Below are positions 1-64,000 of a stretch of DNA of 64,000 nucleotides, piece after piece. This stretch comes from Bradyrhizobium diazoefficiens (GTDB lineage: Bacteria > Pseudomonadota > Alphaproteobacteria > Rhizobiales > Xanthobacteraceae), in NCBI RefSeq assembly GCF_016616425.1, contig NZ_CP067101.1, positions 620,001 to 684,000 on the forward strand, read 5' to 3'. The position numbers were made by a program, and so were the translations under genes. Position 1 is the first letter of the stretch. Every line of letters starts with the position of its first letter. The notes under the pieces are model-generated. The model had not been told where the DNA came from. It did no database searches and worked only from the letters and a program-made list of their open reading frames with translations.

Positions 1-636
1 GCCTGGGCCCGGGACCACGGCCGCGCAATGGTCCGGTTCGACTATTCCGGTCACGGCGAATCCGGCGGCGACTTCGCCGACGGAACCATCGGGCGCTGGC
101 TGGAGGAGAGCGTGGCGGTGTTCGAACGGTTCTGCGACGGCCCGCAAGTTCTGATCGGCTCCTCGATGGGCGGCTGGATGGCGTTGCTGCTCGCGCGCGA
201 GATCAAGAAGCGGCAAGAGAAACAACAAGCCAAGGGCTCGCTCGCCGGGCTCGTGCTGATCGCGCCGGCACCCGATTTTACCGAGGAGCTGATGTGGAAG
301 AATTTCTCGCCCGCGGTGAAGCAGGAGATCGAGACCAAGGGTGTCTGGATGAGACCGTCGGACTATGGCGACGGCTCGCCCTATCCGATCACGCGGAGCC
401 TGATCGAGGAGGGCCGCAACCACCTCGTGCTTGGCAGCGCCATCGATCTTGGCTGCCCCGTCCGCATCCTGCAAGGCGCGCAGGACCCCGACGTGCCCTG
501 GCAGCACGCCTTTGCGCTGACGCACCGCCTGCCGGCCGACGATGTCGTGCTGACCATGATCCAGGACGGCGATCACCGTCTCTCCCGCCCGCAGGACATC
601 GCGCGCATTCTTGCCGCGGTGGCCGAGGTCGGGTGA
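1..636 (+). CDS. alpha/beta hydrolase (5' end outside window)
   Basis: The reading frame is open from base 1, and the codons before the ATG at 28 fit the fold, so the gene starts upstream of the window. The visible part has the strand-turn 'YSGHGESGG', the nucleophile elbow GSSMG (Ser46 counted from the ATG at 28), an acid region near 'QDPDVPW' and a terminal 'DGDHRL' that supplies the catalytic His. This is the serine-hydrolase triad of the alpha/beta hydrolase fold. No signal peptide can be judged. Substrate unknown; small-ester or acyl hydrolysis in the cytoplasm is the generic expectation. Confidence 0.85.
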   Translation, partial: AWARDHGRAMVRFDYSGHGESGGDFADGTIGRWLEESVAVFERFCDGPQVLIGSSMGGWMALLLAREIKKRQEKQQAKGSLAGLVLIAPAPDFTEELMWKNFSPAVKQEIETKGVWMRPSDYGDGSPYPITRSLIEEGRNHLVLGSAIDLGCPVRILQGAQDPDVPWQHAFALTHRLPADDVVLTMIQDGDHRLSRPQDIARILAAVAEVG

Positions 637-655
637 AACTGCCGCCAGAAATTCG

Positions 656-762
656 GTGTCATCGTCCGCGAAGGCGGACGATCCAGTATTCTACCGGCGT
701 TCGTTGTTGAGCCGAGAGGCTGCGGCGTACTGGATGCCCCGCCTTCGCGGGGCATGACAGAA
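656..762. repeat. intergenic palindromic repeat element
   Basis: A GC-rich stretch between the hydrolase and the next gene has two hairpins: one around 'gtccgcgaaggcggac' and one around 'ccccgccttcgcgggg'. It resembles other dispersed intergenic elements in this window (1255, 42755, 58568) in position and style. No ORF of its own. Confidence 0.5.
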
Positions 763-782
763 ACGGGAAGGGAGAAACACCA

Positions 783-1250
783 ATGACCGCCACCGCCATG
801 CTGCGTGCCTTCTGCGACGCGGTCGAGCAGCGCAACGGCCGTGCGTTTGCCGAGCTGTTTACCGAGGACGGCGTCTATCACGACGTCTTCTACGGCGCCT
901 TCGAAGGCCGTGCCAAAATCGCTGCGATGATCGACGACTGGTTCTATCGCACGGCGACCGATTTCCGCTGGGACATGCATGCCCCCGTGTCGGATGGCAC
1001 CACGCTCTATGCGCGCTACACCTTCAGCTATCGTTCGACCCTGCCGGACGCGAACGGCGCGCGGGCGATGTTCGAGGGTGTCGCGATCATGACGCTGAAG
1101 GGCGGCAGAATCGCCAGCTATCACGAGGTCGCCAACACCGCGCCGGCCTTTGTCGACCTGAAGTTTGCACCGGAACGGATTGCGAAGATCGTCGCCAGGC
1201 AGGGCGCGGAGCTGAAGGCGCGGCCGGAGATGCGGCGGCATTTGACCTGA
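783..1250 (+). CDS. NTF2-like / SnoaL-like nuclear-transport-factor fold protein
   Basis: 155 residues. The opening 'FCDAVEQRNGRAFAELFTEDGVYHDVFYGAFEGRAKIAAMIDDWF' pattern is typical of the SnoaL/NTF2-like cone fold: a helix, then 'ED-x-VYHD', then a beta sheet ending in 'GRIASYHEV'. Members are polyketide cyclases, steroid isomerase-like enzymes or ligand-binding proteins, so the family does not give a substrate. No signal peptide. It follows the hydrolase in the same direction but about 145 bases away, with a repeat element between. Confidence 0.75.
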   Translation: MTATAMLRAFCDAVEQRNGRAFAELFTEDGVYHDVFYGAFEGRAKIAAMIDDWFYRTATDFRWDMHAPVSDGTTLYARYTFSYRSTLPDANGARAMFEGVAIMTLKGGRIASYHEVANTAPAFVDLKFAPERIAKIVARQGAELKARPEMRRHLT

Positions 1251-1254
1251 CAGT

Positions 1255-1393
1255 CATTCCGGGGCGCGCGCTCTCCACATCGTCATTCCGGGATGCGCCG
1301 CAAGGCGCAGGCCCCGGAATCCATCGGGCAGCAAATATGGTGGAGGAATGGAGTCCGGGTTCGCGCCAAGTGGCGCGCCCCGGAATGGCGGAG
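1255..1393. repeat. intergenic palindromic repeat element
   Basis: Repeated 'cattccggg' and 'cccggaatg' half-elements with internal complementary runs lie between convergent genes. They form at least two hairpins. This is a typical dispersed non-coding repeat of large rhizobial genomes; it could also stop transcription from both sides. Confidence 0.5.
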
Positions 1394-1416
1394 GAGGGAG
1401 GGGCGGGTGCGCGTCT

Positions 1417-2214
1417 CTACCGCTTCGACGGATTCGCCATCGGCTTGCGCTGCGCCAGCGCTGCGACGGTTGCGGTGCCGATCGGGCCCGCCTCGTCATA
1501 GAGCCAGCATTCGCCGATCGCGACGCCATCGGTGGCGTGATGGTTCACCACCTCGAAGCCGATCCAGTTCGTCACCGGCAAGCGATGCAGATAGATCGTG
1601 ACGTCGCTGTTGATGTAGCCGAGCCCCTTGTCGCCGGCATTCGCAAACGGGCTGGCGAAATCGGCCCCGACAGCGACATGGACAAAAGGCGTCATCGGCA
1701 CGCCGGCAACGAGCTCGCGCACCTCGCTCATCCACAGCCGGCGCGGACCGAGCGAGCCCATGTGGCCGACAATCGGGCGCGTCGTCCATTTGCCGTTCAT
1801 GCCGAGCCTGGGATCGGCCGGCTTGGGAATGTTGGCCGGCTTCGGCACGTCCCAGTTTGGTGGCGACCAGACGTTGCCGTCAGGATTCTGCGTTTTGCGC
1901 AGTAGCTGACACGAGGCGCGCGCCATGCTGATTCCGCCGGAAACGAATTCCGCCTCGACCACGCGGATGCGCATTCCGTCGCGCACGAGGCGCGTCGTCA
2001 CTTCGATCGGCTTGTCGATAGTCGGCAGTCGAAACATGTCGACGGTGAGCCGCGCCGGTACGAAGTCGGGACCCGAATGGCGCTCCTCGATGGCAAAGCC
2101 GAGCAGGCCGACGATGACGCGTCCGTGCAGCGACTTTGGATCCCATGGACCGTTGGCCACTTCCGTCGGATGGAATGTCTCGCCGTCGCGGGTGAAGAAA
2201 GGCATGTTTGTCAT
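1417..2214 (-). CDS. acyl-CoA thioesterase family protein (double hot-dog, TesB-like)
   Basis: About 265 residues from the ATG at 2214. The open frame runs further upstream to 2373, but that extension is Cys-rich, low-quality sequence and was left out. The pattern 'NGPWDPKSLHGRVIVGLLGFAIE' followed by 'LTVDMFRLP' and, in the second half, 'INSDVTIYLHRLP' and 'ATDGVAIGECWLYDE' matches the thioesterase-like superfamily with two hot-dog repeats. Expected role is hydrolysis of acyl-CoA in the cytoplasm; chain-length preference is not visible. Confidence 0.7.
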   Translation of the reverse strand: MTNMPFFTRDGETFHPTEVANGPWDPKSLHGRVIVGLLGFAIEERHSGPDFVPARLTVDMFRLPTIDKPIEVTTRLVRDGMRIRVVEAEFVSGGISMARASCQLLRKTQNPDGNVWSPPNWDVPKPANIPKPADPRLGMNGKWTTRPIVGHMGSLGPRRLWMSEVRELVAGVPMTPFVHVAVGADFASPFANAGDKGLGYINSDVTIYLHRLPVTNWIGFEVVNHHATDGVAIGECWLYDEAGPIGTATVAALAQRKPMANPSKR

Positions 2215-2385
2215 GACGCGCGAGATTGCGGGAATGCGCGGGGAAATCAAGGGCGGGCGTATCGCCCCAAGACTGAGAAGCGCGAACCTCTCGCCATAAC
2301 AACAGGTGTCATCGCCCGGCTTACAAGCGCACGCGGCCGGCGAGGCTTCAGCGAAGACGGCAAGCCGGGGCATGACAGCGGTGGA

Positions 2386-3561
2386 TTAGGAAGCAGCTTG
2401 CCACTCCTGACGAACGCTTTCATCGCACTCGTTGCCGATCCCAGCGCTCTTCATCGCCGCAAACTCCTCCCGCGGCAGCAACTGCTCCAGCGCCCACACC
2501 GCAGCTCCGCGCACCAGCGGATTCGCATCCTGCAGCAATTGCCGCGCCTCCTCAGCCAGCGTTTCATCGCCGGAGTTGCCGATCGCGATCAGCACGTTGC
2601 GCATAAACCGGTCGCGGCCGATGCGCTTGACCGGGGACTTCGTGAACAGCGCACGGAACGCGGCGTCGTCCAGGCATGCGAGCTCCGCCAGACCGGGCGC
2701 GCGCAATTCGTCGCGCGCGGCGAGCTTGGCCTCGCGTCCTTCCCGCGCGAACTTGTTCCAGGGGCAGGCAGCGAGGCAGTCGTCGCAGCCATAGATGCGA
2801 TTGCCGATGGCCTTGCGAAATTCGCGCGGGATCGGCCCCTTGTTCTCGATCGTCAGATACGAGATGCAGCGCCGCGCATCGAGCTTGTAGGGTGCGGGGA
2901 AAGCCGCGGTCGGGCAGATGTCGAGACAGGCCCGGCACGAGCCGCAATGATCGATCTCGGATTCGTCGCGCGGCAGCTCCAGCGTGGTGTAGATCGCGCC
3001 GAGAAACAGCCATGAGCCGAATTCGCGCGAGACGAGGTTGGTGTGCTTGCCCTGCCAGCCGAGGCCTGCGGTCTGCGCCAGCGGCTTTTCCATCACCGCC
3101 GCGGTGTCGACGAACACTTTCGCGTCCGACGGCGCGGTTGCGACCAGCCAGCGCGCCAGCGCCTTCAGCCGCTTCTTGATGAGGTCGTGATAGTCGTCGC
3201 CCTGTGCATAGACCGAGATCGCCGCGCGCGTGCGCTCCTTGAGGATTGCGAGCGGATCCTGGTCGGGGCCGTAATTGACGCCGAGCATGATCACGCTGCG
3301 CGCGTCGGCCCACAGCCTGCGCGGATCGACGCGACGCTCCGGCTGGTTCGCGAGCCAATCCATGTCGCCATGGCCGCCGGAAGCGATGAATTCGAGGAAG
3401 TATCTTCCGGCGCTCTCGATCGTGCCCGGTGCGGTGATGCCGATGCAGTCGAAGCCGAGCGCACGCGCTTCGCGCGCAAGCGCCGTCTTCAGCTCGGTCG
3501 GATCGGAGCTCAGAAATCTAGGTCCACGTAGGTCCGCGACGCCGGCACGCCGGCCAGCCAT
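2386..3561 (-). CDS. queG: epoxyqueuosine reductase QueG
   Basis: QueG is the cobalamin- and iron-sulfur-dependent enzyme that reduces epoxyqueuosine to queuosine in tRNA. Two ferredoxin motifs are visible, [12 protein letters not shown] and CDDCLAACP, which bind two 4Fe-4S clusters. The order matches QueG: an N-terminal cobalamin-binding domain ('GFDCIGIT', 'VIMLGVNYG'), the ferredoxin domain, then a HEAT-like C-terminus. The start is uncertain. The ATG at 3561 overlaps the upstream gst by 52 bases, while family similarity seems to begin at 'SSDPTELK', just after a CTG at 3513-3511 that overlaps the gst stop codon as CTGA. Confidence 0.93.
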
Positions 3562-4202
3562 TCGCTCAGCAGCGGACGGAACGACGGGCGGGATTTTACC
3601 CGCGCGTACCACGCCTTTGCTGCGTCGTCCTCGCTCCATGGCACGTCGCCCAGATAATCGATCGCCGAAAGATGCGCCGCGGCGGCGAGGTCCGCGTAAG
3701 TGAGACGGTCGCCGGCGAGGAAGTTACGCGTCTGCGCCAGCCAGCCGATATAGGCCAGATGATAGCGCACATTGGCCTTGGCGGCGCGCATCACGTCGGC
3801 CGAAGGCGGCCCGCCGCCGTTCTCCTCGCTCATGAAGCGCTTGTAGATGCGCTCGGTCACGAGAGGATGGGAGACTTCCTCGAAGAACTTTTCGTTGAAC
3901 CAGGCCATCAGCCGGCGTACCTCGATGCGCGCGGAGATGGTCTCCGGCATCAGGCGCTTGGGTCCCATCTCGGCGCCATAGGTCTCGTCGACATATTCGG
4001 CGATGATCGCCGCGCCCGGGATCGGTGGCTGCTCGTCGTCCACCACAACAGGCGTCGTGCCTGCCGCATTGAGCAACAGAAACGCCTCGCGCCGCTCCCA
4101 GCTGCGCTCTTCGACCAGCTTCAGGTCGAGCCCGTATTCGCCCGCGATCAGGCGGATGAAGCGCGAATGCGGACAGAACGGATGATGAAACAGCGTAAAC
4201 AT
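3510..4202 (-). CDS. glutathione S-transferase family protein
   Basis: 230 residues. The N-terminal thioredoxin-like domain has '[21 protein letters not shown]' and the cis-Pro segment 'GTTPVVV'; an all-helical C-terminal domain contains '[23 protein letters not shown]'. This is the GST fold, for glutathione conjugation or a related thiol role in the cytoplasm. The stop codon TGA lies inside the queG reading frame, so the two are probably co-transcribed and translationally coupled. Confidence 0.88.
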
Positions 4203-4372
4203 GAAGCCTTTGACTATTTGATGGTGCTTAAGAATCCATCAATGTTTGTGCGGCGCCACACTAGTCCTTCAAAACCGCGAAGCAAGGGCGTGATTTCGCA
4301 TTTTACGATTGCGGCATGAGAACGAATAGGCGAGAAGAGCCCCCGCTTTTCCAGCCGAAATGGACCGTAAAT

Positions 4373-5179
4373 ATGTCAGACACGATACGGGCAGTAATCC
4401 TCGGCATCATCGAGGGTGTGACCGAGTTCCTTCCCGTATCCTCGACTGGCCACCTGCTGCTGGCGGAGCGCTTCTTCCATCTCGGTGAAGGCGCCTTCTG
4501 GGATTCGTTCACGGTTCTGATCCAGCTCGGTGCGATCCTCGCGATCGTCGGGCTTTACTTCAAGAAGCTCTGGGACGTCGTGATCGGCTTCTTCACCGGC
4601 GACACCTATTCGCGCCGCTTCGTAATCGGCGTGCTGGTGGCGTTCCTGCCGGCCGTCGTCGTCGGCCTCGTCGCCGGCAAATACATCAAGAGCGTGCTGT
4701 TCAATCCCTGGGTCGTGTGCTTCACGCTGATCGTCGGCGGCGCGATCCTGCTCTGGGTCGACAAGCTCGACCTCAAGCCGCGCGAGCACGACGCCACCCG
4801 ATTTCCGCTGCTGATGTATCTCTATATCGGCATCGCGCAGTGCGTGGCGATGATCCCGGGCGTGTCGCGTTCCGGCGCCAGCATCGTCGCCGCGATGTTC
4901 TTGGGCGCCGACAAGCGCGCGGCGGCGGAGTTCTCGTTCTTCCTCGCCATTCCCACCATGATCGGTGCGTTCGCCTACGACTTCTACAAGAACCGCTCCG
5001 AGATGACGACGGACCATATGGGCATCGTCGCGATCGGCTTCATGGTGTCGTTCATCACCGCGATCGTCGTGGTCAAGACGTTCCTGGAATACGTCACGCG
5101 GCACGGCTTCGTGGTGTTCGCCTGGTGGCGGGTCATCGTCGGCACGCTCGGCCTGATCGCGCTGGCGCTCGGGCGGTAA
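4373..5179 (+). CDS. uppP: undecaprenyl-diphosphatase UppP (BacA)
   Basis: 268 residues from the ATG at 4373; an earlier in-frame ATG at 4316 adds a charged tail that does not belong to the family. The diagnostic motifs are 'GIIEGVTEFLPVSSTGHLLL' near the start and 'PGVSRSGASIVAAMFLG' in the middle, which form the active site of this integral membrane phosphatase. It recycles the lipid carrier C55-PP to C55-P for peptidoglycan and polysaccharide synthesis. Several membrane segments are evident along its length. Confidence 0.96.
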   Translation: MSDTIRAVILGIIEGVTEFLPVSSTGHLLLAERFFHLGEGAFWDSFTVLIQLGAILAIVGLYFKKLWDVVIGFFTGDTYSRRFVIGVLVAFLPAVVVGLVAGKYIKSVLFNPWVVCFTLIVGGAILLWVDKLDLKPREHDATRFPLLMYLYIGIAQCVAMIPGVSRSGASIVAAMFLGADKRAAAEFSFFLAIPTMIGAFAYDFYKNRSEMTTDHMGIVAIGFMVSFITAIVVVKTFLEYVTRHGFVVFAWWRVIVGTLGLIALALGR

Positions 5180-5216
5180 GCATCTCTGATCGGGCAGTGC
5201 CGGCCGAAGCGCTTGG

Positions 5217-5247
5217 TTCACCTCTCCCGCAAGCGGGCAGAGGTGAA
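5217..5247. terminator. bidirectional terminator-like hairpin / repeat arm
   Basis: 'ttcacctct' at 5217-5225 is the exact complement of 'agaggtgaa' at 5239-5247, and the inner 'cccgc' pairs with 'gcggg'. It sits between convergent uppP and the NDUFA9-like gene. The 'cctctcccgcaagcggg' core is the same as in the larger repeats near 29000 and 35100. There is no clear U-run. Confidence 0.55.
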
Positions 5248-5255
5248 GACGATCC

Positions 5256-6230
5256 TCACGCGCTCTTGCGCTGGAACTGCCCGGCGGCGCGGAAACGCCA
5301 GAGATATTGCGGGGCGATCGCCTCCAGCGAATCGGCGGTGATGCCGAGCCCTTCCAGCGTCAGGCCGGCCGTCTTGGCCGCATCCGACACCACATTGTCG
5401 CGCTCGAGCAGCGTGACCTGGTCCGGCGTCAGCTTGAACGCGCCCGGCGCGAATTGCAGGAAATTCGCATTGAAGCGGGCGAGCCCGAAGGGCAGCGGGA
5501 TCAGCATCCGCTGGCGGTCGGTGATGTCGAGGATGGCCTTGATGATCTCGCGCATGGTCAGCACTTCCGGCCCGCCAAGCTCGTAGGTTGCGCCCGCTTT
5601 GGCCTTGCCGTCGACGGCGTCAGCGATCGCGGTGGCGACGTCGCCGACATAGACCGGTTGCATCTTCGTCTCGCCGCCGATCAGCGGCAGCACCGGCGAC
5701 ATCCGCGCCAGCGCGGCAAAACGGTTGGTGAACTGGTCCTCGGGGCCGAACATCACGGAGGGGCGGAAGATCGTGGCTGAGGGCACCGCGGCCAAGACCG
5801 CCGCCTCGCCGGCCGCCTTGGCCCTGGCATAGCGCGAGGGCGATTCCGCGTCGGCCCCGATCGCCGAGACATGCACCATCCCGGCACCCGCCGCAGCTGC
5901 CGCCTTGGCGAGCGTTTCGGCGCCCCTGGCCTGGACCGCATCGAACGTTTGCGCGCCGCTCTCGGCGAGGATGCCGGCCAGGTTGATCACGACCTGCGAA
6001 TCGCGCAGTGCCGCCTCGACCGAAGCCGGATAGCGCAGGTTCGCCTGTACGGCATGGACCTGCCCGACCTTGCCGGAGGGCTGGAGGAATCCGGCCAGTT
6101 CCGGCCGCCGGACCGCGACCCGGATCCGGTAATCGCGCTTGCACAGGGCGCGGACCACGCTGCGGCCCAAAAACCCCGATCCGCCGAAAACCGTGACGAG
6201 CGTGTCCAGATTCGATGCCGTGGGAGCCAT
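5256..6230 (-). CDS. complex I NDUFA9-family NAD(P)-binding protein
   Basis: About 324 residues from the ATG at 6230. The N-terminal Rossmann motif 'VTVFGGSGFLGRSVVRAL' is of the extended/atypical SDR type, followed by 'NLAGILAESGAQTFDAV', 'YARAKAAGEAAV' (the YxxxK position) and 'GPEDQFTNRFA'. This pattern matches the alphaproteobacterial homologues of mitochondrial complex I subunit NDUFA9. These proteins bind NADPH; a role in complex I or quinone-linked metabolism is family knowledge, not visible here. Confidence 0.85.
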   Translation of the reverse strand: MAPTASNLDTLVTVFGGSGFLGRSVVRALCKRDYRIRVAVRRPELAGFLQPSGKVGQVHAVQANLRYPASVEAALRDSQVVINLAGILAESGAQTFDAVQARGAETLAKAAAAAGAGMVHVSAIGADAESPSRYARAKAAGEAAVLAAVPSATIFRPSVMFGPEDQFTNRFAALARMSPVLPLIGGETKMQPVYVGDVATAIADAVDGKAKAGATYELGGPEVLTMREIIKAILDITDRQRMLIPLPFGLARFNANFLQFAPGAFKLTPDQVTLLERDNVVSDAAKTAGLTLEGLGITADSLEAIAPQYLWRFRAAGQFQRKSA

Positions 6231-6332
6231 TCCTGGGGTCCATTCCTGCGGGAAAGAGTGCGTCTTGTCAGGCTTGTATCGGGCCGGTTTGCGATGCGCA
6301 ATCGGCATCCCCAAACCTCGGTCACGCATGAA

Positions 6333-6361
6333 TTGACAATGGCGTCACCGAACCGTAGTAA
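6333..6361 (+). promoter_or_regulatory. sigma-70 type promoter of tRNA-Leu
   Basis: TTGACA at 6333-6338 is followed, after exactly 17 bases, by TAGTAA at 6356-6361. A start point near 6368 would place the promoter directly in front of the mature tRNA at 6386. Both hexamers and the spacing fit the housekeeping sigma factor. Confidence 0.75.
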
Positions 6362-6385
6362 CCGCCTCCGTGCCCCAAACGGCAT

Positions 6386-6472
<87 letters not shown>

Positions 6473-6539
6473 TCGACTTCTTGATGTGAAGCAATTCCAA
6501 GAAGTTAAGCCCTTTCAGAGTGTTGCGCTGGCCCCGACT

Positions 6540-6567
6540 GTGTAACAATGGGGTGTAACATTGCTGT
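6540..6567 (+). promoter_or_regulatory. candidate integrase arm-type sites, left end
   Basis: gtgtaaca occurs at 6540-6547 and again at 6553-6560. The overlapping 11-mer aacattgctgt at 6557-6567 recurs exactly at 20340-20350 near the right end, where tgtgtaaca is also found at 20348-20356. Short repeats shared only by the two island ends are expected for integrase or excisionase binding. They also overlap the start region of the integrase gene, so autoregulation is possible. Confidence 0.45.
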
Positions 6568-8219
6568 TCAGGGTGGTTCGGCCGATGCGCCGTGATGGGT
6601 CTCGCATTCCTTCATTCGTGCAGCGCATCCCAGCGGACGTTCGCGCCAAAGCAGCGGGCATCGAGCTGGCTATTCCGCTCGGTGACGGCTTCGTCTTTGT
6701 GACGCCAAGCGAGAGCGCTCAGGCCATTCGGTTCTCGCTTCGTACCGCAGAGCCCAGCGAAGCAAAGGCGCGCCACGGAGTCGCCGCAGCTCATCTGGCC
6801 AGTGTCTGGCAGGCCCTCCGCAACGACGTCCCCGTGCACCTGACCCACCGGCAGGCGACAGCTTTGGCGGGCAAACTCTATCGCGTGTGGGCGGACAGCG
6901 AGAGCCGCGCCCGGAGTGTCGCCATGGTTCACACGCCCGGTGTCGGTTGGGCGCCGGACTCCGAGAACCACGAGGAGCAGGAAGCTCACTGGGCGGCCGT
7001 AACGGAGATGTGGGAGAGGGTCGGCGGCGACGGTGAGGCTAAGAAATTAGAGAAGACACTCGGGCCCATCGTGGACCGCCTCTTGCTGACCAATGGCATC
7101 CACCGAGTGGACGGCGAATCGTGCTCCCTCTTGCTCACTGCCTTTTGGATGGCGCTGAGGGACGCCTTCGCAAGCCGCCACCGCAATGCAGGCGGAGACT
7201 ATTCCCCCGACCCCAGGGCCGATCGCTTCCCGGAGTGGCAGGCCCCCGAAGGTGCACAGAAGGCAACGCCAAAGCGGGCCGCCTCCAAGAACTCCCTCAC
7301 CGGGCTAGTTGAGGATTGGTGGAAGGAAGCCAAGCGGGCCGGTCGCAAGCAGAGCACCTATGAGAGCTATCGCAACTCAATGGCCCGCCTCGTGACGTTC
7401 CTAAAACATGACACCGCGAGCCGGGTGACGCCCGAGGACATCGTTCGCTTCAAGGACTATCGCGTGCAGAGCGGCGTAAGCCCGAAGACCGTGAAGGATA
7501 GCGATCTCGCGGGAATGAAGACGGTGTTCGGTTGGGCGGTGGTCAATCGTCGCCTGCCGAGCAATCCGGCCGAAGGGATCACTATCAAGGTCGGCAAGTC
7601 GCGCAAGCTCCGGTCCAAGGGGTTCTATGACTCGGAGGCGATCGCCATCCTGAAGCACGCCCGCGAGTTCATGCCCGGCCGGGAAGCCCCGAAGCTCGCG
7701 GCGGCCAAGCGGTGGGTGCCGTGGTTGTGCGCTTTCACGGGCGGCCGCGTGGGCGAGATGATCCAGATTCGCAAGGAGGACCTCCGGCGCGAAGGCGAGC
7801 TCTGGGTGCTGCATGTCACGCCCGAAGCCGGGCCGGTGAAGACGGATGAAGCCCGTGATGTCGTGCTACATCGGCAGATCATCGACGAAGGCTTCTTAGC
7901 TTTCTTCGAGGAGTCGAGGGGCGGCTATCTGTTCATAGCGCCGAAGGCCGGCGAGCTAGGGGTGCGCAACGCGGTGAAGACGGCGCGAAACAAGGTCAAT
8001 GAGTTTGTGCGCGACGTGGTGAAGGATAAGAACGTTGATCCAAGCCACGGCTGGCGCCATCGCTTCAAGACTGTCGGTATTGATCAGGGCGTTGAGATGC
8101 GCGTGCTGGACGCCATTCAGGGACATGCACCGCGCAATGTCTCGGAAGGCTACGGGGACGTGACAATCAAGGCGAAGGCCAACGCCATCGCCCTGTTTCC
8201 GACTATCGAGGTCGCATAA
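6561..8219 (+). CDS. int: tyrosine recombinase (island integrase)
   Basis: 552 residues from a TTG at 6561; an ATG at 6585 is an alternative start. The N-terminal 'RRDGSRIPSFVQRIPADVRAKA' resembles the N-terminal domain common in rhizobial island integrases. A SAM-like core-binding domain lies at about 245-345 ('STYESYRNSMARL'), and the catalytic domain at about 355-540. Catalytic residues visible are Arg396 (TGGRVGE), His496 and Arg499 (HGWR), His522 (GHAP) and nucleophile Tyr531 (EGYGDV). It is complete and should integrate and excise the element at the adjacent tRNA-Leu. Confidence 0.93.
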   Translation: MLFRVVRPMRRDGSRIPSFVQRIPADVRAKAAGIELAIPLGDGFVFVTPSESAQAIRFSLRTAEPSEAKARHGVAAAHLASVWQALRNDVPVHLTHRQATALAGKLYRVWADSESRARSVAMVHTPGVGWAPDSENHEEQEAHWAAVTEMWERVGGDGEAKKLEKTLGPIVDRLLLTNGIHRVDGESCSLLLTAFWMALRDAFASRHRNAGGDYSPDPRADRFPEWQAPEGAQKATPKRAASKNSLTGLVEDWWKEAKRAGRKQSTYESYRNSMARLVTFLKHDTASRVTPEDIVRFKDYRVQSGVSPKTVKDSDLAGMKTVFGWAVVNRRLPSNPAEGITIKVGKSRKLRSKGFYDSEAIAILKHAREFMPGREAPKLAAAKRWVPWLCAFTGGRVGEMIQIRKEDLRREGELWVLHVTPEAGPVKTDEARDVVLHRQIIDEGFLAFFEESRGGYLFIAPKAGELGVRNAVKTARNKVNEFVRDVVKDKNVDPSHGWRHRFKTVGIDQGVEMRVLDAIQGHAPRNVSEGYGDVTIKAKANAIALFPTIEVA

Positions 8220-8370
8220 GTTTCCGCTGGCCGACAAGATTCTTAGCGCCTGCAAGATCCGGTATGGGGCCATTAGCGGAATTGCATCAGTGAATGAAAG
8301 AGGCCGCCAACTGAGACGGCCTTTACTTGCTAGTGCGAGGACACGAGCGCGGCAACGCTGAACGCCAGTC

Positions 8371-8822
8371 GAGCAGGTGGACCGGCTGTCGCGCCTCACG
8401 GATTGGGAAAAACTCAAGGCTGAACTCGCCGCTCGCAAGGTGCGGGTCGTTGACTTGGACTTGCCAACCTCTTGGATGATGACCACCGGCAACGGTGACG
8501 AGTTCACCGGGCGACTATTCGATGCGATCAACAACATGCTGCTGGACATGCTGGCCGCTGTTGCTCGCAAGGACTATGAGGACCGCCGCCGCCGACAGGC
8601 TCAAGGACAGGCAAAGGCCAAGGCCAAGGCCGAAGGCAAGTATAAGGGACGACCGGAGGATACGGAGCGCAATGCCCGTATCGCTCGCCTGCTGGCTGCT
8701 GGACACTCATGGAGGGAAGTACATGGAGTGAAGTAATGGAGTTGGTTGGGTGCAGCCGCACCAGCATAGCGAGGGCAGCCAAGAGGCTGGCAGAGGCTAA
8801 GGCAGAAGCCGGCCAACGCTGA
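8371..8822 (+). pseudogene. serine recombinase remnant (truncated and frameshifted)
   Basis: From 8371 the frame reads 'EQVDRLSRLTDWEKLKAELAARKVRVV', then 'FTGRLFDAINNMLLDMLAAVARKDYEDRRRR' and 'GRPEDTERNARIARLLAAGHSWREV'. This is the second half of a resolvase/invertase catalytic domain and its linker. A stop (tga at 8359) lies in frame just upstream and the part with the catalytic Ser is absent. The helix-turn-helix tail 'CSRTSIARAAKRLAEAKAEAGQR' continues in another frame from about 8736 to 8822. So it is a decayed recombinase, not the open frame 8377-8736 alone. Confidence 0.8.
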
Positions 8823-9227
8823 AGCTTGCGGTGTGGGGACTGTGATCAGAGGAGGCGCTTTGGGACAGCAAAAGGCCCATCCGGCCAGCGATGTCCGATG
8901 AACCAAATGCAGCGGGTGACGTTCACGGTACATGGATGATCGCCACACAGAGAATCACCGCATAGAGAAAAGGATGGAACAAGCCCTTGTGACCGTCACG
9001 TTGAGCATGGCGACACTCGTTACGTGCGTCGGTCTTCTGGTGCTGCGGTAAGCCGCCGCTCACCGTCGAGGGCGACCACTGACAACCTTTGCACCCACCA
9101 GCGCACTTGCACAGCGCGATCTTCATTGCGGGCAGAGTGATTTTCCAACGCCCCAGCGATTCTTCTCCAACAGCAGCAACGTTCCATGCTACCATGTGGA
9201 ACTTTGGCTCTTGCTGGGGGCAAAACC
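8823..9227. other. no convincing gene
   Basis: About 400 bases between the recombinase remnant and the next small gene. Open frames here are short, lack plausible ribosome-binding sites and show no family signature. Nothing else was recognised. Confidence 0.5.
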
Positions 9228-9443
9228 ATGCCAATCGACCGTTTGCTTCAATCTGCAAATGCGGAGAAGATCAAACTTCTGAACAGGTCGTTCGACTTCA
9301 CCTTGCGCTCACTCGGCGTTGCGGACCGCAACGACCCGCTATGCGAGATGGTGGCCCGCAAGGTCATCGAGATTGAGCTGTCCGGCATTGGTGATCCGAA
9401 AGAATCCGCGAAATCAGTAGTACACCGGATTGGCTTGCGGTGA
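9228..9443 (+). CDS. conserved small hypothetical protein
   Basis: 71 residues from the ATG at 9228; an earlier in-frame ATG at 9186 adds unrelated sequence. The pattern 'LNRSFDFTLRSLGVADRNDPLCEMVARKVIEI', ending in a predicted helix 'ESAKSVVHRIGL', has the look of a small all-helical protein that I associate with rhizobial genomes, from memory only. It carries no catalytic motif, signal peptide or membrane segment. Function unknown. Confidence 0.6.
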   Translation: MPIDRLLQSANAEKIKLLNRSFDFTLRSLGVADRNDPLCEMVARKVIEIELSGIGDPKESAKSVVHRIGLR

Positions 9444-9486
9444 GACCCGCCCCATCGTTGCTGCTCGATGCGTTTGGCAAAGCGAA

Positions 9487-9522
9487 GCGGCTCCAGCTTG
9501 GGGGATGGTGGGCTGGAGCCGC
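9487..9522. repeat. 11-bp perfect inverted repeat
   Basis: gcggctccagc (9487-9497) is the exact complement of gctggagccgc (9512-9522), with a 14-base G-rich loop. It lies between two small plus-strand genes. It could be a terminator for the upstream gene or a dispersed palindrome; no U-run follows, so its role is undecided. Confidence 0.5.
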
Positions 9523-9659
9523 CATTTCCACACCGGACGTAGTCGGCAGCAAAACGTCCGATGGACCAAACCAATGCTTTCGGGAACTTGCGGTTCCTCA
9601 CGATTTCGGAACTCAGTCGCCTGATCCGCAGCGACAAGAATAGGACGCAAGTTTTATCC

Positions 9660-9935
9660 ATGAAGGACATGGAAGCTCACTTGGACAAGCTCGCGGGCCT
9701 TGCCCTGGAATGCGCTGAACACGCGAACCAAGCGACTGAAAAGGAGAAGCAAGACCTGTTTGCAAGGCTTGCGAAGCACTACAGCACGCTGGCTGGTCAG
9801 GTCGAGGCGGCGATCAAGGCGGCAAACGAAGAACAAGTCCGGCACCGTGATCCGCCCTCCATAGCGATGAACACCAGCCAGATTGCCAATGCTGTGGGGT
9901 TGCAGAGTGGCGAGGATCAGGCAGAACCCGGCTGA
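9660..9935 (+). CDS. small hypothetical protein
   Basis: 91 residues from the ATG at 9660; the frame extends upstream to 9561 without a better start. 'KDMEAHLDKLAGLALECAEHANQATEKEKQDLFARLAKHYSTLAGQVEAAIKAA' is strongly amphipathic helix, probably a helical hairpin. The tail is polar. No motif or membrane segment is recognisable. The heptad-like spacing and lack of rare codons suggest a real gene, but this is a weak argument. Confidence 0.5.
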   Translation: MKDMEAHLDKLAGLALECAEHANQATEKEKQDLFARLAKHYSTLAGQVEAAIKAANEEQVRHRDPPSIAMNTSQIANAVGLQSGEDQAEPG

Positions 9936-10006
9936 GGCTGAGCGACAGTTTGCCACTTGGCAACTGTGATCTTGTGTTGATGGGCAAGCGCCACGATACG
10001 TGAACG

Positions 10007-10099
10007 TTGCAAGCCTATCTCGGACATCGCAACATCCAGCATACGGTCAGGTACACCGAGTTATCACCGACCCGGTTCAAGGACTATTGCCGAAGCTGA
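10007..10099 (+). pseudogene. C-terminal remnant of a second tyrosine recombinase
   Basis: Translation from 10013 gives 'AYLGHRNIQHTVRYTELSPTRFKDYCR' and a stop at 10097. This is the GHxxxxxTxxYT segment holding the catalytic Tyr of phage-type integrases. No catalytic domain precedes it in any frame. It is therefore a scar of an earlier integration or of internal deletion, distinct from the intact integrase at 6561. Confidence 0.75.
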
Positions 10100-10191
10100 T
10101 GAAGCGCAAGGGTCGGTAATTGATACCGGTGCAGGGGTCCGCTTCACGGTCAAGTGTCGACGCTGATTGAGTGCGAGAGGGCGGGCAAAGG

Positions 10192-10569
10192 CTAAATGCC
10201 TATCAGTTCTTGTAGCATTCCAGTGAGCGCTGACACCGCATAAGGTTTGGACAAATGCCGCCCACCCTCTGGAAGGTCGTCATCCCGTAGTCTGAACCTG
10301 CCGGACGTCGCGATAATCCTGATGGGCGGCCAGCGGGTGCTGATCAGATGGGCAAGTCGGAGGCCATCCATTGAACCCGGCATTTGAACGTCGGTGAAAA
10401 CGACCTGTACGTCGAAACGCCGTTCGAGGATCGCAATCGCTTCGTTCGCATCGGCCGCTTCGACGACATCGAACCCGGCCTCCTCGATCGCCGCGACAGC
10501 ATTCCATCGCAACAAGGGCTCGTCCTCGACGACAAGCACGACGGGTCGGCTGCATGCCTTGGGCTGCAT
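10192..10569 (-). CDS. single-domain response regulator (CheY-like receiver)
   Basis: 125 residues and nothing beyond the receiver domain. Acidic pocket Glu15-Asp16 ('VVEDEP'), phospho-acceptor Asp60 ('FTDVQMPG'), Thr88 and Lys108 ('LSKPY') are all present. With no output domain it would act by protein contact or as a phosphate sink. No histidine kinase is near it in the island, so the partner is presumably chromosomal. Confidence 0.9.
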   Translation of the reverse strand: MQPKACSRPVVLVVEDEPLLRWNAVAAIEEAGFDVVEAADANEAIAILERRFDVQVVFTDVQMPGSMDGLRLAHLISTRWPPIRIIATSGRFRLRDDDLPEGGRHLSKPYAVSALTGMLQELIGI

Positions 10570-10922
10570 TGGGGTGACCCTTTACTGGTGCATGCTGGTT
10601 GGCGCTTTGAGACCCACCTGTTCGGTGGGTGCGCTACACCCGATTCCTACGTCGGATACCGGACAGAGGCGGTGCAGCGGAGGAAACGGTTGGGCCGGAT
10701 CGTTCGTTCCCTACACTTGTGCAGAAATCGTAGAGATTTTGTGGGCCCGCGGATGCAGCATTCTCGCGTTCAGTCTGTGTTGCAGACGGTTGTGATCGAA
10801 CAGTGCAGGGCTGCTGTTGATGACAGTGATCCCGGTTCGGCGAGACATCCTGAGCCAGTGGCGTGGGCGATGTGGCCCCATCCGATGGTGAGGATCGTTA
10901 CGTTTCCGCGACCCTTCCACTG
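10570..10922. other. intergenic region with one strong hairpin
   Basis: Upstream region of the response regulator. acccacc (10612-10618) pairs perfectly with ggtgggt (10624-10630) around a five-base loop; on the minus strand it would lie in the leader or promoter of the regulator gene. No coding frame with family features was found in the remainder. Confidence 0.4.
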
Positions 10923-11489
10923 ATGCAATCCTTCCATAAGGCCACCCGCTGGTCGAACCTTTGCGGCCTATGCGAACGGCAGTTCCTTGAGGACATGAAG
11001 CCTGTGTTCGGCAAGCCGCGCAAGGAACAGCTTGCCGCTGCGGAGGCCGTGGTCAGTGATCATTTCGCAGACAAGATCGCCGGTGGCGTCTTTGATGATT
11101 GGGCCTCGCAGATTGGCAGGACGTTCTCGCGGCCGCTGGCGATGCTGCCTGCCCCGCTGGCTTTGAAGCGCCGGAGATACCCACAGCAGCGCTATGACGT
11201 TCTGCTGGCATTGCGGACACGGGATAGGGGAGGAGTAGTCAACCTACTCGCCTTCGCCTTGGCAATCGATGCCTTGATCACCCCGACGATCCCACAACCC
11301 GTCCGCAACGACTACATGATTGCGCTGCTGGGTCAGTGGTTCATGCGGAGAGAAGTTATAGCCGCACGTTCAATCGCTACCGCAGCCGCCGCGAGAAGCC
11401 CGGCGTCATCCGCTGCGCCCGAACGGGCCAGAGGAGTTGACGCGGATCGTGGAGGAGGAGGTGCCAACCACTATGCAGGCGGCGGCTAG
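10923..11489 (+). CDS. hypothetical protein, possibly decayed
   Basis: The open frame may start at the ATG at 10923 (an alternative is 10863). It has plausible globular sequence ('SNLCGLCERQFLEDMKPVFGKPRKEQLAAAEAVVSDHFADKI') and then a low-complexity tail. From about 11410 a different frame reads a better-looking 'PEELTRIVEEEVPTTMQAAARDQ' continuing to a stop near 11573, which suggests a frameshift. The 3' part of that alternative frame is included in the duplicated segment (copy A). No family recognised; confidence in a functional gene is low. Confidence 0.35.
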   Translation: MQSFHKATRWSNLCGLCERQFLEDMKPVFGKPRKEQLAAAEAVVSDHFADKIAGGVFDDWASQIGRTFSRPLAMLPAPLALKRRRYPQQRYDVLLALRTRDRGGVVNLLAFALAIDALITPTIPQPVRNDYMIALLGQWFMRREVIAARSIATAAAARSPASSAAPERARGVDADRGGGGANHYAGGG

Positions 11490-12010
11490 GGACCAGAGCG
11501 CTATGGCGATCTCTCTAGGCATGGTGTCCAACATCACGCGCCGTCACCACAGTTCCGAGCGTGTTATCTTATGAAGTAGATGCTCGTAGCCGCGACGGCG
11601 ATCAGTAGTGCGCCACCCACCATAGCGATGGCAAAACAGACCCGCGCCGGGATCGAATATATATCGAAATGGGGTTCTCTGACGATCACGCGACGGCTCC
11701 TCCCATATTGGAGTTGGAGTGCAACCGACTGTCTTCATGATGGAACCAGTGAATTCCCTTTGTGGGACGGCGTCGAGTCAATTCTTTTCCGCAGTGAACC
11801 AGGGCCACAAGCGAGAACTACTGGGGGCCGCCAAGGAAGGCGGGCTTTCTGACATCTCTCGTGATTGAACCTATTAAATTTCTTTTAATTTATTTAATTC
11901 GTGGTGATTTAATATCTGGTGCCTCAACAATGACGGGATGGACGCTATGCCCTCGGAAGAAGAAGACCGGCGTGAGTTTCTCAAGACTTGCGGAAAATTC
12001 GCGGCCGTCA
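11474..12010. repeat. segmental duplication, copy A
   Basis: About 540 bases closely match 19846-20306, starting at 'tgcaggcggcg' and ending inside the small Tat-signal gene. Shared blocks include 'gatctctctaggcatggtg', 'gcgccacccaccatagcga' and 'ggaaaattcgcgg'. The copies differ by scattered substitutions and some indels. Copy A keeps the downstream gene intact; copy B does not. Confidence 0.85.
11564..11689 (-). CDS. 41-residue single-membrane-segment miniprotein, copy A
   Basis: On the minus strand a GTG at 11689 opens a 41-codon frame ending in TAA. It is preceded by a GGAGGAG Shine-Dalgarno about eight bases upstream. The protein is a polar N-terminus ('MIVREPHF') then one hydrophobic helix ('VCFAIAMVGGALLIAVAATS') and 'IYFIR'. 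The paralogue at 19935-20060 keeps the length, frame, ribosome-binding site and start. Changes between the copies are mostly synonymous or conservative (Val/Ile, Ala/Val, Arg/Lys), which argues that it is translated. Function unknown. Confidence 0.6.
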   Translation of the reverse strand: MIVREPHFDIYSIPARVCFAIAMVGGALLIAVAATSIYFIR

Positions 12011-12135
12011 CGCCGCCAGCCATGACTATGCTGCTTTCCACCTCCCTCACCTCAAACGCTATTGCGCAGTCCGGAGGTGGAGGCGTCCGTGGTCACGAAC
12101 ACCACGAGCATCATCACCATCACGACCGCGACTAG
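11938..12135 (+). CDS. small secreted His-rich protein with twin-arginine signal
   Basis: 65 residues. 'EEDRREFLKTCGKFAAVTP' contains Arg11-Arg12 followed by Phe-Leu-Lys, matching the Tat consensus. A modest hydrophobic stretch ('MTMLLSTSLTSNAIA') follows, with a possible AxA cleavage site after residue 43. The mature part would be only about 22 residues, Gly-rich then His-rich (seven His between 53 and 62), suggesting metal binding. Upstream lies the divergent membrane miniprotein; a truncated second copy lies at 20236. The Tat assignment is an inference from the motif. Confidence 0.68.
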   Translation: MDAMPSEEEDRREFLKTCGKFAAVTPPAMTMLLSTSLTSNAIAQSGGGGVRGHEHHEHHHHHDRD

Positions 12136-12138
12136 GCG

Positions 12139-12170
12139 CCGGGATTTCATAGAACCGGGATTTCATAGAA
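12139..12170. repeat. 16-bp perfect tandem duplication
   Basis: ccgggatttcatagaa occurs twice back to back at 12139-12154 and 12155-12170, immediately after the stop of the His-rich gene. This is probably a slippage duplication; it has no coding role. Confidence 0.8.
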
Positions 12171-12174
12171 AGTG

Positions 12175-12195
12175 AGGCCGCCTGCAGGGCGGCCT
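12175..12195. terminator. bidirectional terminator hairpin
   Basis: aggccgcc (12175-12182) pairs exactly with ggcggcct (12188-12195) around a five-base loop. On the plus strand it is followed by 'tagttcttt'. It separates the convergent His-rich gene and the minus-strand gene ending at 12195. Confidence 0.65.
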
Positions 12196-12389
12196 TAGTT
12201 CTTTGTCAGAGGCTTTCCTGGTTCTTCTGCCATTGCCTCAACATCAACGGGGGGCAGCTCGCCCGTGCGGTCCTTCAGGTCGGCCGCTCGCTGGATCAAT
12301 CCCGACGCGACCTGCGGGTCCTTTGTTGTTTTTGCCATTCGCAGCAACGTTGCTGCCGCCTCTCGGGCGAAGGAGGTGTAACGCGGCAC
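12195..12389 (-). CDS. conserved small hypothetical protein
   Basis: 64 residues from a GTG at 12389. 'SFAREAAATLLRMAKTTKDPQVASGLIQRAADLKDRTGELPP' forms two amphipathic helices with a conserved-looking 'TKDP' turn, and a short polar tail. I recognise the type from memory as a recurrent small protein of rhizobial genomes without assigned function. No signal peptide or membrane segment. It ends in the shared hairpin with the upstream convergent gene. Confidence 0.7.
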   Translation of the reverse strand: MPRYTSFAREAAATLLRMAKTTKDPQVASGLIQRAADLKDRTGELPPVDVEAMAEEPGKPLTKN

Positions 12390-12480
12390 GTCTTTTTATC
12401 CCATCGAAGGCCCCGTGGGATGAGTCGGTAACCCGGACTGCGTTCCGGTGGTTCGTACAAAAATGTACAGAGGGGACACA

Positions 12481-12519
12481 AAGGCCTCAGCTCCGGGGCT
12501 GGCGTTGAGCTGAGGCCTT
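12481..12519. repeat. 13-bp perfect inverted repeat
   Basis: aaggcctcagctc (12481-12493) is the exact complement of gagctgaggcctt (12507-12519), loop of 13. It lies upstream of the GTG at 12389 on the minus strand. There is no U-run on either strand, so it may be an operator or a dispersed palindrome rather than a terminator. Confidence 0.6.
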
Positions 12520-12668
12520 GTGTCGGCATCGCGTTGTCGAGGCGCGATCCGGGAGGCAACTTAGCTTCGCCGATTTGGTTCCCGGGGCCAGACATTCTGC
12601 ATCGAGGTTCCAAGCGGCCTCGTCACATTGGGCAGAGAATGTCCATATCCCCGCAAGCTGGGATTCTC

Positions 12669-13094
12669 CTAGCGCGTGTTGGCGTATTCGGTTGCTGCCG
12701 CTTTGCAGTCCGCCATCTTTGAGCAGGCCAGCACGGCGCCATCGCGCAGGGCGTTCTCGTAAGAATCGTCTTTGTGGTTCGCGTGAAGATAGGCGCCCAG
12801 TAGGGCCGCGCCGACCAAGATCACGATGTAACGCACCCGCTCCAAAATCAGCCGCGCCTTCGGGTTCTTCTCAATGCGGGTGACCGTCAGCAAGAAGATG
12901 GCCGGTATGCTCACGAGAAGGATGGCAACTCGGATGCCCGACCCGATGTCCAGCCACTTAAGAACTTGATCTTCGAGCCAGAGGCAAAGCGCGATGAATC
13001 CCCAGATAGTGGCCCAATAGCTAGCTAAGTCGAAAATAACCTTAATGGGGTCGTCGTCGTGCGACTTCGCGGCGGTGCTCTCACTGCTGGCCAT
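12669..13094 (-). CDS. hypothetical membrane protein, about three transmembrane segments
   Basis: 141 residues from the ATG at 13094; the frame reaches 13193, but the extra N-terminus overlaps the promoter region of the divergent regulator. A charged start ('TAAKSHDDDP') is followed by hydrophobic segments near residues 28-46, 58-80 and 96-114, then a polar C-terminus with two Cys ('VLACSKMADCKAA'). It is divergent from the XRE regulator with about 117 bases between, so the regulator may control it. Function unknown. Confidence 0.6.
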   Translation of the reverse strand: MASSESTAAKSHDDDPIKVIFDLASYWATIWGFIALCLWLEDQVLKWLDIGSGIRVAILLVSIPAIFLLTVTRIEKNPKARLILERVRYIVILVGAALLGAYLHANHKDDSYENALRDGAVLACSKMADCKAAATEYANTR

Positions 13095-13211
13095 TGGTCC
13101 GTTCCTCACTTGGTGGCCGGCATAATGTAGACGATAGTCATCATGGCTCAACGAAAAAATGGGACTCCTAGTCCGTAGACCGAAAGTCACCACGACGGCC
13201 TGCTGCCGTGG

Positions 13212-13448
13212 ATGGATGATGAGACGGGCATCATTAACGTGTTGGCGGCGGCTGTGCGGAGGACCCGCAAGGGTCTCGGGCTGTCCCAGGAGGATTTGGC
13301 ATTAGAGGCGGGGCTAGATCGGACCTACGTCAGCCAAGTCGAGAGGGGCACCCGCAACTGCACCATCATCGTGCTGGCCCGCTTGGCGAAGGCCCTCAAG
13401 ACGACCCCCGATAGGTTGCTTGTCCCCCAGCGGAAGGGGCAGCCTTAG
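13212..13448 (+). CDS. XRE-family helix-turn-helix regulator
   Basis: 78 residues, essentially one DNA-binding domain: 'VRRTRKGLGLSQEDLALEAGLDRTYVSQVERGTRNCTI' is a canonical Cro/C1-type HTH. The remaining helix ends in 'TTPDRLL'. Proteins of this size control restriction-modification or phage-type switches. Here the natural target is the short divergent intergenic region towards the membrane protein gene. Confidence 0.88.
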   Translation: MDDETGIINVLAAAVRRTRKGLGLSQEDLALEAGLDRTYVSQVERGTRNCTIIVLARLAKALKTTPDRLLVPQRKGQP

Positions 13449-13777
13449 TCGCTATCCTGTCCGGTATCAACGTGGGTGGTCACTTTCAGCACCTCACCCC
13501 TTCTCGCGCGGCAGCGCGGGAGCTTGATCAATTCGGCTCCGCTTGAACAGGCATTCGACGGGCGAAGGCATACCGCTCCTCTTGCTGCCTTACCGCTTCG
13601 CACTGAGCGTCATGCAACGAACACAACATAGAGGAACAGGACATCAAGGAGCGCCCAAAGGTCCCACGCTAACAGAAGCCAACCCTGCTTGCTCATGGCC
13701 CATCAGAGGCGGAGCGGCGATTGGGCTTATGATGTAGGTCAAAAGACGGGTGCCAAGTGTTGTGACCTCAGGGCAGT
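13449..13777. other. no convincing gene
   Basis: About 330 bases downstream of the XRE gene. One open frame (13543-13737) has atypical composition and no ribosome-binding site. Nothing else was recognised. Confidence 0.45.
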
Positions 13778-13973
13778 GGGTGGTGGCCACTCACCCAAGC
13801 TTGGAGGTGACCCTTCGGGGTTGGTGAAGAGTGAGCCCTAGAGGCCGCACTTAGGAGTGAGAATGGAGGAGGGGTGGTGTCACCCTCCCAACTTGAAGGC
13901 ACCCCTTAGAGGACTCCATGGGAATAGACCTCTAAGTTCGGACCCCCCTCCCCCTCTAGCTTCCTCCTCCATT
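13778..13973. other. cluster of inverted repeats next to the polymerase-like gene
   Basis: Four foldable units lie in 200 bases. A near-palindrome is at 13778-13796. ACCC-TTCG-GGGT forms a tetraloop hairpin at 13810-13821. cttagagg (13905-13912) pairs with cctctaag (13929-13936). Enclosing the last, aatggaggagg (13862-13872) pairs with cctcctccatt (13963-13973). The region is non-coding and just downstream of the stop of the polymerase-like gene. It could be a structured 3' end or a replication origin of the element. Confidence 0.5.
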
Positions 13974-14011
13974 AGCGGAGGCGTAAGGCGGATTTCCGAT
14001 CTAAGCGGCTG

Positions 14012-15301
14012 TTATCGTGGGAAAAATTCTATCGAGACAATCGCGCAGGAAGATCCCGTCGCCATGCTGAAAGCAGCCTGCATTGCGTCCGCCGCAACGT
14101 GCGCCTTCGATTCCGCGACCAGCACCGCGTCATGGAGCGGCAGGGCAGTGACCCCTATGCTCGCAAGATGCCTGATGATCCCGATCAGCAAGTCGCTCTC
14201 GATGCGCATCAATTGAAAGCCGAGCCCAGCACCGAACAAATCAGCGATGGGTGCATGGCGCGCGACTAGCATCTTGATCGCGTCCCGGAGCTTCGTGCCC
14301 GAGGGGAAGTGCTGAAGCGTGTCCTCCGGCCAATTCCGCAAAGGACCGTCCGAGAACAACATCGCGTTCATCAGCGTCTTCCAGCCATCTCGCCCGGAGC
14401 GATCTCCCGCCACGTCATAGATGTCATCTTCCGGCTGCGCCTTGCCCGCCCTGACGTATGCGAGGCGCGGGAAGAGCTGCCTGTAATCGACATCAGCAAT
14501 TCGCTCGCCATCAATCCGGATGCGCTCAAACCGCTCGGCCCGCTCCATGCCCATCCAGAAGGCGCCAGCGAGGCGGCCTCCGTGCTGCCAGTTCGCATTG
14601 TTGAAGATGCGACGAAGAGAGCGGCGATAGGGTGCGATGACCTGGCCGTCCTTCCCTAACGAGAGGCCGGTGTCTTGACCGCTCACCTCGATATCAGCGT
14701 TACGTAGAAACTCATTGATGCGCCGCATCTGTGCCGCAAGCTGGCGGGTCTTGGCTGTCTCCGGGAAGGCAATCGTGGCCGCACGCCCGTCATCATCCTT
14801 GCCTTCCTTCAAGATGATTAGAGCGCGGTCGTCGATTTGCTTAACGCTTCGCCAATCCGGTGGTGCCAACGGCAGATGCTGAGCGAGCGCGGTGCTTGGT
14901 CGAATGAGCGACGGCACCCGCATTCTAGCTGATAGCCTATATCCCCTTCGCTCCTCTTCGATCAGGCCAAGTGATGCAAGCCTGTCTATGACGGATAGGA
15001 AGTGCTGGCCATAAACCGGGTTGGCGCCGCCATCGCCTCGCCAAAGAAAGCCATGCGACCGGGGCACCGCGAGCTTGGGGCTGGACTCGATTGCGCTGAG
15101 CAGGATCAAGTTGCAGGCCAGCGCTTCAACGGCGAGGCCGAACTTCTCCTTATCCGTTTCCTTCCGCGCTCGCTTCCTCGCGCCGCTATTGGTCTCATCG
15201 AGCAGCAGCGCATCGCGCAAACATTGGACCGCATGGACAAGCTCGGTCGTCTTGGCCCGGAGCAGTGGATCGAACCACATTATGCTGGGTAATTGCGTCA
15301 T
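14012..15301 (-). CDS. TV-Pol-like / superfamily-A-type polymerase of a mobile element
   Basis: 429 residues. The C-terminal half carries the landmarks of superfamily-A polymerases in order. Motif A is 'IADVDYRQLFPRLAYVRAG' (Asp270, Asp272), after 'GGRLAGAFWMGM' at 241 and 'IRIDGE' at 261. A motif-B-like helix follows, with Arg304, Lys308 and 'NAMLFSD'. Motif C is 'ALPLHDAVLVAES' (His390-Asp391), preceded by 'ESDLLIGIIRHLASIG'. This order, with Leu-x-Pro-Arg in motif A, fits the TV-Pol family described for transposons and viruses, related to T7 RNA polymerase and Pol A. The N-terminal half (1-235) looks helical and unknown. It is last in a minus-strand cluster with two unknown genes. The assignment rests on motifs read by eye. 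Confidence 0.7.
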   Translation of the reverse strand: MTQLPSIMWFDPLLRAKTTELVHAVQCLRDALLLDETNSGARKRARKETDKEKFGLAVEALACNLILLSAIESSPKLAVPRSHGFLWRGDGGANPVYGQHFLSVIDRLASLGLIEEERRGYRLSARMRVPSLIRPSTALAQHLPLAPPDWRSVKQIDDRALIILKEGKDDDGRAATIAFPETAKTRQLAAQMRRINEFLRNADIEVSGQDTGLSLGKDGQVIAPYRRSLRRIFNNANWQHGGRLAGAFWMGMERAERFERIRIDGERIADVDYRQLFPRLAYVRAGKAQPEDDIYDVAGDRSGRDGWKTLMNAMLFSDGPLRNWPEDTLQHFPSGTKLRDAIKMLVARHAPIADLFGAGLGFQLMRIESDLLIGIIRHLASIGVTALPLHDAVLVAESKAHVAADAMQAAFSMATGSSCAIVSIEFFPR

Positions 15302-15420
15302 ACGGATTTGGAGTGCGTGTTGAAAATGGCCTCCCCGAACCTTCGATATGCACGCACTGCTTCACTCTGACCAGATAGCTCGCGCGAATGCTGCGGCTCG
15401 CGATTTCTTCCGAGCATGGG

Positions 15421-16170
15421 TCAGCTCGCCGTGCGGGGACGCCCATAGCGCTGCCGATGGGCCAGGACGCCGGCGACATGCTTCTCGATGACCCACTCGC
15501 AGGGTTGCTCCAGCATCCGCCCCATCTCCCGTAGAACCCGCCCGGTGGACTTGGGGAAAGCGTGCATTTCGGTCCGCCGCTTCCGGCCTAGATGGTCCTC
15601 CACGACCCACACTCGATGCGTGCCCGAGGCCAGCCGGTGAACCGCCTTGCAAATCTGGACCGTCCGGAACTCCTTTGCGCGGGGCGCCGTGGCGTCGGCC
15701 TTGATCAGCGCGGAGACAGCGAGGACGATCGAGACGATGCGCTGCGGGGGCACGCCTTCAACGCGGAGCCGCGCCAGTCCGATCTTGGCTCGCTTCGTGG
15801 CGGACATCCCTTTGAGGCGCGTCGCAATCTCCACCGGGCCAGAGTCCTGTAGGGACCGTTCCATGTCCGCAATCGCGGCGGCGATAAACTTATCGTTAGC
15901 GGCCCGAAGGCCGACATATGCGGTCGCAGCCGTGATGAATGGCCGCAACTCGGAAGCCTTGAAGCTCGTCCGCCATAGTGACCCATGTCGTTGCCGATGC
16001 TCAACGTGGCGCTTACAGTGGAAAGGGGCGAGGCCTTCGCCGGCCGCTTTCATGCTCTGGCGCCCACAGCCCGGAATAGCGCAAGTGGCTGCTGCTGCGA
16101 GCGGCCCCAATCGGATGCTCTCCTTCAGGGCAGCTCGACGCTTCGCCCGCCTGACGTTAAGTTGCAGCAC
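15421..16170 (-). CDS. hypothetical protein with Cys/His zinc-finger-like N-terminus
   Basis: About 250 residues from a GTG at 16170, which overlaps the end of the upstream gene by about 14 bases. Near residue 28 the spacing 'CAIPGCGRQ ... FHCKRHVEHRQRHGS' resembles the treble-clef-like zinc motif seen ahead of phage HNH proteins. No HNH catalytic motif follows. The rest is basic and helical ('KRAKIGLARLRVEGVPPQRIVSIVLAVSALI'), compatible with nucleic-acid binding. It sits between an unknown gene and the polymerase-like gene in one direction, probably one transcript. Confidence 0.6.
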   Translation of the reverse strand: MLQLNVRRAKRRAALKESIRLGPLAAAATCAIPGCGRQSMKAAGEGLAPFHCKRHVEHRQRHGSLWRTSFKASELRPFITAATAYVGLRAANDKFIAAAIADMERSLQDSGPVEIATRLKGMSATKRAKIGLARLRVEGVPPQRIVSIVLAVSALIKADATAPRAKEFRTVQICKAVHRLASGTHRVWVVEDHLGRKRRTEMHAFPKSTGRVLREMGRMLEQPCEWVIEKHVAGVLAHRQRYGRPRTAS

Positions 16171-16912
16171 CCGACTGGCTCCGAGCTTGCAGCCGATACT
16201 TCTCGTGCACCGAGTCGGCCAGATGCAGCGCGACGCGCAACAGCATCTCGTAATCAACCAACGTTAGGTCCGTCGATGCCAGGGTGGAATTGTCTTTGAG
16301 TTGAGCGCCATATTGCCGCACCAACTCTCGCTCAAAGATGTCCAACGCCTTCCGGATGACGTCCTCCCGGCCCTTGGACACATCTCGCGTCTTTTGTCCG
16401 CGCTTGCGGATGAGATTTTTGCCCACCCAGTAGAGCCGGACGCGACGGCAATCATGGTGGGCATTGTCATGGTGCTTCGTATCCCCCCAGATCGGCGTGT
16501 TGGCAATCATGCGATGGAGATTGATGTTCTGCCGTTTGTTGGAGCCTGCGAAGGCTGCGTAAAACCACTCGCCCATGTTCGAACGGTCTAGGACGATGCG
16601 GCCGCCCGGCAACTCCAGCAACAGCATCACCACGAAGTACCAAGGGTCAAAATGGCGGGGGTTTTCTGCCCTCGAATCCTCGATGAGCACCGACACGGTT
16701 GGCCACTCAATGCCGTCTACGCTCTGCTCGTACACTGCGCCTAGAAGTGTACTCGACGGAAACCGAGCAGTGAGAAGGGGGACAACATCAGGCAGAGTCT
16801 CTCGGTCACCTTGCACATATGCGTTAGATTGATCGAGATAGGTCAGGCAAACATTGAGAGGTTTCGCAACTTGCTCGGCGTACTCGCTAGGTGCTGCGCA
16901 CTGGTCAGTCAT
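16157..16912 (-). CDS. hypothetical protein of the polymerase cluster
   Basis: About 251 residues from the ATG at 16912; an ATG at 16942 is also in frame. The middle has 'FDPWYFVVMLLLELPGGRIVLDRSNMGEWFYAAFAG', a hydrophobic core that is not an obvious membrane segment, then a basic stretch ('HHDCRRVRLYWVGKNLIRKRGQKTRDVSKGRED') and a helical end. No known family is recognised. Its stop overlaps the start of the next gene, so the three minus-strand genes 16912-14012 are probably co-expressed. Confidence 0.6.
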   Translation of the reverse strand: MTDQCAAPSEYAEQVAKPLNVCLTYLDQSNAYVQGDRETLPDVVPLLTARFPSSTLLGAVYEQSVDGIEWPTVSVLIEDSRAENPRHFDPWYFVVMLLLELPGGRIVLDRSNMGEWFYAAFAGSNKRQNINLHRMIANTPIWGDTKHHDNAHHDCRRVRLYWVGKNLIRKRGQKTRDVSKGREDVIRKALDIFERELVRQYGAQLKDNSTLASTDLTLVDYEMLLRVALHLADSVHEKYRLQARSQSGAAT

Positions 16913-17066
16913 TTCCTCATTCCATGAGCGGTGATTCAGCATCCCCTTAACGAGGACGCATGTCTTTACGTAAGAACTCGCGGCTGCATTTGCTAGGATT
17001 CACCAATGGAAAAAACCAAATCTCACTCTTGAATCGAACCGTGTGGCAGACTCGTTTTCGTTCGGC

Positions 17067-17765
17067 CTATCGCATGCTTGCCAAGCGTGCTTCGATCAAC
17101 GTGACCTGTGGTGCTGACCACTTCGCTCCACCCCTTGCCGTAGGGATGCCCTGCTCGGTCAATGCTCGTGCGACGTCGGTAGGTGACGTGATGCCCTTCG
17201 CTCGGAGCTTCATGAGTAAGGGGGCTATGTCCGCTGCCCGTCTGTCAGCAAGCCGAGATTGCTCGTCCCTCCCGCGTGCTTGTGCATCACTGGAGAGGGC
17301 CCCTCCTCGATGTCCGCCTAGCCGTTGACCCCTTGCCTTCGCTGCTGCAAGGGCTGCCTTCGTGCGTGCCGATATCAAGCCTGCCTCTAACTCCGCGACG
17401 GCCGCCATCTGTTGGAGCATGAAGCGCCCGGTGGGTCCCTCGATGGCGGGCAGGTCAGCGAAGCGCACGTCCACCCCTGCCTCTAGCAACCGCTCTAGGA
17501 AGCCTACCGAGCGGGTCAGCCGGTCCACCTTCGCGACCACAAGGGCTGCCCGGTGAAGACGCGCTGCGGTCAATGCTTCGTCCAGTGCGGGTCTGTCGTT
17601 GCGACGTCCGCTCTCCACTTCCGTGAACTCAGCTATGACGTTCGCCAGCCCATCTCCGAGGTGGTTGGCTACGGCGGCCCTCTGAGCATCGAGGCCTAAG
17701 CCTGATTGGCCCTGCTTGCGGGTGGACACTCGATAGTAGGCAACAAATCGGCGCTTCACGATCAC
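17067..17765 (-). CDS. serine recombinase (resolvase/invertase family)
   Basis: 232 residues from a GTG at 17765 with a 'gaggagg' ribosome-binding site. The catalytic Ser14 is in 'YYRVSTRKQGQSGLGLDAQ'; 'ESGRRNDRPAL' and 'VVAKVDRLTRSVGFL' supply the conserved Arg residues, and 'GRFMLQQMAAVAELE' precedes the long E helix. The C-terminal part 'GITSPTDVARALTEQGIPTARGGAKWSAPQV' is the small DNA-binding domain. It seems complete, unlike the remnant at 8371. It could invert or resolve DNA within the island. Confidence 0.9.
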   Translation of the reverse strand: MIVKRRFVAYYRVSTRKQGQSGLGLDAQRAAVANHLGDGLANVIAEFTEVESGRRNDRPALDEALTAARLHRAALVVAKVDRLTRSVGFLERLLEAGVDVRFADLPAIEGPTGRFMLQQMAAVAELEAGLISARTKAALAAAKARGQRLGGHRGGALSSDAQARGRDEQSRLADRRAADIAPLLMKLRAKGITSPTDVARALTEQGIPTARGGAKWSAPQVTLIEARLASMR

Positions 17766-17797
17766 TTCCTCCTCGATGGTGGCTCGCGAAAAACTTA

Positions 17798-17813
17798 GTC
17801 AACGAGCGTTGAC
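17798..17813. promoter_or_regulatory. candidate operator/res palindrome upstream of the recombinase
   Basis: GTCAAC (17798-17803) and GTTGAC (17808-17813) form a perfect palindrome with a four-base centre, about 35 bases before the recombinase start. Serine recombinases commonly bind inverted half-sites in their own promoter. This is a positional inference. Confidence 0.4.
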
Positions 17814-18335
17814 ACCATATTTTTCGGAGGAATCACCCTGCAAGAGGGGCCGCGTGAGTCAAATGGACTCAGGTGAAGCGCGGACCGCAACCATTGCGCC
17901 TGCCATGGAGGGGACCAGCCTGAGGATGGAAGGGTGAGACCGGGGCTGAAGCGCGGTGCTGGTCGTGATGAAGGAAGGCTCAGAAGTTGACCCACAGCAC
18001 GGGGGGAGAACAGCAAGCCGCCGCCACGAGGTCACTTCTGAGATTCGGGACCTATTCATTAATGTCGCCCGGGGGGCACAGCCTGATTCGGGCTGGATGC
18101 CAGCCATTAATTGTTCAGCCAACAGTCGAGAGCGCCCTGTTCGGGCGGGCTGCATGCGACCTCTAATAAGTTCTCGTACAACGCGTCTCACTCCCCAAGG
18201 CGGCCCTCGCCGGATGGCTGCTTTCTTCCAGGGGCTGGGCATTCCGTAATAGTACGGTGGCTCAATCCCAATCTAAGTTTCCGCCCTTGACCATTTTTCG
18301 AATTATTGCGGCAGCGCTGTCGGGCTGAGGACACA
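17814..18335. other. no convincing gene
   Basis: About 520 bases between the serine recombinase promoter and the zinc-ribbon miniprotein. Short open frames on both strands lack ribosome-binding sites and familiar sequence. Nothing was recognised. Confidence 0.45.
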
Positions 18336-18515
18336 ATGCCATTCGCGCACTGGAGACTGAGGGCCTGCCCAATTTGCGGCAAGCCGATGAAGGCTGCTCC
18401 GTCAGGGACCGGGGAAGTGGAGTATCGCTGCGTCAGTTGCGACGAGGCCGATCCGCTGAAATCTGCGATTGTGCGCGGCTGGATAGAAAGCCCGTTAAAG
18501 CCACCTGAGAAATAG
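18336..18515 (+). CDS. small zinc-ribbon-like protein
   Basis: 59 residues from the ATG at 18336. 'RACPICGKPMKAAPS' and 'EYRCVSCDEADP' give two CxxC knuckles about 22 residues apart, a minimal zinc ribbon. No other domain. Such proteins often bind nucleic acid or act as accessory factors, but nothing here fixes a role. Confidence 0.55.
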   Translation: MPFAHWRLRACPICGKPMKAAPSGTGEVEYRCVSCDEADPLKSAIVRGWIESPLKPPEK

Positions 18516-18896
18516 CGCCCGACGTTGATCAGCGTCATCATTGCCGTGAGCGGTTGGCCGATGCTGGTGCGATGATCGGGATCATGTTCCGCTGCCCTCG
18601 CCAGGCATCGTCGGTTCCGGCGTGGAACTCTCAAGCTCTATTCTGAGTTTTAGCCATTGATCTGAATCACGACCATCGCAGGCGCGGGACAGATGCTGTG
18701 CAATGACCAGCATCATGTTTCGCTATCCGATCACTCATCAATACGACAGCACTGGATCGAGGATGATCCGAATGCGCCAGACGTAGCTTTGTCCCGCTGA
18801 AGCGCCCGGCGTGCGGCAAGACCCTTTTCGTCAATCGGGCGACGTAGATCGGAACAGAACCATTGAGGCTGCGGTTACCAAAGGAGGAGTAACGCC
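18516..18896. other. intergenic region with possible gene debris
   Basis: Fragments such as 'MFRCPRQASSVP' near 18580, and 'KRPACGKTLFVNRAT' followed by a stop near 18845, resemble pieces of small CP-x-CG proteins. No intact frame joins them. A strong ribosome-binding site at the end (about 18881) belongs to the next gene. Confidence 0.35.
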
Positions 18897-19115
18897 ATGA
18901 GTAAGGCCCTTCGCAAGGTAGCCGCCGACCCTCCGATCATGACTGTTGGCGATCTCATCGATGAACTATGCCGATTGCCAGATACAGCGCTCGTTAGCTT
19001 CCACTGCCCAATGCTCGAACAAGAGTTGACGTTTCACCGCCTGCGACGGCGATCCAAGGAGGTCGTCGAAATCGAAGTGAACGCGTATCCGCACAGGGTT
19101 CCGTCAGCCGCTTGA
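18897..19115 (+). CDS. small hypothetical protein
   Basis: 72 residues behind a very good ribosome-binding site (aaaggagg, eight bases before the ATG). 'IMTVGDLIDELCRLPDTALVSFHCPMLEQELTFHRLRRRSKEVVEIEVN' reads as helix plus beta strands, a small alpha/beta fold. The pattern 'TVGDLIDEL...P' recurs in small unknown proteins of phage and rhizobial islands. No catalytic motif. Confidence 0.72.
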   Translation: MSKALRKVAADPPIMTVGDLIDELCRLPDTALVSFHCPMLEQELTFHRLRRRSKEVVEIEVNAYPHRVPSAA

Positions 19116-19361
19116 AATGAGCGCGAAACGAGTCGAGCGGCGGGAACGACATCTCCGCCGCGGCATTAACATTTGAGACCGTTGCTCGCTGCCCCAGGAG
19201 ACAGCGCAGATCGCGGGATAGCCAAAGGTTGTTGTGGAACCCGCTTCAAGATAAGCGCCCGTGCAGATAGCCAAAGGCAACGGTCTCCACTTCTTCAAGG
19301 GGACACTTAGGTAGTGGGCACGGCTTGGAAGCCATCAACGTTTGGCAAAGCCGGATGGGCC

Positions 19362-19595
19362 ATGCGCAATCGTATTGACATTGACCACAATCACAGCCGT
19401 GCGATTGTCCGAGAGATTGGCGAGCGTCTCCGAGGATTTCTGACAGAGGAAACCGAGGTGCCGACCAGCATCGGAAAGCGGATGGCGCTGCTTCGCGAGT
19501 TGGACGGCGAGTCGCCATCGATCCCAACCGCCGAAGAGAACTTCGAATACGAGGTTGACCGCAAAGATCAGCGGTCCGATCAGCGGCCTGCATAG
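19362..19595 (+). CDS. conserved small hypothetical protein
   Basis: 77 residues from the ATG at 19362; the frame upstream to 19314 looks unrelated. 'MRNRIDIDHNHSRAIVREIGERLRGFL' followed by 'RMALLRELDGESPSI' is a pattern I associate with a small rhizobial family without known function. It is helical and charged, without membrane segment or signal. It ends 18 bases before the convergent miniprotein at 19614. Confidence 0.65.
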   Translation: MRNRIDIDHNHSRAIVREIGERLRGFLTEETEVPTSIGKRMALLRELDGESPSIPTAEENFEYEVDRKDQRSDQRPA

Positions 19596-19613
19596 TGGTG
19601 GCGAAAGGGCTGA

Positions 19614-19706
19614 TCAGATCAGTCCCAAGACCACGAAAATCCCGATCTCGATCAGTACAGCGCCGCCTGCGATTGCGGAGGTAAGAAACATATCACTCAA
19701 AGTCAT
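19614..19706 (-). CDS. 30-residue single-membrane-segment miniprotein
   Basis: A minus-strand ATG at 19706 opens 30 codons to a TGA. The product is almost entirely one hydrophobic helix: 'SAIAGGAVLIEIGIFVVLGLI' after a polar 'MTLSDMF'. 'GGTGAGG' lies about six bases upstream as a possible ribosome-binding site. The 'GGAVLI' core echoes 'GGALLI' in the two 41-residue miniproteins nearby, so the three may be a family. Function unknown; being so short, it could also be chance. Confidence 0.42.
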   Translation of the reverse strand: MTLSDMFLTSAIAGGAVLIEIGIFVVLGLI

Positions 19707-19934
19707 GGCTCGCCTCACCATCTGCGAGCCCCCGAATTAAATACGCTGGGATCAAGAAGGTTTCGGTTCCGTCGTCAAAGCGAGCGCAGCTCCGGGCTGC
19801 TCAAGGCCTAAGCGCATTTTCCTCGCCGTGCGCTAGAGGCAGTTGTGCAGGCGGCGACTAGGGACTAGAGCGTAATGGCGATCTCTCTAGGCATGGTGCC
19901 CAACATCACGCGCAGTACCACAGTTCCGAGCTCG

Positions 19935-20060
19935 TCATTTTATGAAGTAGATGCTCGTAACCGCTACGGCGATCAGTAGTGCGCCACCCACCATAGCGAC
20001 GGCAAAACAAATGCGCGCCGGGATCGAGTATGCATCGGAATGGGGTTCTCTGATGATCAC
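19935..20060 (-). CDS. 41-residue single-membrane-segment miniprotein, copy B
   Basis: GTG start at 20060, TGA stop, 41 codons, with GGAGGAG about eight bases upstream, exactly as in copy A. 'MIIREPHSDAYSIPARICF' leads into 'AVAMVGGALLIAVAVTS' and 'IYFIK'. Most differences from copy A fall at third positions or exchange Val/Ile, Ala/Val and Arg/Lys, while the flanking non-coding sequence also carries indels. That pattern supports a translated gene kept in both copies. Confidence 0.6.
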   Translation of the reverse strand: MIIREPHSDAYSIPARICFAVAMVGGALLIAVAVTSIYFIK

Positions 20061-20235
20061 GCTACTGCTCCTCCCGTGTTGGAGGTGGAGTGCAATCGGC
20101 TGTCTTTCATCAACGGAACGAGTGAATCGCCTTTTTAGGACGGCGTCGAGTCAATTCAGTTCCGCAGTGCACCAAGGCCACAAGCGAAAACCACTGAACG
20201 AGGGAGCGGCCAAGTCAGGGCCTCACAATCGCGGG

Positions 20236-20306
20236 ATAGACGCTATGCCCCGGAAGATGAAGACCGGCGCAAGTTTCTCAAGATTTGCGGAAAATTCGCG
20301 GCGTCA
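20236..20306 (+). pseudogene. truncated second copy of the Tat-signal gene
   Basis: After 'gacgctatgccc' one base is lost relative to copy A. The frame then gives 'PEDEDRRKFLKICGKFAAS', with the twin arginines kept, but similarity ends at about 20306. No hydrophobic or His-rich part follows. It is a broken paralogue produced by the segmental duplication. Confidence 0.75.
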
Positions 20307-20418
20307 ACTTATTTAGATTGCCTACTCCCAGACGGTTGAAACATTGCTGTGTAACAACGGCCGGCTAGCACTTGAAAAAGCCCAATCCTCTCAATACGAT
20401 GTAGTTAGGTCGAGGCAA

Positions 20419-20436
20419 TCCTTTCCTGGGCACCAT
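20419..20436 (+). repeat. attR: right copy of the 18-bp integration direct repeat
   Basis: Exact copy of the tRNA-Leu 3' end at 6456-6473. Flanking sequence differs on the left side, as expected when only the tRNA end is duplicated by integration. Beyond it lies ordinary chromosome (MFS gene). Confidence 0.9.
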
Positions 20437-20552
20437 TTTGCGGAATTAGGACGCAAAATACGGCGGCTTCCGATCGGTGGAGATAGCAGGGGCGGCGATT
20501 CCTGCAGCGCCGTCGCAACGGTCCCCTGGTAGGCCAATCATCCTGCCTCCCG

Positions 20553-21824
20553 TCACACCACCCGCTTCCCCGCCCTTCCCGCCACCGCCTTCTGCACAAA
20601 ATACATCGCCACCAGCGCGACGATCGCGGACGCAACGACGACGTAGCCGATCCGGTCGAAATGGATCAGCGAGCCGTCCGGCGCTTGCGCGATGATCGCG
20701 CCGGCGAGTACCGAGCCGAGGCCGCCGGAGAGCTGCTGAAGCGAGGCGCTGATCGCGCTGAACGAGCCGCGCTGGTCGGGATCGGGAATCGCCGACATCA
20801 GCGCCTGCGACGGGATCATGCGCGAGAAGATGCCGACGAACATCAGCACGTTGACGAGGATCGCGGTCGTAAGCGCGACGTGACCGAGATGGGTGTAGAT
20901 CAGCACCATGATGACGGACACCACGCTGCCGAAGGCGAAGGTCGGGTATTTGCCGAACGCATCGCTCGCTCTGCCGACCAGCGGTCCCGTGACGATACTG
21001 AACAGGCCGGAGACGAGATAGATCGTCGGCAGATGCGTGATGTCGATGCCGAGATTATGCACGGTAAAGGCGCTGGAGAACGGCATCAGCATGTATCCGC
21101 CGGTCGCCAGCAGCGTCGTGACGAAGAACGCCAGCGTATAGCGCGGCTGCCCGATCGTTGCGATCAGATGGCGGAACGGGTTGCGGTCCTGCTTCAGCTT
21201 CAGATGCGCGTCGACCGGCTCCATGGCGAAGGCGATGATGGCGATCGCGGCGATCGAGACGATGACGATCGCAATGAAGCAGAGATGCCAGCTCCAGTGA
21301 TTGGCGAGAAACAGCCCGGCGGGAATGCCCAGCACCTGACTTGCCGCGAACGCCGTCTGGATGAAGCCCATCACGCGGCCGCGCAGCCGCAGCGAAAACA
21401 GATCGGTGACGATGGCGAGCACCACCGACCCGATCACGCCGCCGAACAATCCGGTCACGATCCGGCCGAGCAGCAGCACATGGTAATTCTGCGCCGCCGC
21501 GCAGAGCATGGTCCCGAGCGTGAACCCGACATAAAAGAACAGCAGCAGGCGCTTGCGGTCGAAGCGATCGGCAAAGCCGGCGGCCAGCACCCCCGAAATG
21601 CCCGCACTGAACGCGTAGGCCGACACCGCGACGCCGAATTGCCCGGCCGTGATGTCGAGCGCGGGCATCAGGATGGCGCCGAGCGGCGACATGATGATGA
21701 AGTCGAGGATGATCGTGAACTGCGTGAAGGCGAGCAGCGCGATGAGGAGCGCCTGGTAGCGCGAGAAGCCGCGTTGGCGTTCCCGCTGGTCGTCGAAAGG
21801 CGCAGCAAGCGTCTGTTCGGTCAT
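20553..21824 (-). CDS. MFS transporter (12-segment, drug-exporter type)
   Basis: 423 residues from the ATG at 21824; a GTG at 21830 is the alternative. The N-terminal 'FTIILDFIIMSPLGAILMPALDITAGQFG' and 'AGFADRFDRKRLLLFFYVGF' (the loop 2-3 motif A) are typical of DHA1-type exporters. About twelve hydrophobic segments are spread along the protein, with a central cytoplasmic loop at 'LKLKQDRNPFRH'. Substrate unknown. It is the first chromosomal gene beyond the island and appears monocistronic. Confidence 0.9.
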   Translation of the reverse strand: MTEQTLAAPFDDQRERQRGFSRYQALLIALLAFTQFTIILDFIIMSPLGAILMPALDITAGQFGVAVSAYAFSAGISGVLAAGFADRFDRKRLLLFFYVGFTLGTMLCAAAQNYHVLLLGRIVTGLFGGVIGSVVLAIVTDLFSLRLRGRVMGFIQTAFAASQVLGIPAGLFLANHWSWHLCFIAIVIVSIAAIAIIAFAMEPVDAHLKLKQDRNPFRHLIATIGQPRYTLAFFVTTLLATGGYMLMPFSSAFTVHNLGIDITHLPTIYLVSGLFSIVTGPLVGRASDAFGKYPTFAFGSVVSVIMVLIYTHLGHVALTTAILVNVLMFVGIFSRMIPSQALMSAIPDPDQRGSFSAISASLQQLSGGLGSVLAGAIIAQAPDGSLIHFDRIGYVVVASAIVALVAMYFVQKAVAGRAGKRVV

Positions 21825-22110
21825 GGGCACCTGATTTCATGGCGAGGGCAGGGGAGGGCGCAAGACTGGCAGCAAGACTGGCAGATGGGGTCGGCCGGGA
21901 CGATGTCCACGGGGCACATGGCACAGATTGCGCTGGAATATGAAGCCCGCGCCGGATTGTGGGATCCAGGCAACAGCCGGCCGGCCGAGGCGCCGTCCAC
22001 CCCTGCGCGCAGCCTTGCTTGCGCGGCCCGCCGGCAATGGCTACATCGCGGGCAATCCGAATTAGCTATGGTGCCGGATGCACCGATTCGACCCGAGGTT
22101 TTGAAGCGCC

Positions 22111-22725
22111 ATGACCGTACGCCTGCATCGCGGCGACCTGCCCGACCTGTCCCGCTACACCGGAGCGGTGGCGATCGACACCGAGACCATGGGGTTGAAT
22201 CCGCACCGCGACCGGCTCTGTGTGGTGCAACTCTCGCCCGGCGACGGCAGCGCCGACGTGGTGCAGATCCCCAAGGGCCACACCGACGCGCCGAACCTGA
22301 AGGCCCTGCTGGCCAACCCCGTTATCACCAAGATCTTCCACTTTGCGCGGTTCGACGTCGCGGTGCTGTACCAGACCTTCGGCGTGATGACCGGGCCGAT
22401 CTACTGCACCAAGATCGCCTCACGCCTGACCCGCACCTATACCGACCGCCATGGCCTCAAGGACCTCGTGCGCGAGGTGCTCAATATCGACCTCTCCAAG
22501 CAGCAGCAGTCCAGCGACTGGGGGTCCGACAGTTTGACCGAGCCGCAGCTCGCCTACGCCGCCTCGGACGTGCTGCATCTGCATGGCTTGCGCGAACGGC
22601 TCGACGCCATGCTGGTGCGGGAAGGCCGCACCCAGCTGGCCAACGCCTGTTTCGACTTCCTGCCGACCCGTGCCCTGCTCGACCTCCAGGGCTGGGAGGA
22701 AGAGGACATTTTCGCGCATTCCTGA
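22111..22725 (+). CDS. rnd: ribonuclease D-type 3'-5' exonuclease
   Basis: 204 residues, only the DEDDy exonuclease domain; the HRDC domains of E. coli RNase D are missing, as is usual in short alphaproteobacterial forms. Motifs: 'AIDTETMGL' (Exo I), 'KIFHFARFDVAVL' (Exo II) and 'YAASDVLHLHGL' (Exo III with Tyr and Asp). It trims structured RNA 3' ends in the cytoplasm. It precedes the lptC-lptA-lptB genes in the same direction. Confidence 0.92.
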   Translation: MTVRLHRGDLPDLSRYTGAVAIDTETMGLNPHRDRLCVVQLSPGDGSADVVQIPKGHTDAPNLKALLANPVITKIFHFARFDVAVLYQTFGVMTGPIYCTKIASRLTRTYTDRHGLKDLVREVLNIDLSKQQQSSDWGSDSLTEPQLAYAASDVLHLHGLRERLDAMLVREGRTQLANACFDFLPTRALLDLQGWEEEDIFAHS

Positions 22726-22869
22726 TGCCTGTGCCGGCCGTTGAGCCAGGGCTGCCGCCCCGTTTCGGACACTTTCGTAACGGCCTGTCGCCAGCTGCAT
22801 ATTTTGTCGGTGCCGGGTACAATGGGGCATCTTCGACCCGAACAGGCCAGCAGGCACCCTGGAGCAGCG

Positions 22870-23598
22870 GTGAATTCGGCGCACAATCCAACCTACGACG
22901 CCGCGCTTGCGGCGAAGTTTGCCAGCGCGGCGCGCCACAGCCGTCTGGTGCGGATTCTGCGGGTCTCGGTCCCGGCGACGGTGGTCGTGGCCATGGCCGT
23001 GATCATCTACATCGCGTTTTTCAACAAATTCCGGATTCCGGAGCTGCCGCTCACGGTCGAAAACATGGTGGTGTCGGGCACCAAGATCACGATGGAATCC
23101 CCGCATCTGGCCGGCTTCACGCCGGACCAGCGGCCCTACGAGCTCTGGGCCAAGACCGCGACGCAGGACATCACCGATCCCGATCACGTCGATCTCAACG
23201 ACCTGCGTGCGAAGGTGCTGATGGAGGATCAATCCACCCTGTTCCTCGACGCCCGCACCGGCCGCTTCGACAACAAGCAGCAGCAGCTCGATTTGCACAA
23301 GGACATCTTCCTGCGCACCTCCACCGGCTATGAGGCGCGGCTGAACTCCGCCTTCGTCGACATGAACAAAGGCACGGTCTCATCGGACGAGCGCGTCGAT
23401 GTCAAGCTGACCAACGGCACGCTGACCGCGGATCGCTTGCGCATCACCGAAGGCGGCGACGTCATTCGCTTCGAGGGCAACGTGGTGATGCATCTGGACA
23501 AGCTGGATCAGCCCGCTGCCGCTCAGCCTGCGCCGCCCGAGCCCCCGCCGCCGGCGAAGACGCGCGCGCCTCAGAACAAGTCTGCCAACTCAAGATGA
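22870..23598 (+). CDS. lptC: LPS export protein LptC
   Basis: About 242 residues from a GTG at 22870; the frame is open from 22741, but the sequence before 'NSAHNPTYDAALAAKFASAARHSRLVRILR' is atypical. One N-terminal membrane anchor ('VPATVVVAMAVIIYIAFF') is followed by a periplasmic beta domain with repeated 'LTADRLRITEGGDVIRFEGNV', matching LptC. It links the inner-membrane LptBFG complex to LptA. The tail is Pro/Ala-rich. Its stop overlaps the lptA start as ATGA. Confidence 0.88.
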   Translation: MNSAHNPTYDAALAAKFASAARHSRLVRILRVSVPATVVVAMAVIIYIAFFNKFRIPELPLTVENMVVSGTKITMESPHLAGFTPDQRPYELWAKTATQDITDPDHVDLNDLRAKVLMEDQSTLFLDARTGRFDNKQQQLDLHKDIFLRTSTGYEARLNSAFVDMNKGTVSSDERVDVKLTNGTLTADRLRITEGGDVIRFEGNVVMHLDKLDQPAAAQPAPPEPPPPAKTRAPQNKSANSR

Positions 23599-24326
23599 TT
23601 TCCATGACCAAGATCTTTTCGCGCAGCGACGACAAGCGGTGCGCCATCATCAGCGCGGCTGCACTTGCAGTCGGCATCGCGCTGGTCGCTGGCGGCGCGG
23701 CCGTCGCGCAAAGCGCGATGCAGGGCGTGCCCAACGCGATGCAGGGCTTTTCGCAGAATCGCGACCAACCGATCCAGATCGAGGCCGCCTCGCTCGAGAT
23801 GCGCGACAAGAAGAAGGAGGCGACCTTCGCCGGCAATGTGAAGGTCGTGCAGGGCGACACCACCATGACCTCGAAGACGCTGGTGGTGTTCTATGAATCG
23901 GGCGGCGACAAGCCCGCTACGCCCAAGCCTGCCGCGAAGGGTGCGAAATCGGCGCCGATGCAGTCGGCGACGCCGGGCCCGGGCGGCAGCTCCTCGATCA
24001 AGCGGCTGGAGGCGAGGGGCAATGTCGTGGTCACCCAGAAGGACCAGGTCGTGACGGGCGAGACCGCCGTGTTCGATACCAAGACCAATCTCATCACCAT
24101 GCTCGGCGGCGGCGGCCAGGTCGTCCTGACGCAATGCAAGAACGTATTGCGCGGCGACCGTTTGATGGTCGACATGACGACGGGCGTGTCGCGGGTGGAA
24201 TCCGACAATGGCCGGGTTCAGGCCCTGCTGCCGCAGGGCGGCGGCAACGATTGCGGCTCGGGCGGTTCGGGCAAGCCCGGTGTGGGGCCGCCCCTGCAAT
24301 TGCCCGGCGCTAGCAGGCAAAGGTAA
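23595..24326 (+). CDS. lptA: LPS transport periplasmic protein LptA
   Basis: 243 residues. A signal peptide ('AALAVGIALVAGGAAVAQSA') is followed by the OstA/LptA domain: 'PIQIEAASLEMRDKKKEATFAGNVKVVQGDTTMTSKTLVVFY', 'IKRLEARGNVVVTQKDQVVTGETAVFDTKTN'. An Ala/Pro-rich insertion at about 105-130 separates the beta repeats, and 'QCKNVLRGDRLMVDMTTGVSRVE' closes the domain. It forms the periplasmic LPS bridge. A four-base overlap with lptC indicates coupling. Confidence 0.92.
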   Translation: MISMTKIFSRSDDKRCAIISAAALAVGIALVAGGAAVAQSAMQGVPNAMQGFSQNRDQPIQIEAASLEMRDKKKEATFAGNVKVVQGDTTMTSKTLVVFYESGGDKPATPKPAAKGAKSAPMQSATPGPGGSSSIKRLEARGNVVVTQKDQVVTGETAVFDTKTNLITMLGGGGQVVLTQCKNVLRGDRLMVDMTTGVSRVESDNGRVQALLPQGGGNDCGSGGSGKPGVGPPLQLPGASRQR

Positions 24327-24573
24327 ACTCGAAAGTAAATTACGTTAGTACATTCAAAGGCTTGCATCTGATGCGGCCGAACCTAGGTTGAAGCTTGCCC
24401 GACGAGACTGTATGTAGCGCGAAGGGCTTTCGAAGCGGGGTGCGCCGCTTTTCGGGCGTGTTTCACTGGGCATGAGACATCCCTTCACTCATGCTGCGTC
24501 GGCTAGTCGAAAGGCCGGGGCGGCAGATCGCGCGAATTCGCGCAGGATCGTCGCGAAAGGCTGGAAGGCGGGG

Positions 24574-25596
24574 ATGGTCGATCTGTTCAGCATGTTCCGT
24601 CGGCGCCCCGCCAAACGCGGCCGGCCAGGATTTGCGCGTCAGGACATCACCGCGCTCGGTGACAACGTCGGCGGTCTCGTGGCCAGTCCGGTCCGGGATG
24701 CGCCGCCGATCGCCCGGGACCAGCCGATGCGCGCGCCCGACCAGTTCCAAGGTGACTATCAAGGCGACTACCGGGCCGACTATCAAGCCGAGGCGCTGCG
24801 TCCGCAGGCCGTTCACCCCGTCAGGAGCGCCGCCAGATCGAACGGCGCCGGCGGGCCGCAGCTGCTGAAGCGGCCGGGTTTCCTGGCTGCGCACAGCGTG
24901 GAGAAGGCCTTCGGCAGCCGCCAAGTCGTGCGCGGCGTCAGCATCTATGTGCGCCGTGGTGAAGCGGTCGGCCTGCTCGGACCGAACGGCGCCGGCAAGA
25001 CCACCGTGTTCTACATGATCACCGGCCTGATCAAGGCCGATCGCGGCGCGATCGAACTCGACGGCCACGACGTCACCAAACTCCCGATGTATCAGCGCGC
25101 GCGGCTCGGCATCGGCTATCTGCCGCAGGAAGCCTCGATTTTCCGCGGCCTCACCGTCGAGCAGAACATCCGCGCCGTGCTCGAAGTGGTCGAGCCCTCG
25201 CGCAAGAAACGCGAGCACCAGCTCGACTCCCTGCTCGACGAGTTCAATATCACGCGGCTGCGCAAATCGCCGTCGATCGCGCTGTCCGGCGGCGAGCGGC
25301 GCCGCGTCGAGATCGCGCGTGCGCTGGCGACACGTCCGAACTACATGCTGCTCGACGAGCCCTTCGCCGGCATCGACCCGATCGCGGTCGGCGACATCCA
25401 GGACCTCGTCCGCCATCTCACCAATCGCGGCATCGGCGTGCTCATCACCGACCACAATGTCCGCGAGACGCTCGGCCTCACCGATCGCGCCTATATCGTC
25501 TATGCCGGCGAAATCCTGACCGAGGGGAGCCCGGATGAGATCGTCGCCGATCCGGACGTGCGCCGCCTTTACCTTGGCGAGGAATTCCGCCTCTAG
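24574..25596 (+). CDS. lptB: LPS export ABC transporter ATP-binding protein LptB, with N-terminal extension
   Basis: 340 residues from the ATG at 24574; an ATG at 24472 is in frame but the added part looks non-coding. The ABC domain begins near residue 98: Walker A 'GPNGAGKTT', signature '[15 protein letters not shown]', Walker B '[13 protein letters not shown]', switch 'LITDHNV'. '[15 protein letters not shown]' is LptB-specific. The first 97 residues are an extra basic, Asp/Tyr/Gln-rich region absent from E. coli LptB. It powers LPS extraction with LptF and LptG. rpoN follows. Confidence 0.92.
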
Positions 25597-25645
25597 GCCA
25601 ACTTTCCAATCCGTCAAGGCGTGTACATCGGGCTTGGACTAGGAT

Positions 25646-25685
25646 AAGCAAGAATTGGACCAATTTTTGGGAACGGTTCTTGCTT
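25646..25685 (+). promoter_or_regulatory. 9-bp inverted repeat with sigma-54-like motif at the rpoN start
   Basis: aagcaagaa (25646-25654) is the exact complement of ttcttgctt (25677-25685), ending one base before the ATG of rpoN. The right arm is part of gGGaAC-GGTTC-TTGCT (25669-25684), which keeps the invariant GG and GC twelve bases apart as in the -24/-12 consensus. A hairpin here would hide the translation start. Bound sigma-54 could repress its own gene. Confidence 0.4.
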
Positions 25686-25686
25686 C

Positions 25687-27318
25687 ATGGCGCTTACACA
25701 GAGATTAGAGTTCCGGCAATCGCAGTCGCTGGTCATGACGCCGCAGTTGATGCAGGCGATCAAGCTGCTGCAATTGTCCAATCTCGATCTCACGACGTTC
25801 GTGGAAGAGGAACTCGAGCGTAACCCCCTGCTGGAGCGGGCCAATGACGAGGCCCCCGCCGGCGAAGCCCCGGCCGAGGCCAGCCAGTTCCTCGACGGCG
25901 ATGACACCGGCGGCCAAAGCGATGGTCAGGGCGATGACGGCTTTGGCGGCAGCGGCGATGCCTTCGAGCCGGGCCAGGAAGAGTGGATGAGCAAGGATCT
26001 CGGCACCCGCGCCGAGATCGAGCAGACCCTCGACACGGGCCTCGACAACGTCTTTTCCGAGGAGCCGGCCGAGGCCGCCGCGCGCAACGCCCAGGATGCC
26101 GCCCCGACCACCTATACCGAATGGGGCGGCGGCGCCTCCGGCGATGAGGACTACAATCTCGAAGCCTTCGTCGCCGCGGAGATGACGCTCGGCGACCACC
26201 TCGCCGAGCAGCTCTCGGTTGCTTTCAGCGCACCGGCGCAGCGTATGATCGGTCAGTACCTGATCGACCTCGTCGACGAGGCCGGCTATCTGCCGGGCGA
26301 TCTCGGCCAGGCCGCCGAGCGCCTTGGTGCATCGCAAGCCGACATCGAGGCCGTCCTTGCCGTGCTGCAAAAATTCGATCCGCCCGGCGTCTGCGCGCGC
26401 AATTTGAGCGAATGCCTGGCGATCCAGCTCCGCGAGCTCGACCGCTACGACCCCGCGATGCAGGCCCTGGTCGAGCATCTCGATCTCTTGGCCAAGCGCG
26501 ACATCGTGGCCTTGCGCAAGATCTGCGGCGTCGACGACGAGGACATCGCCGACATGATCGGCGAGATCCGCCGCCTCAATCCCAAGCCCGGCATGAAATT
26601 CGGCTCGGCGCGTTTGCAGGCCATGGTGCCTGACGTCTATGTCCGCCCGGGTCCCGACGGCGGCTGGCATGTCGAGCTCAACAGCGACACCTTGCCGCGC
26701 GTGCTGGTCAACCAGACCTACTATTCCGAGCTGTCGAAGAAGATCGGCAAGGACGGCGACAAGTCCTATTTCACCGACGCGCTGCAGAACGCGACCTGGC
26801 TGGTGCGCGCGCTCGACCAGCGCGCCCGCACCATCCTGAAAGTTGCAACCGAGATCGTGCGCCAGCAGGACGGCTTCTTCACCCGCGGCGTGGCGCACCT
26901 GCGCCCTCTCAATCTGAAGGCCGTCGCCGATGCCATCCAGATGCACGAATCCACGGTGTCGCGCGTCACCGCCAACAAATACATGGCGACCAATCGCGGC
27001 ACGTTCGAGCTGAAATATTTCTTCACGGCCTCGATCGCCTCGGCCGACGGCGGCGAGGCGCATTCCGCCGAAGCCGTGCGCCACCACATCAAGCAGCTGA
27101 TCGATTCGGAACAGCCGACGGCGATCCTGTCGGACGACACCATCGTGGAACGCTTGCGCGCTTCGGGCATTGATATTGCCCGCCGCACGGTCGCGAAGTA
27201 CCGCGAAGCCATGCGCATACCTTCTTCGGTGCAACGCCGCCGCGACAAGCAGAGCGCTCTTGGTAACGTCCTCTCCACCGCATTGTCCGATCGCTCCCGC
27301 AACCCCGAGCCAGCCTGA
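25687..27318 (+). CDS. rpoN: RNA polymerase sigma-54 factor RpoN
   Basis: 543 residues. Region I is 'LEFRQSQSLVMTPQLMQAIKLLQLSNLDL', the Gln/Leu-rich activator-contact helix. Region II is acidic (about 55-140). Region III carries the core-binding and DNA-binding parts ('HESTVSRVTANKYMAT') and ends in the RpoN box 'ARRTVAKYREAMRIP'. It directs transcription of nitrogen, motility and C4-dicarboxylate genes at -24/-12 promoters with AAA+ activators. The position between lptB and hpf is the conserved one in proteobacteria. Confidence 0.98.
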   Translation: MALTQRLEFRQSQSLVMTPQLMQAIKLLQLSNLDLTTFVEEELERNPLLERANDEAPAGEAPAEASQFLDGDDTGGQSDGQGDDGFGGSGDAFEPGQEEWMSKDLGTRAEIEQTLDTGLDNVFSEEPAEAAARNAQDAAPTTYTEWGGGASGDEDYNLEAFVAAEMTLGDHLAEQLSVAFSAPAQRMIGQYLIDLVDEAGYLPGDLGQAAERLGASQADIEAVLAVLQKFDPPGVCARNLSECLAIQLRELDRYDPAMQALVEHLDLLAKRDIVALRKICGVDDEDIADMIGEIRRLNPKPGMKFGSARLQAMVPDVYVRPGPDGGWHVELNSDTLPRVLVNQTYYSELSKKIGKDGDKSYFTDALQNATWLVRALDQRARTILKVATEIVRQQDGFFTRGVAHLRPLNLKAVADAIQMHESTVSRVTANKYMATNRGTFELKYFFTASIASADGGEAHSAEAVRHHIKQLIDSEQPTAILSDDTIVERLRASGIDIARRTVAKYREAMRIPSSVQRRRDKQSALGNVLSTALSDRSRNPEPA

Positions 27319-27405
27319 TTGCGCCGGCGCGAAATCGCGCTACTCTCGATGTCCCAATCGGGACCGATCCAAGCTAGGCGTCCAAACCAAGCGAGGCATC
27401 ATCAC

Positions 27406-28020
27406 ATGACTCTCCGGATTTCGGGAAAGAGCATCAACGTCGGCGAGGCCCTGCGTGAGCGCGTTGCCGGCCGCACCGACGAGGTGCTGCGCAAATATTT
27501 CGACGGCAATTATTCCGGCCACATCACGCTCAGCAAGGACGGCTTCGGCTTCCGCACCGATTGCGCCCTGCATCTCGATTCGGGGATCACGCTGGAGGCC
27601 GATTCGAATGCGCCGGATGCCTATGCCAGCGCCGACCAGGCGCTGCTGATGATCGAGAAGCGGCTGCGCCGCTACAAGAACCGGCTCAAGGACCGCTCCG
27701 CCCGCAAGGCTCATGTCGCCTCCGAAGCGATGGCCGCGCTCGATGCGACGAGCTACGTGCTCGAGGCGCCGGAGGGCGAGGACGAGGTCACCGGCTACAG
27801 CCCCGTCATTATCGCCGAGGCGACCACCTCGCTGAAGCCGCTGTCGGTCAGCGAGGCCGTCATGGAACTCGACCTCAGCGGCGCCCCCTGCCTAGTCTTC
27901 CAGCATGGCTCCAGCGGCCGGGTGAACATCATCTACCGCCGGGCCGATGGCAATGTGGGCTGGATCGACCCTCCGGGAGCCCGGTCGGACGGCAAGCCCG
28001 ACGGCAAGGCGGGTGGTTAG
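27406..28020 (+). CDS. hpf: ribosome hibernation promoting factor, long form
   Basis: 204 residues from the ATG at 27406; the open frame upstream belongs to the intergenic region. The N-terminal domain 'LRISGKSINVGEALRERVAGRTDEVLRKYFDG' and 'ADQALLMIEKRLRRYKNRLKDR' is the HPF/RaiA fold. The C-terminal domain 'PVIIAEATTSLKPLSVSEAVMELDLSGAPCLVFQHGSSGRVNIIYRRADGNVGWIDP' is the dimerisation domain of long HPF. It makes 100S ribosome dimers in stationary phase. It sits in the classical rpoN-hpf-ptsN order. Confidence 0.96.
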   Translation: MTLRISGKSINVGEALRERVAGRTDEVLRKYFDGNYSGHITLSKDGFGFRTDCALHLDSGITLEADSNAPDAYASADQALLMIEKRLRRYKNRLKDRSARKAHVASEAMAALDATSYVLEAPEGEDEVTGYSPVIIAEATTSLKPLSVSEAVMELDLSGAPCLVFQHGSSGRVNIIYRRADGNVGWIDPPGARSDGKPDGKAGG

Positions 28021-28242
28021 GGCAAAAACCCGGTCCCATATCGTCCGCAGGCTTCGACAATGACCGGGGCAAACCCGAACGCGGGAGTTGGCACCGGGAT
28101 TGCGTTGGAGTAGAAGCGCCCCACATCAGGATCGGGGCTAAGTTCCCCTTCTGTTTGACCTTCTTGACGCCGGCCCGGCGCGGTTTCTCTCCAAGCTGGC
28201 CAATTCGGAACCTGACGGTTTAATTCACCTCGGAAACCCTCC

Positions 28243-28704
28243 ATGCCGATTACCGATCTGGTCGCACCCGAGGCGATTCTCCCGGCATTGAAGGTCAACA
28301 GCAAGAAGCAGGCCTTGCAGGAGCTCGCGGCCAAGGCCGCCGAGCTGACCGGGCAGAACGAGCGCTCCGTGTTCGAGGTGCTGCTGCAGCGGGAGAAGCT
28401 CGGCACGACTGCGGTCGGCTACGGCGTCGCCATTCCGCACGGCAAGCTGCCCAAGCTCGACAAGATTTTTGGCCTGTTCGCACGGCTCGATCGCCCGATC
28501 GATTTCGAGGCGATGGACGGCCAGCCGGTCGATCTCGTCTTCCTGCTGCTCGCCCCCGAAGGCGCCGGCGCCGATCATCTCAAGGCCCTCGCCCGCATCG
28601 CCCGCCTGCTGCGCGACCAGGACATCGCCAAGAAGCTCCGCGCCTCGCGCGATGCCCAGGCGATCTATTCGGTGCTGGCCCTGCCGCCGGCGACGGCGGC
28701 GTAA
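28243..28704 (+). CDS. ptsN: nitrogen-related PTS enzyme IIA (PtsN)
   Basis: 153 residues. The EIIA-Ntr phosphorylation site His66 is in 'GVAIPHGKLPKL', with the typical 'LLQREKLGTTAVGYG' before it and 'VDLVFLLLAPEGAGADHLKALARIARLLRD' after it. It receives phosphate from PtsP/NPr and regulates potassium transport, phosphate and carbon/nitrogen balance rather than sugar uptake. About 220 non-coding bases separate it from hpf, so it may have its own promoter. Confidence 0.96.
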   Translation: MPITDLVAPEAILPALKVNSKKQALQELAAKAAELTGQNERSVFEVLLQREKLGTTAVGYGVAIPHGKLPKLDKIFGLFARLDRPIDFEAMDGQPVDLVFLLLAPEGAGADHLKALARIARLLRDQDIAKKLRASRDAQAIYSVLALPPATAA

Positions 28705-29173
28705 CAAGCTAGTCTAATCGTCCATATCTCGCGGCTCGGATCTCACCTTTGCTCGAACCGACAGTCGAGCAAAGCTGACGCCTGCGAGTGGCGAATTCGC
28801 GAGTGTGGCGACCAAGTCTGCACCGGTTGGGCGCGCATCTGTTGGTGAAGGCGTTACTCGGTCCGAGTCCGATGACCTCGCTTGCGACACATCTCCACCG
28901 GCCCTGTCAGTTTCAGGCATTCCGCGATCTGCTTTGAAACAGATCGGCTGACGCGTGATCAGATCAAACTCGATCGTTGCCACGGAAAAGGTGCGCTCCC
29001 TCTCCCGCTTGCGGGGGAGGGCAGGGGCGGGGGTGTCTCCGCGTCGGGATTGCCCGACTGCTGCCGAGAATATCCCTCCGGGGAGAGAGCCTTCACCCGG
29101 CGCTCTGCGCCGAGAGATTAAAGTAGCCCGCGGCGCAACTGACTCCACTTAAAGCCCATCGCATCTTGGAAAA
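28705..29173. other. intergenic region with one repeat element, no gene
   Basis: About 470 bases between ptsN and the next minus-strand gene. The right half is a dispersed palindromic repeat (28993-29118). The left half has short frames only. No promoter or RNA gene was recognised with confidence. Confidence 0.5.
28993..29118 (+). repeat. dispersed 'ccctctcccgc' repeat, orientation 1
   Basis: The element starts with a hairpin of ccctctcccgc and gcgggggaggg and runs through 'gtgtctccgcg' to 'cacccggcgctctgcgcc'. A second copy in reverse orientation lies at 35003-35130, where the same blocks occur as 'ggcgcgcagcgccgggtg', 'cgcggagacac' and the same hairpin. A short arm of it is at 5217. It is probably a non-autonomous repeat family of this genome. 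Confidence 0.75.
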
Positions 29174-29416
29174 TTAGCTATCAGTCTGGATCGCGATCAC
29201 GACGAGCTCATTGCCGTCAATCGTTTGCGCTCTTCGCCAAACATTATGCCGATTTGGAATCGGTTCAAAGCCGGCGTACATGTTCTGGGCCGCTTTCTTT
29301 TTGAGTTCGGGAGGGAGTGTCTCAATCCAATCGCCGAAACCTTGGAAGTTGCTGCGCCTCTTCTGAGTGACATAACTAATGTCTTTGTAGATCGCTACAT
29401 AAGTGTAGAGCGGCAT
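29174..29416 (-). CDS. small hypothetical protein
   Basis: 80 residues from the ATG at 29416; an ATG at 29461 lengthens it by a less natural start. 'PLYTYVAIYKDISYVTQKRRSNFQGFGDWIETLPPELKKKAAQNMYAGFEPIPNRHNVWRRAQTIDGNELVVIAIQTDS' is a beta-rich fold with 'GFGDWIETLPPELKKK', without known motif. It reads in the same direction as the heat-shock pair but is separated from it by about 115 bases. Confidence 0.6.
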   Translation of the reverse strand: MPLYTYVAIYKDISYVTQKRRSNFQGFGDWIETLPPELKKKAAQNMYAGFEPIPNRHNVWRRAQTIDGNELVVIAIQTDS

Positions 29417-29533
29417 CGCGCCCTCTCTGGCTCTCACGAATTCCCACATCCAACCGCACAAATGAAACGGGCACGCCTTCGTGTGAAGGCATGCCCGCTT
29501 GAAACTCTATTCGTCGTGCGACGCGCGTCGTGC

Positions 29534-29806
29534 TCAGTGCACGCTGACCGCTTGCAGCTCGTTGCTCCAGGCGTTGGCGATCGCAGCTTCCCGGCTGTCG
29601 GTCAGCATGATCGGCGTGCCGTCGGCGGCGTGGAGCGCAAAGAGTTTTAAGCCCGGCGCGATCTTCGGCGCTTCGGGAAACAGGCCCGGAACGTCCTCCG
29701 AGCGGATCTGCTTCACATAGGCGATATGGCCTTCGCCGAGGGCTGCCAGCGTCTCGGGCGAGACGTTCTTGGCCTCATATTCGAACGCAACGTGACCTTC
29801 ACTCAT
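29534..29806 (-). CDS. DUF1150 family protein
   Basis: 90 residues. 'LGEGHIAYVKQIRSEDVPGLFPEAPKIAPGLKLFALHAADGTPIMLTDSREAAIANAWSNEL' fits DUF1150, a small alphaproteobacterial family usually encoded right behind a small heat-shock gene. That is the arrangement here (50-base gap). Function unknown; co-induction by heat is likely from context. Confidence 0.85.
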   Translation of the reverse strand: MSEGHVAFEYEAKNVSPETLAALGEGHIAYVKQIRSEDVPGLFPEAPKIAPGLKLFALHAADGTPIMLTDSREAAIANAWSNELQAVSVH

Positions 29807-29856
29807 GGTCTCGACTCCTCTGGAACACTAAGCGGTCGAGTCCGCTACTCGTTCCA

Positions 29857-30282
29857 TTATTCGTGCTCATTGATAGCGATTGTCTTAACGATCCGCTCCG
29901 GTTCAGGCCGGGCCAGATCGATCGACAACAACCCGTTCTTCAGATCCGCACCCAGCACCAGCATCCCCTCCGCCAGCACGAAGGTGCGCTGGAAGTGGCG
30001 CGCGGCGATGCCGCGATGGATGTATTGCCGGGTCTTGTCGTCCTGCTGCCGCCCGCGGATCACGAGCTGGTTTTCCTCAATGGTTACATCGAGTTGGTCG
30101 CGCGTAAATCCGGCGACCGCCAGCGTGATGCGCAAACGCTCGGGCTGGCCGTCCGATCGGTCGCACCTCTCGATATTGTAGGGAGGGTAGCCGTCGGCGC
30201 CTTTGACGACGCGATCGAGCACGCGCTCAATCTCGTCGAAGCCCAGCAGGAAGGGACTGGAGAGCGTTGGAACACGAGACAT
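29857..30282 (-). CDS. small heat-shock protein (Hsp20 family)
   Basis: 141 residues. The alpha-crystallin domain spans about 38-125: 'YNIERCDRSDGQPERLRITLAVAGFTRDQLDVTIEENQLVIRGRQ' and 'YIHRGIAARHFQRTFVLAEGMLVLGADLKNGLLSIDLARPEPE'. The 'GI-A-R-F-R-F-L' pattern is that of class A rhizobial small HSPs (IbpA-like). It is an ATP-independent holdase for unfolding proteins in the cytoplasm. The transcript start region folds as a ROSE thermometer; the DUF1150 gene follows. Confidence 0.95.
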   Translation of the reverse strand: MSRVPTLSSPFLLGFDEIERVLDRVVKGADGYPPYNIERCDRSDGQPERLRITLAVAGFTRDQLDVTIEENQLVIRGRQQDDKTRQYIHRGIAARHFQRTFVLAEGMLVLGADLKNGLLSIDLARPEPERIVKTIAINEHE

Positions 30283-30372
30283 AGTTTACAAAGTCCTCGC
30301 AGAAGCGACTTTGGTGTGTCGGGGCCCGCAAGCGGCACCCCTTGATCAGCAATATGGGCATGTTCCCGTGTG
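30283..30372 (-). promoter_or_regulatory. ROSE-type RNA thermometer in the hsp20 leader
   Basis: On the minus strand, the hairpin at 30313-30289 has arms CAAAGTC and GACTTTG. Inside it UCGCU (30308-30304) faces the Shine-Dalgarno AGGA (30297-30294), with the G at 30306 unpaired. This is the U(U/C)GCU-AGGA arrangement with bulged G that defines ROSE elements. AGGA ends 11 bases before the ATG. A second GC hairpin (ggggtgccgc / gcgggcccc) lies just upstream. Heating should melt the arm and free the ribosome-binding site. Confidence 0.82.
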
Positions 30373-30497
30373 GGTTCAAGCAGCTGGCGGGAGGCTGTGG
30401 ATGGGCCGTTTCCGCCGTAACACGGCGACCGCCGCACGGATGCGTCCGGTTCGTCATGGCCTGGTATGACCAAATTCGCGGCGCGATTTATCCCAAT

Positions 30498-30536
30498 GAA
30501 AACAAGCCCCCATCTACTGTGCATGGGGTTGTTTTC
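30498..30536. terminator. terminator-like hairpin downstream of ugpC
   Basis: gaaaacaa (30498-30505) pairs with ttgttttc (30529-30536), and the inner ccccat pairs with atgggg. It lies just beyond the ugpC stop and before the hsp20 leader, both on the minus strand. T-rich sequence is within the arm rather than a separate tail. Confidence 0.55.
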
Positions 30537-30568
30537 GCGTTTTTGACTGGGGGCCCTTTCGGAACCGG

Positions 30569-31654
30569 TCAGGTCTCGACCCGCGTCCGCCCGTCGCCGC
30601 TGAACAGATGCAGCTTGTTGCGCACCGCCGCGACCCGAATCCTCTCGCCGATGGCGGGGGCTTCGGTTCCGGGAATGCGAACGATGATCTCGCCGGGCGG
30701 CAGCTCGCCCGGCGTGGCGGCGACGTGCTGCTCTTCCTGCTCGCGCGAGCCGTAGACGAAGGTCTCGGCGCCGACGCGCTCGATCGCTTCCACGGTGAGC
30801 GGTAGCGCGACGCCGCCGGCCGGCGTCTGGCCGGTGATCACGAAGTCTTCCGGGCGGATGCCGAGGATGCCGGCGTCGGACGCGCTGCCGCCGAGCTGCG
30901 ATCTGATCTCCTCGGAGCGCGTCGACATCAGGTTCATCGGCGGTGCGCCGATGAAGGAGGCGACGAAAGTGGTCGCCGGCTTCTCGTAGATCGCCAAGGG
31001 ATTGCCGACCTGCTCGACCTGGCCGCCGTTCATCACCACCAGGATGTCGGCCAGCGTCATCGCCTCCAACTGGTCGTGGGTCACGTAGATCGACGTGGTG
31101 TTGAGCCGGCGCTGCAATTTGCGGATCTCGACGCGCATCGCGATGCGCAGCTTGGCGTCGAGGTTCGACAGCGGCTCGTCGAACAGGAACACTTCCGGCT
31201 GGCGCACGATGGCGCGGCCCATCGCGACGCGCTGGCGCTGGCCGCCGGAGAGTTGTCCGGGCTTCCGGGTGAGCATCGTGCCGAGCTCGAGAATGCGCGC
31301 GGCTTCCTCCACGCGGGTCCTGATCTCGGTTTCCTTCATGCCGCGATTGCGCAGGCCGTAGGCCATGTTGTTGTAGACGCTCATATGCGGATAGAGCGCG
31401 TAATTCTGGAACACCATCGCGATGTCGCGGTCGGCGGGCTCGACCTGGTTGACGACGCGGCCGCCGATGTCGATCTCGCCGCCGGTGACGGTCTCGAGAC
31501 CGGCGACCATGCGCAGCAACGTCGACTTGCCGCAGCCGCTTGGCCCGACCAGCACGCAGAACTGCCCGTCGGCAACGTCGACGTCGACGCCTTTGATCGC
31601 CTCGAAGCCGTTGGGGTAGGCCTTGCGGACGTTACGCAATGTGACGTTGGCCAT
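30569..31654 (-). CDS. ugpC: sn-glycerol-3-phosphate ABC transporter ATP-binding protein
   Basis: 361 residues. Walker A 'GPSGCGKST', Q-loop '[13 protein letters not shown]', signature '[15 protein letters not shown]', Walker B '[15 protein letters not shown]', then the C-terminal TOBE domain ('GIRPEDFVI') as in the MalK/UgpC subfamily. '[31 protein letters not shown]' is UgpC-like. It energises the permeases encoded just upstream. It is last in a minus-strand ugpB-ugpA-ugpE-ugpC operon with four bases to ugpE. The substrate assignment rests on the gene set. Confidence 0.9.
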
Positions 31655-31658
31655 AGGC

Positions 31659-32507
31659 CTACTTCTCCGTTTCGATCAGGCCCTTGACGAACAGGCGTTG
31701 CAACAGCACGACGACCGCGACCGGCGGCAGCATGGCAAGCACCGCGGTCGCCATCGCGACCGACCATTCGGTGAGCGCGTCCTTCACGTCGATGATCTTC
31801 TTGATGCCGATGACGATGGTCTGCATGTCGTCGCGCGTCGTGATCAGGAGCGGCCAGAGATACTGGTTCCAGCCGTAGATGAAGAGGATGACGAACAGTG
31901 CGGCGATGTTGGTTACCGACAGCGGCAGCAGCGTATCGAAGAAGAAGCGGATCGGGCCGGCGCCGTCCATCTTCGAGGCTTCGACCAGCTCTTTCGGCAC
32001 GGTCATGAAGAACTGCCGGAACAGCAGCGTCGCGGTCGCGGACGCGATCAGGGGCAGGATCAGGCCGGAATAGGAATCCAGCATGTGCAGGTCGGAGGTG
32101 ATCTTGTAGGTCGGGAAGATACGCACCTCGACCGGGAGCATCAACGTGATGAAGATGGCCCAGAACGCGGTCATGCGGAAGGGGAAGCTGAAGAACACGA
32201 TGGCATAGGCCGAGATAATGGAAATCGCGATCTTTCCGGCCGCGATGCCCACCGCCATGATGAAGCTCGACAGCAACATGCTGCCCACGGGCTCACGCGT
32301 GGTTCTGCCGGTGCCGGAGACGATGGTGTGCCAGTAGGTCTCCAGCGCGTGCTGGCCGGGATAGAGCGGCATTTGCCCGTTGGCGATGACGGAATTGTCG
32401 TGGGTGGATGCGATGACTGCGAGATAGACCGGGAAGGCGACCACGATCACGCCGGCGATCAGCACCAGGTGAGGCAACAGATTTCCAAACCGCCGATGCT
32501 CGACCAT
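31659..32507 (-). CDS. ugpE: sn-glycerol-3-phosphate ABC transporter permease UgpE
   Basis: 282 residues with about six membrane segments. The EAA loop is '[25 protein letters not shown]', contacting the ATPase. '[35 protein letters not shown]' matches the UgpE/MalG type. The short '[16 protein letters not shown]' periplasmic loop is typical of UgpE. Three bases separate it from ugpA. Confidence 0.92.
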
Positions 32508-32510
32508 GGC

Positions 32511-33392
32511 TCAGTAATGCACCTTCTTTTCGACGTAACGGAACTGGATGGCGGTCAGCGCGATGACGATGATCATCAGGATCACCGATTGTGCGGCCGA
32601 GCCGCCGAGGTCGGAGCCGGCCTTGCCGTCCAGGAACACCTTGTACACGAGCGTCGACGTGGAGCCGTTCGGGCCGCCCTCGGTCGCGGTGTCGATGATG
32701 CCGAGCGTGCTGAAGAAGGCGTAGGTGATGTTGATGACGATGAGGAAGAACGTCGTCGGCGACAGCAGCGGGAAGACGATGGTCCAGAACCGCCGCGCGG
32801 GCCTCGCGCCGTCGATCGCGGCGGCCTCGATCACGCTCTTGGGGATCGACTGCAATCCGGCGAGGAAGAACAGGAAATTGTAGCTGATCTGATTCCAGAC
32901 CGAGACGATGACGATCAGGATCATCGCGTGCGTGCCGTTGAGCACCGGATTCCAGTCGATGCCGTTGCGCTGCAGAGCGCGTGCGATCATGCCCAGCCCC
33001 GGCTGGAACATGAAGATGAACAGCACGCTCGCCACCGCGGGTGCGACCGCATAGGGAACGATCAGGAAGGTGCGATAGATCTGCACGCCCGCGATATTGC
33101 GGTTCGCCATGACGGCGAGCAGGAGCCCGATGGCGAGCGAGAAGAACACCACCAGCAGCGAGAACAGGAAGGTGGTGCCGATCGCGTGATAATATTCGGG
33201 CGTCTTCAGCAGGTTGACGTAGTTCTCGAACCAGACGAACTCGGTCGAGAGCCCGAAGGCGTCCTGCACCAGGAAGGACTGCCAGACGGCCTGTGCCGCC
33301 GGCCAGTAGAAAAAGATCAAGGAGATCGCGAGCTGCGGAAACACCAGGAGGCAGGCGAGCAGCCTGCCTGAGAAGATCGCCCGGTTCTCCAT
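32511..33392 (-). CDS. ugpA: sn-glycerol-3-phosphate ABC transporter permease UgpA
   Basis: 293 residues, about six membrane segments. The EAA motif 'IPKSVIEAAAIDGARPARRFWTIVFPLLSP' is present. 'LLVFPQLAISLIFFYWPAAQAVWQSFLVQDAFGLSTEFVWFENYVNLL' is characteristic of the UgpA/MalF-like subfamily. It forms the inner-membrane channel together with UgpE. Confidence 0.92.
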   Translation of the reverse strand: MENRAIFSGRLLACLLVFPQLAISLIFFYWPAAQAVWQSFLVQDAFGLSTEFVWFENYVNLLKTPEYYHAIGTTFLFSLLVVFFSLAIGLLLAVMANRNIAGVQIYRTFLIVPYAVAPAVASVLFIFMFQPGLGMIARALQRNGIDWNPVLNGTHAMILIVIVSVWNQISYNFLFFLAGLQSIPKSVIEAAAIDGARPARRFWTIVFPLLSPTTFFLIVINITYAFFSTLGIIDTATEGGPNGSTSTLVYKVFLDGKAGSDLGGSAAQSVILMIIVIALTAIQFRYVEKKVHY

Positions 33393-33455
33393 GAAGCCCC
33401 CGCCTCACCATGAGATCGTGGCTGCGGACCGTCCGCAGCCACGATTGTAGCGACC

Positions 33456-34775
33456 TTACTTGGTCGCGGTCCGCTCGAACTGACGCAGCATCTGGTTGCC
33501 GCGCGAGACTGCCGCATCGAGCGCCTCCTTGGGCGACTTCTTGCCGGCGAGCGCTGCTTCGATCTCCTCAGACCAGACGTCGCGCATCTGCACCATGCCG
33601 CCGAAGCGCAGGCCGCGCGAGTTTTCCGTCGGCGGCTTGTTGGTCAGCTCCTTCAGCGGCACTTCGAGGATCGGATTCTTCTCGTAGAAGCCCGACGCCT
33701 TGGTCTTCTCGTAGGCCGCCTTGGTGATCGGCAGATAGCCCGAGACCTCGTGCAGATAGACTTGGCGGTCGGTATCGGACAGGAAGGTGAAGAACTTCGC
33801 GATGCCCTTGTATTCTTCCTTGGACTTGCCGCCCATCACCCACAGCGAAGCGCCGCCGATGATCGAGTTCTGCGGCGCATCCTTCGCTTCCGGGAAATAC
33901 GGCATCGGCACCGCCGTATAGTTGAACTTCGCGTTCGCCTTGACGTTCGGATAGAAGGCCGAGGACGTCATGTAGAGCGGGCATTCGCCGGAGGTGAAGC
34001 GTCCTTCGCCGGTGTTGGTGCGGCCCGAATAGTCGTAGCTCTTGTCCTTCTGCAGCTCGACGAGATTTTCGAGCAGCTTGGTCTCCAGCGGGTTGTTGAA
34101 GGTCAACACGGTGTCGAAGCCGTCGAGACCGTTGGCCTTGGTGCCGATCGGAATGTTGTGCCAGGCCGAGAACTGCTCGATCAGGCCCCAGGTGATCCAG
34201 CTCGAGGAGAAGCCGCAGGTCGGGCTCGTCGCGTGCAGCTTCTTGGCGTCGGCGAACACCTCCGGCCAGGTCTTCGGCGGGGCGTCGATGCCGGCCTTCT
34301 TCAGAGCATCGAGATTGACCCACATCACCATGCTCGACGAGTTGAACGGGAACGAGAGCATCTCGCCCTTCGCGGTCGAGTAGTAGCCGGTGATCGCCGG
34401 CAGATAGGATTGCGGATCGAACTTCTCGCCCTGCTCCTTCATGAGCTCGGAGACGGGCTTGATGGCGCCCTTGGCGGCCATCATGGTCGCGGTGCCGACC
34501 TCGAACACCTGCATGATGCCCGGCGCATTGCCGGCGCGGAACGCCGCAATGCCTGCATTCAGCGTGTCGGCGTAGCCGCCCTTGAAGGTGGGCACGATCT
34601 TGTAGTCGCTCTGCGACGCGTTGAAGTCGTTGGCAAGCTTGACAACGACGTCGTTGTTCGGACCGGTCATCGCGTGCCACCACTGGATTTCCGTCACAGC
34701 GAAGGCCGGCGAGGAGCCGAGACCAACCGCGAGTGCAACAGCAGTAGCCGCGCCAAAGTGTCGAAGAGCCATCAA
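33456..34775 (-). CDS. ugpB: sn-glycerol-3-phosphate-binding periplasmic protein UgpB
   Basis: 439 residues with a cleavable signal peptide ('AATAVALAVGLGSSPAFAV'). The mature start 'TEIQWWHAMTGPNNDVVVKLANDFNASQSDYKIVPTFKGGYADTLNAGIAAFRAGNAPGIMQVFEVGTATMM' is the UgpB pattern, and 'MYMTSSAFYP'-like and 'GGASLWVMGGKSKEEY' segments agree. It captures glycerol-3-phosphate or its diesters in the periplasm. As first gene it lies behind a candidate Pho box. Confidence 0.93.
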   Translation of the reverse strand: MMALRHFGAATAVALAVGLGSSPAFAVTEIQWWHAMTGPNNDVVVKLANDFNASQSDYKIVPTFKGGYADTLNAGIAAFRAGNAPGIMQVFEVGTATMMAAKGAIKPVSELMKEQGEKFDPQSYLPAITGYYSTAKGEMLSFPFNSSSMVMWVNLDALKKAGIDAPPKTWPEVFADAKKLHATSPTCGFSSSWITWGLIEQFSAWHNIPIGTKANGLDGFDTVLTFNNPLETKLLENLVELQKDKSYDYSGRTNTGEGRFTSGECPLYMTSSAFYPNVKANAKFNYTAVPMPYFPEAKDAPQNSIIGGASLWVMGGKSKEEYKGIAKFFTFLSDTDRQVYLHEVSGYLPITKAAYEKTKASGFYEKNPILEVPLKELTNKPPTENSRGLRFGGMVQMRDVWSEEIEAALAGKKSPKEALDAAVSRGNQMLRQFERTATK

Positions 34776-34827
34776 GAAAACCTCCCTTGCCCGTCAATAA
34801 AGAAGCGCTTGCGCTAGCAGCGCCATA

Positions 34828-34845
34828 TGACGTTCACATGACTGT
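34828..34845 (-). promoter_or_regulatory. candidate Pho box upstream of ugpB
   Basis: Read on the minus strand: CAGTCAT-GTGA-ACGTCAT, two seven-base direct repeats with a four-base spacer. This is the architecture of PhoB sites (CTGTCAT-N4-CTGTCAT). It is about 55 bases before the ugpB start, and ugp operons are classical PhoB targets. Match is 6 of 7 and 5 of 7 per half-site. Confidence 0.5.
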
Positions 34846-35002
34846 GTAAGCGGCCGAAACGAAAGCGGCAAGCGCTGGAAAAGGGAAGCCGTCAAATAGG
34901 CGAAGATGGAGCGGGCAGTCGCCGCCGTTCGCGGTGCACTATCGTGCCCGCGCCGCAGTGCGGCATCGGTTAGATAAGTCGGACGCTCTTGCCGCGGGCT
35001 CG

Positions 35003-35130
35003 AAAACCTCTCCCGCCTGCGGGAGAGGTCGGCGCGCAGCGCCGGGTGAGGGCTCCATCCTCTGGGGGATTGTCTCGTCGCGGAGACACCCTCTCCCCAA
35101 CCCTCTCCCGCAAGCGGGAGAGGGAGCGCA
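35003..35130 (-). repeat. dispersed 'ccctctcccgc' repeat, orientation 2
   Basis: Two hairpins are present: acctctcccgc with gcgggagaggt (35006-35029) and ccctctcccgc with gcgggagaggg (35101-35124). The sequence between them is the reverse complement of blocks seen at 28993-29118. It fills most of the region between ugpB and the CoA-transferase gene. Confidence 0.75.
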
Positions 35131-35148
35131 CCTGTGCTGTCGTGGCTT

Positions 35149-36369
35149 TTAGCGCTTGCGCTCGGGGCCGCAGACCGTGCCCTGCTCGACCATCGCGTCG
35201 ACCTCGGCCTTGGAATATCCGAACTCGCCCAGCACTTCCCGGGAGTGCTGGCTGAATTTCGGCGGCAGCCGCCGCAGGCTCGGTTTGCTGCGGTCGAGCC
35301 GGATCGGCGAGGCCACGCCCTTGTACCAGTCCTTCTCGATAATATCGCCGCGGTAGATCGTGTGTGGGTTCGTCAACGCCTGGTCGATCTTCTGCACGGG
35401 CCCTGCGGGCAGGCCCGCGGCGAGCAGGCGGTTGCACAGCGGTTCGGCCTCGTGCTGGCTGAACACGGCGGCAAGCTCGGCGCGCAGCGCTTCGCGGTTG
35501 GCGATGCGGTCCTTGTTGCGGGCAAAGCGCGGATCGGTGCCGAGCCCGGGCTTGCCGATTTCCTTGGCGAGCTTGCGGAAGGTGCCGTCGTTGCCGACGC
35601 CGATGAAGATGTTGTCGGTTTTCGTCGGGAAGATCGCGTAGGGCACGAGGTTCGGATGCTCGTTGCCGGTGAGGCCAGGCGGCTTGCCATGCATGAAATA
35701 GTTCGCGGTGTGCGGATGCATGATGGCAAGGCCCGTCTCGTACAGTGTCGTCTCCAGGAACTGGCCCTGGCCCGAACGCTGCCGCTCTGACAGCGCCATC
35801 AGGATACCGATCGCCGCATAGAGGCCGGTGGTGATGTCGACCAGCGGCACGCCGATCCGCATCGGTCCGCTCTCCGGCGACCCGGTTGCCGCGATCATGC
35901 CGGTCATCGCCTGGATGATGGCGTCATAGCCGGGATTGCCGCCGCGCGGGCCGTCGGCGCCGAAGCCGCAGATCCGGCAATGCACGAGGCGCGGAAATCT
36001 CTTGCTGAGGACGTCGTTGCCGATGCCCCACTTTTCCAGCGTGCCAGGCTTGAAATTCTCGATCAGGACATCGGCCGTCTCCAGCATCCTGAGCAGCACA
36101 ATGCGGCCGCCCTCGGAGGCGAGGTCGAGGCCGATCGAGCGCTTGTTGCGGTTGATGCCGACGAAATAGGCTGCGTCCTCCTCGTGGAAGGGAGGGCCCC
36201 ATTCGCGCACCTCGTCGCCCGCAGGCGGCTCGACCTTGATCACGTCCGCGCCATGGTCGGCAAGGATCTGGGTGCAATAGGGACCGCCGAGCACGCGCGT
36301 GAGATCGATGACGCGCAGCCCGCTCATGGCACCCGGAACGGCTTCAGAACCCGCGGCTTCAGAACTCAT
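35149..36369 (-). CDS. CaiB/BaiF family CoA transferase (type III)
   Basis: About 406 residues from the ATG at 36369; ATG 36327 and an upstream frame are alternatives. 'LRVIDLTRVLGGPYCTQILADHGADVIKVEPPAGDEVREWGPPFHEEDAAYFVGINRNKRSIGLDL' is the family's N-terminus; 'ADVLIENFKPGTLEKWGI' contains the catalytic-Asp region context, and 'GYDAIIQAMTGMIAATGSPESGPMRIGVPLVD' follows. It moves CoA between carboxylic acids. The acid is not deducible; no partner genes surround it. Confidence 0.93.
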   Translation of the reverse strand: MSSEAAGSEAVPGAMSGLRVIDLTRVLGGPYCTQILADHGADVIKVEPPAGDEVREWGPPFHEEDAAYFVGINRNKRSIGLDLASEGGRIVLLRMLETADVLIENFKPGTLEKWGIGNDVLSKRFPRLVHCRICGFGADGPRGGNPGYDAIIQAMTGMIAATGSPESGPMRIGVPLVDITTGLYAAIGILMALSERQRSGQGQFLETTLYETGLAIMHPHTANYFMHGKPPGLTGNEHPNLVPYAIFPTKTDNIFIGVGNDGTFRKLAKEIGKPGLGTDPRFARNKDRIANREALRAELAAVFSQHEAEPLCNRLLAAGLPAGPVQKIDQALTNPHTIYRGDIIEKDWYKGVASPIRLDRSKPSLRRLPPKFSQHSREVLGEFGYSKAEVDAMVEQGTVCGPERKR

Positions 36370-36552
36370 GCTTTCGCTTCCCCTGTGTCGACGTTTGGTC
36401 ACAGGCCTAGCGAGGTTTGCAGGGAGCGGCAATGGCTCCCGGCGTAGGGCCGCATGCGGCGCCGCGCGCCAATCCCGCAGCGTGGCAAATGCGGATTTTA
36501 GCGAAGCGGCCGGCCCGAGAGGGATCCCGGGCCAGCCAATTCGTCATTCCGA

Positions 36553-36978
36553 TCAGACGACCGTCAGGCGAACGTCGACATTGCCGCGCGTGGCGTTGGA
36601 GTACGGGCACACCTGGTGGGCCTTCTCGACCAGCGCTTCAGCCTCGGTGCGGGCGAGGCCCGGCAGCGAGACGGCCAGATCGATGTCGAGACCGAAGCCG
36701 CCCTCGGAGCGCGGGCCGATGCCGACGGTCGAGGTGACGGAGGCGTCGGCGGGAACCTGCGGGCCGCCCTGCGAGGCCACGAACTTCATCGCGCCGATGA
36801 AGCAGGCGGCATAGCCGGCGGCAAACAGCTGCTCGGGATTGTTGCCGGCGCCGCCTCCGCCGCCGAGCTCCTTCGGCGTGGTAAGCTTGACGTCGAGCGC
36901 GCCGTCGAGGGTTGCAGCATGGCCGTCGCGGCCGCCGGTGGCCTTGGCGCTGGTCTTGTAGAGGACGTTCACGGACAT
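36553..36978 (-). CDS. ohr: organic hydroperoxide resistance protein Ohr
   Basis: 141 residues of the Ohr/OsmC fold. The peroxidatic Cys59 is in '[15 protein letters not shown]' and the resolving Cys124 in '[13 protein letters not shown]'. '[14 protein letters not shown]' separates Ohr from OsmC. It reduces organic and fatty-acid hydroperoxides in the cytoplasm. It is divergent from ohrR, with operator-like repeats in the 147-base gap between them. Confidence 0.96.
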
Positions 36979-37021
36979 TGTCGTCTCCCTGGGTTTCGGT
37001 GGGCGATCTGTATCGCAGACA

Positions 37022-37079
37022 ATTAGATTGCGCGCAATTGAATTTGCGGAGTTTCACATTTAATTGTTCGCAATTGAAT
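37022..37079. promoter_or_regulatory. two OhrR operator-like repeats
   Basis: 37022-37043 and 37058-37079 share the 22-base pattern att(a/t)(a/g)attg(c/t)(g/t)cgcaattgaat, 36 bases apart. Each centre is AT-rich and palindromic (attgcgcgcaat in the first). They lie midway between the divergent ohr and ohrR genes, where OhrR would block both. Confidence 0.75.
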
Positions 37080-37125
37080 GTGCCGGCGCGCGGCGCCAGA
37101 ATGAGACAAACTCGCGAGATTCTCC

Positions 37126-37587
37126 ATGCCCCGAAAACCATCGGCAGCGGACGCGCCGCTGCGGCTCGACAGCCAGATCTGCTTCGCGGTCTATTCGGCC
37201 GCGCACGCCTTCAACCGCGTCTACAAGCCGCTTCTCGACCGGCTCGGCCTGACCTATCCGCAATATCTGGTGATGCTGGTGCTGTGGGAGCGCGACGACG
37301 TGCCGGTCAAGGACATCGGCGAGCGATTATTCCTGGATTCGGGCACGCTCACGCCGCTGCTCAAGCGGCTGGAGGCCGCCCATCTCGTCAAGCGCACCCG
37401 CTCGAGCGAGGACGAACGTCAGGTCCTGATCGCGCTGACGGCGCAGGGGCACGCGCTGAAGGACAAGGCGCGGAGCGTGCCGCAGTCGATCCTGGCGGCT
37501 TCGGATTGCTCGGTGCCGGAACTGGTCGCGATGAAGGACGAGATCGTGGCGCTGCGGGATCGGCTGAATGCGGTGATCGGGGAGTAG
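37126..37587 (+). CDS. ohrR: MarR-family organic peroxide sensor OhrR
   Basis: 153 residues. The reactive Cys19 in '[40 protein letters not shown]' is the hallmark of OhrR. The winged helix follows: '[45 protein letters not shown]'. Oxidation of Cys19 releases the DNA and induces ohr. No second Cys is visible near the C-terminus ('AASDCS' at about 124 is the nearest), so the 1-Cys or 2-Cys type is open. Confidence 0.95.
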
Positions 37588-37603
37588 GGAAGTTCGTCAG
37601 AGC

Positions 37604-37846
37604 CTATGAAAGCCGCTTCTTTGTGAAGGCGCGGCCGGAATGAGACTTCAGGTACTTTTCAAATGCCAGCGCTTTGTACTTGTCGGGGAAGGCGCAGTAC
37701 CAGATCAGTTTCCAAGGCTTATACTTAGCGGTGTGGCTAGATTTGCCGGCATTGTGTTCCGGAATTCGCCGCTTCAAGTCCTCGGTCGCGCCAATGTATT
37801 CCTGCTCTGGAAACTCGATGCTGCGGATGATGTAGACGTACCACAT
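37604..37846 (-). CDS. GIY-YIG nuclease-domain protein
   Basis: 80 residues, one GIY-YIG domain: 'WYVYIIRSIEFPEQEYIGATEDLKRRIPEHNAGKSSHTAKYKPWKLIWYCAFPDKYKALAFEKYLKSHSGRAF'. The two signature strands are VYI and YIG, with the catalytic Arg ('RRIPEHN') and Glu ('AFEKYLK'). This is the free-standing bacterial type, not a homing enzyme with DNA-binding tail. Role unknown. Confidence 0.85.
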   Translation of the reverse strand: MWYVYIIRSIEFPEQEYIGATEDLKRRIPEHNAGKSSHTAKYKPWKLIWYCAFPDKYKALAFEKYLKSHSGRAFTKKRLS

Positions 37847-37935
37847 TGACGGCTCGCGTCTGGGCAGTCGAATAGCGGAGCGGAGGAAGGATAGAACGTG
37901 AGGCAGTCCGTCTTCGCCCTGCGGGCTTCGCCGGA

Positions 37936-37997
37936 CACCACGCTTCGCCCCTCAGGCTCCGCGCGGCTGCGCCACGCGTAGCCCGAAGGGCGAAGCG

Positions 37998-38002
<5 letters not shown>
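37936..38002. repeat. 15-bp perfect inverted repeat abutting tRNA-Ala
   Basis: caccacgcttcgccc (37936-37950) is the exact complement of gggcgaagcgtggtg (37988-38002). The right arm covers the CCA and discriminator of tRNA-Ala. GC-rich sequence with a further partial pairing lies between. It may be a transcription terminator for the tRNA or a repeat anchored at the tRNA end. Confidence 0.7.
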
Positions 38003-38073
<71 letters not shown>

Positions 38074-38170
38074 TCAGTCGTTGCGGGATGAACCTGGTGT
38101 GGTTCACCGCCAAACCGGCGAGCCCTGGTGACTCGCGCGGTGCACCCTTTTTCACAGATCAGGGCTGATC

Positions 38171-38578
38171 TCAAGTCTCTTCATCACCTCCGACATCACC
38201 AATGATGTCGGTCACGTCCTCATCGCCCTCTTCCTCGTCGGCAATGAAGGTCGAATCATCGTCATCGTCGTCATCAAGGGTCTCGTCGACCTCAATATCG
38301 TCCTCGGATTCGGGCACGACGGCCTTGACCTTGCCGGTGTTCTCCTCGGCGTCGGCCTCCTCGAGCGAAACCTCTTCGACCTCTGCCGGCTCCGGCGTAG
38401 CATCGGCTGTCGCAGCGTGCCGGGCTTCGGCGCCGCGAGGAACGCGCGCGGGCGCCACCGGGGCGATCGGCACCACTTCGCCGGTATAGGGCGAGATCAC
38501 CGGATTCTTATTGAGGTCATAGAACTTTTTGCCCGTGGTCGGGCAAATACGCTTAGTTCCGAGTTCGGACTTGGCCAC
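38171..38578 (-). CDS. TIGR02300 / FYDLN-acid domain protein
   Basis: About 135 residues from a GTG at 38578, preceding 'AKSELGTKRICPTTGKKFYDLNKNPVISPYTGEVVP', which is the family's defining N-terminus; the frame upstream is not part of it. The rest is an extremely acidic tail with seven consecutive Asp and several Glu runs. It is a small alphaproteobacterial protein of unknown role, with one Cys. It is divergent from aroA. Confidence 0.9.
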   Translation of the reverse strand: MAKSELGTKRICPTTGKKFYDLNKNPVISPYTGEVVPIAPVAPARVPRGAEARHAATADATPEPAEVEEVSLEEADAEENTGKVKAVVPESEDDIEVDETLDDDDDDDSTFIADEEEGDEDVTDIIGDVGGDEET

Positions 38579-38737
38579 GGCAGGAATCCTGGGAATGTCT
38601 GAAAAGCGGTGCTTCACTTGGCTAGTTGGCGGCCCGCTGTCAATAGCGCATTACAGGAGAACGACATGCCGGTGACGGGGCCCGGACCATGTGGTACCTG
38701 CCCCCCAGCCCTTGAGGGCGCATCCAAGGACACGATC

Positions 38738-40075
38738 GTGACCCATTCCGACCAAACGAGACCGCTCCAGTCTCGCGCCAGCGGTCCCCTGACCGGGAAA
38801 GTACGGGTGCCGGGGGACAAGTCGATCTCCCACCGCGCCCTTATCCTGGGCGCGCTTGCGGTCGGCGAGACCAAGATTTCGGGTCTGCTCGAGGGCGAAG
38901 ACGTCCTCAACACCGCTAAATCCATGCAGGCGCTGGGCGCCAGCGTCGCGCGCACCGGCGATTTCGCCTGGACGGTGAATGGGGTGGGCGTTGCGGGCTT
39001 CGCCACGCCCAAGGCGCCTCTGGATTTCGGCAACTCCGGCACCGGCTGCCGGCTGGTGATGGGCGCCGTCGCCGGCTGCCCGATCTCGGCGGTGTTCGAC
39101 GGCGATGCCTCGCTGCGCAGCCGCCCCATGCGCCGGATCCTCGATCCCCTGGAACAGATGGGCGCGAAGGTCATCTCCGGTGGCGAGGGCGGCCGTCTGC
39201 CCCTGACCCTTCAAGGCGCGCGCGATCCGCTACCGATCACCTACAAGACCCCGGTCGCCTCGGCCCAGATCAAGTCGGCGGTGCTGCTGGCGGGCCTCGC
39301 CGCACCCGGCACCACGACCGTCATCGAGGCGGAAGCCAGCCGCGACCATACCGAATTGATGCTGAAGCATTTTGGTGCCGACATCTCCTCCGCGCGGGAA
39401 GGCATCCACGGCCGCCGTATCGCGCTCAAAGGCCAGCCCGAGCTGCACGGCGCCACCGTGGTGGTGCCGGCCGATCCCTCCTCGGCGGCCTTCCCAACGG
39501 TCGCAGCGCTGATCGTCGAGGGCTCCGATGTCATCCTGTCCGACGTCATGACCAATCCGCTGCGCACCGGCCTGTTCACCACGCTGCGCGAAATGGGCGC
39601 CTCGATCGAGGAAAGCGAAGTCCGCGGTGACGCCGGCGAGCCGATGGCAAAATTGCGCGTGCGTGCGTCAAAACTGCGCGGCGTCGAAGTGCCGCCCGAG
39701 CGCGCGCCCTCGATGATCGACGAATATCTGGTGCTGGCGGTGGCGGCCTCCTTCGCCGAGGGCACGACGATCATGCGCGGCCTGCAGGAGTTGCGCGTCA
39801 AGGAATCCGACCGCCTGGAGGCCACCGCCGCCATGTTGCGCGTCAATGGCGTGAAGGTCGAGGTCTCCGGCGACGATCTGATCGTCGAAGGCCGCGGTCA
39901 TGTTCCCGGCGGCGGCCTCGTCGCTACCCACATGGATCATCGCATCGCGATGTCAGCGCTGGTGATGGGCTGCGCCTCCGACCAGCCCGTGACTGTCGAC
40001 GATACCGCCTTCATCGCCACCAGCTTTCCGGATTTCATTCCGATGATGCGTTCGTTAGGGGCCGAGTTTTCATGA
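38738..40075 (+). CDS. aroA: 3-phosphoshikimate 1-carboxyvinyltransferase (EPSP synthase)
   Basis: About 445 residues from a GTG at 38738; the frame begins earlier at 38609, but '[39 protein letters not shown]' is the expected start. PEP-binding 'PGDKSISHR', '[14 protein letters not shown]' and '[22 protein letters not shown]' are of the alphaproteobacterial class II type; the Gly in NSGTGCR is kept. The C-terminal '[16 protein letters not shown]' and '[12 protein letters not shown]' complete it. Sixth step of the shikimate pathway. Four-base overlap with cmk. Confidence 0.97.
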
Positions 40076-40710
40076 TCATCGCCATCGATGGGCCCGCGGC
40101 TTCGGGCAAGGGGACGCTCGGCAAGCGTCTTGCGCACCATTACGGTTACCGTCATCTCGATACCGGCGTGATCTATCGCGCGGTGGCCTATGCGCTGATG
40201 CAATCAGGTCATGATCTCCGGGACGAGGCGGCCGCGGTAGCGGCGGCGCTGGAACTCGATCCCGAAAAGTTCGGCAATCCCGCGCTGAAGACCCAGAAGG
40301 CCGGCGAGGGTGCCTCGATCGTCTCGGCGATCCCCAGGGTTCGTGAGGTTCTGGTCAATTTCCAGCGGCAATTCGCCGCCGACCCACCCGGCGCCGTGCT
40401 CGATGGCCGCGACATTGGAACCGTGATCTGCCCCCATGCCGACGTGAAGATCTTCGTCGTCGCCGACCCCAGGGTTCGCGCCCGCCGCCGGACCATGGAG
40501 GCCAGGGCGAGGGGCGAGGACGCGGACGAGGCTGCCGTGCTCGCCGACATCATCCAGCGCGACGAACGCGACAAGAATCGACCGATTGCGCCTTTGAAAC
40601 CGGCCCCGGATGCTTACTTGCTAGATAACTCCCAACTGGATATAGAAGGCGGCGTCCGGGCCGCCATCGACATTATCGAGGCCGTCCGAGCGGGCCGGTC
40701 GCGGGGTTAA
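40072..40710 (+). CDS. cmk: cytidylate kinase
   Basis: 212 residues. P-loop '[40 protein letters not shown]', then '[33 protein letters not shown]' and the LID region '[25 protein letters not shown]'. It phosphorylates CMP/dCMP. Starts inside the aroA stop (ATGA). The aroA-cmk-rpsA order is widely conserved. Confidence 0.97.
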
Positions 40711-40978
40711 GCTGCAGCCGTCATTGGAGGAAGTGCCCGCTCCCGCTCTTTGAGGTCGATACCTTCGGTCCCTGGTTTCGGGACCGGCGCGATCCAGGCT
40801 CCGGACTAAAGATTTTCACGTATCGAACGCGCGGGCCTCAGCCGGCCCGCTTCCGCCGTTCCGGTGCCAAGCCGGGGCAGCGAGCGGTCGCTCGAAGGTC
40901 TTGCGGACCTTCCGACACTGCGTGTGCGATGCGCCCATGAACCCAACGGCCGGCACGACATCCGCAACTGGAGAACAA
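40711..40978 (+). promoter_or_regulatory. structured rpsA leader
   Basis: The 268 bases between cmk and rpsA hold two clean hairpins: cggtccc with gggaccg (40766-40786), and gcgggcc with ggcccgc (40831-40850). More GC-rich pairing lies to 40910. No frame of note. S1 mRNA leaders are often structured and bind S1 for autoregulation; that is inferred here. Confidence 0.4.
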
Positions 40979-42685
40979 ATGGCTTCGATTTCCGCTGATA
41001 CCTACAGCCCGTCGCGCGACGATTTCGCCGCGATGCTCGACGAGTCCTTCGCAGGCGGCAACCTGCAGGAAAGCTCCGTCGTCAAGGGCAAGGTGGTTGC
41101 AATTGAAAAGGACATGGCCGTCATCGACGTCGGCCTGAAGACCGAGGGCCGCGTTGCCCTGCGCGAATTTTCCGGCCCCGGCCGTGACAGTGAACTGAAG
41201 GTCGGCGACGAGGTTGAGGTGTTCCTCGATCGTATCGAGAACGCCCTCGGCGAAGCCGTGCTGTCGCGCGACAAGGCGCGCCGCGAAGAGAGCTGGGGCA
41301 AGCTCGAGAAGGCGTTCCAGAACAACGAGAAGGTCAACGGCGTCATCTTCAACCAGGTCAAGGGCGGCTTCACCGTCGATCTCGACGGTGCCGTGGCCTT
41401 CCTGCCGCGCTCGCAGGTCGACATCCGTCCGATCCGCGACGTCGCGCCGCTGATGAACAACTCGCAGCCGTTCCAGATCCTCAAGATGGATCGCCGCCGC
41501 GGCAACATCGTGGTGTCGCGCCGCACGGTTCTCGAAGAGACCCGCGCCGAGCAGCGTCAGGAGCTGGTGCAGAACCTCGAAGAGGGTCAGGTCATCGACG
41601 GCGTCGTCAAGAACATCACCGATTACGGTGCGTTCGTTGATCTCGGCGGTATCGACGGCCTGCTGCACGTCACCGATATCGCGTGGCGCCGCGTCAACCA
41701 TCCGACCGAGGTGCTCTCGATCGGCCAGACCGTGAAGGTCAAGATCATCAAGATCAACCACGAGACGCACCGCATCTCGCTGGGCATGAAGCAGCTGCTG
41801 GACGATCCGTGGCAGGGCATCGAAGCCAAGTACCCGCTGGGTGCCCGCTTCACCGGTCGCGTCACCAACATCACCGACTATGGTGCGTTCGTCGAGCTCG
41901 AGCCGGGCATCGAAGGCCTGATCCACGTCTCCGAGATGTCGTGGACCAAGAAGAACATGCATCCCGGCAAGATCGTTTCGACCTCGCAGGAAGTCGAAGT
42001 GCAGGTGCTGGAAGTCGATTCCGTCAAGCGCCGCATCTCGCTCGGCCTCAAGCAGACCATGCGCAACCCCTGGGAGGTCTTCGTCGAAGGTCACCCGACC
42101 GGTTCGACGGTCGAGGGCGAGGTCAAGAACAAGACCGAGTTCGGTCTGTTCCTGGGCCTCGAGGGCGACGTCGACGGCATGGTCCATCTCTCCGACCTCG
42201 ACTGGAAGCTTCCGGGCGAGCAGGTGATCGACAACTACAAGAAGGGCGACATGGTGAAGGCCGTGGTGCTCGATGTGGACGTCGAGAAGGAGCGTATCTC
42301 GCTCGGCATCAAGCAGCTCGAAGGCGACCCCTTCGCCGAGCCGGGTGATGTCAAGAAGGGCGCGGTCGTGACCTGCGAAGTGCTCGAAGTGAAGGAAAGC
42401 GGCATCGAGGTGAAGATCACCGGCACCGACTTCTCGACCTTCATCAAGCGTTCCGAGCTTGCCCGCGACCGCAACGACCAGCGCGCCGAACGCTTTGCCG
42501 TCGGCGAGAAGGTCGACGCCCGCGTGATCCAGTTTGACAAGAAGGCCCGCAAGGTCCAGGTGTCGATCAAGGCACTCGAAGTCGCCGAAGAGAAGGAAGC
42601 CATCGCGCAGTACGGCTCCTCCGATTCGGGTGCGACGCTCGGCGACATCCTGGGCACCGCGCTCAAGAACCGCGACAGCAAGTAA
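40979..42685 (+). CDS. rpsA: 30S ribosomal protein S1
   Basis: 568 residues from the ATG at 40979; a TTG frame at 40901 precedes it but is leader sequence. Repeated S1 (OB-fold) domains are visible, for example 'VIDGVVKNITDYGAFVDLGGIDGLLHVTDIAWRR', 'FTGRVTNITDYGAFVELEPGIEGLIHVSEMSWTKK' and 'VEGEVKNKTEFGLFLGLEGDVDGMVHLSDLDWK'. About six in all, as expected. It unfolds mRNA at the 30S subunit. A strong terminator follows. Confidence 0.98.
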   Translation: MASISADTYSPSRDDFAAMLDESFAGGNLQESSVVKGKVVAIEKDMAVIDVGLKTEGRVALREFSGPGRDSELKVGDEVEVFLDRIENALGEAVLSRDKARREESWGKLEKAFQNNEKVNGVIFNQVKGGFTVDLDGAVAFLPRSQVDIRPIRDVAPLMNNSQPFQILKMDRRRGNIVVSRRTVLEETRAEQRQELVQNLEEGQVIDGVVKNITDYGAFVDLGGIDGLLHVTDIAWRRVNHPTEVLSIGQTVKVKIIKINHETHRISLGMKQLLDDPWQGIEAKYPLGARFTGRVTNITDYGAFVELEPGIEGLIHVSEMSWTKKNMHPGKIVSTSQEVEVQVLEVDSVKRRISLGLKQTMRNPWEVFVEGHPTGSTVEGEVKNKTEFGLFLGLEGDVDGMVHLSDLDWKLPGEQVIDNYKKGDMVKAVVLDVDVEKERISLGIKQLEGDPFAEPGDVKKGAVVTCEVLEVKESGIEVKITGTDFSTFIKRSELARDRNDQRAERFAVGEKVDARVIQFDKKARKVQVSIKALEVAEEKEAIAQYGSSDSGATLGDILGTALKNRDSK

Positions 42686-42711
42686 GCGAAACCTTCGTTT
42701 CGCGACATCAA

Positions 42712-42738
42712 AGCCCCGGCTCGTGCTGGGGCTTTTTT
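42712..42738 (+). terminator. rho-independent terminator of rpsA
   Basis: agccccggc (42712-42720) pairs with gctggggct (42725-42733), with one G-U pair and a four-base loop, followed by a run of Ts. It lies 27 bases after the rpsA stop. Confidence 0.9.
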
Positions 42739-42754
42739 GTTGTGGTCTCCACGA

Positions 42755-42905
42755 ACTCCGCTGTCGTCCCGGACCAGCGCAGCGAAGCGGAGCGCCAATC
42801 CGGGACCCATACCCACAGGAAGCGGTTGGACGAAGACTCGGAGTGGGCCTCTCGCGTCAAACTTTTCCCTGGGGTTATGGATCCCCGCGTTCGCGGGGAT
42901 GACGG
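42755..42905. repeat. intergenic palindromic repeat element
   Basis: 'gtcccgga' and 'tccgggac' arms flank 'ccagcgcagcgaagcggagcg'. A second hairpin, 'tccccgcgttcgcgggga', closes the element. Composition and layout match the repeats at 656, 1255 and 58568. No gene. Confidence 0.55.
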
Positions 42906-43041
42906 CTGAGCTTGTAGCGACTTGCCCGCCCTCACGAGGCCTTGTTTTCTTCAAATTGCGCCGCAATTGATGTATCCAGATAAGCCGATGGTCACGCCGC
43001 GACGACACAACGCGTCTGGCTTTTTATTTGGAGATATTCAG

Positions 43042-44022
43042 ATGTCGCTCGATTCGGACATCATCGTCGATCGCCGGCGGATCCGTCGCAAGCTGACGTT
43101 CTGGCGCGTCATGGCCGCGCTGATCGCGATCGCGGCAATCGCAAGCTTTGCGCTGCTTGCGACACCCGGTGCGCGCGACACCTTCGCATCCGCCGGCTCG
43201 ATCGCGCGCGTTCATATCGAGGGCTTGATCCGCAGCGATTCCGACCGCACGCAAGCGCTGGAGCGGCTGGAGAATTCGCATGCTGCCGCCGTCATCGTTC
43301 ACATCAACTCGCCGGGCGGGACTACCGCCGGCTCCGAGCAACTCTACGATTCGCTCGTCCGGCTGAAAGCGAAGAAGCCGCTCGTCGTGGTGGTCGAGGG
43401 CTTGGCTGCCTCCGGAGGCTACATCACGGCGATTGCGAGCGACCACATCATCGCCCAGCAGAGCTCGCTGGTCGGGTCGATCGGCGTGCTGTTCCAATAT
43501 CCCAACGTCTCCGAGCTTCTGAAGACCATCGGCGTCAAGGTCGAGGAGGTGAAGTCGTCGCCGCTAAAGGCCGCGCCCAACGGTTTTGAGCCCACCAGCC
43601 CCGAGGCACGGGCCGCGCTCGATGCGCTGGTGAAGGATTCTTACGCCTGGTTCAGGGGACTGGTGAAGGAGCGGCGTGGCATGGATGACACGCAGCTCGA
43701 GAAAGTGGCCGATGGCCGCGTCTTCACCGGGCGCCAGGCGATCGATCTCAAGCTGATCGACCAGATCGGCGATGAGAAGACGGCGGTGACCTGGCTGGTC
43801 GAGCAGAAGGGCGTCAAGAAGGGGCTCTCCGTGCGCGATTACAAGCTCCAGCCGCGCTTTGGCGATCTGTCGTTTTTTAAGGCGGCGACCGCCGTCACGC
43901 TGGAAGCGCTTGGTTTGGGCTCGATTGCGCACCAAATCGGGCAAACCGGCGTCGCGCAGGCGGTCGATCGGTTCGGAATGGATGGAATGCTGGCCCTGTG
44001 GCAGCCGGCCGCCTCAAACTGA
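43042..44022 (+). CDS. sppA: signal peptide peptidase SppA (36K type)
   Basis: 326 residues from the ATG at 43042; the open frame begins at 42922. One membrane anchor ('VMAALIAIAAIASFALLATPG'), then the ClpP-like serine protease fold: 'VIVHINSPGGTTAGSEQLYDSLVRL', nucleophile Ser in 'VEGLAASGGYITA', general-base Lys in 'KSSPLKAAPNGFEP', and 'DGRVFTGRQAIDLKLIDQIG'. It degrades leftover signal peptides in the membrane. ihfB follows after about 170 bases. Confidence 0.95.
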   Translation: MSLDSDIIVDRRRIRRKLTFWRVMAALIAIAAIASFALLATPGARDTFASAGSIARVHIEGLIRSDSDRTQALERLENSHAAAVIVHINSPGGTTAGSEQLYDSLVRLKAKKPLVVVVEGLAASGGYITAIASDHIIAQQSSLVGSIGVLFQYPNVSELLKTIGVKVEEVKSSPLKAAPNGFEPTSPEARAALDALVKDSYAWFRGLVKERRGMDDTQLEKVADGRVFTGRQAIDLKLIDQIGDEKTAVTWLVEQKGVKKGLSVRDYKLQPRFGDLSFFKAATAVTLEALGLGSIAHQIGQTGVAQAVDRFGMDGMLALWQPAASN

Positions 44023-44193
44023 AGGGGCGGGGCGAACAATTCAGCCTTCTCTCGTCTAACGGGTGTCCGGACAGCCCGCTTTTTCGGCATTTGTCACGCA
44101 TTTTCACGACGCTCGACCTTGATTTAGCGTCTTGACAGATCACGGTATTTTCACGGAAATGGTCATCCGCACGCTCCCGGGTCCTATCTCTCG

Positions 44194-44499
44194 ATGATCA
44201 AATCCGAACTTGTTCAGCGTATCGCCGAGCACAACCCGCATCTGTACCAGCGGGATGTCGAGAACATTGTGAATGCGATTCTCGAAGAGATCGTAGCGGC
44301 CCTCGCGCGTGGTGATCGCGTCGAGTTGCGCGGCTTCGGTGCCTTCTCGGTCAAGCATCGCCCTGCACGCGCCGGGCGCAATCCACGCACCGGCGCCCAT
44401 GTGCCCGTCGATCAGAAGAGCGTTCCGTTCTTCAAGACCGGCAAGGAAATGCGCGAGCGGCTGAACCGCGACCATCCGGATCCCGGCGCGGCAGACTGA
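44194..44499 (+). CDS. ihfB: integration host factor subunit beta
   Basis: 101 residues. '[90 protein letters not shown]' is IHF-beta; the arm '[12 protein letters not shown]' holds the DNA-intercalating Pro. It bends DNA in transcription and recombination, including tyrosine-recombinase reactions such as island integration. The alpha subunit is not in this window. Confidence 0.97.
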
Positions 44500-44532
44500 A
44501 GCGCAATAAGAGCGCGTTTCAGGTCATTGTTC

Positions 44533-44581
44533 GAGCATGATCTTTTCGGAAAACCGCTGCACACTCTTCCGGATCATGCTC
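44533..44581. repeat. REP-like palindrome 'gagcatgatc'
   Basis: gagcatgatc (44533-44542) pairs with gatcatgctc (44572-44581), separated by 'ttttcgga...cttccg', which adds a second stem. This palindrome type recurs in rhizobial genomes downstream of genes. It may also act as the ihfB terminator. Confidence 0.75.
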
Positions 44582-44654
44582 TAAGCCAGCGTCAGGCTTT
44601 TTCGCGGTCGCGCATGATGTGGCTGCAGGCTTGATTCAAGGCGAGCGAAGCGAG

Positions 44655-45047
44655 ATGCGAAAGTTCCTGACCGCGCTGATCGTGATTCCGCTGGGCCTGG
44701 TCCTGGTGACCTTTGCCGTGGCCAACCGACATTTCGTCACGGTCTCCTTCGATCCCTTCATTGCGGACGATCCGTCATTATCCGTTACGCTGCCGCTGTT
44801 CCTGCTCCTGATCCTGGCGGCGGCCCTCGGGGTTCTCGCAGGCGGCTGCGCCGTCTGGTTCGGCCAGCGGCACTGGCGGCGGGCAGCGCGCCGGCATGAG
44901 GCGGATGCCCGGGCTGCCCGGGGCGAACTGGCCGATCTGCGGGCCCAGGCGGCCGCAGCAAGGCCCGAGCCCCAGCGCCTTCCCGCTCCCTCCGGGGTGG
45001 GGCTTTACGGGCCCATCGGGCGAGACAAGCAGCGCGCGACGTTGTAG
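44655..45047 (+). CDS. LapA-domain membrane protein (DUF1049)
   Basis: 130 residues from the ATG at 44655. Two membrane segments: 'FLTALIVIPLGLVLVTFAVANR' and 'LPLFLLLILAAALGVLAGGCAVWFG'. The motif 'VANRHFVTVSFDP' between them is typical of the LapA/YciS family. A basic coiled tail ('RRAARRHEADARAARGELADLRAQ') follows. In E. coli the homologue acts in LPS assembly; here it precedes the trp genes. Confidence 0.88.
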   Translation: MRKFLTALIVIPLGLVLVTFAVANRHFVTVSFDPFIADDPSLSVTLPLFLLLILAAALGVLAGGCAVWFGQRHWRRAARRHEADARAARGELADLRAQAAAARPEPQRLPAPSGVGLYGPIGRDKQRATL

Positions 45048-45113
45048 AAGCGGCCGCAACCGAAAGCCCCGTTTTCCGGCCGCGGACCCGCGGCCTCCAT
45101 TTGCTTTGAGACC

Positions 45114-45784
45114 ATGTCCCTGCTCGTCAAGATCTGCGGCCTGTCCACGCGCGAGACGCTCGAAATCGCGCTCGACGCCGGCGCTGACATGGTGGGATTC
45201 GTGTTCTTTCCGCCTTCGCCGAGGCACCTGTCCCTGGAGCTTGGCCGTGATCTCGGCCGCCAGGTGAAGGGGCGCGCGCTCAAGGTGGCGCTCACGGTCG
45301 ATGCCGACGATGCCACCCTCGACAACATCATGGATGCGCTGTCGCCGGACATTTTCCAGCTCCACGGCCAGGAAAGCATCGCGCGGCTGCGCGACATCAG
45401 GCAGCGGTTCGGCCGCCCGGTGATGAAGGCGTTGCCGGTCGCGACCTCCGCCGATCTCGCCGTGCTGCCGGGCTACACCGCGGTCGCCGACCGCATCCTG
45501 TTCGATGCGCGCGCGCCGAAGGATGCAACCCGCCCCGGCGGTCTCGGCGCGCCGTTCGACTGGCATCTGCTCGAAAACCTCGATCTGCAACTGCCCTACA
45601 TGGTCTCGGGCGGGCTTCACGCCGACAATCTCGCCGAGGCGCTCCGCATCACCCGCGCCGGCGGCGTCGACGTGTCCTCCGGCGTCGAGAGCAGTCCCGG
45701 CGTCAAGGACCCCGAAATGATCAAGGCCTTCATTCGCGCCGCGCGCGCCAGCCAAGAGTCGAGCGTCAGAGAGTTGAGCGTCCG

Positions 45785-45788
<4 letters not shown>
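45114..45788 (+). CDS. trpF: phosphoribosylanthranilate isomerase
   Basis: 224 residues of a TIM barrel. Catalytic Cys in '[34 protein letters not shown]', Asp in 'VALTVDADD', 'IFQLHGQES', and phosphate-binding '[35 protein letters not shown]'. Third enzyme of tryptophan synthesis from anthranilate. trpB starts in its stop (ATGA). Confidence 0.97.
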
Positions 45789-46995
<1,207 letters not shown>

Positions 46996-46999
<4 letters not shown>

Positions 47000-47832
47000 C
47001 CACGCGTATCGACACCCGTTTTGCCGAGCTGAAGAAGCAGGGCCGCTCGGCCTTCGTCACCTATGTGATGGCCGGCGATCCCGATCTCGGGACGTCGCTC
47101 AGTATCGTCAAGGCGCTGCCCAAAGCAGGCGCCGACGTCATTGAACTCGGCATTCCCTTCACCGATCCGATGGCGGATGGTCCCTCGATTCAGGCCGCAG
47201 GCCTACGCGCGCTCAAGATCGGCATGACCTTGACGAAGACGCTGGAACTGGTGCGCGACTTCCGAAAGGACGACAACGTCACGCCGCTGGTGCTGATGGG
47301 TTATTACAATCCGATCTACATCTACGGCGTCGACAAGTTTTTGGCTGATGCCAAGACGGCCGGCGTTGACGGCCTGATCATCGTCGATTTGCCGCCGGAG
47401 GAAGACGACGAGCTCTGCATTCCCGCACTGAAGGCCGGCCTGAACTTCATTCGCCTCGCAACCCCGACCACCGACGACAAGCGCCTGCCCGCGGTGCTCG
47501 CGAACACGTCAGGCTTTGTCTACTACGTCTCTATCGCCGGCATCACCGGTGCAGCGGCCGCGGATGCCAACGCCGTCGGCGAAGCGGTCGCGCGCATCAA
47601 GCGCCATACCAGGCTGCCGATCTGCGTTGGTTTTGGCATCCGCACGCCGGAGGCGGCGCGCGCCATTGCCGAGAAGGCCGACGGTTCGGTGGTCGGCACC
47701 GCGCTGGTCGATGCGCTCAAGAACAGCCTCGATGCCGAGGGGCGGGCGACGGCCAGGACCGTTAACGCCGTCGCCGAACTGGCGGCGACCCTGGCCCAGG
47801 GCGTCAAGGGCGCGAAACAAGCGGCCGAATAG
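46996..47832 (+). CDS. trpA: tryptophan synthase alpha chain
   Basis: 278 residues from a GTG at 46996 that overlaps the trpB stop as GTGA. The open frame extends far upstream through trpB in the other frame, but that is an artefact of GC content. Catalytic Glu in '[20 protein letters not shown]' and Asp in the same stretch, plus '[11 protein letters not shown]' and '[32 protein letters not shown]'. It cleaves indoleglycerol phosphate. Confidence 0.97.
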
Positions 47833-47944
47833 GCCATAATTCCGCTACCCAAGCGGGCGAGACGGCGGCTTGCCGGGCGGCGGCCCGGCCGCCATATATC
47901 CCTTCAGGCGATCCCCGCGGCGGGATCGCACATCGGAGCAAACC

Positions 47945-48886
47945 ATGAACTGGCTTACCAATGTGGTCCGGCCGAAGATCCGCAACATGCTGCGGCGGGA
48001 GACGCCGGAGAATCTGTGGATCAAGTGCCCGGATTCCGGGCAGCTCGTGTTCTACAAGGACGTCGAGGCCAACCAGTTCGTCATCCCCGGTTCGAACTAC
48101 CACATGCGCATGGGTGCGGTGGCGCGTCTGAAGTCGATCTTCGACAACGAGACCTGGTACGACGTCGCGCTACCCGAGGTCACCCCGGATCCGCTCAAGT
48201 TCCGCGACGAGAAGAAATACGTCGATCGCATCAAGGATGCCCGCGCGCGCACCAACCTGAACGACGCGATCAAGGTCGGCTACGGCAAACTCGAAGGCTC
48301 CGCTGTCGTCATTGCCGTGCAGGATTTCGATTTCATGGGCGGCTCGCTCGGCATGGCCGCAGGCGAAGCTATCGTGCGCGGCCTGGAGCTTGCGGTCGAG
48401 AAGAATTCGCCCTTCATCGTGTTTGCCGCCTCCGGCGGCGCGCGCATGCAGGAAGGCATCCTGTCGCTGATGCAGATGCCGCGCACCACGGTCGCGGTGC
48501 AGATGCTGCGCGAGGCGAAGCAGCCTTATATCGTCGTGCTGACCAACCCGACCACCGGCGGCGTCACCGCGTCCTATGCGATGCTGGGCGACGTGCAGAT
48601 CGCCGAGCCGGGCGCGCTGATCGGTTTTGCCGGTGCGCGCGTGATCGAGCAGACCATCCGTGAGAAGCTTCCCGAAGGTTTCCAGCGCGCCGAGTACCTC
48701 AAGGAGCACGGCATGGTCGACATGGTCGTGCATCGCCACGAGTTGCGCTCGACGTTGGCCCGGCTCTGCCGCCTGCTGACCAAGGCGCCGGCGCAGGAAG
48801 GTGCATCGAAGCCGACGCAGGCCGTCACGAGCCCGGCACAGATCGTATCGGCCGCTGACACCGCGCCGGCTGCGCCCCACGCGTGA
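47945..48886 (+). CDS. accD: acetyl-CoA carboxylase carboxyltransferase beta subunit
   Basis: 313 residues from the ATG at 47945. '[36 protein letters not shown]' aligns with the N-terminal zinc-ribbon segment, but only one of the four Cys remains. The crotonase-like core '[30 protein letters not shown]' and '[19 protein letters not shown]' is standard, as is '[38 protein letters not shown]'. Fatty-acid synthesis. Tail is Ala/Pro-rich; folC overlaps. Confidence 0.96.
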
Positions 48887-50226
48887 ACGCGTCTCCTGAC
48901 AGCACGAAGACGCCGCTGGGCGAGCTGATCGGGCGGCTGTCGGCCCTGCATCAGAAACGGATCGATCTCGGGCTGGAGCGGATGCACCGGCTGCTCGAGC
49001 GGCTCGGCCATCCCGAACGCAAGCTGCCGCCGGTGATCCACATCGCCGGGACCAACGGCAAGGGCTCGACACTGGCTTATTTGCGCGCGACGCTGGAAGC
49101 TGCGGGTCTGCGCGTGCACGCCTACACCTCGCCCTATCTCGTGCGCATCAACGAATGCTTCCGGATAGGCCGCGTCGGCGGCGGCGTGCTGGTCGATGAC
49201 GACGAGCTACGCGCGGCGCTCGAAGAGGTCGAGCGCGTCAACGCCGGCGAAGCCGCGACATTGTTCGAGCTGAAGACGGCGGCCGCCTTCCATTTGTTTG
49301 CCCGAAATTCGGCCGATGTGGCGCTGCTCGAGGTCGGCCTCGGCGGCCGGCTCGATTCGACCAATGTGGTCGACGCGCCTGCGGCCTGCGTGATCACGCC
49401 CGTTAGCATGGACCACATGGATTTCCTCGGGCCGACCCTGACGTCGATCGCGGGCGAGAAGGCGGCGATCATCAAGCGTGGCGTACCGGTGATTTCGGCC
49501 GAGCAGACGCCGGAGGCGATGGCCGTGATCGAGGCGCAGGCCAGGCGCATGCGTGCGCCGCTGTTTGCCGCGAACGAGAGCTGGCACGTCAATGTCGAGC
49601 ACGGGCGTCTCGTCTATTCCGACGATCGCGGCCTGATGGATCTCGCAGCGCCGCGCTTGTTCGGCCGCCATCAATTCGACAACGCCGGTCTCGCGATTGC
49701 GACGCTGCGCGCCGTTCCGGCGTTCAAGGTCAGCCATGCGGCGTTCGAGGCCGGCATCGTCGGTGCCGAATGGCCGGCGCGGATGCAGCGCATCACCTCG
49801 GGCGAGCTGCTGTCCTGGGGCCCGCAGGGCTCCGAGATCTGGCTCGACGGCGGGCACAATGCCGAAGGTGGCCGCGTTGCAGCCGCCGCGCTCGGCGATC
49901 TCGAAGAGCGGGTGTCGCGGCCGCTGGTCGTCATATCAGGCATGATGGCCAACAAGGACGCGCACGGTTTCCTCGCCAATTTCGCCGGCCTCACCCGTCA
50001 CATCATCGCGGTGCCGATCCCTGACACCGACAATGCGATGCCGGTCGACCGCCTCGCCGATGCCGCGCGCAGCTTCGGCATGCGCGTCGAGACCGCGTCC
50101 GGCGTCGAGGCCGCGCTGCGTGCTTTGTCGCGGCTTGCCTATGAAGTGCCGCCGCGCATTCTGATCGCCGGCTCGCTGTATCTGGCCGGCCACGTGCTGG
50201 CGATCAACGGCACGCCTCCTGCATAG
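48883..50226 (+). CDS. folC: bifunctional folylpolyglutamate / dihydrofolate synthase
   Basis: 447 residues from a GTG at 48883, overlapping accD by four bases. Mur-ligase type P-loop '[41 protein letters not shown]'; '[36 protein letters not shown]' and '[18 protein letters not shown]' are the other family signatures. It adds glutamate to folates. The accD-folC pair is conserved. Confidence 0.96.
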
Positions 50227-50271
50227 AGATTGCGGAGCCCGCCTGGAGCGCGGCGCAATCCGGGCTATTGG

Positions 50272-51336
50272 CTACGCTGACTTCAACAGCTTCATCGAAT
50301 CCGCCGCCTTCTGCTTCAACTGCTCGAAGCTGCATTGCCGCGGCGCCTTGTCGGGGCGCCAGCGCAGGATCGAGGTGCCGTGGCGAAAGCGCTCGCCGCT
50401 GAAATGGTCGTAGCAGACCTCGATCACCAGCTTCGGCTTGAGCGGACACCATTCGGCCGACCGATCGGTCGACCAGCGGCTCGGTCCGCCTGGCGCGTTG
50501 CCGGTGAAGCCAGGCTCGCCGATCAACGCCTCCAGCCGATCGGTCAGCGCGGGCTTCTCGTCCGCCTTGATCGCGGAGGTGAAGCCGACATGATGCAGGA
50601 GACCTTCATCGTCGTAGAGCCCGAGCAGTAGCGAGCCGACGACTTTCCGGCCCGCGATCTTGTTGCTGGCATAGCGGAAGCCGCCGACCACGCAGTCGGC
50701 GCTGCGGAATTTCTTGATCTTCTGCATGCCGTCGCGATTTCCGGCCTGATAGGGCAGGTCGATGCGCTTGGCGATGACGCCGTCCGAGCCGCCGCCCGAT
50801 TGTGCCAGCCATTTTTTCGCGGTGGCGTAGCTCGTCGTCGACGGTGAAAGACGGAAAATGCTGCCCTCGAGGTTGGTCTTCGCAAAAGCCTCCAGCGCCG
50901 GCCGTCGTTCGATCAGCGACTTTTTGGCGAGCTGCTTGTCTTTCGCCGTCGCGAGCAGATCAAAGACGAGGTAAAGCGCAGGCGTCTCCTGCGCGAGCTT
51001 CTTCACGCGGCTGGCTGCGGGATGGATCCGTTGCAGCAGCGCATCGAACGAAAAGCCCCTGCCTTGCGGCACGACGATCTCGCCATCCAGCGTGAAACGG
51101 TCGACCTTCAGCCTCAGGGCAGCAGCGACGATCTCGGGGAAATAGCACGCGAGGTCTTCGCCGGATTTCGAGCGCAGCTCGACGCGGCGGCCGCTCCGCG
51201 ACAGCAGGCAGCGAAAGCCATCCCATTTCGGCTCGTACTGCCACTCCTCGCCGCGCGGGATCGCGTCGACCGAACGCGCCTCCATCGCAATGAGAGAGGT
51301 CGATCTTCGGGCGAGCTTTGCGGAAGGGGAGGCCAA
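50272..51336 (-). CDS. ATP-dependent DNA ligase (LigC/LigD ligase-domain type)
   Basis: About 354 residues from a TTG at 51336; an ATG at 51285 would cut before 'EARSVDAIPRGEEWQYEPKWDGFRCLL', and an ATG at 51390 lies in a hairpin. The adenylated Lys is in 'EPKWDGFR'; further nucleotidyltransferase motifs are 'TLDGEIVV', 'GSDGVIAKRIDLPY' and 'MQKIKKFRSADCVVGGF'. An OB domain follows ('GLLHHVGFTSAI'). It would seal nicks in repair such as bacterial NHEJ. No Ku gene is in the window. Confidence 0.9.
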   Translation of the reverse strand: MASPSAKLARRSTSLIAMEARSVDAIPRGEEWQYEPKWDGFRCLLSRSGRRVELRSKSGEDLACYFPEIVAAALRLKVDRFTLDGEIVVPQGRGFSFDALLQRIHPAASRVKKLAQETPALYLVFDLLATAKDKQLAKKSLIERRPALEAFAKTNLEGSIFRLSPSTTSYATAKKWLAQSGGGSDGVIAKRIDLPYQAGNRDGMQKIKKFRSADCVVGGFRYASNKIAGRKVVGSLLLGLYDDEGLLHHVGFTSAIKADEKPALTDRLEALIGEPGFTGNAPGGPSRWSTDRSAEWCPLKPKLVIEVCYDHFSGERFRHGTSILRWRPDKAPRQCSFEQLKQKAADSMKLLKSA

Positions 51337-51378
51337 GAGCTGGGACTCGTCATACGCCGAACACGCCCCATCAACGCA

Positions 51379-51403
51379 AACGGCCGGCATTTCGCCGGCC
51401 GTT
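51379..51403 (-). terminator. terminator-like hairpin downstream of trxA
   Basis: aacggccggc (51379-51388) is the exact complement of gccggccgtt (51394-51403), five-base loop. It lies about 27 bases after the trxA stop on the minus strand and is followed by 'tgcgtt', a poor U-tract. It makes an ATG at 51390 an unlikely start for the ligase. Confidence 0.65.
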
Positions 51404-51429
51404 GTCGAAAAAAACAATAGCGAGACGGA

Positions 51430-51750
51430 TCAGACCGCGGAGGTGATCCACTGCTGCAGCTTCGCCTTCGGCGCGGCGCCGACCTGGCGGGAGGCCATCT
51501 CGCCGCCCTTGAAGATCATCAGGGTCGGGATCGACATCACGCCGTACTTCGAGGCGGTCTTCGGGCTCTCGTCGACGTTGAGCTTCACGATCTTGACCTT
51601 GTCGCCCATCGCGCCGGCGATCTCGTCGAGCGCGGGCGCGATCATCCGGCAGGGGCCGCACCATTCGGCCCAGAAATCGACGACCACGGGGCCGTTCGCC
51701 TTGAGCACTTCGGCTTCGAAATCGGCGTCGGAAACCTTGCTAACGGCCAT
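51430..51750 (-). CDS. trxA: thioredoxin
   Basis: 106 residues from the ATG at 51750. Active site Trp-Cys31-Gly-Pro-Cys34 in '[24 protein letters not shown]', then '[29 protein letters not shown]' with the cis-Pro. The standard cytoplasmic disulfide reductant. It lies directly downstream of addA, as in many rhizobia. Confidence 0.98.
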
Positions 51751-51818
51751 TGGGAGTACCTCACTCGGTTGAAAGAATCGGCGCGACCTGGAATCGCGCA
51801 CGGGATCATGCGGTCAAC

Positions 51819-54800
51819 CTATGAACGGCTCCTTGCCGGGTCAAGGACGCTCACACCGAGATGAAGGGATGCCAGCGCCGCGTCCAGCGCGGGGGCTGAA
51901 ATCTCCATGTATTCAAGGGCCTCGGTCCAAAGTAGGACGGCTCGAACAGGCTTTTCGGGATAAAGCCTGGATAGCACCGCCCGGTACAGCGCAAGCTGCC
52001 GGACATAGGCGGCGGGCGCTTCAAGCGCGCTTTTGGGCGCCGCCTGGTTGGTCTTGAAATCGACGATCAAAACCTCGTCCGGACGAACGACCAGCCGGTC
52101 GATCTGCCCCGACACCAGCGCTGGCTGGCGGCCCGGCCGCTCCAATTTGCCGACGATGGCAACCTCCGCCCGGCTGCCGGCGGCAAAGACCGGCGCGAAA
52201 CGCGGTTCAGCGATCAGTGCGAGCACTTTGTCGGCCAGCGCGATTTGGTCGGCCTCCGACCAGTCCGCGGCGTTGCGGGCCATGAAGCCGTGCGCCGCCT
52301 CGCGACGCCGCTCAACGGCGATGTCCGGGAGGGATTGCAGCAGCCGGTGCACCAGCGTGCCGCGCTGCAATGCGAGGGCACGGGATTGAACCGATTCGCC
52401 TGATCGTACCGCGCGTCCCTCCTCGGCCGGCTGGCCGGATGGGCGCACGGGACCGTCGTCGACGGTCTCGGGTGGTGCCGGCACCCTCAGCCAATCGGGC
52501 AGGGCGACGATCTGGTCCACAGACGCTGCGGGCGTGCCCAGTACGGCAACATCCTCCGGCCGGGCGAATCGCGTCACCTTGCCGAGCGGCGTCTCGATGA
52601 TCTGCTTGTCCAGCCCTGCGCCGGCGAGCCCGGTGTCGACCAGATCATACCAGCTCAGCTTGCGGACCGTCTTCATATTGCCGGGCATGCAGCCACCGAC
52701 GATCAGGCGATCCGCCGCGCGCGTCATTGCGACGTAGAGCAGACGGCGATATTCGTCCTCAGTCTGCTCCAGCATCGCCTTGCGCGCCTCGGCGACCGGC
52801 TTGGGATCGTCCGCCTTGCGCCCGGCCCAGACCACGACTTCGCCGCCATTGCCGCGCGGCACGTGGATCAGCCGCAGCCGCTGCGAGTCCGCGGGCGACG
52901 ATGTCGTGTCGACCATGAACACGACGGAGGCCTCGAGGCCCTTGGCGCCGTGCACGGTCATCACCCGGACCTCGTCGCGCGAGATCTCCATGTCGCGCTT
53001 CACCTCGGTGTCGGCCGAGCGCAGCCAGGCCGTGAAGCCCTGCAGCGAGGCCGGCGCCTTGCGCTCATAGTTCAGCGCAAGCTCCAGGAACTCGTCGAGC
53101 GCGTCGTTGGCCTCGTGACCGAGCCGGCGCAGGATGCGCGCACGCCCGCCGGCGCCCCCGAGCAGCCAGGCGTAGAACGCGAACGGTGTCTCCTCGCGCG
53201 CGCGCATCTCGCAGGCTTCCAGACGGCGGAGCGCGGCCGCGAATTTCTCGCTTGCGGTCGCGTGCTCGCCGAGCGCGCGGCGCAGCGATCCCTTGCGGCT
53301 ATGGGCAAGCTGGAACAGATCGTCGTCATCAAGCCCGAACAGCGGACTCTTCAGCGCCACCGCGAGCGCGAGATCATCCTGCGGCAGCAGCAGCGCGTCG
53401 GCGAGGTTCATCAGGTCGATGATGCCGATATGTTCGGTGAGCTTGAGCCGGTCGGCGCCGGCGACGGGAACACCGGCGTGCTTCAGCGCCTGGATCACCG
53501 CGTCGAACGCATTGCCCCGCCGGCGTACCAGGATCAGCATGTCGCCGTAACGCAGCGGCCGGCGCTCGCCTTCGTGTCCCGTCAGCGTGCCGCTCTCGAC
53601 CAGCCGCTTGATCTCGGCCTGGATCCGGCGGGCGAGCTTGACCTCGGGACTGGTGACGGCGACGCCATCGAACGGGGCACGCCAGCCCTCGATGTCCTGC
53701 CTGTCGTCGGCCTCCGCAAGATCCCACAGCTCGATCACGCTGGGACCGGCATCGGCGAGCGCATTGTGCAGGGGATGGCCGATCTCGACCGAATGGATGC
53801 TCTTGTAGATCTGGGGATCACGGAAGACGTGGTCGACCGAATGCAGGATCGCGGCGCCTGAGCGAAACGAATAGGTGAAAGCAACGGGATCGAACTTCAG
53901 CCCGGCGGCAGTGAACTTGCGGTGCAGCTCGCGCCGGCGCGCGTCGAATTCGTGAGGGGCCGCGCCCTGGAACGAGAAGATCGACTGCTTCTCGTCGCCG
54001 ACGGCGAAGATGGTGCGGTTCAGCCCTTCGCGCGCGCCTTCGCCGGCCGTGAACTCGGAGATGATGTGCGCGACGATGTCCCATTGCCGAGGGCTGGTGT
54101 CCTGGGCCTCGTCGATCAGGACGTGGTCGACGCCGCGGTCGAGCTTGTAATGCACCCAGCCCGACGACACGCGGTTGAGCATCGCCAGCGTCTTGTCAAT
54201 GAGGTCGTCATAGTCGAGCAGCCCGCGCTCCTGCTTCTCGCGGCGGTAGTTTCGGGCTGCAGCGGTCGCGATATGCAGCAGGGCCGCGGTGCGGTCACGC
54301 ATCGTCACCGCACGGCGCTTCTCGACCAATCCATTGATGCGCAGCGCCTCGTTCTCGAACAGGCGCGCGACGGATGGATTGCGATCGCAAAACTTCTTGG
54401 TCAGCACCGCCTTGCGCGGCAGCTTGTCGTCGGTGAGGAACACGGACAGGTAAGCATCGACCTGCGCGCTGCCGGAAAACACCTTGGCCTCGCGGAGCCG
54501 GACCGCCTGGTCGTTGTCGGACTTGCTGCCGTCCTCCAGCGCGAAAGCGATGTCGTCCCAGCGCGATCGCGGCAAATAGGGTCCATCGAGAATCTCCGTC
54601 TCGACGGCCTCGATGCGGTCGCCCGCATCAACGCCCAACGCGGCTGCCATCTGTGCAGCCGCCGCTTCGGCATTGCCGGCCTCGTCGGTCCAGGCCATGA
54701 AATGATCGCGGCTGAGACACGCCTCGCGCACGACCTCCTTGAAGGTGACGTCGGCGGCGCTCGCCATGGCGGTCAGCAAGGCGCGGCCGGTGACGCTCTC

Positions 54801-55328
54801 CGGATCACGCGCGGCCTCCAGCAAGACCTTAAGATTGGCGCGCTCCATCATGTCGGTCTGGTCGCGCTCGTCGATCACGGCAAAGCGCGCCGGCACGTTG
54901 GCCTCGAACGGAAACTGCTGGAGCAGGCGCGTGCACAGCGCGTGGATGGTCTGTACCTTCAGCCCGCCCGGCGTCTCCAGTGCGCAGGCGAACAGCTTTC
55001 GCGCGTCGCGGCGCAGCTTTGCGTTGGGATGCGGGATGCCGACCGCGCGGATCGCGGCGTCGAGCCCGGTATCATCCAGCGTCACCCAATGACCGAGCGT
55101 GGTGAACACGCGTTCGGCCATATTGGCGGCGGCGGCCTTGGTAAAAGTGATGCAGAGGATCTTTTCCGGCGGCACGCCCGACAGCAGCAGGCGGATCACG
55201 CGCTGCACCAGCACATGGGTCTTGCCCGAGCCGGCATTGGCCGACACGAAAGCCGACGCGGTCGGGTCCGACGCGCGCGCCTGCCGTGCACGCACCTCGT
55301 CCGGGATGGGGCGCGGTGCCTTCACCAT
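51819..55328 (-). CDS. addA: double-strand break repair helicase-nuclease AddA
   Basis: About 1169 residues from the ATG at 55328, overlapping the addB stop. UvrD-type helicase with Walker A in 'SANAGSGKTHVLVQRVIRLLLSG', 'ILCITFTKAAAANMAERV', Walker B 'VDHVLIDEAQDTSPRQW' and 'AVGDEKQSIFSFQGA', and motif VI 'EEDEYRRLLYVAMTRAADRL'-like. C-terminal PD-(D/E)XK nuclease: 'DEVLIVDFKTNQAAP'. With AddB it resects DNA ends for RecA, as RecBCD does in E. coli. Confidence 0.97.
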   Translation of the reverse strand: MVKAPRPIPDEVRARQARASDPTASAFVSANAGSGKTHVLVQRVIRLLLSGVPPEKILCITFTKAAAANMAERVFTTLGHWVTLDDTGLDAAIRAVGIPHPNAKLRRDARKLFACALETPGGLKVQTIHALCTRLLQQFPFEANVPARFAVIDERDQTDMMERANLKVLLEAARDPESVTGRALLTAMASAADVTFKEVVREACLSRDHFMAWTDEAGNAEAAAAQMAAALGVDAGDRIEAVETEILDGPYLPRSRWDDIAFALEDGSKSDNDQAVRLREAKVFSGSAQVDAYLSVFLTDDKLPRKAVLTKKFCDRNPSVARLFENEALRINGLVEKRRAVTMRDRTAALLHIATAAARNYRREKQERGLLDYDDLIDKTLAMLNRVSSGWVHYKLDRGVDHVLIDEAQDTSPRQWDIVAHIISEFTAGEGAREGLNRTIFAVGDEKQSIFSFQGAAPHEFDARRRELHRKFTAAGLKFDPVAFTYSFRSGAAILHSVDHVFRDPQIYKSIHSVEIGHPLHNALADAGPSVIELWDLAEADDRQDIEGWRAPFDGVAVTSPEVKLARRIQAEIKRLVESGTLTGHEGERRPLRYGDMLILVRRRGNAFDAVIQALKHAGVPVAGADRLKLTEHIGIIDLMNLADALLLPQDDLALAVALKSPLFGLDDDDLFQLAHSRKGSLRRALGEHATASEKFAAALRRLEACEMRAREETPFAFYAWLLGGAGGRARILRRLGHEANDALDEFLELALNYERKAPASLQGFTAWLRSADTEVKRDMEISRDEVRVMTVHGAKGLEASVVFMVDTTSSPADSQRLRLIHVPRGNGGEVVVWAGRKADDPKPVAEARKAMLEQTEDEYRRLLYVAMTRAADRLIVGGCMPGNMKTVRKLSWYDLVDTGLAGAGLDKQIIETPLGKVTRFARPEDVAVLGTPAASVDQIVALPDWLRVPAPPETVDDGPVRPSGQPAEEGRAVRSGESVQSRALALQRGTLVHRLLQSLPDIAVERRREAAHGFMARNAADWSEADQIALADKVLALIAEPRFAPVFAAGSRAEVAIVGKLERPGRQPALVSGQIDRLVVRPDEVLIVDFKTNQAAPKSALEAPAAYVRQLALYRAVLSRLYPEKPVRAVLLWTEALEYMEISAPALDAALASLHLGVSVLDPARSRS

Positions 55329-58300
55329 TCCTCGATTCCCAATCCGCCGGCCGCTGACCATTCCTTGATCCGGGCGAGGTCGTCATAGGCGCCGTAGCGG
55401 TTCGTCCACATCGGCAGGTTCAGCGAGGTGTACGGCTGGTTCTCGTCTTCAAAAGCGCGGATCAGCGCCTCCAGCTTCGCCCTTGCCTCGGCGGCGGCCG
55501 TATCCGGCGGCTGCGGCTCGTCGCCCTGCTTGTACCTGAGCTCGAGGATGCGCTCTTCTCCGGGCGGATTGTTGCCGCTGAGGCGGACGTAGACGAGCTG
55601 GCTCACCGATGAACCCGCGTCGATATCGGGGAAGCCGCCCTCGCGGAGGATTGCGGCCTCCAGCGTCAGCTGCGGCGACAGGCCCATTCGGACCTGCTTG
55701 CCGGTCGGCGGCTGCCCGGTCTTGTAGTCGAGGATGGCGTAGCCGCCGCCCTGGCGCCGCTCGATGCGGTCGGCGCGCGCGGAAAGATAGAACGTGCGCG
55801 CATTGTCGAGCCGGATCGAGATCTCGCCCCGGGTCTCGGCCATGATCGCCTCGATCGCATCCCGCCGCGCCGTCTCCCATTCGCCGAACCAGCGCGCGAT
55901 CCGCTGGAACCGCGGCCACCACAGCGCCCGCGCCTCGGGACGCTCCATCAGCGGTGCAAAATGCCTTTCGCCGATCGCGCGCAACACGCGGGCGGGATCA
56001 TCGGGTAGACGTGTCGCATAAGTTTCCGTGAATTCGCCGATCGCATCGTGGATCGCCGAGCCGCGGTCGGCGGCCGATAGCGGCATGTCGACGGGATCGA
56101 GCGCATCCAGCCGCAAGATGTGCTTTGCGTAGATCGTGTAGGGATCGCGCAGCCAGTCCTCGATCGCGGTGACCGACATCTTGAGTGGCCGTGTTGCGCG
56201 CGGCGGCCGTGGCTCGGGCTGCTTGATCGGCATGACCTCGGCGGGCTGGTCCAGTGCGCCCGCGAACTGCACGTATCTCTCACCGGCGCGAACCGCCGCC
56301 TTCCAGAAATGATCGCCCGCAACCGCCTCCAACCGGTGCAGGAAGCGCGATGCCACCGCCGGGGCACCGCCGGCCTTGGCGGAATGGGTGAGGATCACCT
56401 CGTCGCCGCCGAGCAGCTGCGCGAAGTCATGCGCGGAGAGGCCGATGCGGCGCTCCGGCAGATCGAGCCCGAGCTCGTGCCGCATCGGCCGGCTGAGCCA
56501 GGGATCGATGCGCGGCGCCGGCGGCCAGACGCCTTCGATCAGTCCGCCGATGATAACGCGATCCGCCTGCATCAGGCGCGATTCCAGCGGGCCGTAGATC
56601 TGCAAGCGCGCGCCAGGCTTGTCCCGCCGCCGCACCGCACGATCGCTGAAGGCGGTCTGGAAGACGTCCGGATAGTCCGGCAGCGGCACCATCAATCCGC
56701 TGCTCGTGCCGCCGCGCAGGAGATCGTCGAAGGCGGCAGCGAGTGCGAGCCCCTCGCGGTCCTCGAAGGCCAGCGGAATGCCCTGCTCGTCGCGCGACAG
56801 CTCGATCATGATCTCGCGATGCCGGTGTGCCAGTTCGGCGAAGTCATATGGCTTCGATGATGCCAGGCTCTCGATCGGCGCCAGCGCTTTTTGCAAGGCA
56901 TCGATCAGGCCCTGGATGCGATCGAGATCCTCAGCCTTGAGACGTGCGCGTGGCTCGGCGCGGTGCAGCGCGGAGGCCTCGCTGCGCCACAATTTTGCAA
57001 GCTCCTCGCGAAAGCGGTTGAATTCGCGCAGAAGGCCGGCCGTGCCTGCCGGTGGGCGTGTGCCGCGCAAGACGGCCAGCTCCAGTCCCTCGATCGCCGC
57101 CTTCCACGTGCCGGGCGCGCGGCCGAGCCGGCATAGCGGATGCTTCAGCAACGCCAGCAGCGTCGGCGGCTCCAATCCTTTCGTCGCCGCCTCCGCCGCA
57201 AGGCGTGCGAAGGTTCCGGCGGAGGTTTCCATCAAGACGTCGCCGCCGGAATCATCGAAACTGAGTCCCCATCGGGTGAGCGCCGCCATCACCCGTCGCG
57301 CTAGGGCGCGGTCAGGCGTCACCAGCGCCGCCGCCTTGTCGAGATGCCGCGCCTCGCGCATCGCAATCGCGATGGCGAGGGCCTCCATTTCGGGGGTGGC
57401 GGCTTCGACCACCGCGAGGTTTGTCATGCCGCCGGCGATCTTTGCGGCGATATCCGGCTGCTTCAGCCGGTCGTGCCAGATTTCCGTCCTGGCCGACGGC
57501 CGCATCGATTCGGAGGCGAGCAGATCGCGGCCGCGTTCGGCCGGCGGCTGAAGGATGTCGACGTCGCTGCGCTTGATGCCGAAGCGCTGCAACAGCGTGT
57601 GCATGGCATATTGCGGATGGTTCGAGGCCGGGTGCTCCGCGAATTTGCCGAGCGCATCGCGCACGCCGCCGATGGTTCGCCAGGCGTCCTCGTCGAGATC
57701 GGTGTCGAGACCCGGCAGCACCACGGCACCATGCGGCAGCGATGCGACTGCGTGCAAGAATTTCGCGGTCGCCGGCATCGAGCCGGTCGAGCCCGCCGCG
57801 ATCACCGGCCCGTTCGGATGCGCGGTCAGCCGTTTGGCTTCTGCCGCGATCAGGAGATCGCGCCGCGCCGCAGGCTCGATCCGGTTGATCTCGGCGAGAT
57901 GACTGGGCCACGCGATGCGCGCGATGCGCAGGAACTCGAGCGAGTGCTGCCAGTAGCGATCGAGGTTATCAGGCACGAGGCCGTCGAGCGCATTCCAGTC
58001 GACGCCGCGCGTGACCATGTCGTCGATCAGGCGCGCGAGGTCGCCGGCGAGAGCTAGCGTCGAGGCGGGCCCGCCGACCACCAGCGGCGCCAGCACCGGA
58101 CCCTTGGCCCAGGCGGCGACCAGCTGCGCCAGTGTCAGCCGCCGTTCGAGCTCGCCAAGCCGCGGCGGAATATCGAGTGGCGTGACTCCGGAAAATTGTT
58201 CGCCTTCGCCGGCAAACGCGAGCTCGTCCTCGTCGATGTCGCCGAGCGCAACGATGCGCGGCAGCACCACGGCGTCCGCCTTCATCTCGTCGAGGAAGAT

Positions 58301-58468
58301 CTCGCGAACGACGCGCATCGCGCGCCGGGTCGGCAGGTACAGCGTGGCGTCCGCCAGCCGCGCCGGTTCCTTGCGCGCCTCGAACCCCTCGACCAGCCGG
58401 CCGTCGAGCAGGGCCGTGACGACCGTGCGCAAGAACGGAACTGAGATGGGGACGTTGAAAACGCGCAT
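55322..58468 (-). CDS. addB: double-strand break repair protein AddB
   Basis: 1048 residues. The start 'MRVFNVPISVPFLRTVVTALLDG' and 'DATLYLPTRRAMRVVREIF' are those of the alphaproteobacterial AddB type, which lacks a canonical Walker A. The helicase-like core is degenerate. The C-terminal nuclease motif 'GYAILDYKTGQPPTGKQVRMGLSPQLTLEAAIL' is intact. It forms the AddAB heterodimer. addA starts four bases before its stop ends. Confidence 0.95.
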   Translation of the reverse strand: MRVFNVPISVPFLRTVVTALLDGRLVEGFEARKEPARLADATLYLPTRRAMRVVREIFLDEMKADAVVLPRIVALGDIDEDELAFAGEGEQFSGVTPLDIPPRLGELERRLTLAQLVAAWAKGPVLAPLVVGGPASTLALAGDLARLIDDMVTRGVDWNALDGLVPDNLDRYWQHSLEFLRIARIAWPSHLAEINRIEPAARRDLLIAAEAKRLTAHPNGPVIAAGSTGSMPATAKFLHAVASLPHGAVVLPGLDTDLDEDAWRTIGGVRDALGKFAEHPASNHPQYAMHTLLQRFGIKRSDVDILQPPAERGRDLLASESMRPSARTEIWHDRLKQPDIAAKIAGGMTNLAVVEAATPEMEALAIAIAMREARHLDKAAALVTPDRALARRVMAALTRWGLSFDDSGGDVLMETSAGTFARLAAEAATKGLEPPTLLALLKHPLCRLGRAPGTWKAAIEGLELAVLRGTRPPAGTAGLLREFNRFREELAKLWRSEASALHRAEPRARLKAEDLDRIQGLIDALQKALAPIESLASSKPYDFAELAHRHREIMIELSRDEQGIPLAFEDREGLALAAAFDDLLRGGTSSGLMVPLPDYPDVFQTAFSDRAVRRRDKPGARLQIYGPLESRLMQADRVIIGGLIEGVWPPAPRIDPWLSRPMRHELGLDLPERRIGLSAHDFAQLLGGDEVILTHSAKAGGAPAVASRFLHRLEAVAGDHFWKAAVRAGERYVQFAGALDQPAEVMPIKQPEPRPPRATRPLKMSVTAIEDWLRDPYTIYAKHILRLDALDPVDMPLSAADRGSAIHDAIGEFTETYATRLPDDPARVLRAIGERHFAPLMERPEARALWWPRFQRIARWFGEWETARRDAIEAIMAETRGEISIRLDNARTFYLSARADRIERRQGGGYAILDYKTGQPPTGKQVRMGLSPQLTLEAAILREGGFPDIDAGSSVSQLVYVRLSGNNPPGEERILELRYKQGDEPQPPDTAAAEARAKLEALIRAFEDENQPYTSLNLPMWTNRYGAYDDLARIKEWSAAGGLGIEEW

Positions 58469-58567
58469 GAGCTGCCTGATTCGGGATCAGGCGCCAATAT
58501 AGGCAGACGGACTCAAATGGTCATGGTCGCAGGCGAGATCTTTCCCCGTTGTTCGCGGCATCACCGC

Positions 58568-58712
58568 TCTCGTGCCCCGGACACAGCGCAGCGCCACTTC
58601 AGCGGTGCGCTGCAGAGCCGGGGCCCATCTCGCCGCACCCTGCCGTGTAGCTTTCTGGGTCCCGGCTCAGCGGCGCAGCGCTACGCGCTGCACCGCGTCC
58701 GGGACACGGAAG
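58568..58712. repeat. intergenic palindromic repeat element
   Basis: 'gtgccccggacacagcgcagcg' at the left and 'cgcagcgctacgcgctgc...gtccgggacac' at the right are largely complementary, with inner 'gccggggccc' and 'gggtcccggc' arms. It fills the 250 bases between addB and the murU-like gene. No gene. Confidence 0.55.
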
Positions 58713-58718
58713 CGGGGG

Positions 58719-59441
58719 CTACGCCACGCTCTCCAGAAACGCCTCTTCCGCGGCGTGCACGGCATCGGGCGTGCCGACATGCATCCAGACGCCGTCGAGG
58801 CGTAGCCCGAACAGCCGCTGTTGCTCCTCGGCGCGGTCGAACATTCTTGTCAGCGAGAACTCGCCCTTTGGCGCGCCTTCGAAGATCGACGGCGACAGGA
58901 TCGCCGCACCGGCATAAACGAACGGAACGACCTCCTTTTCCTTGCGCTTGCGCAGGGCGCCGTCGGGCAGCATGCCGTAATCGCCGCGCCCGCTATAGCC
59001 GATGCTGGTCGCGGTCGGCGCCATCAGGAGCAGGATGTCCATGCGCGCGGGATCGAAGTTTTCAGCGAGCCGTATCAGGTTCGAGCGCACGCCATCGATC
59101 CAGAGCGTATCGGAATTGACGTGGAAGAACGGCGCATCGCCGAGCAGCGGCAGCGCCTTGAGCACGCCCCCGCCGGTGCCGAGCACCTGGTCGCGCTCGT
59201 CCGAGATGATCACGCGCGGATGCTGGCGCGATGCGGTGTGATCAATGATCTGGTCCGGCAGGTAATGCACGTTGACCACCGCCTCGGTCACGCCGGCCCG
59301 GCCGAGCTTGTCGAGCACGTGGTCGAGCAGCGGCTGGCCGGCTACCGTCACCATTGGCTTCGGCATCTTGTCCGTCAGCGGACGCATGCGCAGGCCGAAC
59401 CCTGCGGCGAGCACCATGGCTTTGGTCGGTTTGACGGACAT
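58719..59441 (-). CDS. murU: N-acetylmuramate-1-phosphate uridylyltransferase-like nucleotidyltransferase (MurU-like)
   Basis: 240 residues from the ATG at 59441. The sugar-nucleotidyltransferase motif 'KAMVLAAGFGLRMRPLTDKMPKPMVTVAGQPLLDHVLDKL' is followed by 'VVNVHYLPDQI', 'GTGGGVLKALPLLG' and 'FFHVNSDTLW'. Length and pattern match MurU/HddC-type enzymes. The nearby AmgK-like kinase would make MurNAc-1-P, and MurU would form UDP-MurNAc, bypassing de novo synthesis. The specific substrate is inferred from this neighbour. Confidence 0.8.
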   Translation of the reverse strand: MSVKPTKAMVLAAGFGLRMRPLTDKMPKPMVTVAGQPLLDHVLDKLGRAGVTEAVVNVHYLPDQIIDHTASRQHPRVIISDERDQVLGTGGGVLKALPLLGDAPFFHVNSDTLWIDGVRSNLIRLAENFDPARMDILLLMAPTATSIGYSGRGDYGMLPDGALRKRKEKEVVPFVYAGAAILSPSIFEGAPKGEFSLTRMFDRAEEQQRLFGLRLDGVWMHVGTPDAVHAAEEAFLESVA

Positions 59442-59559
59442 CCTTCGCTTTCTCAGACCTTTCGCGTTCGCAGCAATCCTAACACGAGGTTCGATCAGCC
59501 GCACCGCATCTCAACCGCCTTAGCCAGCCGCCGTGACGGTTGTACGACGGGTGTTGCCA

Positions 59560-59877
59560 TCATGCCCCGACGGCTGTGGAACGCGCCTTCTTCTTCTTGT
59601 CGCCAAGCTTGAGGAAATTGACGCCGATCTGGTCGCCATTGACCCAGGCAAGCTCGCAGCGCCGGTAGGCGAGGCCGGTGGACGACAGCAGCAGAAAGAA
59701 CTCCTTCAGATGCAGGCCTTCGACCGAGCCGTCGATGGTCAGCTTGGCGCCGCTTTCGGAGACGTCCTCCATGGTGCAGTCGCGCCGCCACGTGCCATCG
59801 ATCCCCATCATCTGGGCTGCAATCCCGCGCTCGAAAACAATCCGGCTGTTGCTGCGCTGGTCCGTCTTTGCCGCCAT
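59560..59877 (-). CDS. PilZ-domain protein
   Basis: 105 residues from the ATG at 59877; the open frame runs on to 60195, but that part is the shadow of the gene upstream. 'RSNSRIVFERGIAAQMMGIDGTWRRDCTMEDVSESGAKLTID' is a PilZ fold with the 'D-x-S-x-x-G' signature at 'DVSESGAKL'. The N-terminal RxxxR is present only in loose form ('QRSNSR'), so c-di-GMP binding is possible but not certain. It sits between wall-recycling genes; why is unknown. Confidence 0.85.
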   Translation of the reverse strand: MAAKTDQRSNSRIVFERGIAAQMMGIDGTWRRDCTMEDVSESGAKLTIDGSVEGLHLKEFFLLLSSTGLAYRRCELAWVNGDQIGVNFLKLGDKKKKARSTAVGA

Positions 59878-59965
59878 CTGCCCCGCTCCAGCCCCGTAAC
59901 GATCCGGCTGCCTCGCCGCCAGAATAGCGACATCTTGGCTAACAGCCGGTAAATCGGGTTCCGGA

Positions 59966-61486
59966 TCAGGTCTGTGGCGGCGGGACGTTGGCGAGGTACC
60001 AGTTGCGCAAAGCGACGAGTGCGGGATGGGCCAGCGAGCGCTGGAGATAGGTCCAGATCCGCGGCTGGTGACGCAGGTAATGCGGCTTACCGTCGCGGCG
60101 GTTGAGGCGGGCGAAGGTGCCGAGCAGGCGCGTGTTCCGTTGCGCCGACATGATGGCGTAGAGCTCGGCGAAGCCGGCCGGGTCGAAGCCGGCATCGCCG
60201 GCGCGTCGTGCCTTGATGTAGCGAGACAACAGCGCCAGCTCGAGGCTTTCGGGCACGTCGACGCGGGCGTCCTGGAGCAGCGACACCACGTCGTAGGATT
60301 GCGGACCGAGCACGGTATCCTGGAAATCGATCACGCCGACGCGCTCGCTGCCGGTGCGATTCCCGAGCCAGATCAAATTGGGCGAATGGTAGTCGCGGAT
60401 GATCCACGTCTTCGGCGCCGCCAGCGGCTTCTTCAGCAGCTCGCGCCACATCGCGAAAAACGCTGAACGCGTCTCCTCGCTCAGCGGCGCGTCGCGGTCG
60501 GGCAGATACCATTCCGGCATCAGGCCGATCTCGATCAGCAGCGCCTCGGCGTCGAAGACGGGAATGGCGTAGGTCTCATCCGCCAGCGGCAGCGTCTGCG
60601 GCAGCGTCTTGCCGTGCAGCGCGGCCAGCACGTCCGTCGCCGCCTCGTAGCGCTCGGCAATCGGCCGCGGTGGGTCACCTTCGATCATGCCTTCGTTGCC
60701 GAAGTCCTCGGTGATCAGGAAGCCATGGTCGAGATCGGAATGGTGGATCGCGGGTGCCGAGATGCCCTGCGCGCGCAGCCCTTCGTCGATGGCGACGAAG
60801 GGTTTGACGTTCTCGGCGAGGTGCACCGCGGCGCTGTAGGATTTTCCGTCGTAGAGGGCAGCGCCGTCGGGTCGCTGCGGAAAGTTCATGAGGATGACGA
60901 TCTCGTCGTGGCGCACCAGCCGCGCATAGGAGCGGATCGAAGCATCGCCGGCCATCCGCCGTCGCGTCGCGTCGATATAGCCGGATGCGTCGAGAAACTC
61001 GCGCAGCGCCTTCAGTCGCGTGATCTGGGCTGCGCCCTTGCCGTAACCGGTGATGTCGGCCGCACGCGCGCTCGATCCAAGCGCCGGCCGGTGTGTCAGC
61101 GCAATGTCGATACGGTCTCGCGGCATCGCCGACGGCGCACGCTCCGGCCACTCGATCAGGACGAGCGTGGCATCCGGGAGCGGCGACAGCCCGATCTCCT
61201 CGATCTCGCTCTCGTCCTCGACGCGATAGAGATCGGCATGCATGACTGGAAATGACGGCAGCTCGTAGCCCTGCACCAGCGTGAAGGTCGGGCTCGGCAC
61301 CTCCAGTCCCTCGTCGTCGGCGAGGTAGCGGATCATCGCGCGCGCAGCCGCGGTCTTGCCGGCGCCGAGATCGCCGGTGAGCGTGATGACATCGCCCGGG
61401 CCGACCAGCAGCGCGAGATCGGCCATCAATTGTGCAGTCGCCGTCTCGTTGTGCAGCGCGACGGAGAATGTCATTGGCGCAATCAT
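59966..61486 (-). CDS. TsaE - AmgK-like fusion: tRNA t6A ATPase subunit plus aminoglycoside-phosphotransferase-type sugar kinase
   Basis: 506 residues, two domains. Residues 1-150 are TsaE: Walker A 'GDLGAGKT' at 38-45, 'PSPTFTLVQGYE', 'HADLYRVEDESEIEEIGL', 'LIEWPERA'. From about 165 a phosphotransferase of the APH/AmgK type follows: 'DASIRSYARLVRHDEIVILMNFP', catalytic 'IIRDYHSPNLIWL' and metal-binding 'VGVIDFQDTVLG'. AmgK phosphorylates MurNAc/GlcNAc at the anomeric position. The fusion type is known in alphaproteobacteria. Start overlaps the divL-like stop (ATGA). Confidence 0.92.
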   Translation of the reverse strand: MIAPMTFSVALHNETATAQLMADLALLVGPGDVITLTGDLGAGKTAAARAMIRYLADDEGLEVPSPTFTLVQGYELPSFPVMHADLYRVEDESEIEEIGLSPLPDATLVLIEWPERAPSAMPRDRIDIALTHRPALGSSARAADITGYGKGAAQITRLKALREFLDASGYIDATRRRMAGDASIRSYARLVRHDEIVILMNFPQRPDGAALYDGKSYSAAVHLAENVKPFVAIDEGLRAQGISAPAIHHSDLDHGFLITEDFGNEGMIEGDPPRPIAERYEAATDVLAALHGKTLPQTLPLADETYAIPVFDAEALLIEIGLMPEWYLPDRDAPLSEETRSAFFAMWRELLKKPLAAPKTWIIRDYHSPNLIWLGNRTGSERVGVIDFQDTVLGPQSYDVVSLLQDARVDVPESLELALLSRYIKARRAGDAGFDPAGFAELYAIMSAQRNTRLLGTFARLNRRDGKPHYLRHQPRIWTYLQRSLAHPALVALRNWYLANVPPPQT

Positions 61487-63987
61487 TCGGCCGCGTCGCG
61501 ATGCGCCGCCTGGTCGGTCGGGAAGTCGCAGATCACGACCGTACCCCGGCCGACGATCGAATCGACCCGTACCTTGCCGCCATGCAGTTCGACGAAGGAG
61601 CGCACCAGCGACAGGCCGAGCCCGGCCCCGCGGTGACGCGAGCCCTGCGAGCGGCTTTCGAACCAGTTGAACACCTTGTCCTTCATGTCGGCAGGTATTC
61701 CAGGTCCGGAATCTGTCACAGTGAAGACCACGCTGCGTTCGGTGCGCCGTGCGCTGATGCCGACGGCGGAATCCTGTGGAGAAAATCCGACGGCGTTGGC
61801 GAGAAGGTTATAGAGCACCTGCACCACGCGCTTTTCGTCGCCGACGAAGCTGCCGACATCGGGCGCGATCTCGACCTTGAGGCGAATGCGGTCAGTGGCG
61901 AGCCGGTCCTGGATGCCTTCGGCGGCGAGCTCGATGGTCTTGCTGACGTCGACCGGCCCCAGTTCCAGCTTCATGGCGCCGGCGTCGATGGTCGCGAGAT
62001 CAAGGATGTTGTTGGTCAGCGCCAGCAGCGCGTTGGTCGATTTGGTGACATAGTCGAGATATTCGGCCTGTTTCGGCGTCAGCGGCCCGGTCGAGGGATC
62101 GCTGAGGAAATGCGCGAAGCCGATGATGGTGGTGAGCGGCGAGCGCAGCTCGTAGGAGACATGGTGGACGAAATCCACCTTCATCTGGTCGGCGGCCTCA
62201 AGCGCCTCATTGCGCTCGCGCAGTGCGCGCTCGACGTTCTCGGTGTCGGTGATGTCCTGGAACGTCAGCATGGTCGCGCCGTCGTGCAGCGGGCGAATCA
62301 TGCCGTCGAGGACGCTGCCGTCCTTGCGTTCCAGCTTCAGCGGCACGTCGGCACGGCTCTCGATCGAGGTGACGGCCTCGCGGATCTGGCGCCAGACCAC
62401 GGGGTCGTCGAACAGTTGATGGCACCAGCCCTCGACCGTCTGGATGTGCGGCTCGTCGCGCATGGCGTCGCTCGACAGCTTCCACATCCGGACGAAGGCG
62501 GGGTTGAACAGCTGCGCCTTGCCGTTGCTGCCGAACACCGCGACGCCCTCAGCGAGGCTGTCCAGGGTCTCGCGCTGGACACGGATCATGCCGTCGAAGC
62601 GGCGGGCCAGCTCCAGGCTTTCGGTGACGTCGTCGAACAGATAAGTGACGCCGCCTTCCGGATTCGGCGTGGTGACGACGGAGAGCGCGCGGCCATCGGG
62701 CAGGTACCAGGTGTCCTTGGCTGCCTCGACCGCGCGATAGGCCTCGTGCAGCTTGGCCTTCCAGGCACGGAAATCCGGTTGCTCCGGCAGCTTGCGTGCG
62801 GCGCGGAGCTGGTCGAGCACGCTGGAATCGTCAGGGTTGGCGTCGAGGAAGCTGCGGTCGAGATCCCACAGCTGGCGGTAGGAATCGTTGTAGAAGGCGA
62901 GCCGGCGCTGGCCGTCGAACACGGCAACGCCGGAGGAGAGCTGGTCCAGTGTGCGGCGATGCGCTTCCGCCATTCGAATCAGCGCCGAGCTCAGCGCATC
63001 CGCCTCGCTGGCATCGATGGCGACGCCGACACTGCCGCTGCCGACGTTGACGGCGCGCACGTCGTAGATGCGCCGCTCGCCGCCGATCACGATCGGCAGA
63101 CGCGCGTTGAAATTGGCCGCGTCCTTCAGTCCCCGGTCCATTGCGGTGCGGTCGGCGCTGTCGAGCAGCTCGAGCTTGCGCTCTTGCGCGTCGGCGATGC
63201 TCGCCGCCTCGGTCGCGCGGACATAGGACGGGTTGGCGTAGGTCAGCGCTCCGTTCTCGCCCTTGGCCCAGATCGGCCAGGGTGCGGCGGCGGCAAAGCC
63301 GCGCAGCATCTCGGTTTCGTCGGAGAGCGCCTTGTAACGCAGATTTGTCTCGGCCAGATCGCGGCGCAGCCCTGAGAGTTCGCGAATCCGGACAATGGCC
63401 TGGCCGCCGATGGCGCGGCCGATGGCCTCGAACGTGTGGCCATGCGCCGTGGTCAGCGTGAGCTGGAACCCGTCGCCGCGGTCGCGCAGGGCATCGACCG
63501 CGTGGTCCATCAGGAGCGCGGGTTCCGGCGGCAGCCAGGTTCCGAATGCGAGCACGCGCTGCGGGGAGGAGTCGCGCGGTAACACCATGGAGATGTCGCC
63601 GGAGATCTGCGCGCGGTTGTCGCCGGCCGGCCAGGAGATCAGGATCTGCGGCTCGGCGAACAGCAGCGCGCCGAAACGGTCGGCCTGGAGCTGGAGTTCC
63701 CCGATTCGAGCGCGCAACTGCTCCTCGTTCTTCGCCGCACGCACGCGCGTGCGCATCAACAAGATCGCGGCCATCACCGAGAAACCGAGCAAGGCCAGCG
63801 CGGTGGCGAGCACCGCGAGTTCCTGCCGGTTGAAATCCAGCATGATGGAGAGGGTGTCGACAAGGTCGGCGGCCTCAGCCGGCGCAGCCGGCAGCAGTGC
63901 CGCAAGAGCGCCTCCCAACAAGCCGTTGCGCGCCAACGATGTGCACGACAGCAGCGTCCGACGCATCGACACGATCACGCCTGACAT
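61483..63987 (-). CDS. divL: DivL-like PAS-domain kinase with Tyr in place of the phospho-His
   Basis: 834 residues. A signal-like N-terminus and one membrane segment (about 56-78) are followed by PAS domains (about 225-330, 345-455, 470-585) and a histidine-kinase core. The H-box reads 'VHHVSYELRSPLTTIIGF': Tyr612 stands where phospho-His is normally found. The N-box ('YNLLANAVGFSP'), G1 ('TDSGPGIP') and G2 ('GAGLGLSLV') are intact. Tyr at this position is the hallmark of Caulobacter DivL, which controls CckA in asymmetric division. Membrane-associated. Its stop overlaps the TsaE fusion start. Confidence 0.88.
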   Translation of the reverse strand: MSGVIVSMRRTLLSCTSLARNGLLGGALAALLPAAPAEAADLVDTLSIMLDFNRQELAVLATALALLGFSVMAAILLMRTRVRAAKNEEQLRARIGELQLQADRFGALLFAEPQILISWPAGDNRAQISGDISMVLPRDSSPQRVLAFGTWLPPEPALLMDHAVDALRDRGDGFQLTLTTAHGHTFEAIGRAIGGQAIVRIRELSGLRRDLAETNLRYKALSDETEMLRGFAAAAPWPIWAKGENGALTYANPSYVRATEAASIADAQERKLELLDSADRTAMDRGLKDAANFNARLPIVIGGERRIYDVRAVNVGSGSVGVAIDASEADALSSALIRMAEAHRRTLDQLSSGVAVFDGQRRLAFYNDSYRQLWDLDRSFLDANPDDSSVLDQLRAARKLPEQPDFRAWKAKLHEAYRAVEAAKDTWYLPDGRALSVVTTPNPEGGVTYLFDDVTESLELARRFDGMIRVQRETLDSLAEGVAVFGSNGKAQLFNPAFVRMWKLSSDAMRDEPHIQTVEGWCHQLFDDPVVWRQIREAVTSIESRADVPLKLERKDGSVLDGMIRPLHDGATMLTFQDITDTENVERALRERNEALEAADQMKVDFVHHVSYELRSPLTTIIGFAHFLSDPSTGPLTPKQAEYLDYVTKSTNALLALTNNILDLATIDAGAMKLELGPVDVSKTIELAAEGIQDRLATDRIRLKVEIAPDVGSFVGDEKRVVQVLYNLLANAVGFSPQDSAVGISARRTERSVVFTVTDSGPGIPADMKDKVFNWFESRSQGSRHRGAGLGLSLVRSFVELHGGKVRVDSIVGRGTVVICDFPTDQAAHRDAAE

Positions 63988-64000
63988 AGTTGCCCCAAGA

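Follow-up and report, generated by a model that had tools for sequence, protein, structure and literature searches.

The window (the whole 64-kb stretch of DNA analysed, G000:C1:620001-684000) is part of a 7.14-Mb single-contig genome and harbors, on the minus strand, genes in the order serine recombinase, g1, g2, and pol (Table 1). The three-gene minus-strand cluster with overlapping genes proposed in a preliminary description was borne out in its coordinates, except that position 16912, taken there as the start of g1, is an internal ATG and the g1 frame reaches 16942. The overlap of g1 and g2 (14 nt), together with the gene order, suggests that g1, g2, and pol lie on one transcript. Promoter-like sites in the sequence were no commoner than chance, and none was located upstream of the cluster. 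A perfect palindrome, GTCAACG-AG-CGTTGAC, is present upstream of the serine recombinase gene at 17798-17813 and could possibly be an operator or a recombination site. The same genome contains a second pol copy (50% identity) at G000:C1:1264632-1265885, beside an integrase and tRNA-Phe. The named close relatives of the window pol are mostly from Bradyrhizobium.

Table 1. Features of the element and of the polymerase cluster (positions in the window).
Feature	Coordinates	Strand	Description
tRNA-Leu (CAG), target gene	6386..6472	+	sole Rfam match
attL core, 18 bp	6456..6473	+	3' end of tRNA-Leu
Tyrosine integrase, 552 aa	6561..8219	+	PF00589 E 1.1e-6 and SAM-like domains
174-aa protein beside HTH gene	12669..13193	-	kept in tRNA-Leu elements; no Pfam match
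XRE/Cro-type HTH protein, integration/control backbone	13212..13448	+	PF01381 E 2.7e-14; accompanies integrase in relatives
Conserved non-coding stretch 3' of pol	13771..13894	-	two copies of GGGTGA-N(1-7)-ACCACCC, at 13872-13885 and 13778-13796
pol	14012..15301	-	429 aa; predicted family A polymerase of TV-Pol type, with its polymerase domain at ~157-429 and an N-terminal part at 1-156
g2	15421..16170	-	249 aa, GTG start; constant partner, predicted helical, CCCH-type site and beta hairpin 185-203
g1	16157..16942	-	261 aa; gene of exchangeable slot
Small serine recombinase	17067..17765	-	upstream of slot; PF00239 E 6.6e-29
attR core, 18 bp	20419..20436	+	identical to attL

The polymerase cluster shares the region between the two att sites with the tyrosine integrase, the HTH protein, and a number of small uncharacterised ORFs. 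An empty site was identified in the relative G009 (L352), where both flanks abut at a single core (identity of 88.7% over 300 columns on the left and 82% over 500 columns on the right). The integrase is common to four relatives (L014, L016, L017, and L026) at 85-90%, and pol, g2, g1, the integrase, and the recombinase are all open frames in the window and have relatives that are 80-94% identical. A subset of 23 ORFs of the element was scanned against Pfam, and no helicase or primase family was found among them. With PADLOC at E 0.01, neither the three cluster proteins nor the recombinase had a match, whereas the 174-aa protein had a single weak candidate (E 0.0027). A fragment of a second serine recombinase located at 8377-8736, just inside the integrase (PF00239 E 2.8e-4, below the cut-off), suggests a mosaic element. 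A direct repeat of ~0.5 kb (11474-12005 and 19846-20302; 87-92% identity in pieces) spans the polymerase module; its copies were rejected as element ends, being absent from the matching places in 16 related loci, and are probably an internal partial duplication of the window element.

The three polymerase landmarks noted earlier in pol were located in the order given, namely, VDYRQLFPRLAY at residues 271-282, Arg304/Lys308 at the positions named, and LPLHDAV at residues 387-393. Alignment of 73 sequences, the most distant of them 19% identical to the window protein, showed that R231, R243, R257, D272, Y295, R304, K308, H390, and D391 are invariant. These include the two palm aspartates that TV-Pol requires (D272 and D391, 73/73), whose conservation among homologues the preliminary description had made a test of its proposal, and the RxxxK of the TV-Pol fingers (R304 and K308, 73/73). 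D293, kept in 71 of the 73 rows, is read here as the published conserved Asp of the TV-Pol fingers. The template-contacting arginine of the TV-Pol beta-hairpin would correspond to R243 in GGRL (73/73), an assignment made from the register with Pol I, R231 and R257 being equally invariant. Structure prediction of pol showed a family A polymerase fold, mainly over residues 157-429, with a clear fold match, and the model includes a palm. The TV-Pol thumb consists of two antiparallel helices, of which helix 183-201, preceding the palm in the model, may be one. Profile searches, also suggested at the outset, had a divided outcome: hhalign of pol against Pol I gave the correct register with weak scores (P 0.019-0.028), whereas neither Pfam nor NCBIfam yielded a match to pol itself, its PDB sequence matches stayed at chance level, and no polymerase family was present among the Pfam matches of the 73 members. 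Pol is predicted to possess a family A fold with intact catalytic residues, and the proposal that the integrated element encodes a TV-Pol-like polymerase is supported by the motifs, the predicted structure, the att sites, and the empty site. Profile comparison with the catalytic half of T7 RNA polymerase gave P 0.11, and that of Pol residues 1-160 with T7 residues 1-330 gave P 0.053 as one of eight comparisons and was given no weight. At the position of T7 Tyr639 (K+8), pol has Phe316, with Phe in 56 of the 73 rows and Tyr in none; the stretch from this Lys to the HD is 82 residues long vs 180 in T7 RNA polymerase, and the T7-like combination of Tyr639 and specificity loop was not found in pol.

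The Cys/His finger ascribed earlier to one of the upstream proteins sits in g2, and its residues are conserved. Among 92 aligned sequences, C52 is invariant and C30, C35, H55, H58, and H62 are each kept in at least 90%, with C30, C35, C52, and H55 forming the CCCH-type site. The g2 model is mainly helical, with 10 helices of at least 4 residues and one two-stranded hairpin, and an SSB/OB fold was ruled out by it. Sequence comparison of g2 with the N-terminal domain of T7 RNA polymerase gave no support (P 0.42), in a test that is underpowered, as the catalytic halves themselves reached only the P value quoted above. In our own reading of the genus match lists for pol and g2, g2 lies within ~1 kb of a pol match in 24 of the 27 Bradyrhizobium loci with strong g2 matches, the exceptions being G029, G513, and G376. 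By alignment and model, g2 is a constant, predicted helical zinc-finger partner beside pol. Of the trio described earlier, this pairing stood, but g1 occupies an exchangeable slot, so that there is no single conserved trio. One Bradyrhizobium yuanmingense contig carries two g2-pol modules no more than ~22 kb apart (L021 and L022), the g2 of L021 being split into two frames.

Matches to the pol profile were found in 48 of the 265 Bradyrhizobium genomes and, across the class, in 19 of 289 genomes, with the window's own genome counted in both. g2 was detected in 27 of the 265 Bradyrhizobium genomes, three through weak matches only, and among the 289 class genomes it was found, fused or free, only in the window's own genome. 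Relatives of pol in Rhodopseudomonas palustris are 62-63% identical to it; plasmid records yielded 3 matches at 23-31%, viral contigs 9 distant relatives, and phage records none. Neighbourhoods were analysed in 51 TV-Pol loci with flanks, some of them short, a set that covers part of the genus matches, with duplicates of the same place excluded. A tyrosine recombinase (32/51), a serine recombinase (33/51), and a tRNA (29/51) were present within 6 kb of pol, and in 24/51 a tRNA lay at most 400 nt from the tyrosine recombinase; the corresponding counts in 20 control regions from ten of the same genomes were 1, 0, 1, and 0, a comparison that favours the TV-Pol loci as the recombinase profiles were iterated on their ORFs. 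A serine recombinase ORF, in some cases fragmentary, lies within 6 kb of pol in all 23 g2-pol loci, a count that excludes L028. The mobile-element context described for TV-Pol, with resolvase and integrase, was found here. In 6 of 31 drawn loci, the next gene upstream of pol, in the same orientation, encodes the tyrosine recombinase, and in one more, L126:4508-7648, the two are fused in a single 1046-aa frame with integrase at 1-597 (integrase-type Pfam matches, that to PF00589 below the cut-off) and polymerase at 622-1038, which as a lone case may be a frameshift error. The integrase and pol genes of L106 overlap by 4 nt. The L028 locus contains a ~10-kb TV-Pol element between two tRNA-Glu copies (6546-6647 and 16506-16607; 94% over 102 bp); it was kept out of the g2-pol count since its g2 relative is weak and encoded on the opposite strand. 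A direct repeat of ~120 bp in L015 (504-618 and 14497-14614; 76%) overlaps tRNA-Glu, spans the module, and possibly marks the element ends. Broken relatives also occur, such as L102 with a short pol, besides L021.

The gene between the recombinase and g2 was classed in 21 of the 23 g2-pol loci, L027 and L029 differing in gene order. Relatives of g1 occupy the slot of seven loci, and the g1 of L014 is only 23% identical to that of the window, as against 90% for the polymerases. RNase_H Pfam matches were obtained above the cut-off in L022 (E 1.2e-8) and L098 (E 3.1e-6) and below it in L016 (E 3.5e-4); L018, L104, and L021, which have no such match, were added by eye to an RNase H-like set of six rows, for whose profile a PDB search gave RNase HI (E 5.5e-10). 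Family A7 (L015, L019, L024, L094, L096, and L101; 34-72% identity to the first row) was called LAGLIDADG-like by eye and had no PDB match. L025, outside A7, showed a sub-threshold LAGLIDADG_3 Pfam match (E 0.024) and weak PDB rows (E 0.19 and 0.45), and the slot gene of L020 fits none of the classes. A GST_C match of g1 (E 2.1e-4) passed the Pfam cut-off, yet was seen in only 1 of 7 members and was not accepted; no kinship of g1 to the other two slot sets was detected (P 0.32 and 0.23), and the seven-member family has no convincing known relative.

DNA similarity between the window and L014, L016, and L018 covers pol and g2 up to 16089-16144, stops, and returns at 17046-17092 in the recombinase, and that with L015 ends at 16131. 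A 7-row clade of the pol tree (support 100/100) contains g1 four times, RNase H-like genes twice (L016 and L018), and A7 once. The fewest slot changes on this tree number 8 out of a maximum possible 11, for 18 labelled rows, some labelled by eye, with several forks open. At the level of sequence, these comparisons show a swap slot upstream of g2, in which unrelated genes are exchanged between constant neighbours. When L022 was aligned to RNase HI, the first catalytic acid was found to be kept and the other three positions to be Ala, Pro, and Asn or Thr, at the positions which we take to be catalytic in wild-type numbering, the aligned PDB row being a mutant. At the metal-binding acid position of the LAGLIDADG motif, A7 has Phe in five of six rows and Leu in one. 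A number of the slot proteins thus resemble nuclease folds that lack catalysis, as would befit a role in binding.

Relatives share a conserved stretch of roughly 200 nt on the 3' side of pol. The two repeat copies in this stretch (Table 1) are the only ones in 64 kb, with 0 in 100 shuffles, a count that means little alone as the pattern was derived from the same sequence. Besides L102, 12 of the 23 g2-pol loci have the exact motif; in each of them it lies 99-220 nt past the pol stop on the same strand, and it occurs nowhere else in the records. The pol of L026 is a distant one (35% identity), and there the stretch accompanies the integrase backbone and not pol, and hence may belong to that backbone. 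The stretch is a candidate origin or priming site.

The TV-Pol family, with Rhodopseudomonas palustris among its carriers, was predicted to have primase-polymerase activity and was described in neighbourhoods with a resolvase, an integrase, and a helical neighbour; the architectures named there have a D5 helicase at the C terminus, an additional N-terminal domain, or, once, a replaced thumb (Iyer, Abhiman, and Aravind, 2008; PMC2579912). CCPol-MP, a Staphylococcus member, has been shown to prime DNA synthesis, and the available part of that report states that no other TV-Pol with biochemistry was then known (Bebel, 2020; PMC7581432). The earlier statement that no function had been described was thus too strong. 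The window element shares with TV-Pol elements the catalytic Arg/Asp/RxxxK/Asp pattern, the small mobile setting, gamma-delta-type resolvase and lambda-type integrase neighbours, and a stand-alone neighbour protein, here predicted to be mainly helical; g2 may correspond to TV-PolN, the all-helical stand-alone protein found next to a subset of TV-Pol. tRNA ends with an empty site, a swap slot, a repeat block 3' of pol, and an integrase-Pol fusion were all found here and are lacking in the main text of PMC2579912. No literature on TV-Pol in rhizobia was found, and the swap slot, the fusion, and tRNA-ended Bradyrhizobium TV-Pol elements are absent from the available part of the TV-Pol literature, the 2008 supplement aside.

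As far as the available parts of the sources go, CCPol-MP (PMC7581432) and the PolA-SSB primases (Rice, 2023; PMC10061031) resemble the present system in having a mobile family A polymerase, a small same-operon partner, and 3' repeats. The MP partner, however, is an OB fold, whereas g2 is predicted to be helical with a zinc-type site, and the CCPol-MP operon includes a helicase. D5-like or Cch helicases often accompany TV-Pol and SCCmec systems, but no helicase was seen in the 23 scanned ORFs. The ribose-selecting positions E174 and F225 of CCPol read Phe277 and Asn312 in the window Pol, and the CCPol nucleotide preference is therefore not transferable to it. By the same partial sources, SCCmec uses a large serine recombinase and the rlmH site, in contrast to the tyrosine integrase and tRNA site here; SaPI-type islands are likewise small and integrase-bearing, with replication genes and adjacent iteron-like repeats (PMC7581432), but carry a primase and Rep helicase in place of a polymerase and g2.

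From sequence and models, the cluster would best be read as a self-replication module, and we consider it probable, with modest confidence, that it serves replication initiation in a small tRNA-integrating element. Once excised as a circle, the element would be primed and copied by a g2-Pol complex, with g2 holding or opening the template and Pol making and extending the primer. The conserved repeat block that follows pol would be the starting point of synthesis, and the slot protein would be an exchangeable DNA- or hybrid-binding accessory that helps in site choice. Unwinding by host enzymes is proposed because no helicase is among the scanned element ORFs. The lack of a helicase or primase family in the 23 scanned ORFs, the presence of the exact motif in only 12 of the 23 g2-pol loci, its association with the integrase backbone in L026, and the lack of either recombinase in 8/51 TV-Pol loci count against this replication reading. 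Repair synthesis, in which Pol would fill gaps or copy strands during integration, excision, or serine-recombinase exchange, is suggested by the tyrosine recombinase gene that in some loci adjoins pol or is fused to it and by the serine recombinase ORF near every g2-pol locus; it leaves g2 and the repeat block unaccounted for, tyrosine and serine recombination produce no gaps, and we hold it to be unlikely.

Single-subunit RNA polymerases (T7, mitochondrial) share the catalytic fold, and the fold of g2 may be weakly N-terminal-like; the window system differs from these enzymes in its two polypeptides, its short fingers-palm stretch, and the Phe in place of Tyr639. It is conceivable, if rather unlikely, that g2 and Pol form a two-piece polymerase of this type, in which g2 would act in trans as the template-opening N-terminal domain that allows the minimal catalytic half a primer-free start, and the slot gene, recruited time and again from unrelated nuclease folds, some of them apparently dead, would set the start site. 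Quite improbable is a split transcription enzyme, with g2 as the promoter-opening part and Pol as the catalytic part of a T7-like RNA polymerase transcribing the element from the repeat block. Defence systems are known to include polymerase-like enzymes, and rapid exchange of a single gene next to invariable neighbours is a hallmark of conflict systems; such features, with the island location, would suit a phage-defence cargo of polymerase and swapped slot gene. The PADLOC result and the backbone-like company that pol keeps with integrases at many tRNA sites make this quite improbable. A decaying, functionless remnant, to which the recombinase fragment, the partial duplication, and the broken relatives could point, is very improbable given the open frames, their close relatives, and the invariant catalytic residues.

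Read as a replication-initiation module, the cluster would be a compact, testable TV-Pol that differs from CCPol in its partner and in the residues at the nucleotide-selecting positions. Through its swapped accessory gene, it would offer a natural experiment on the requirements of a minimal primase-polymerase for starting. The module bears on the origin of primer-free synthesis in the Pol A/T7 lineage, and should the two-piece reading be true, the elements would illustrate the path from a Pol A core in need of a primer to a polymerase that starts by itself.
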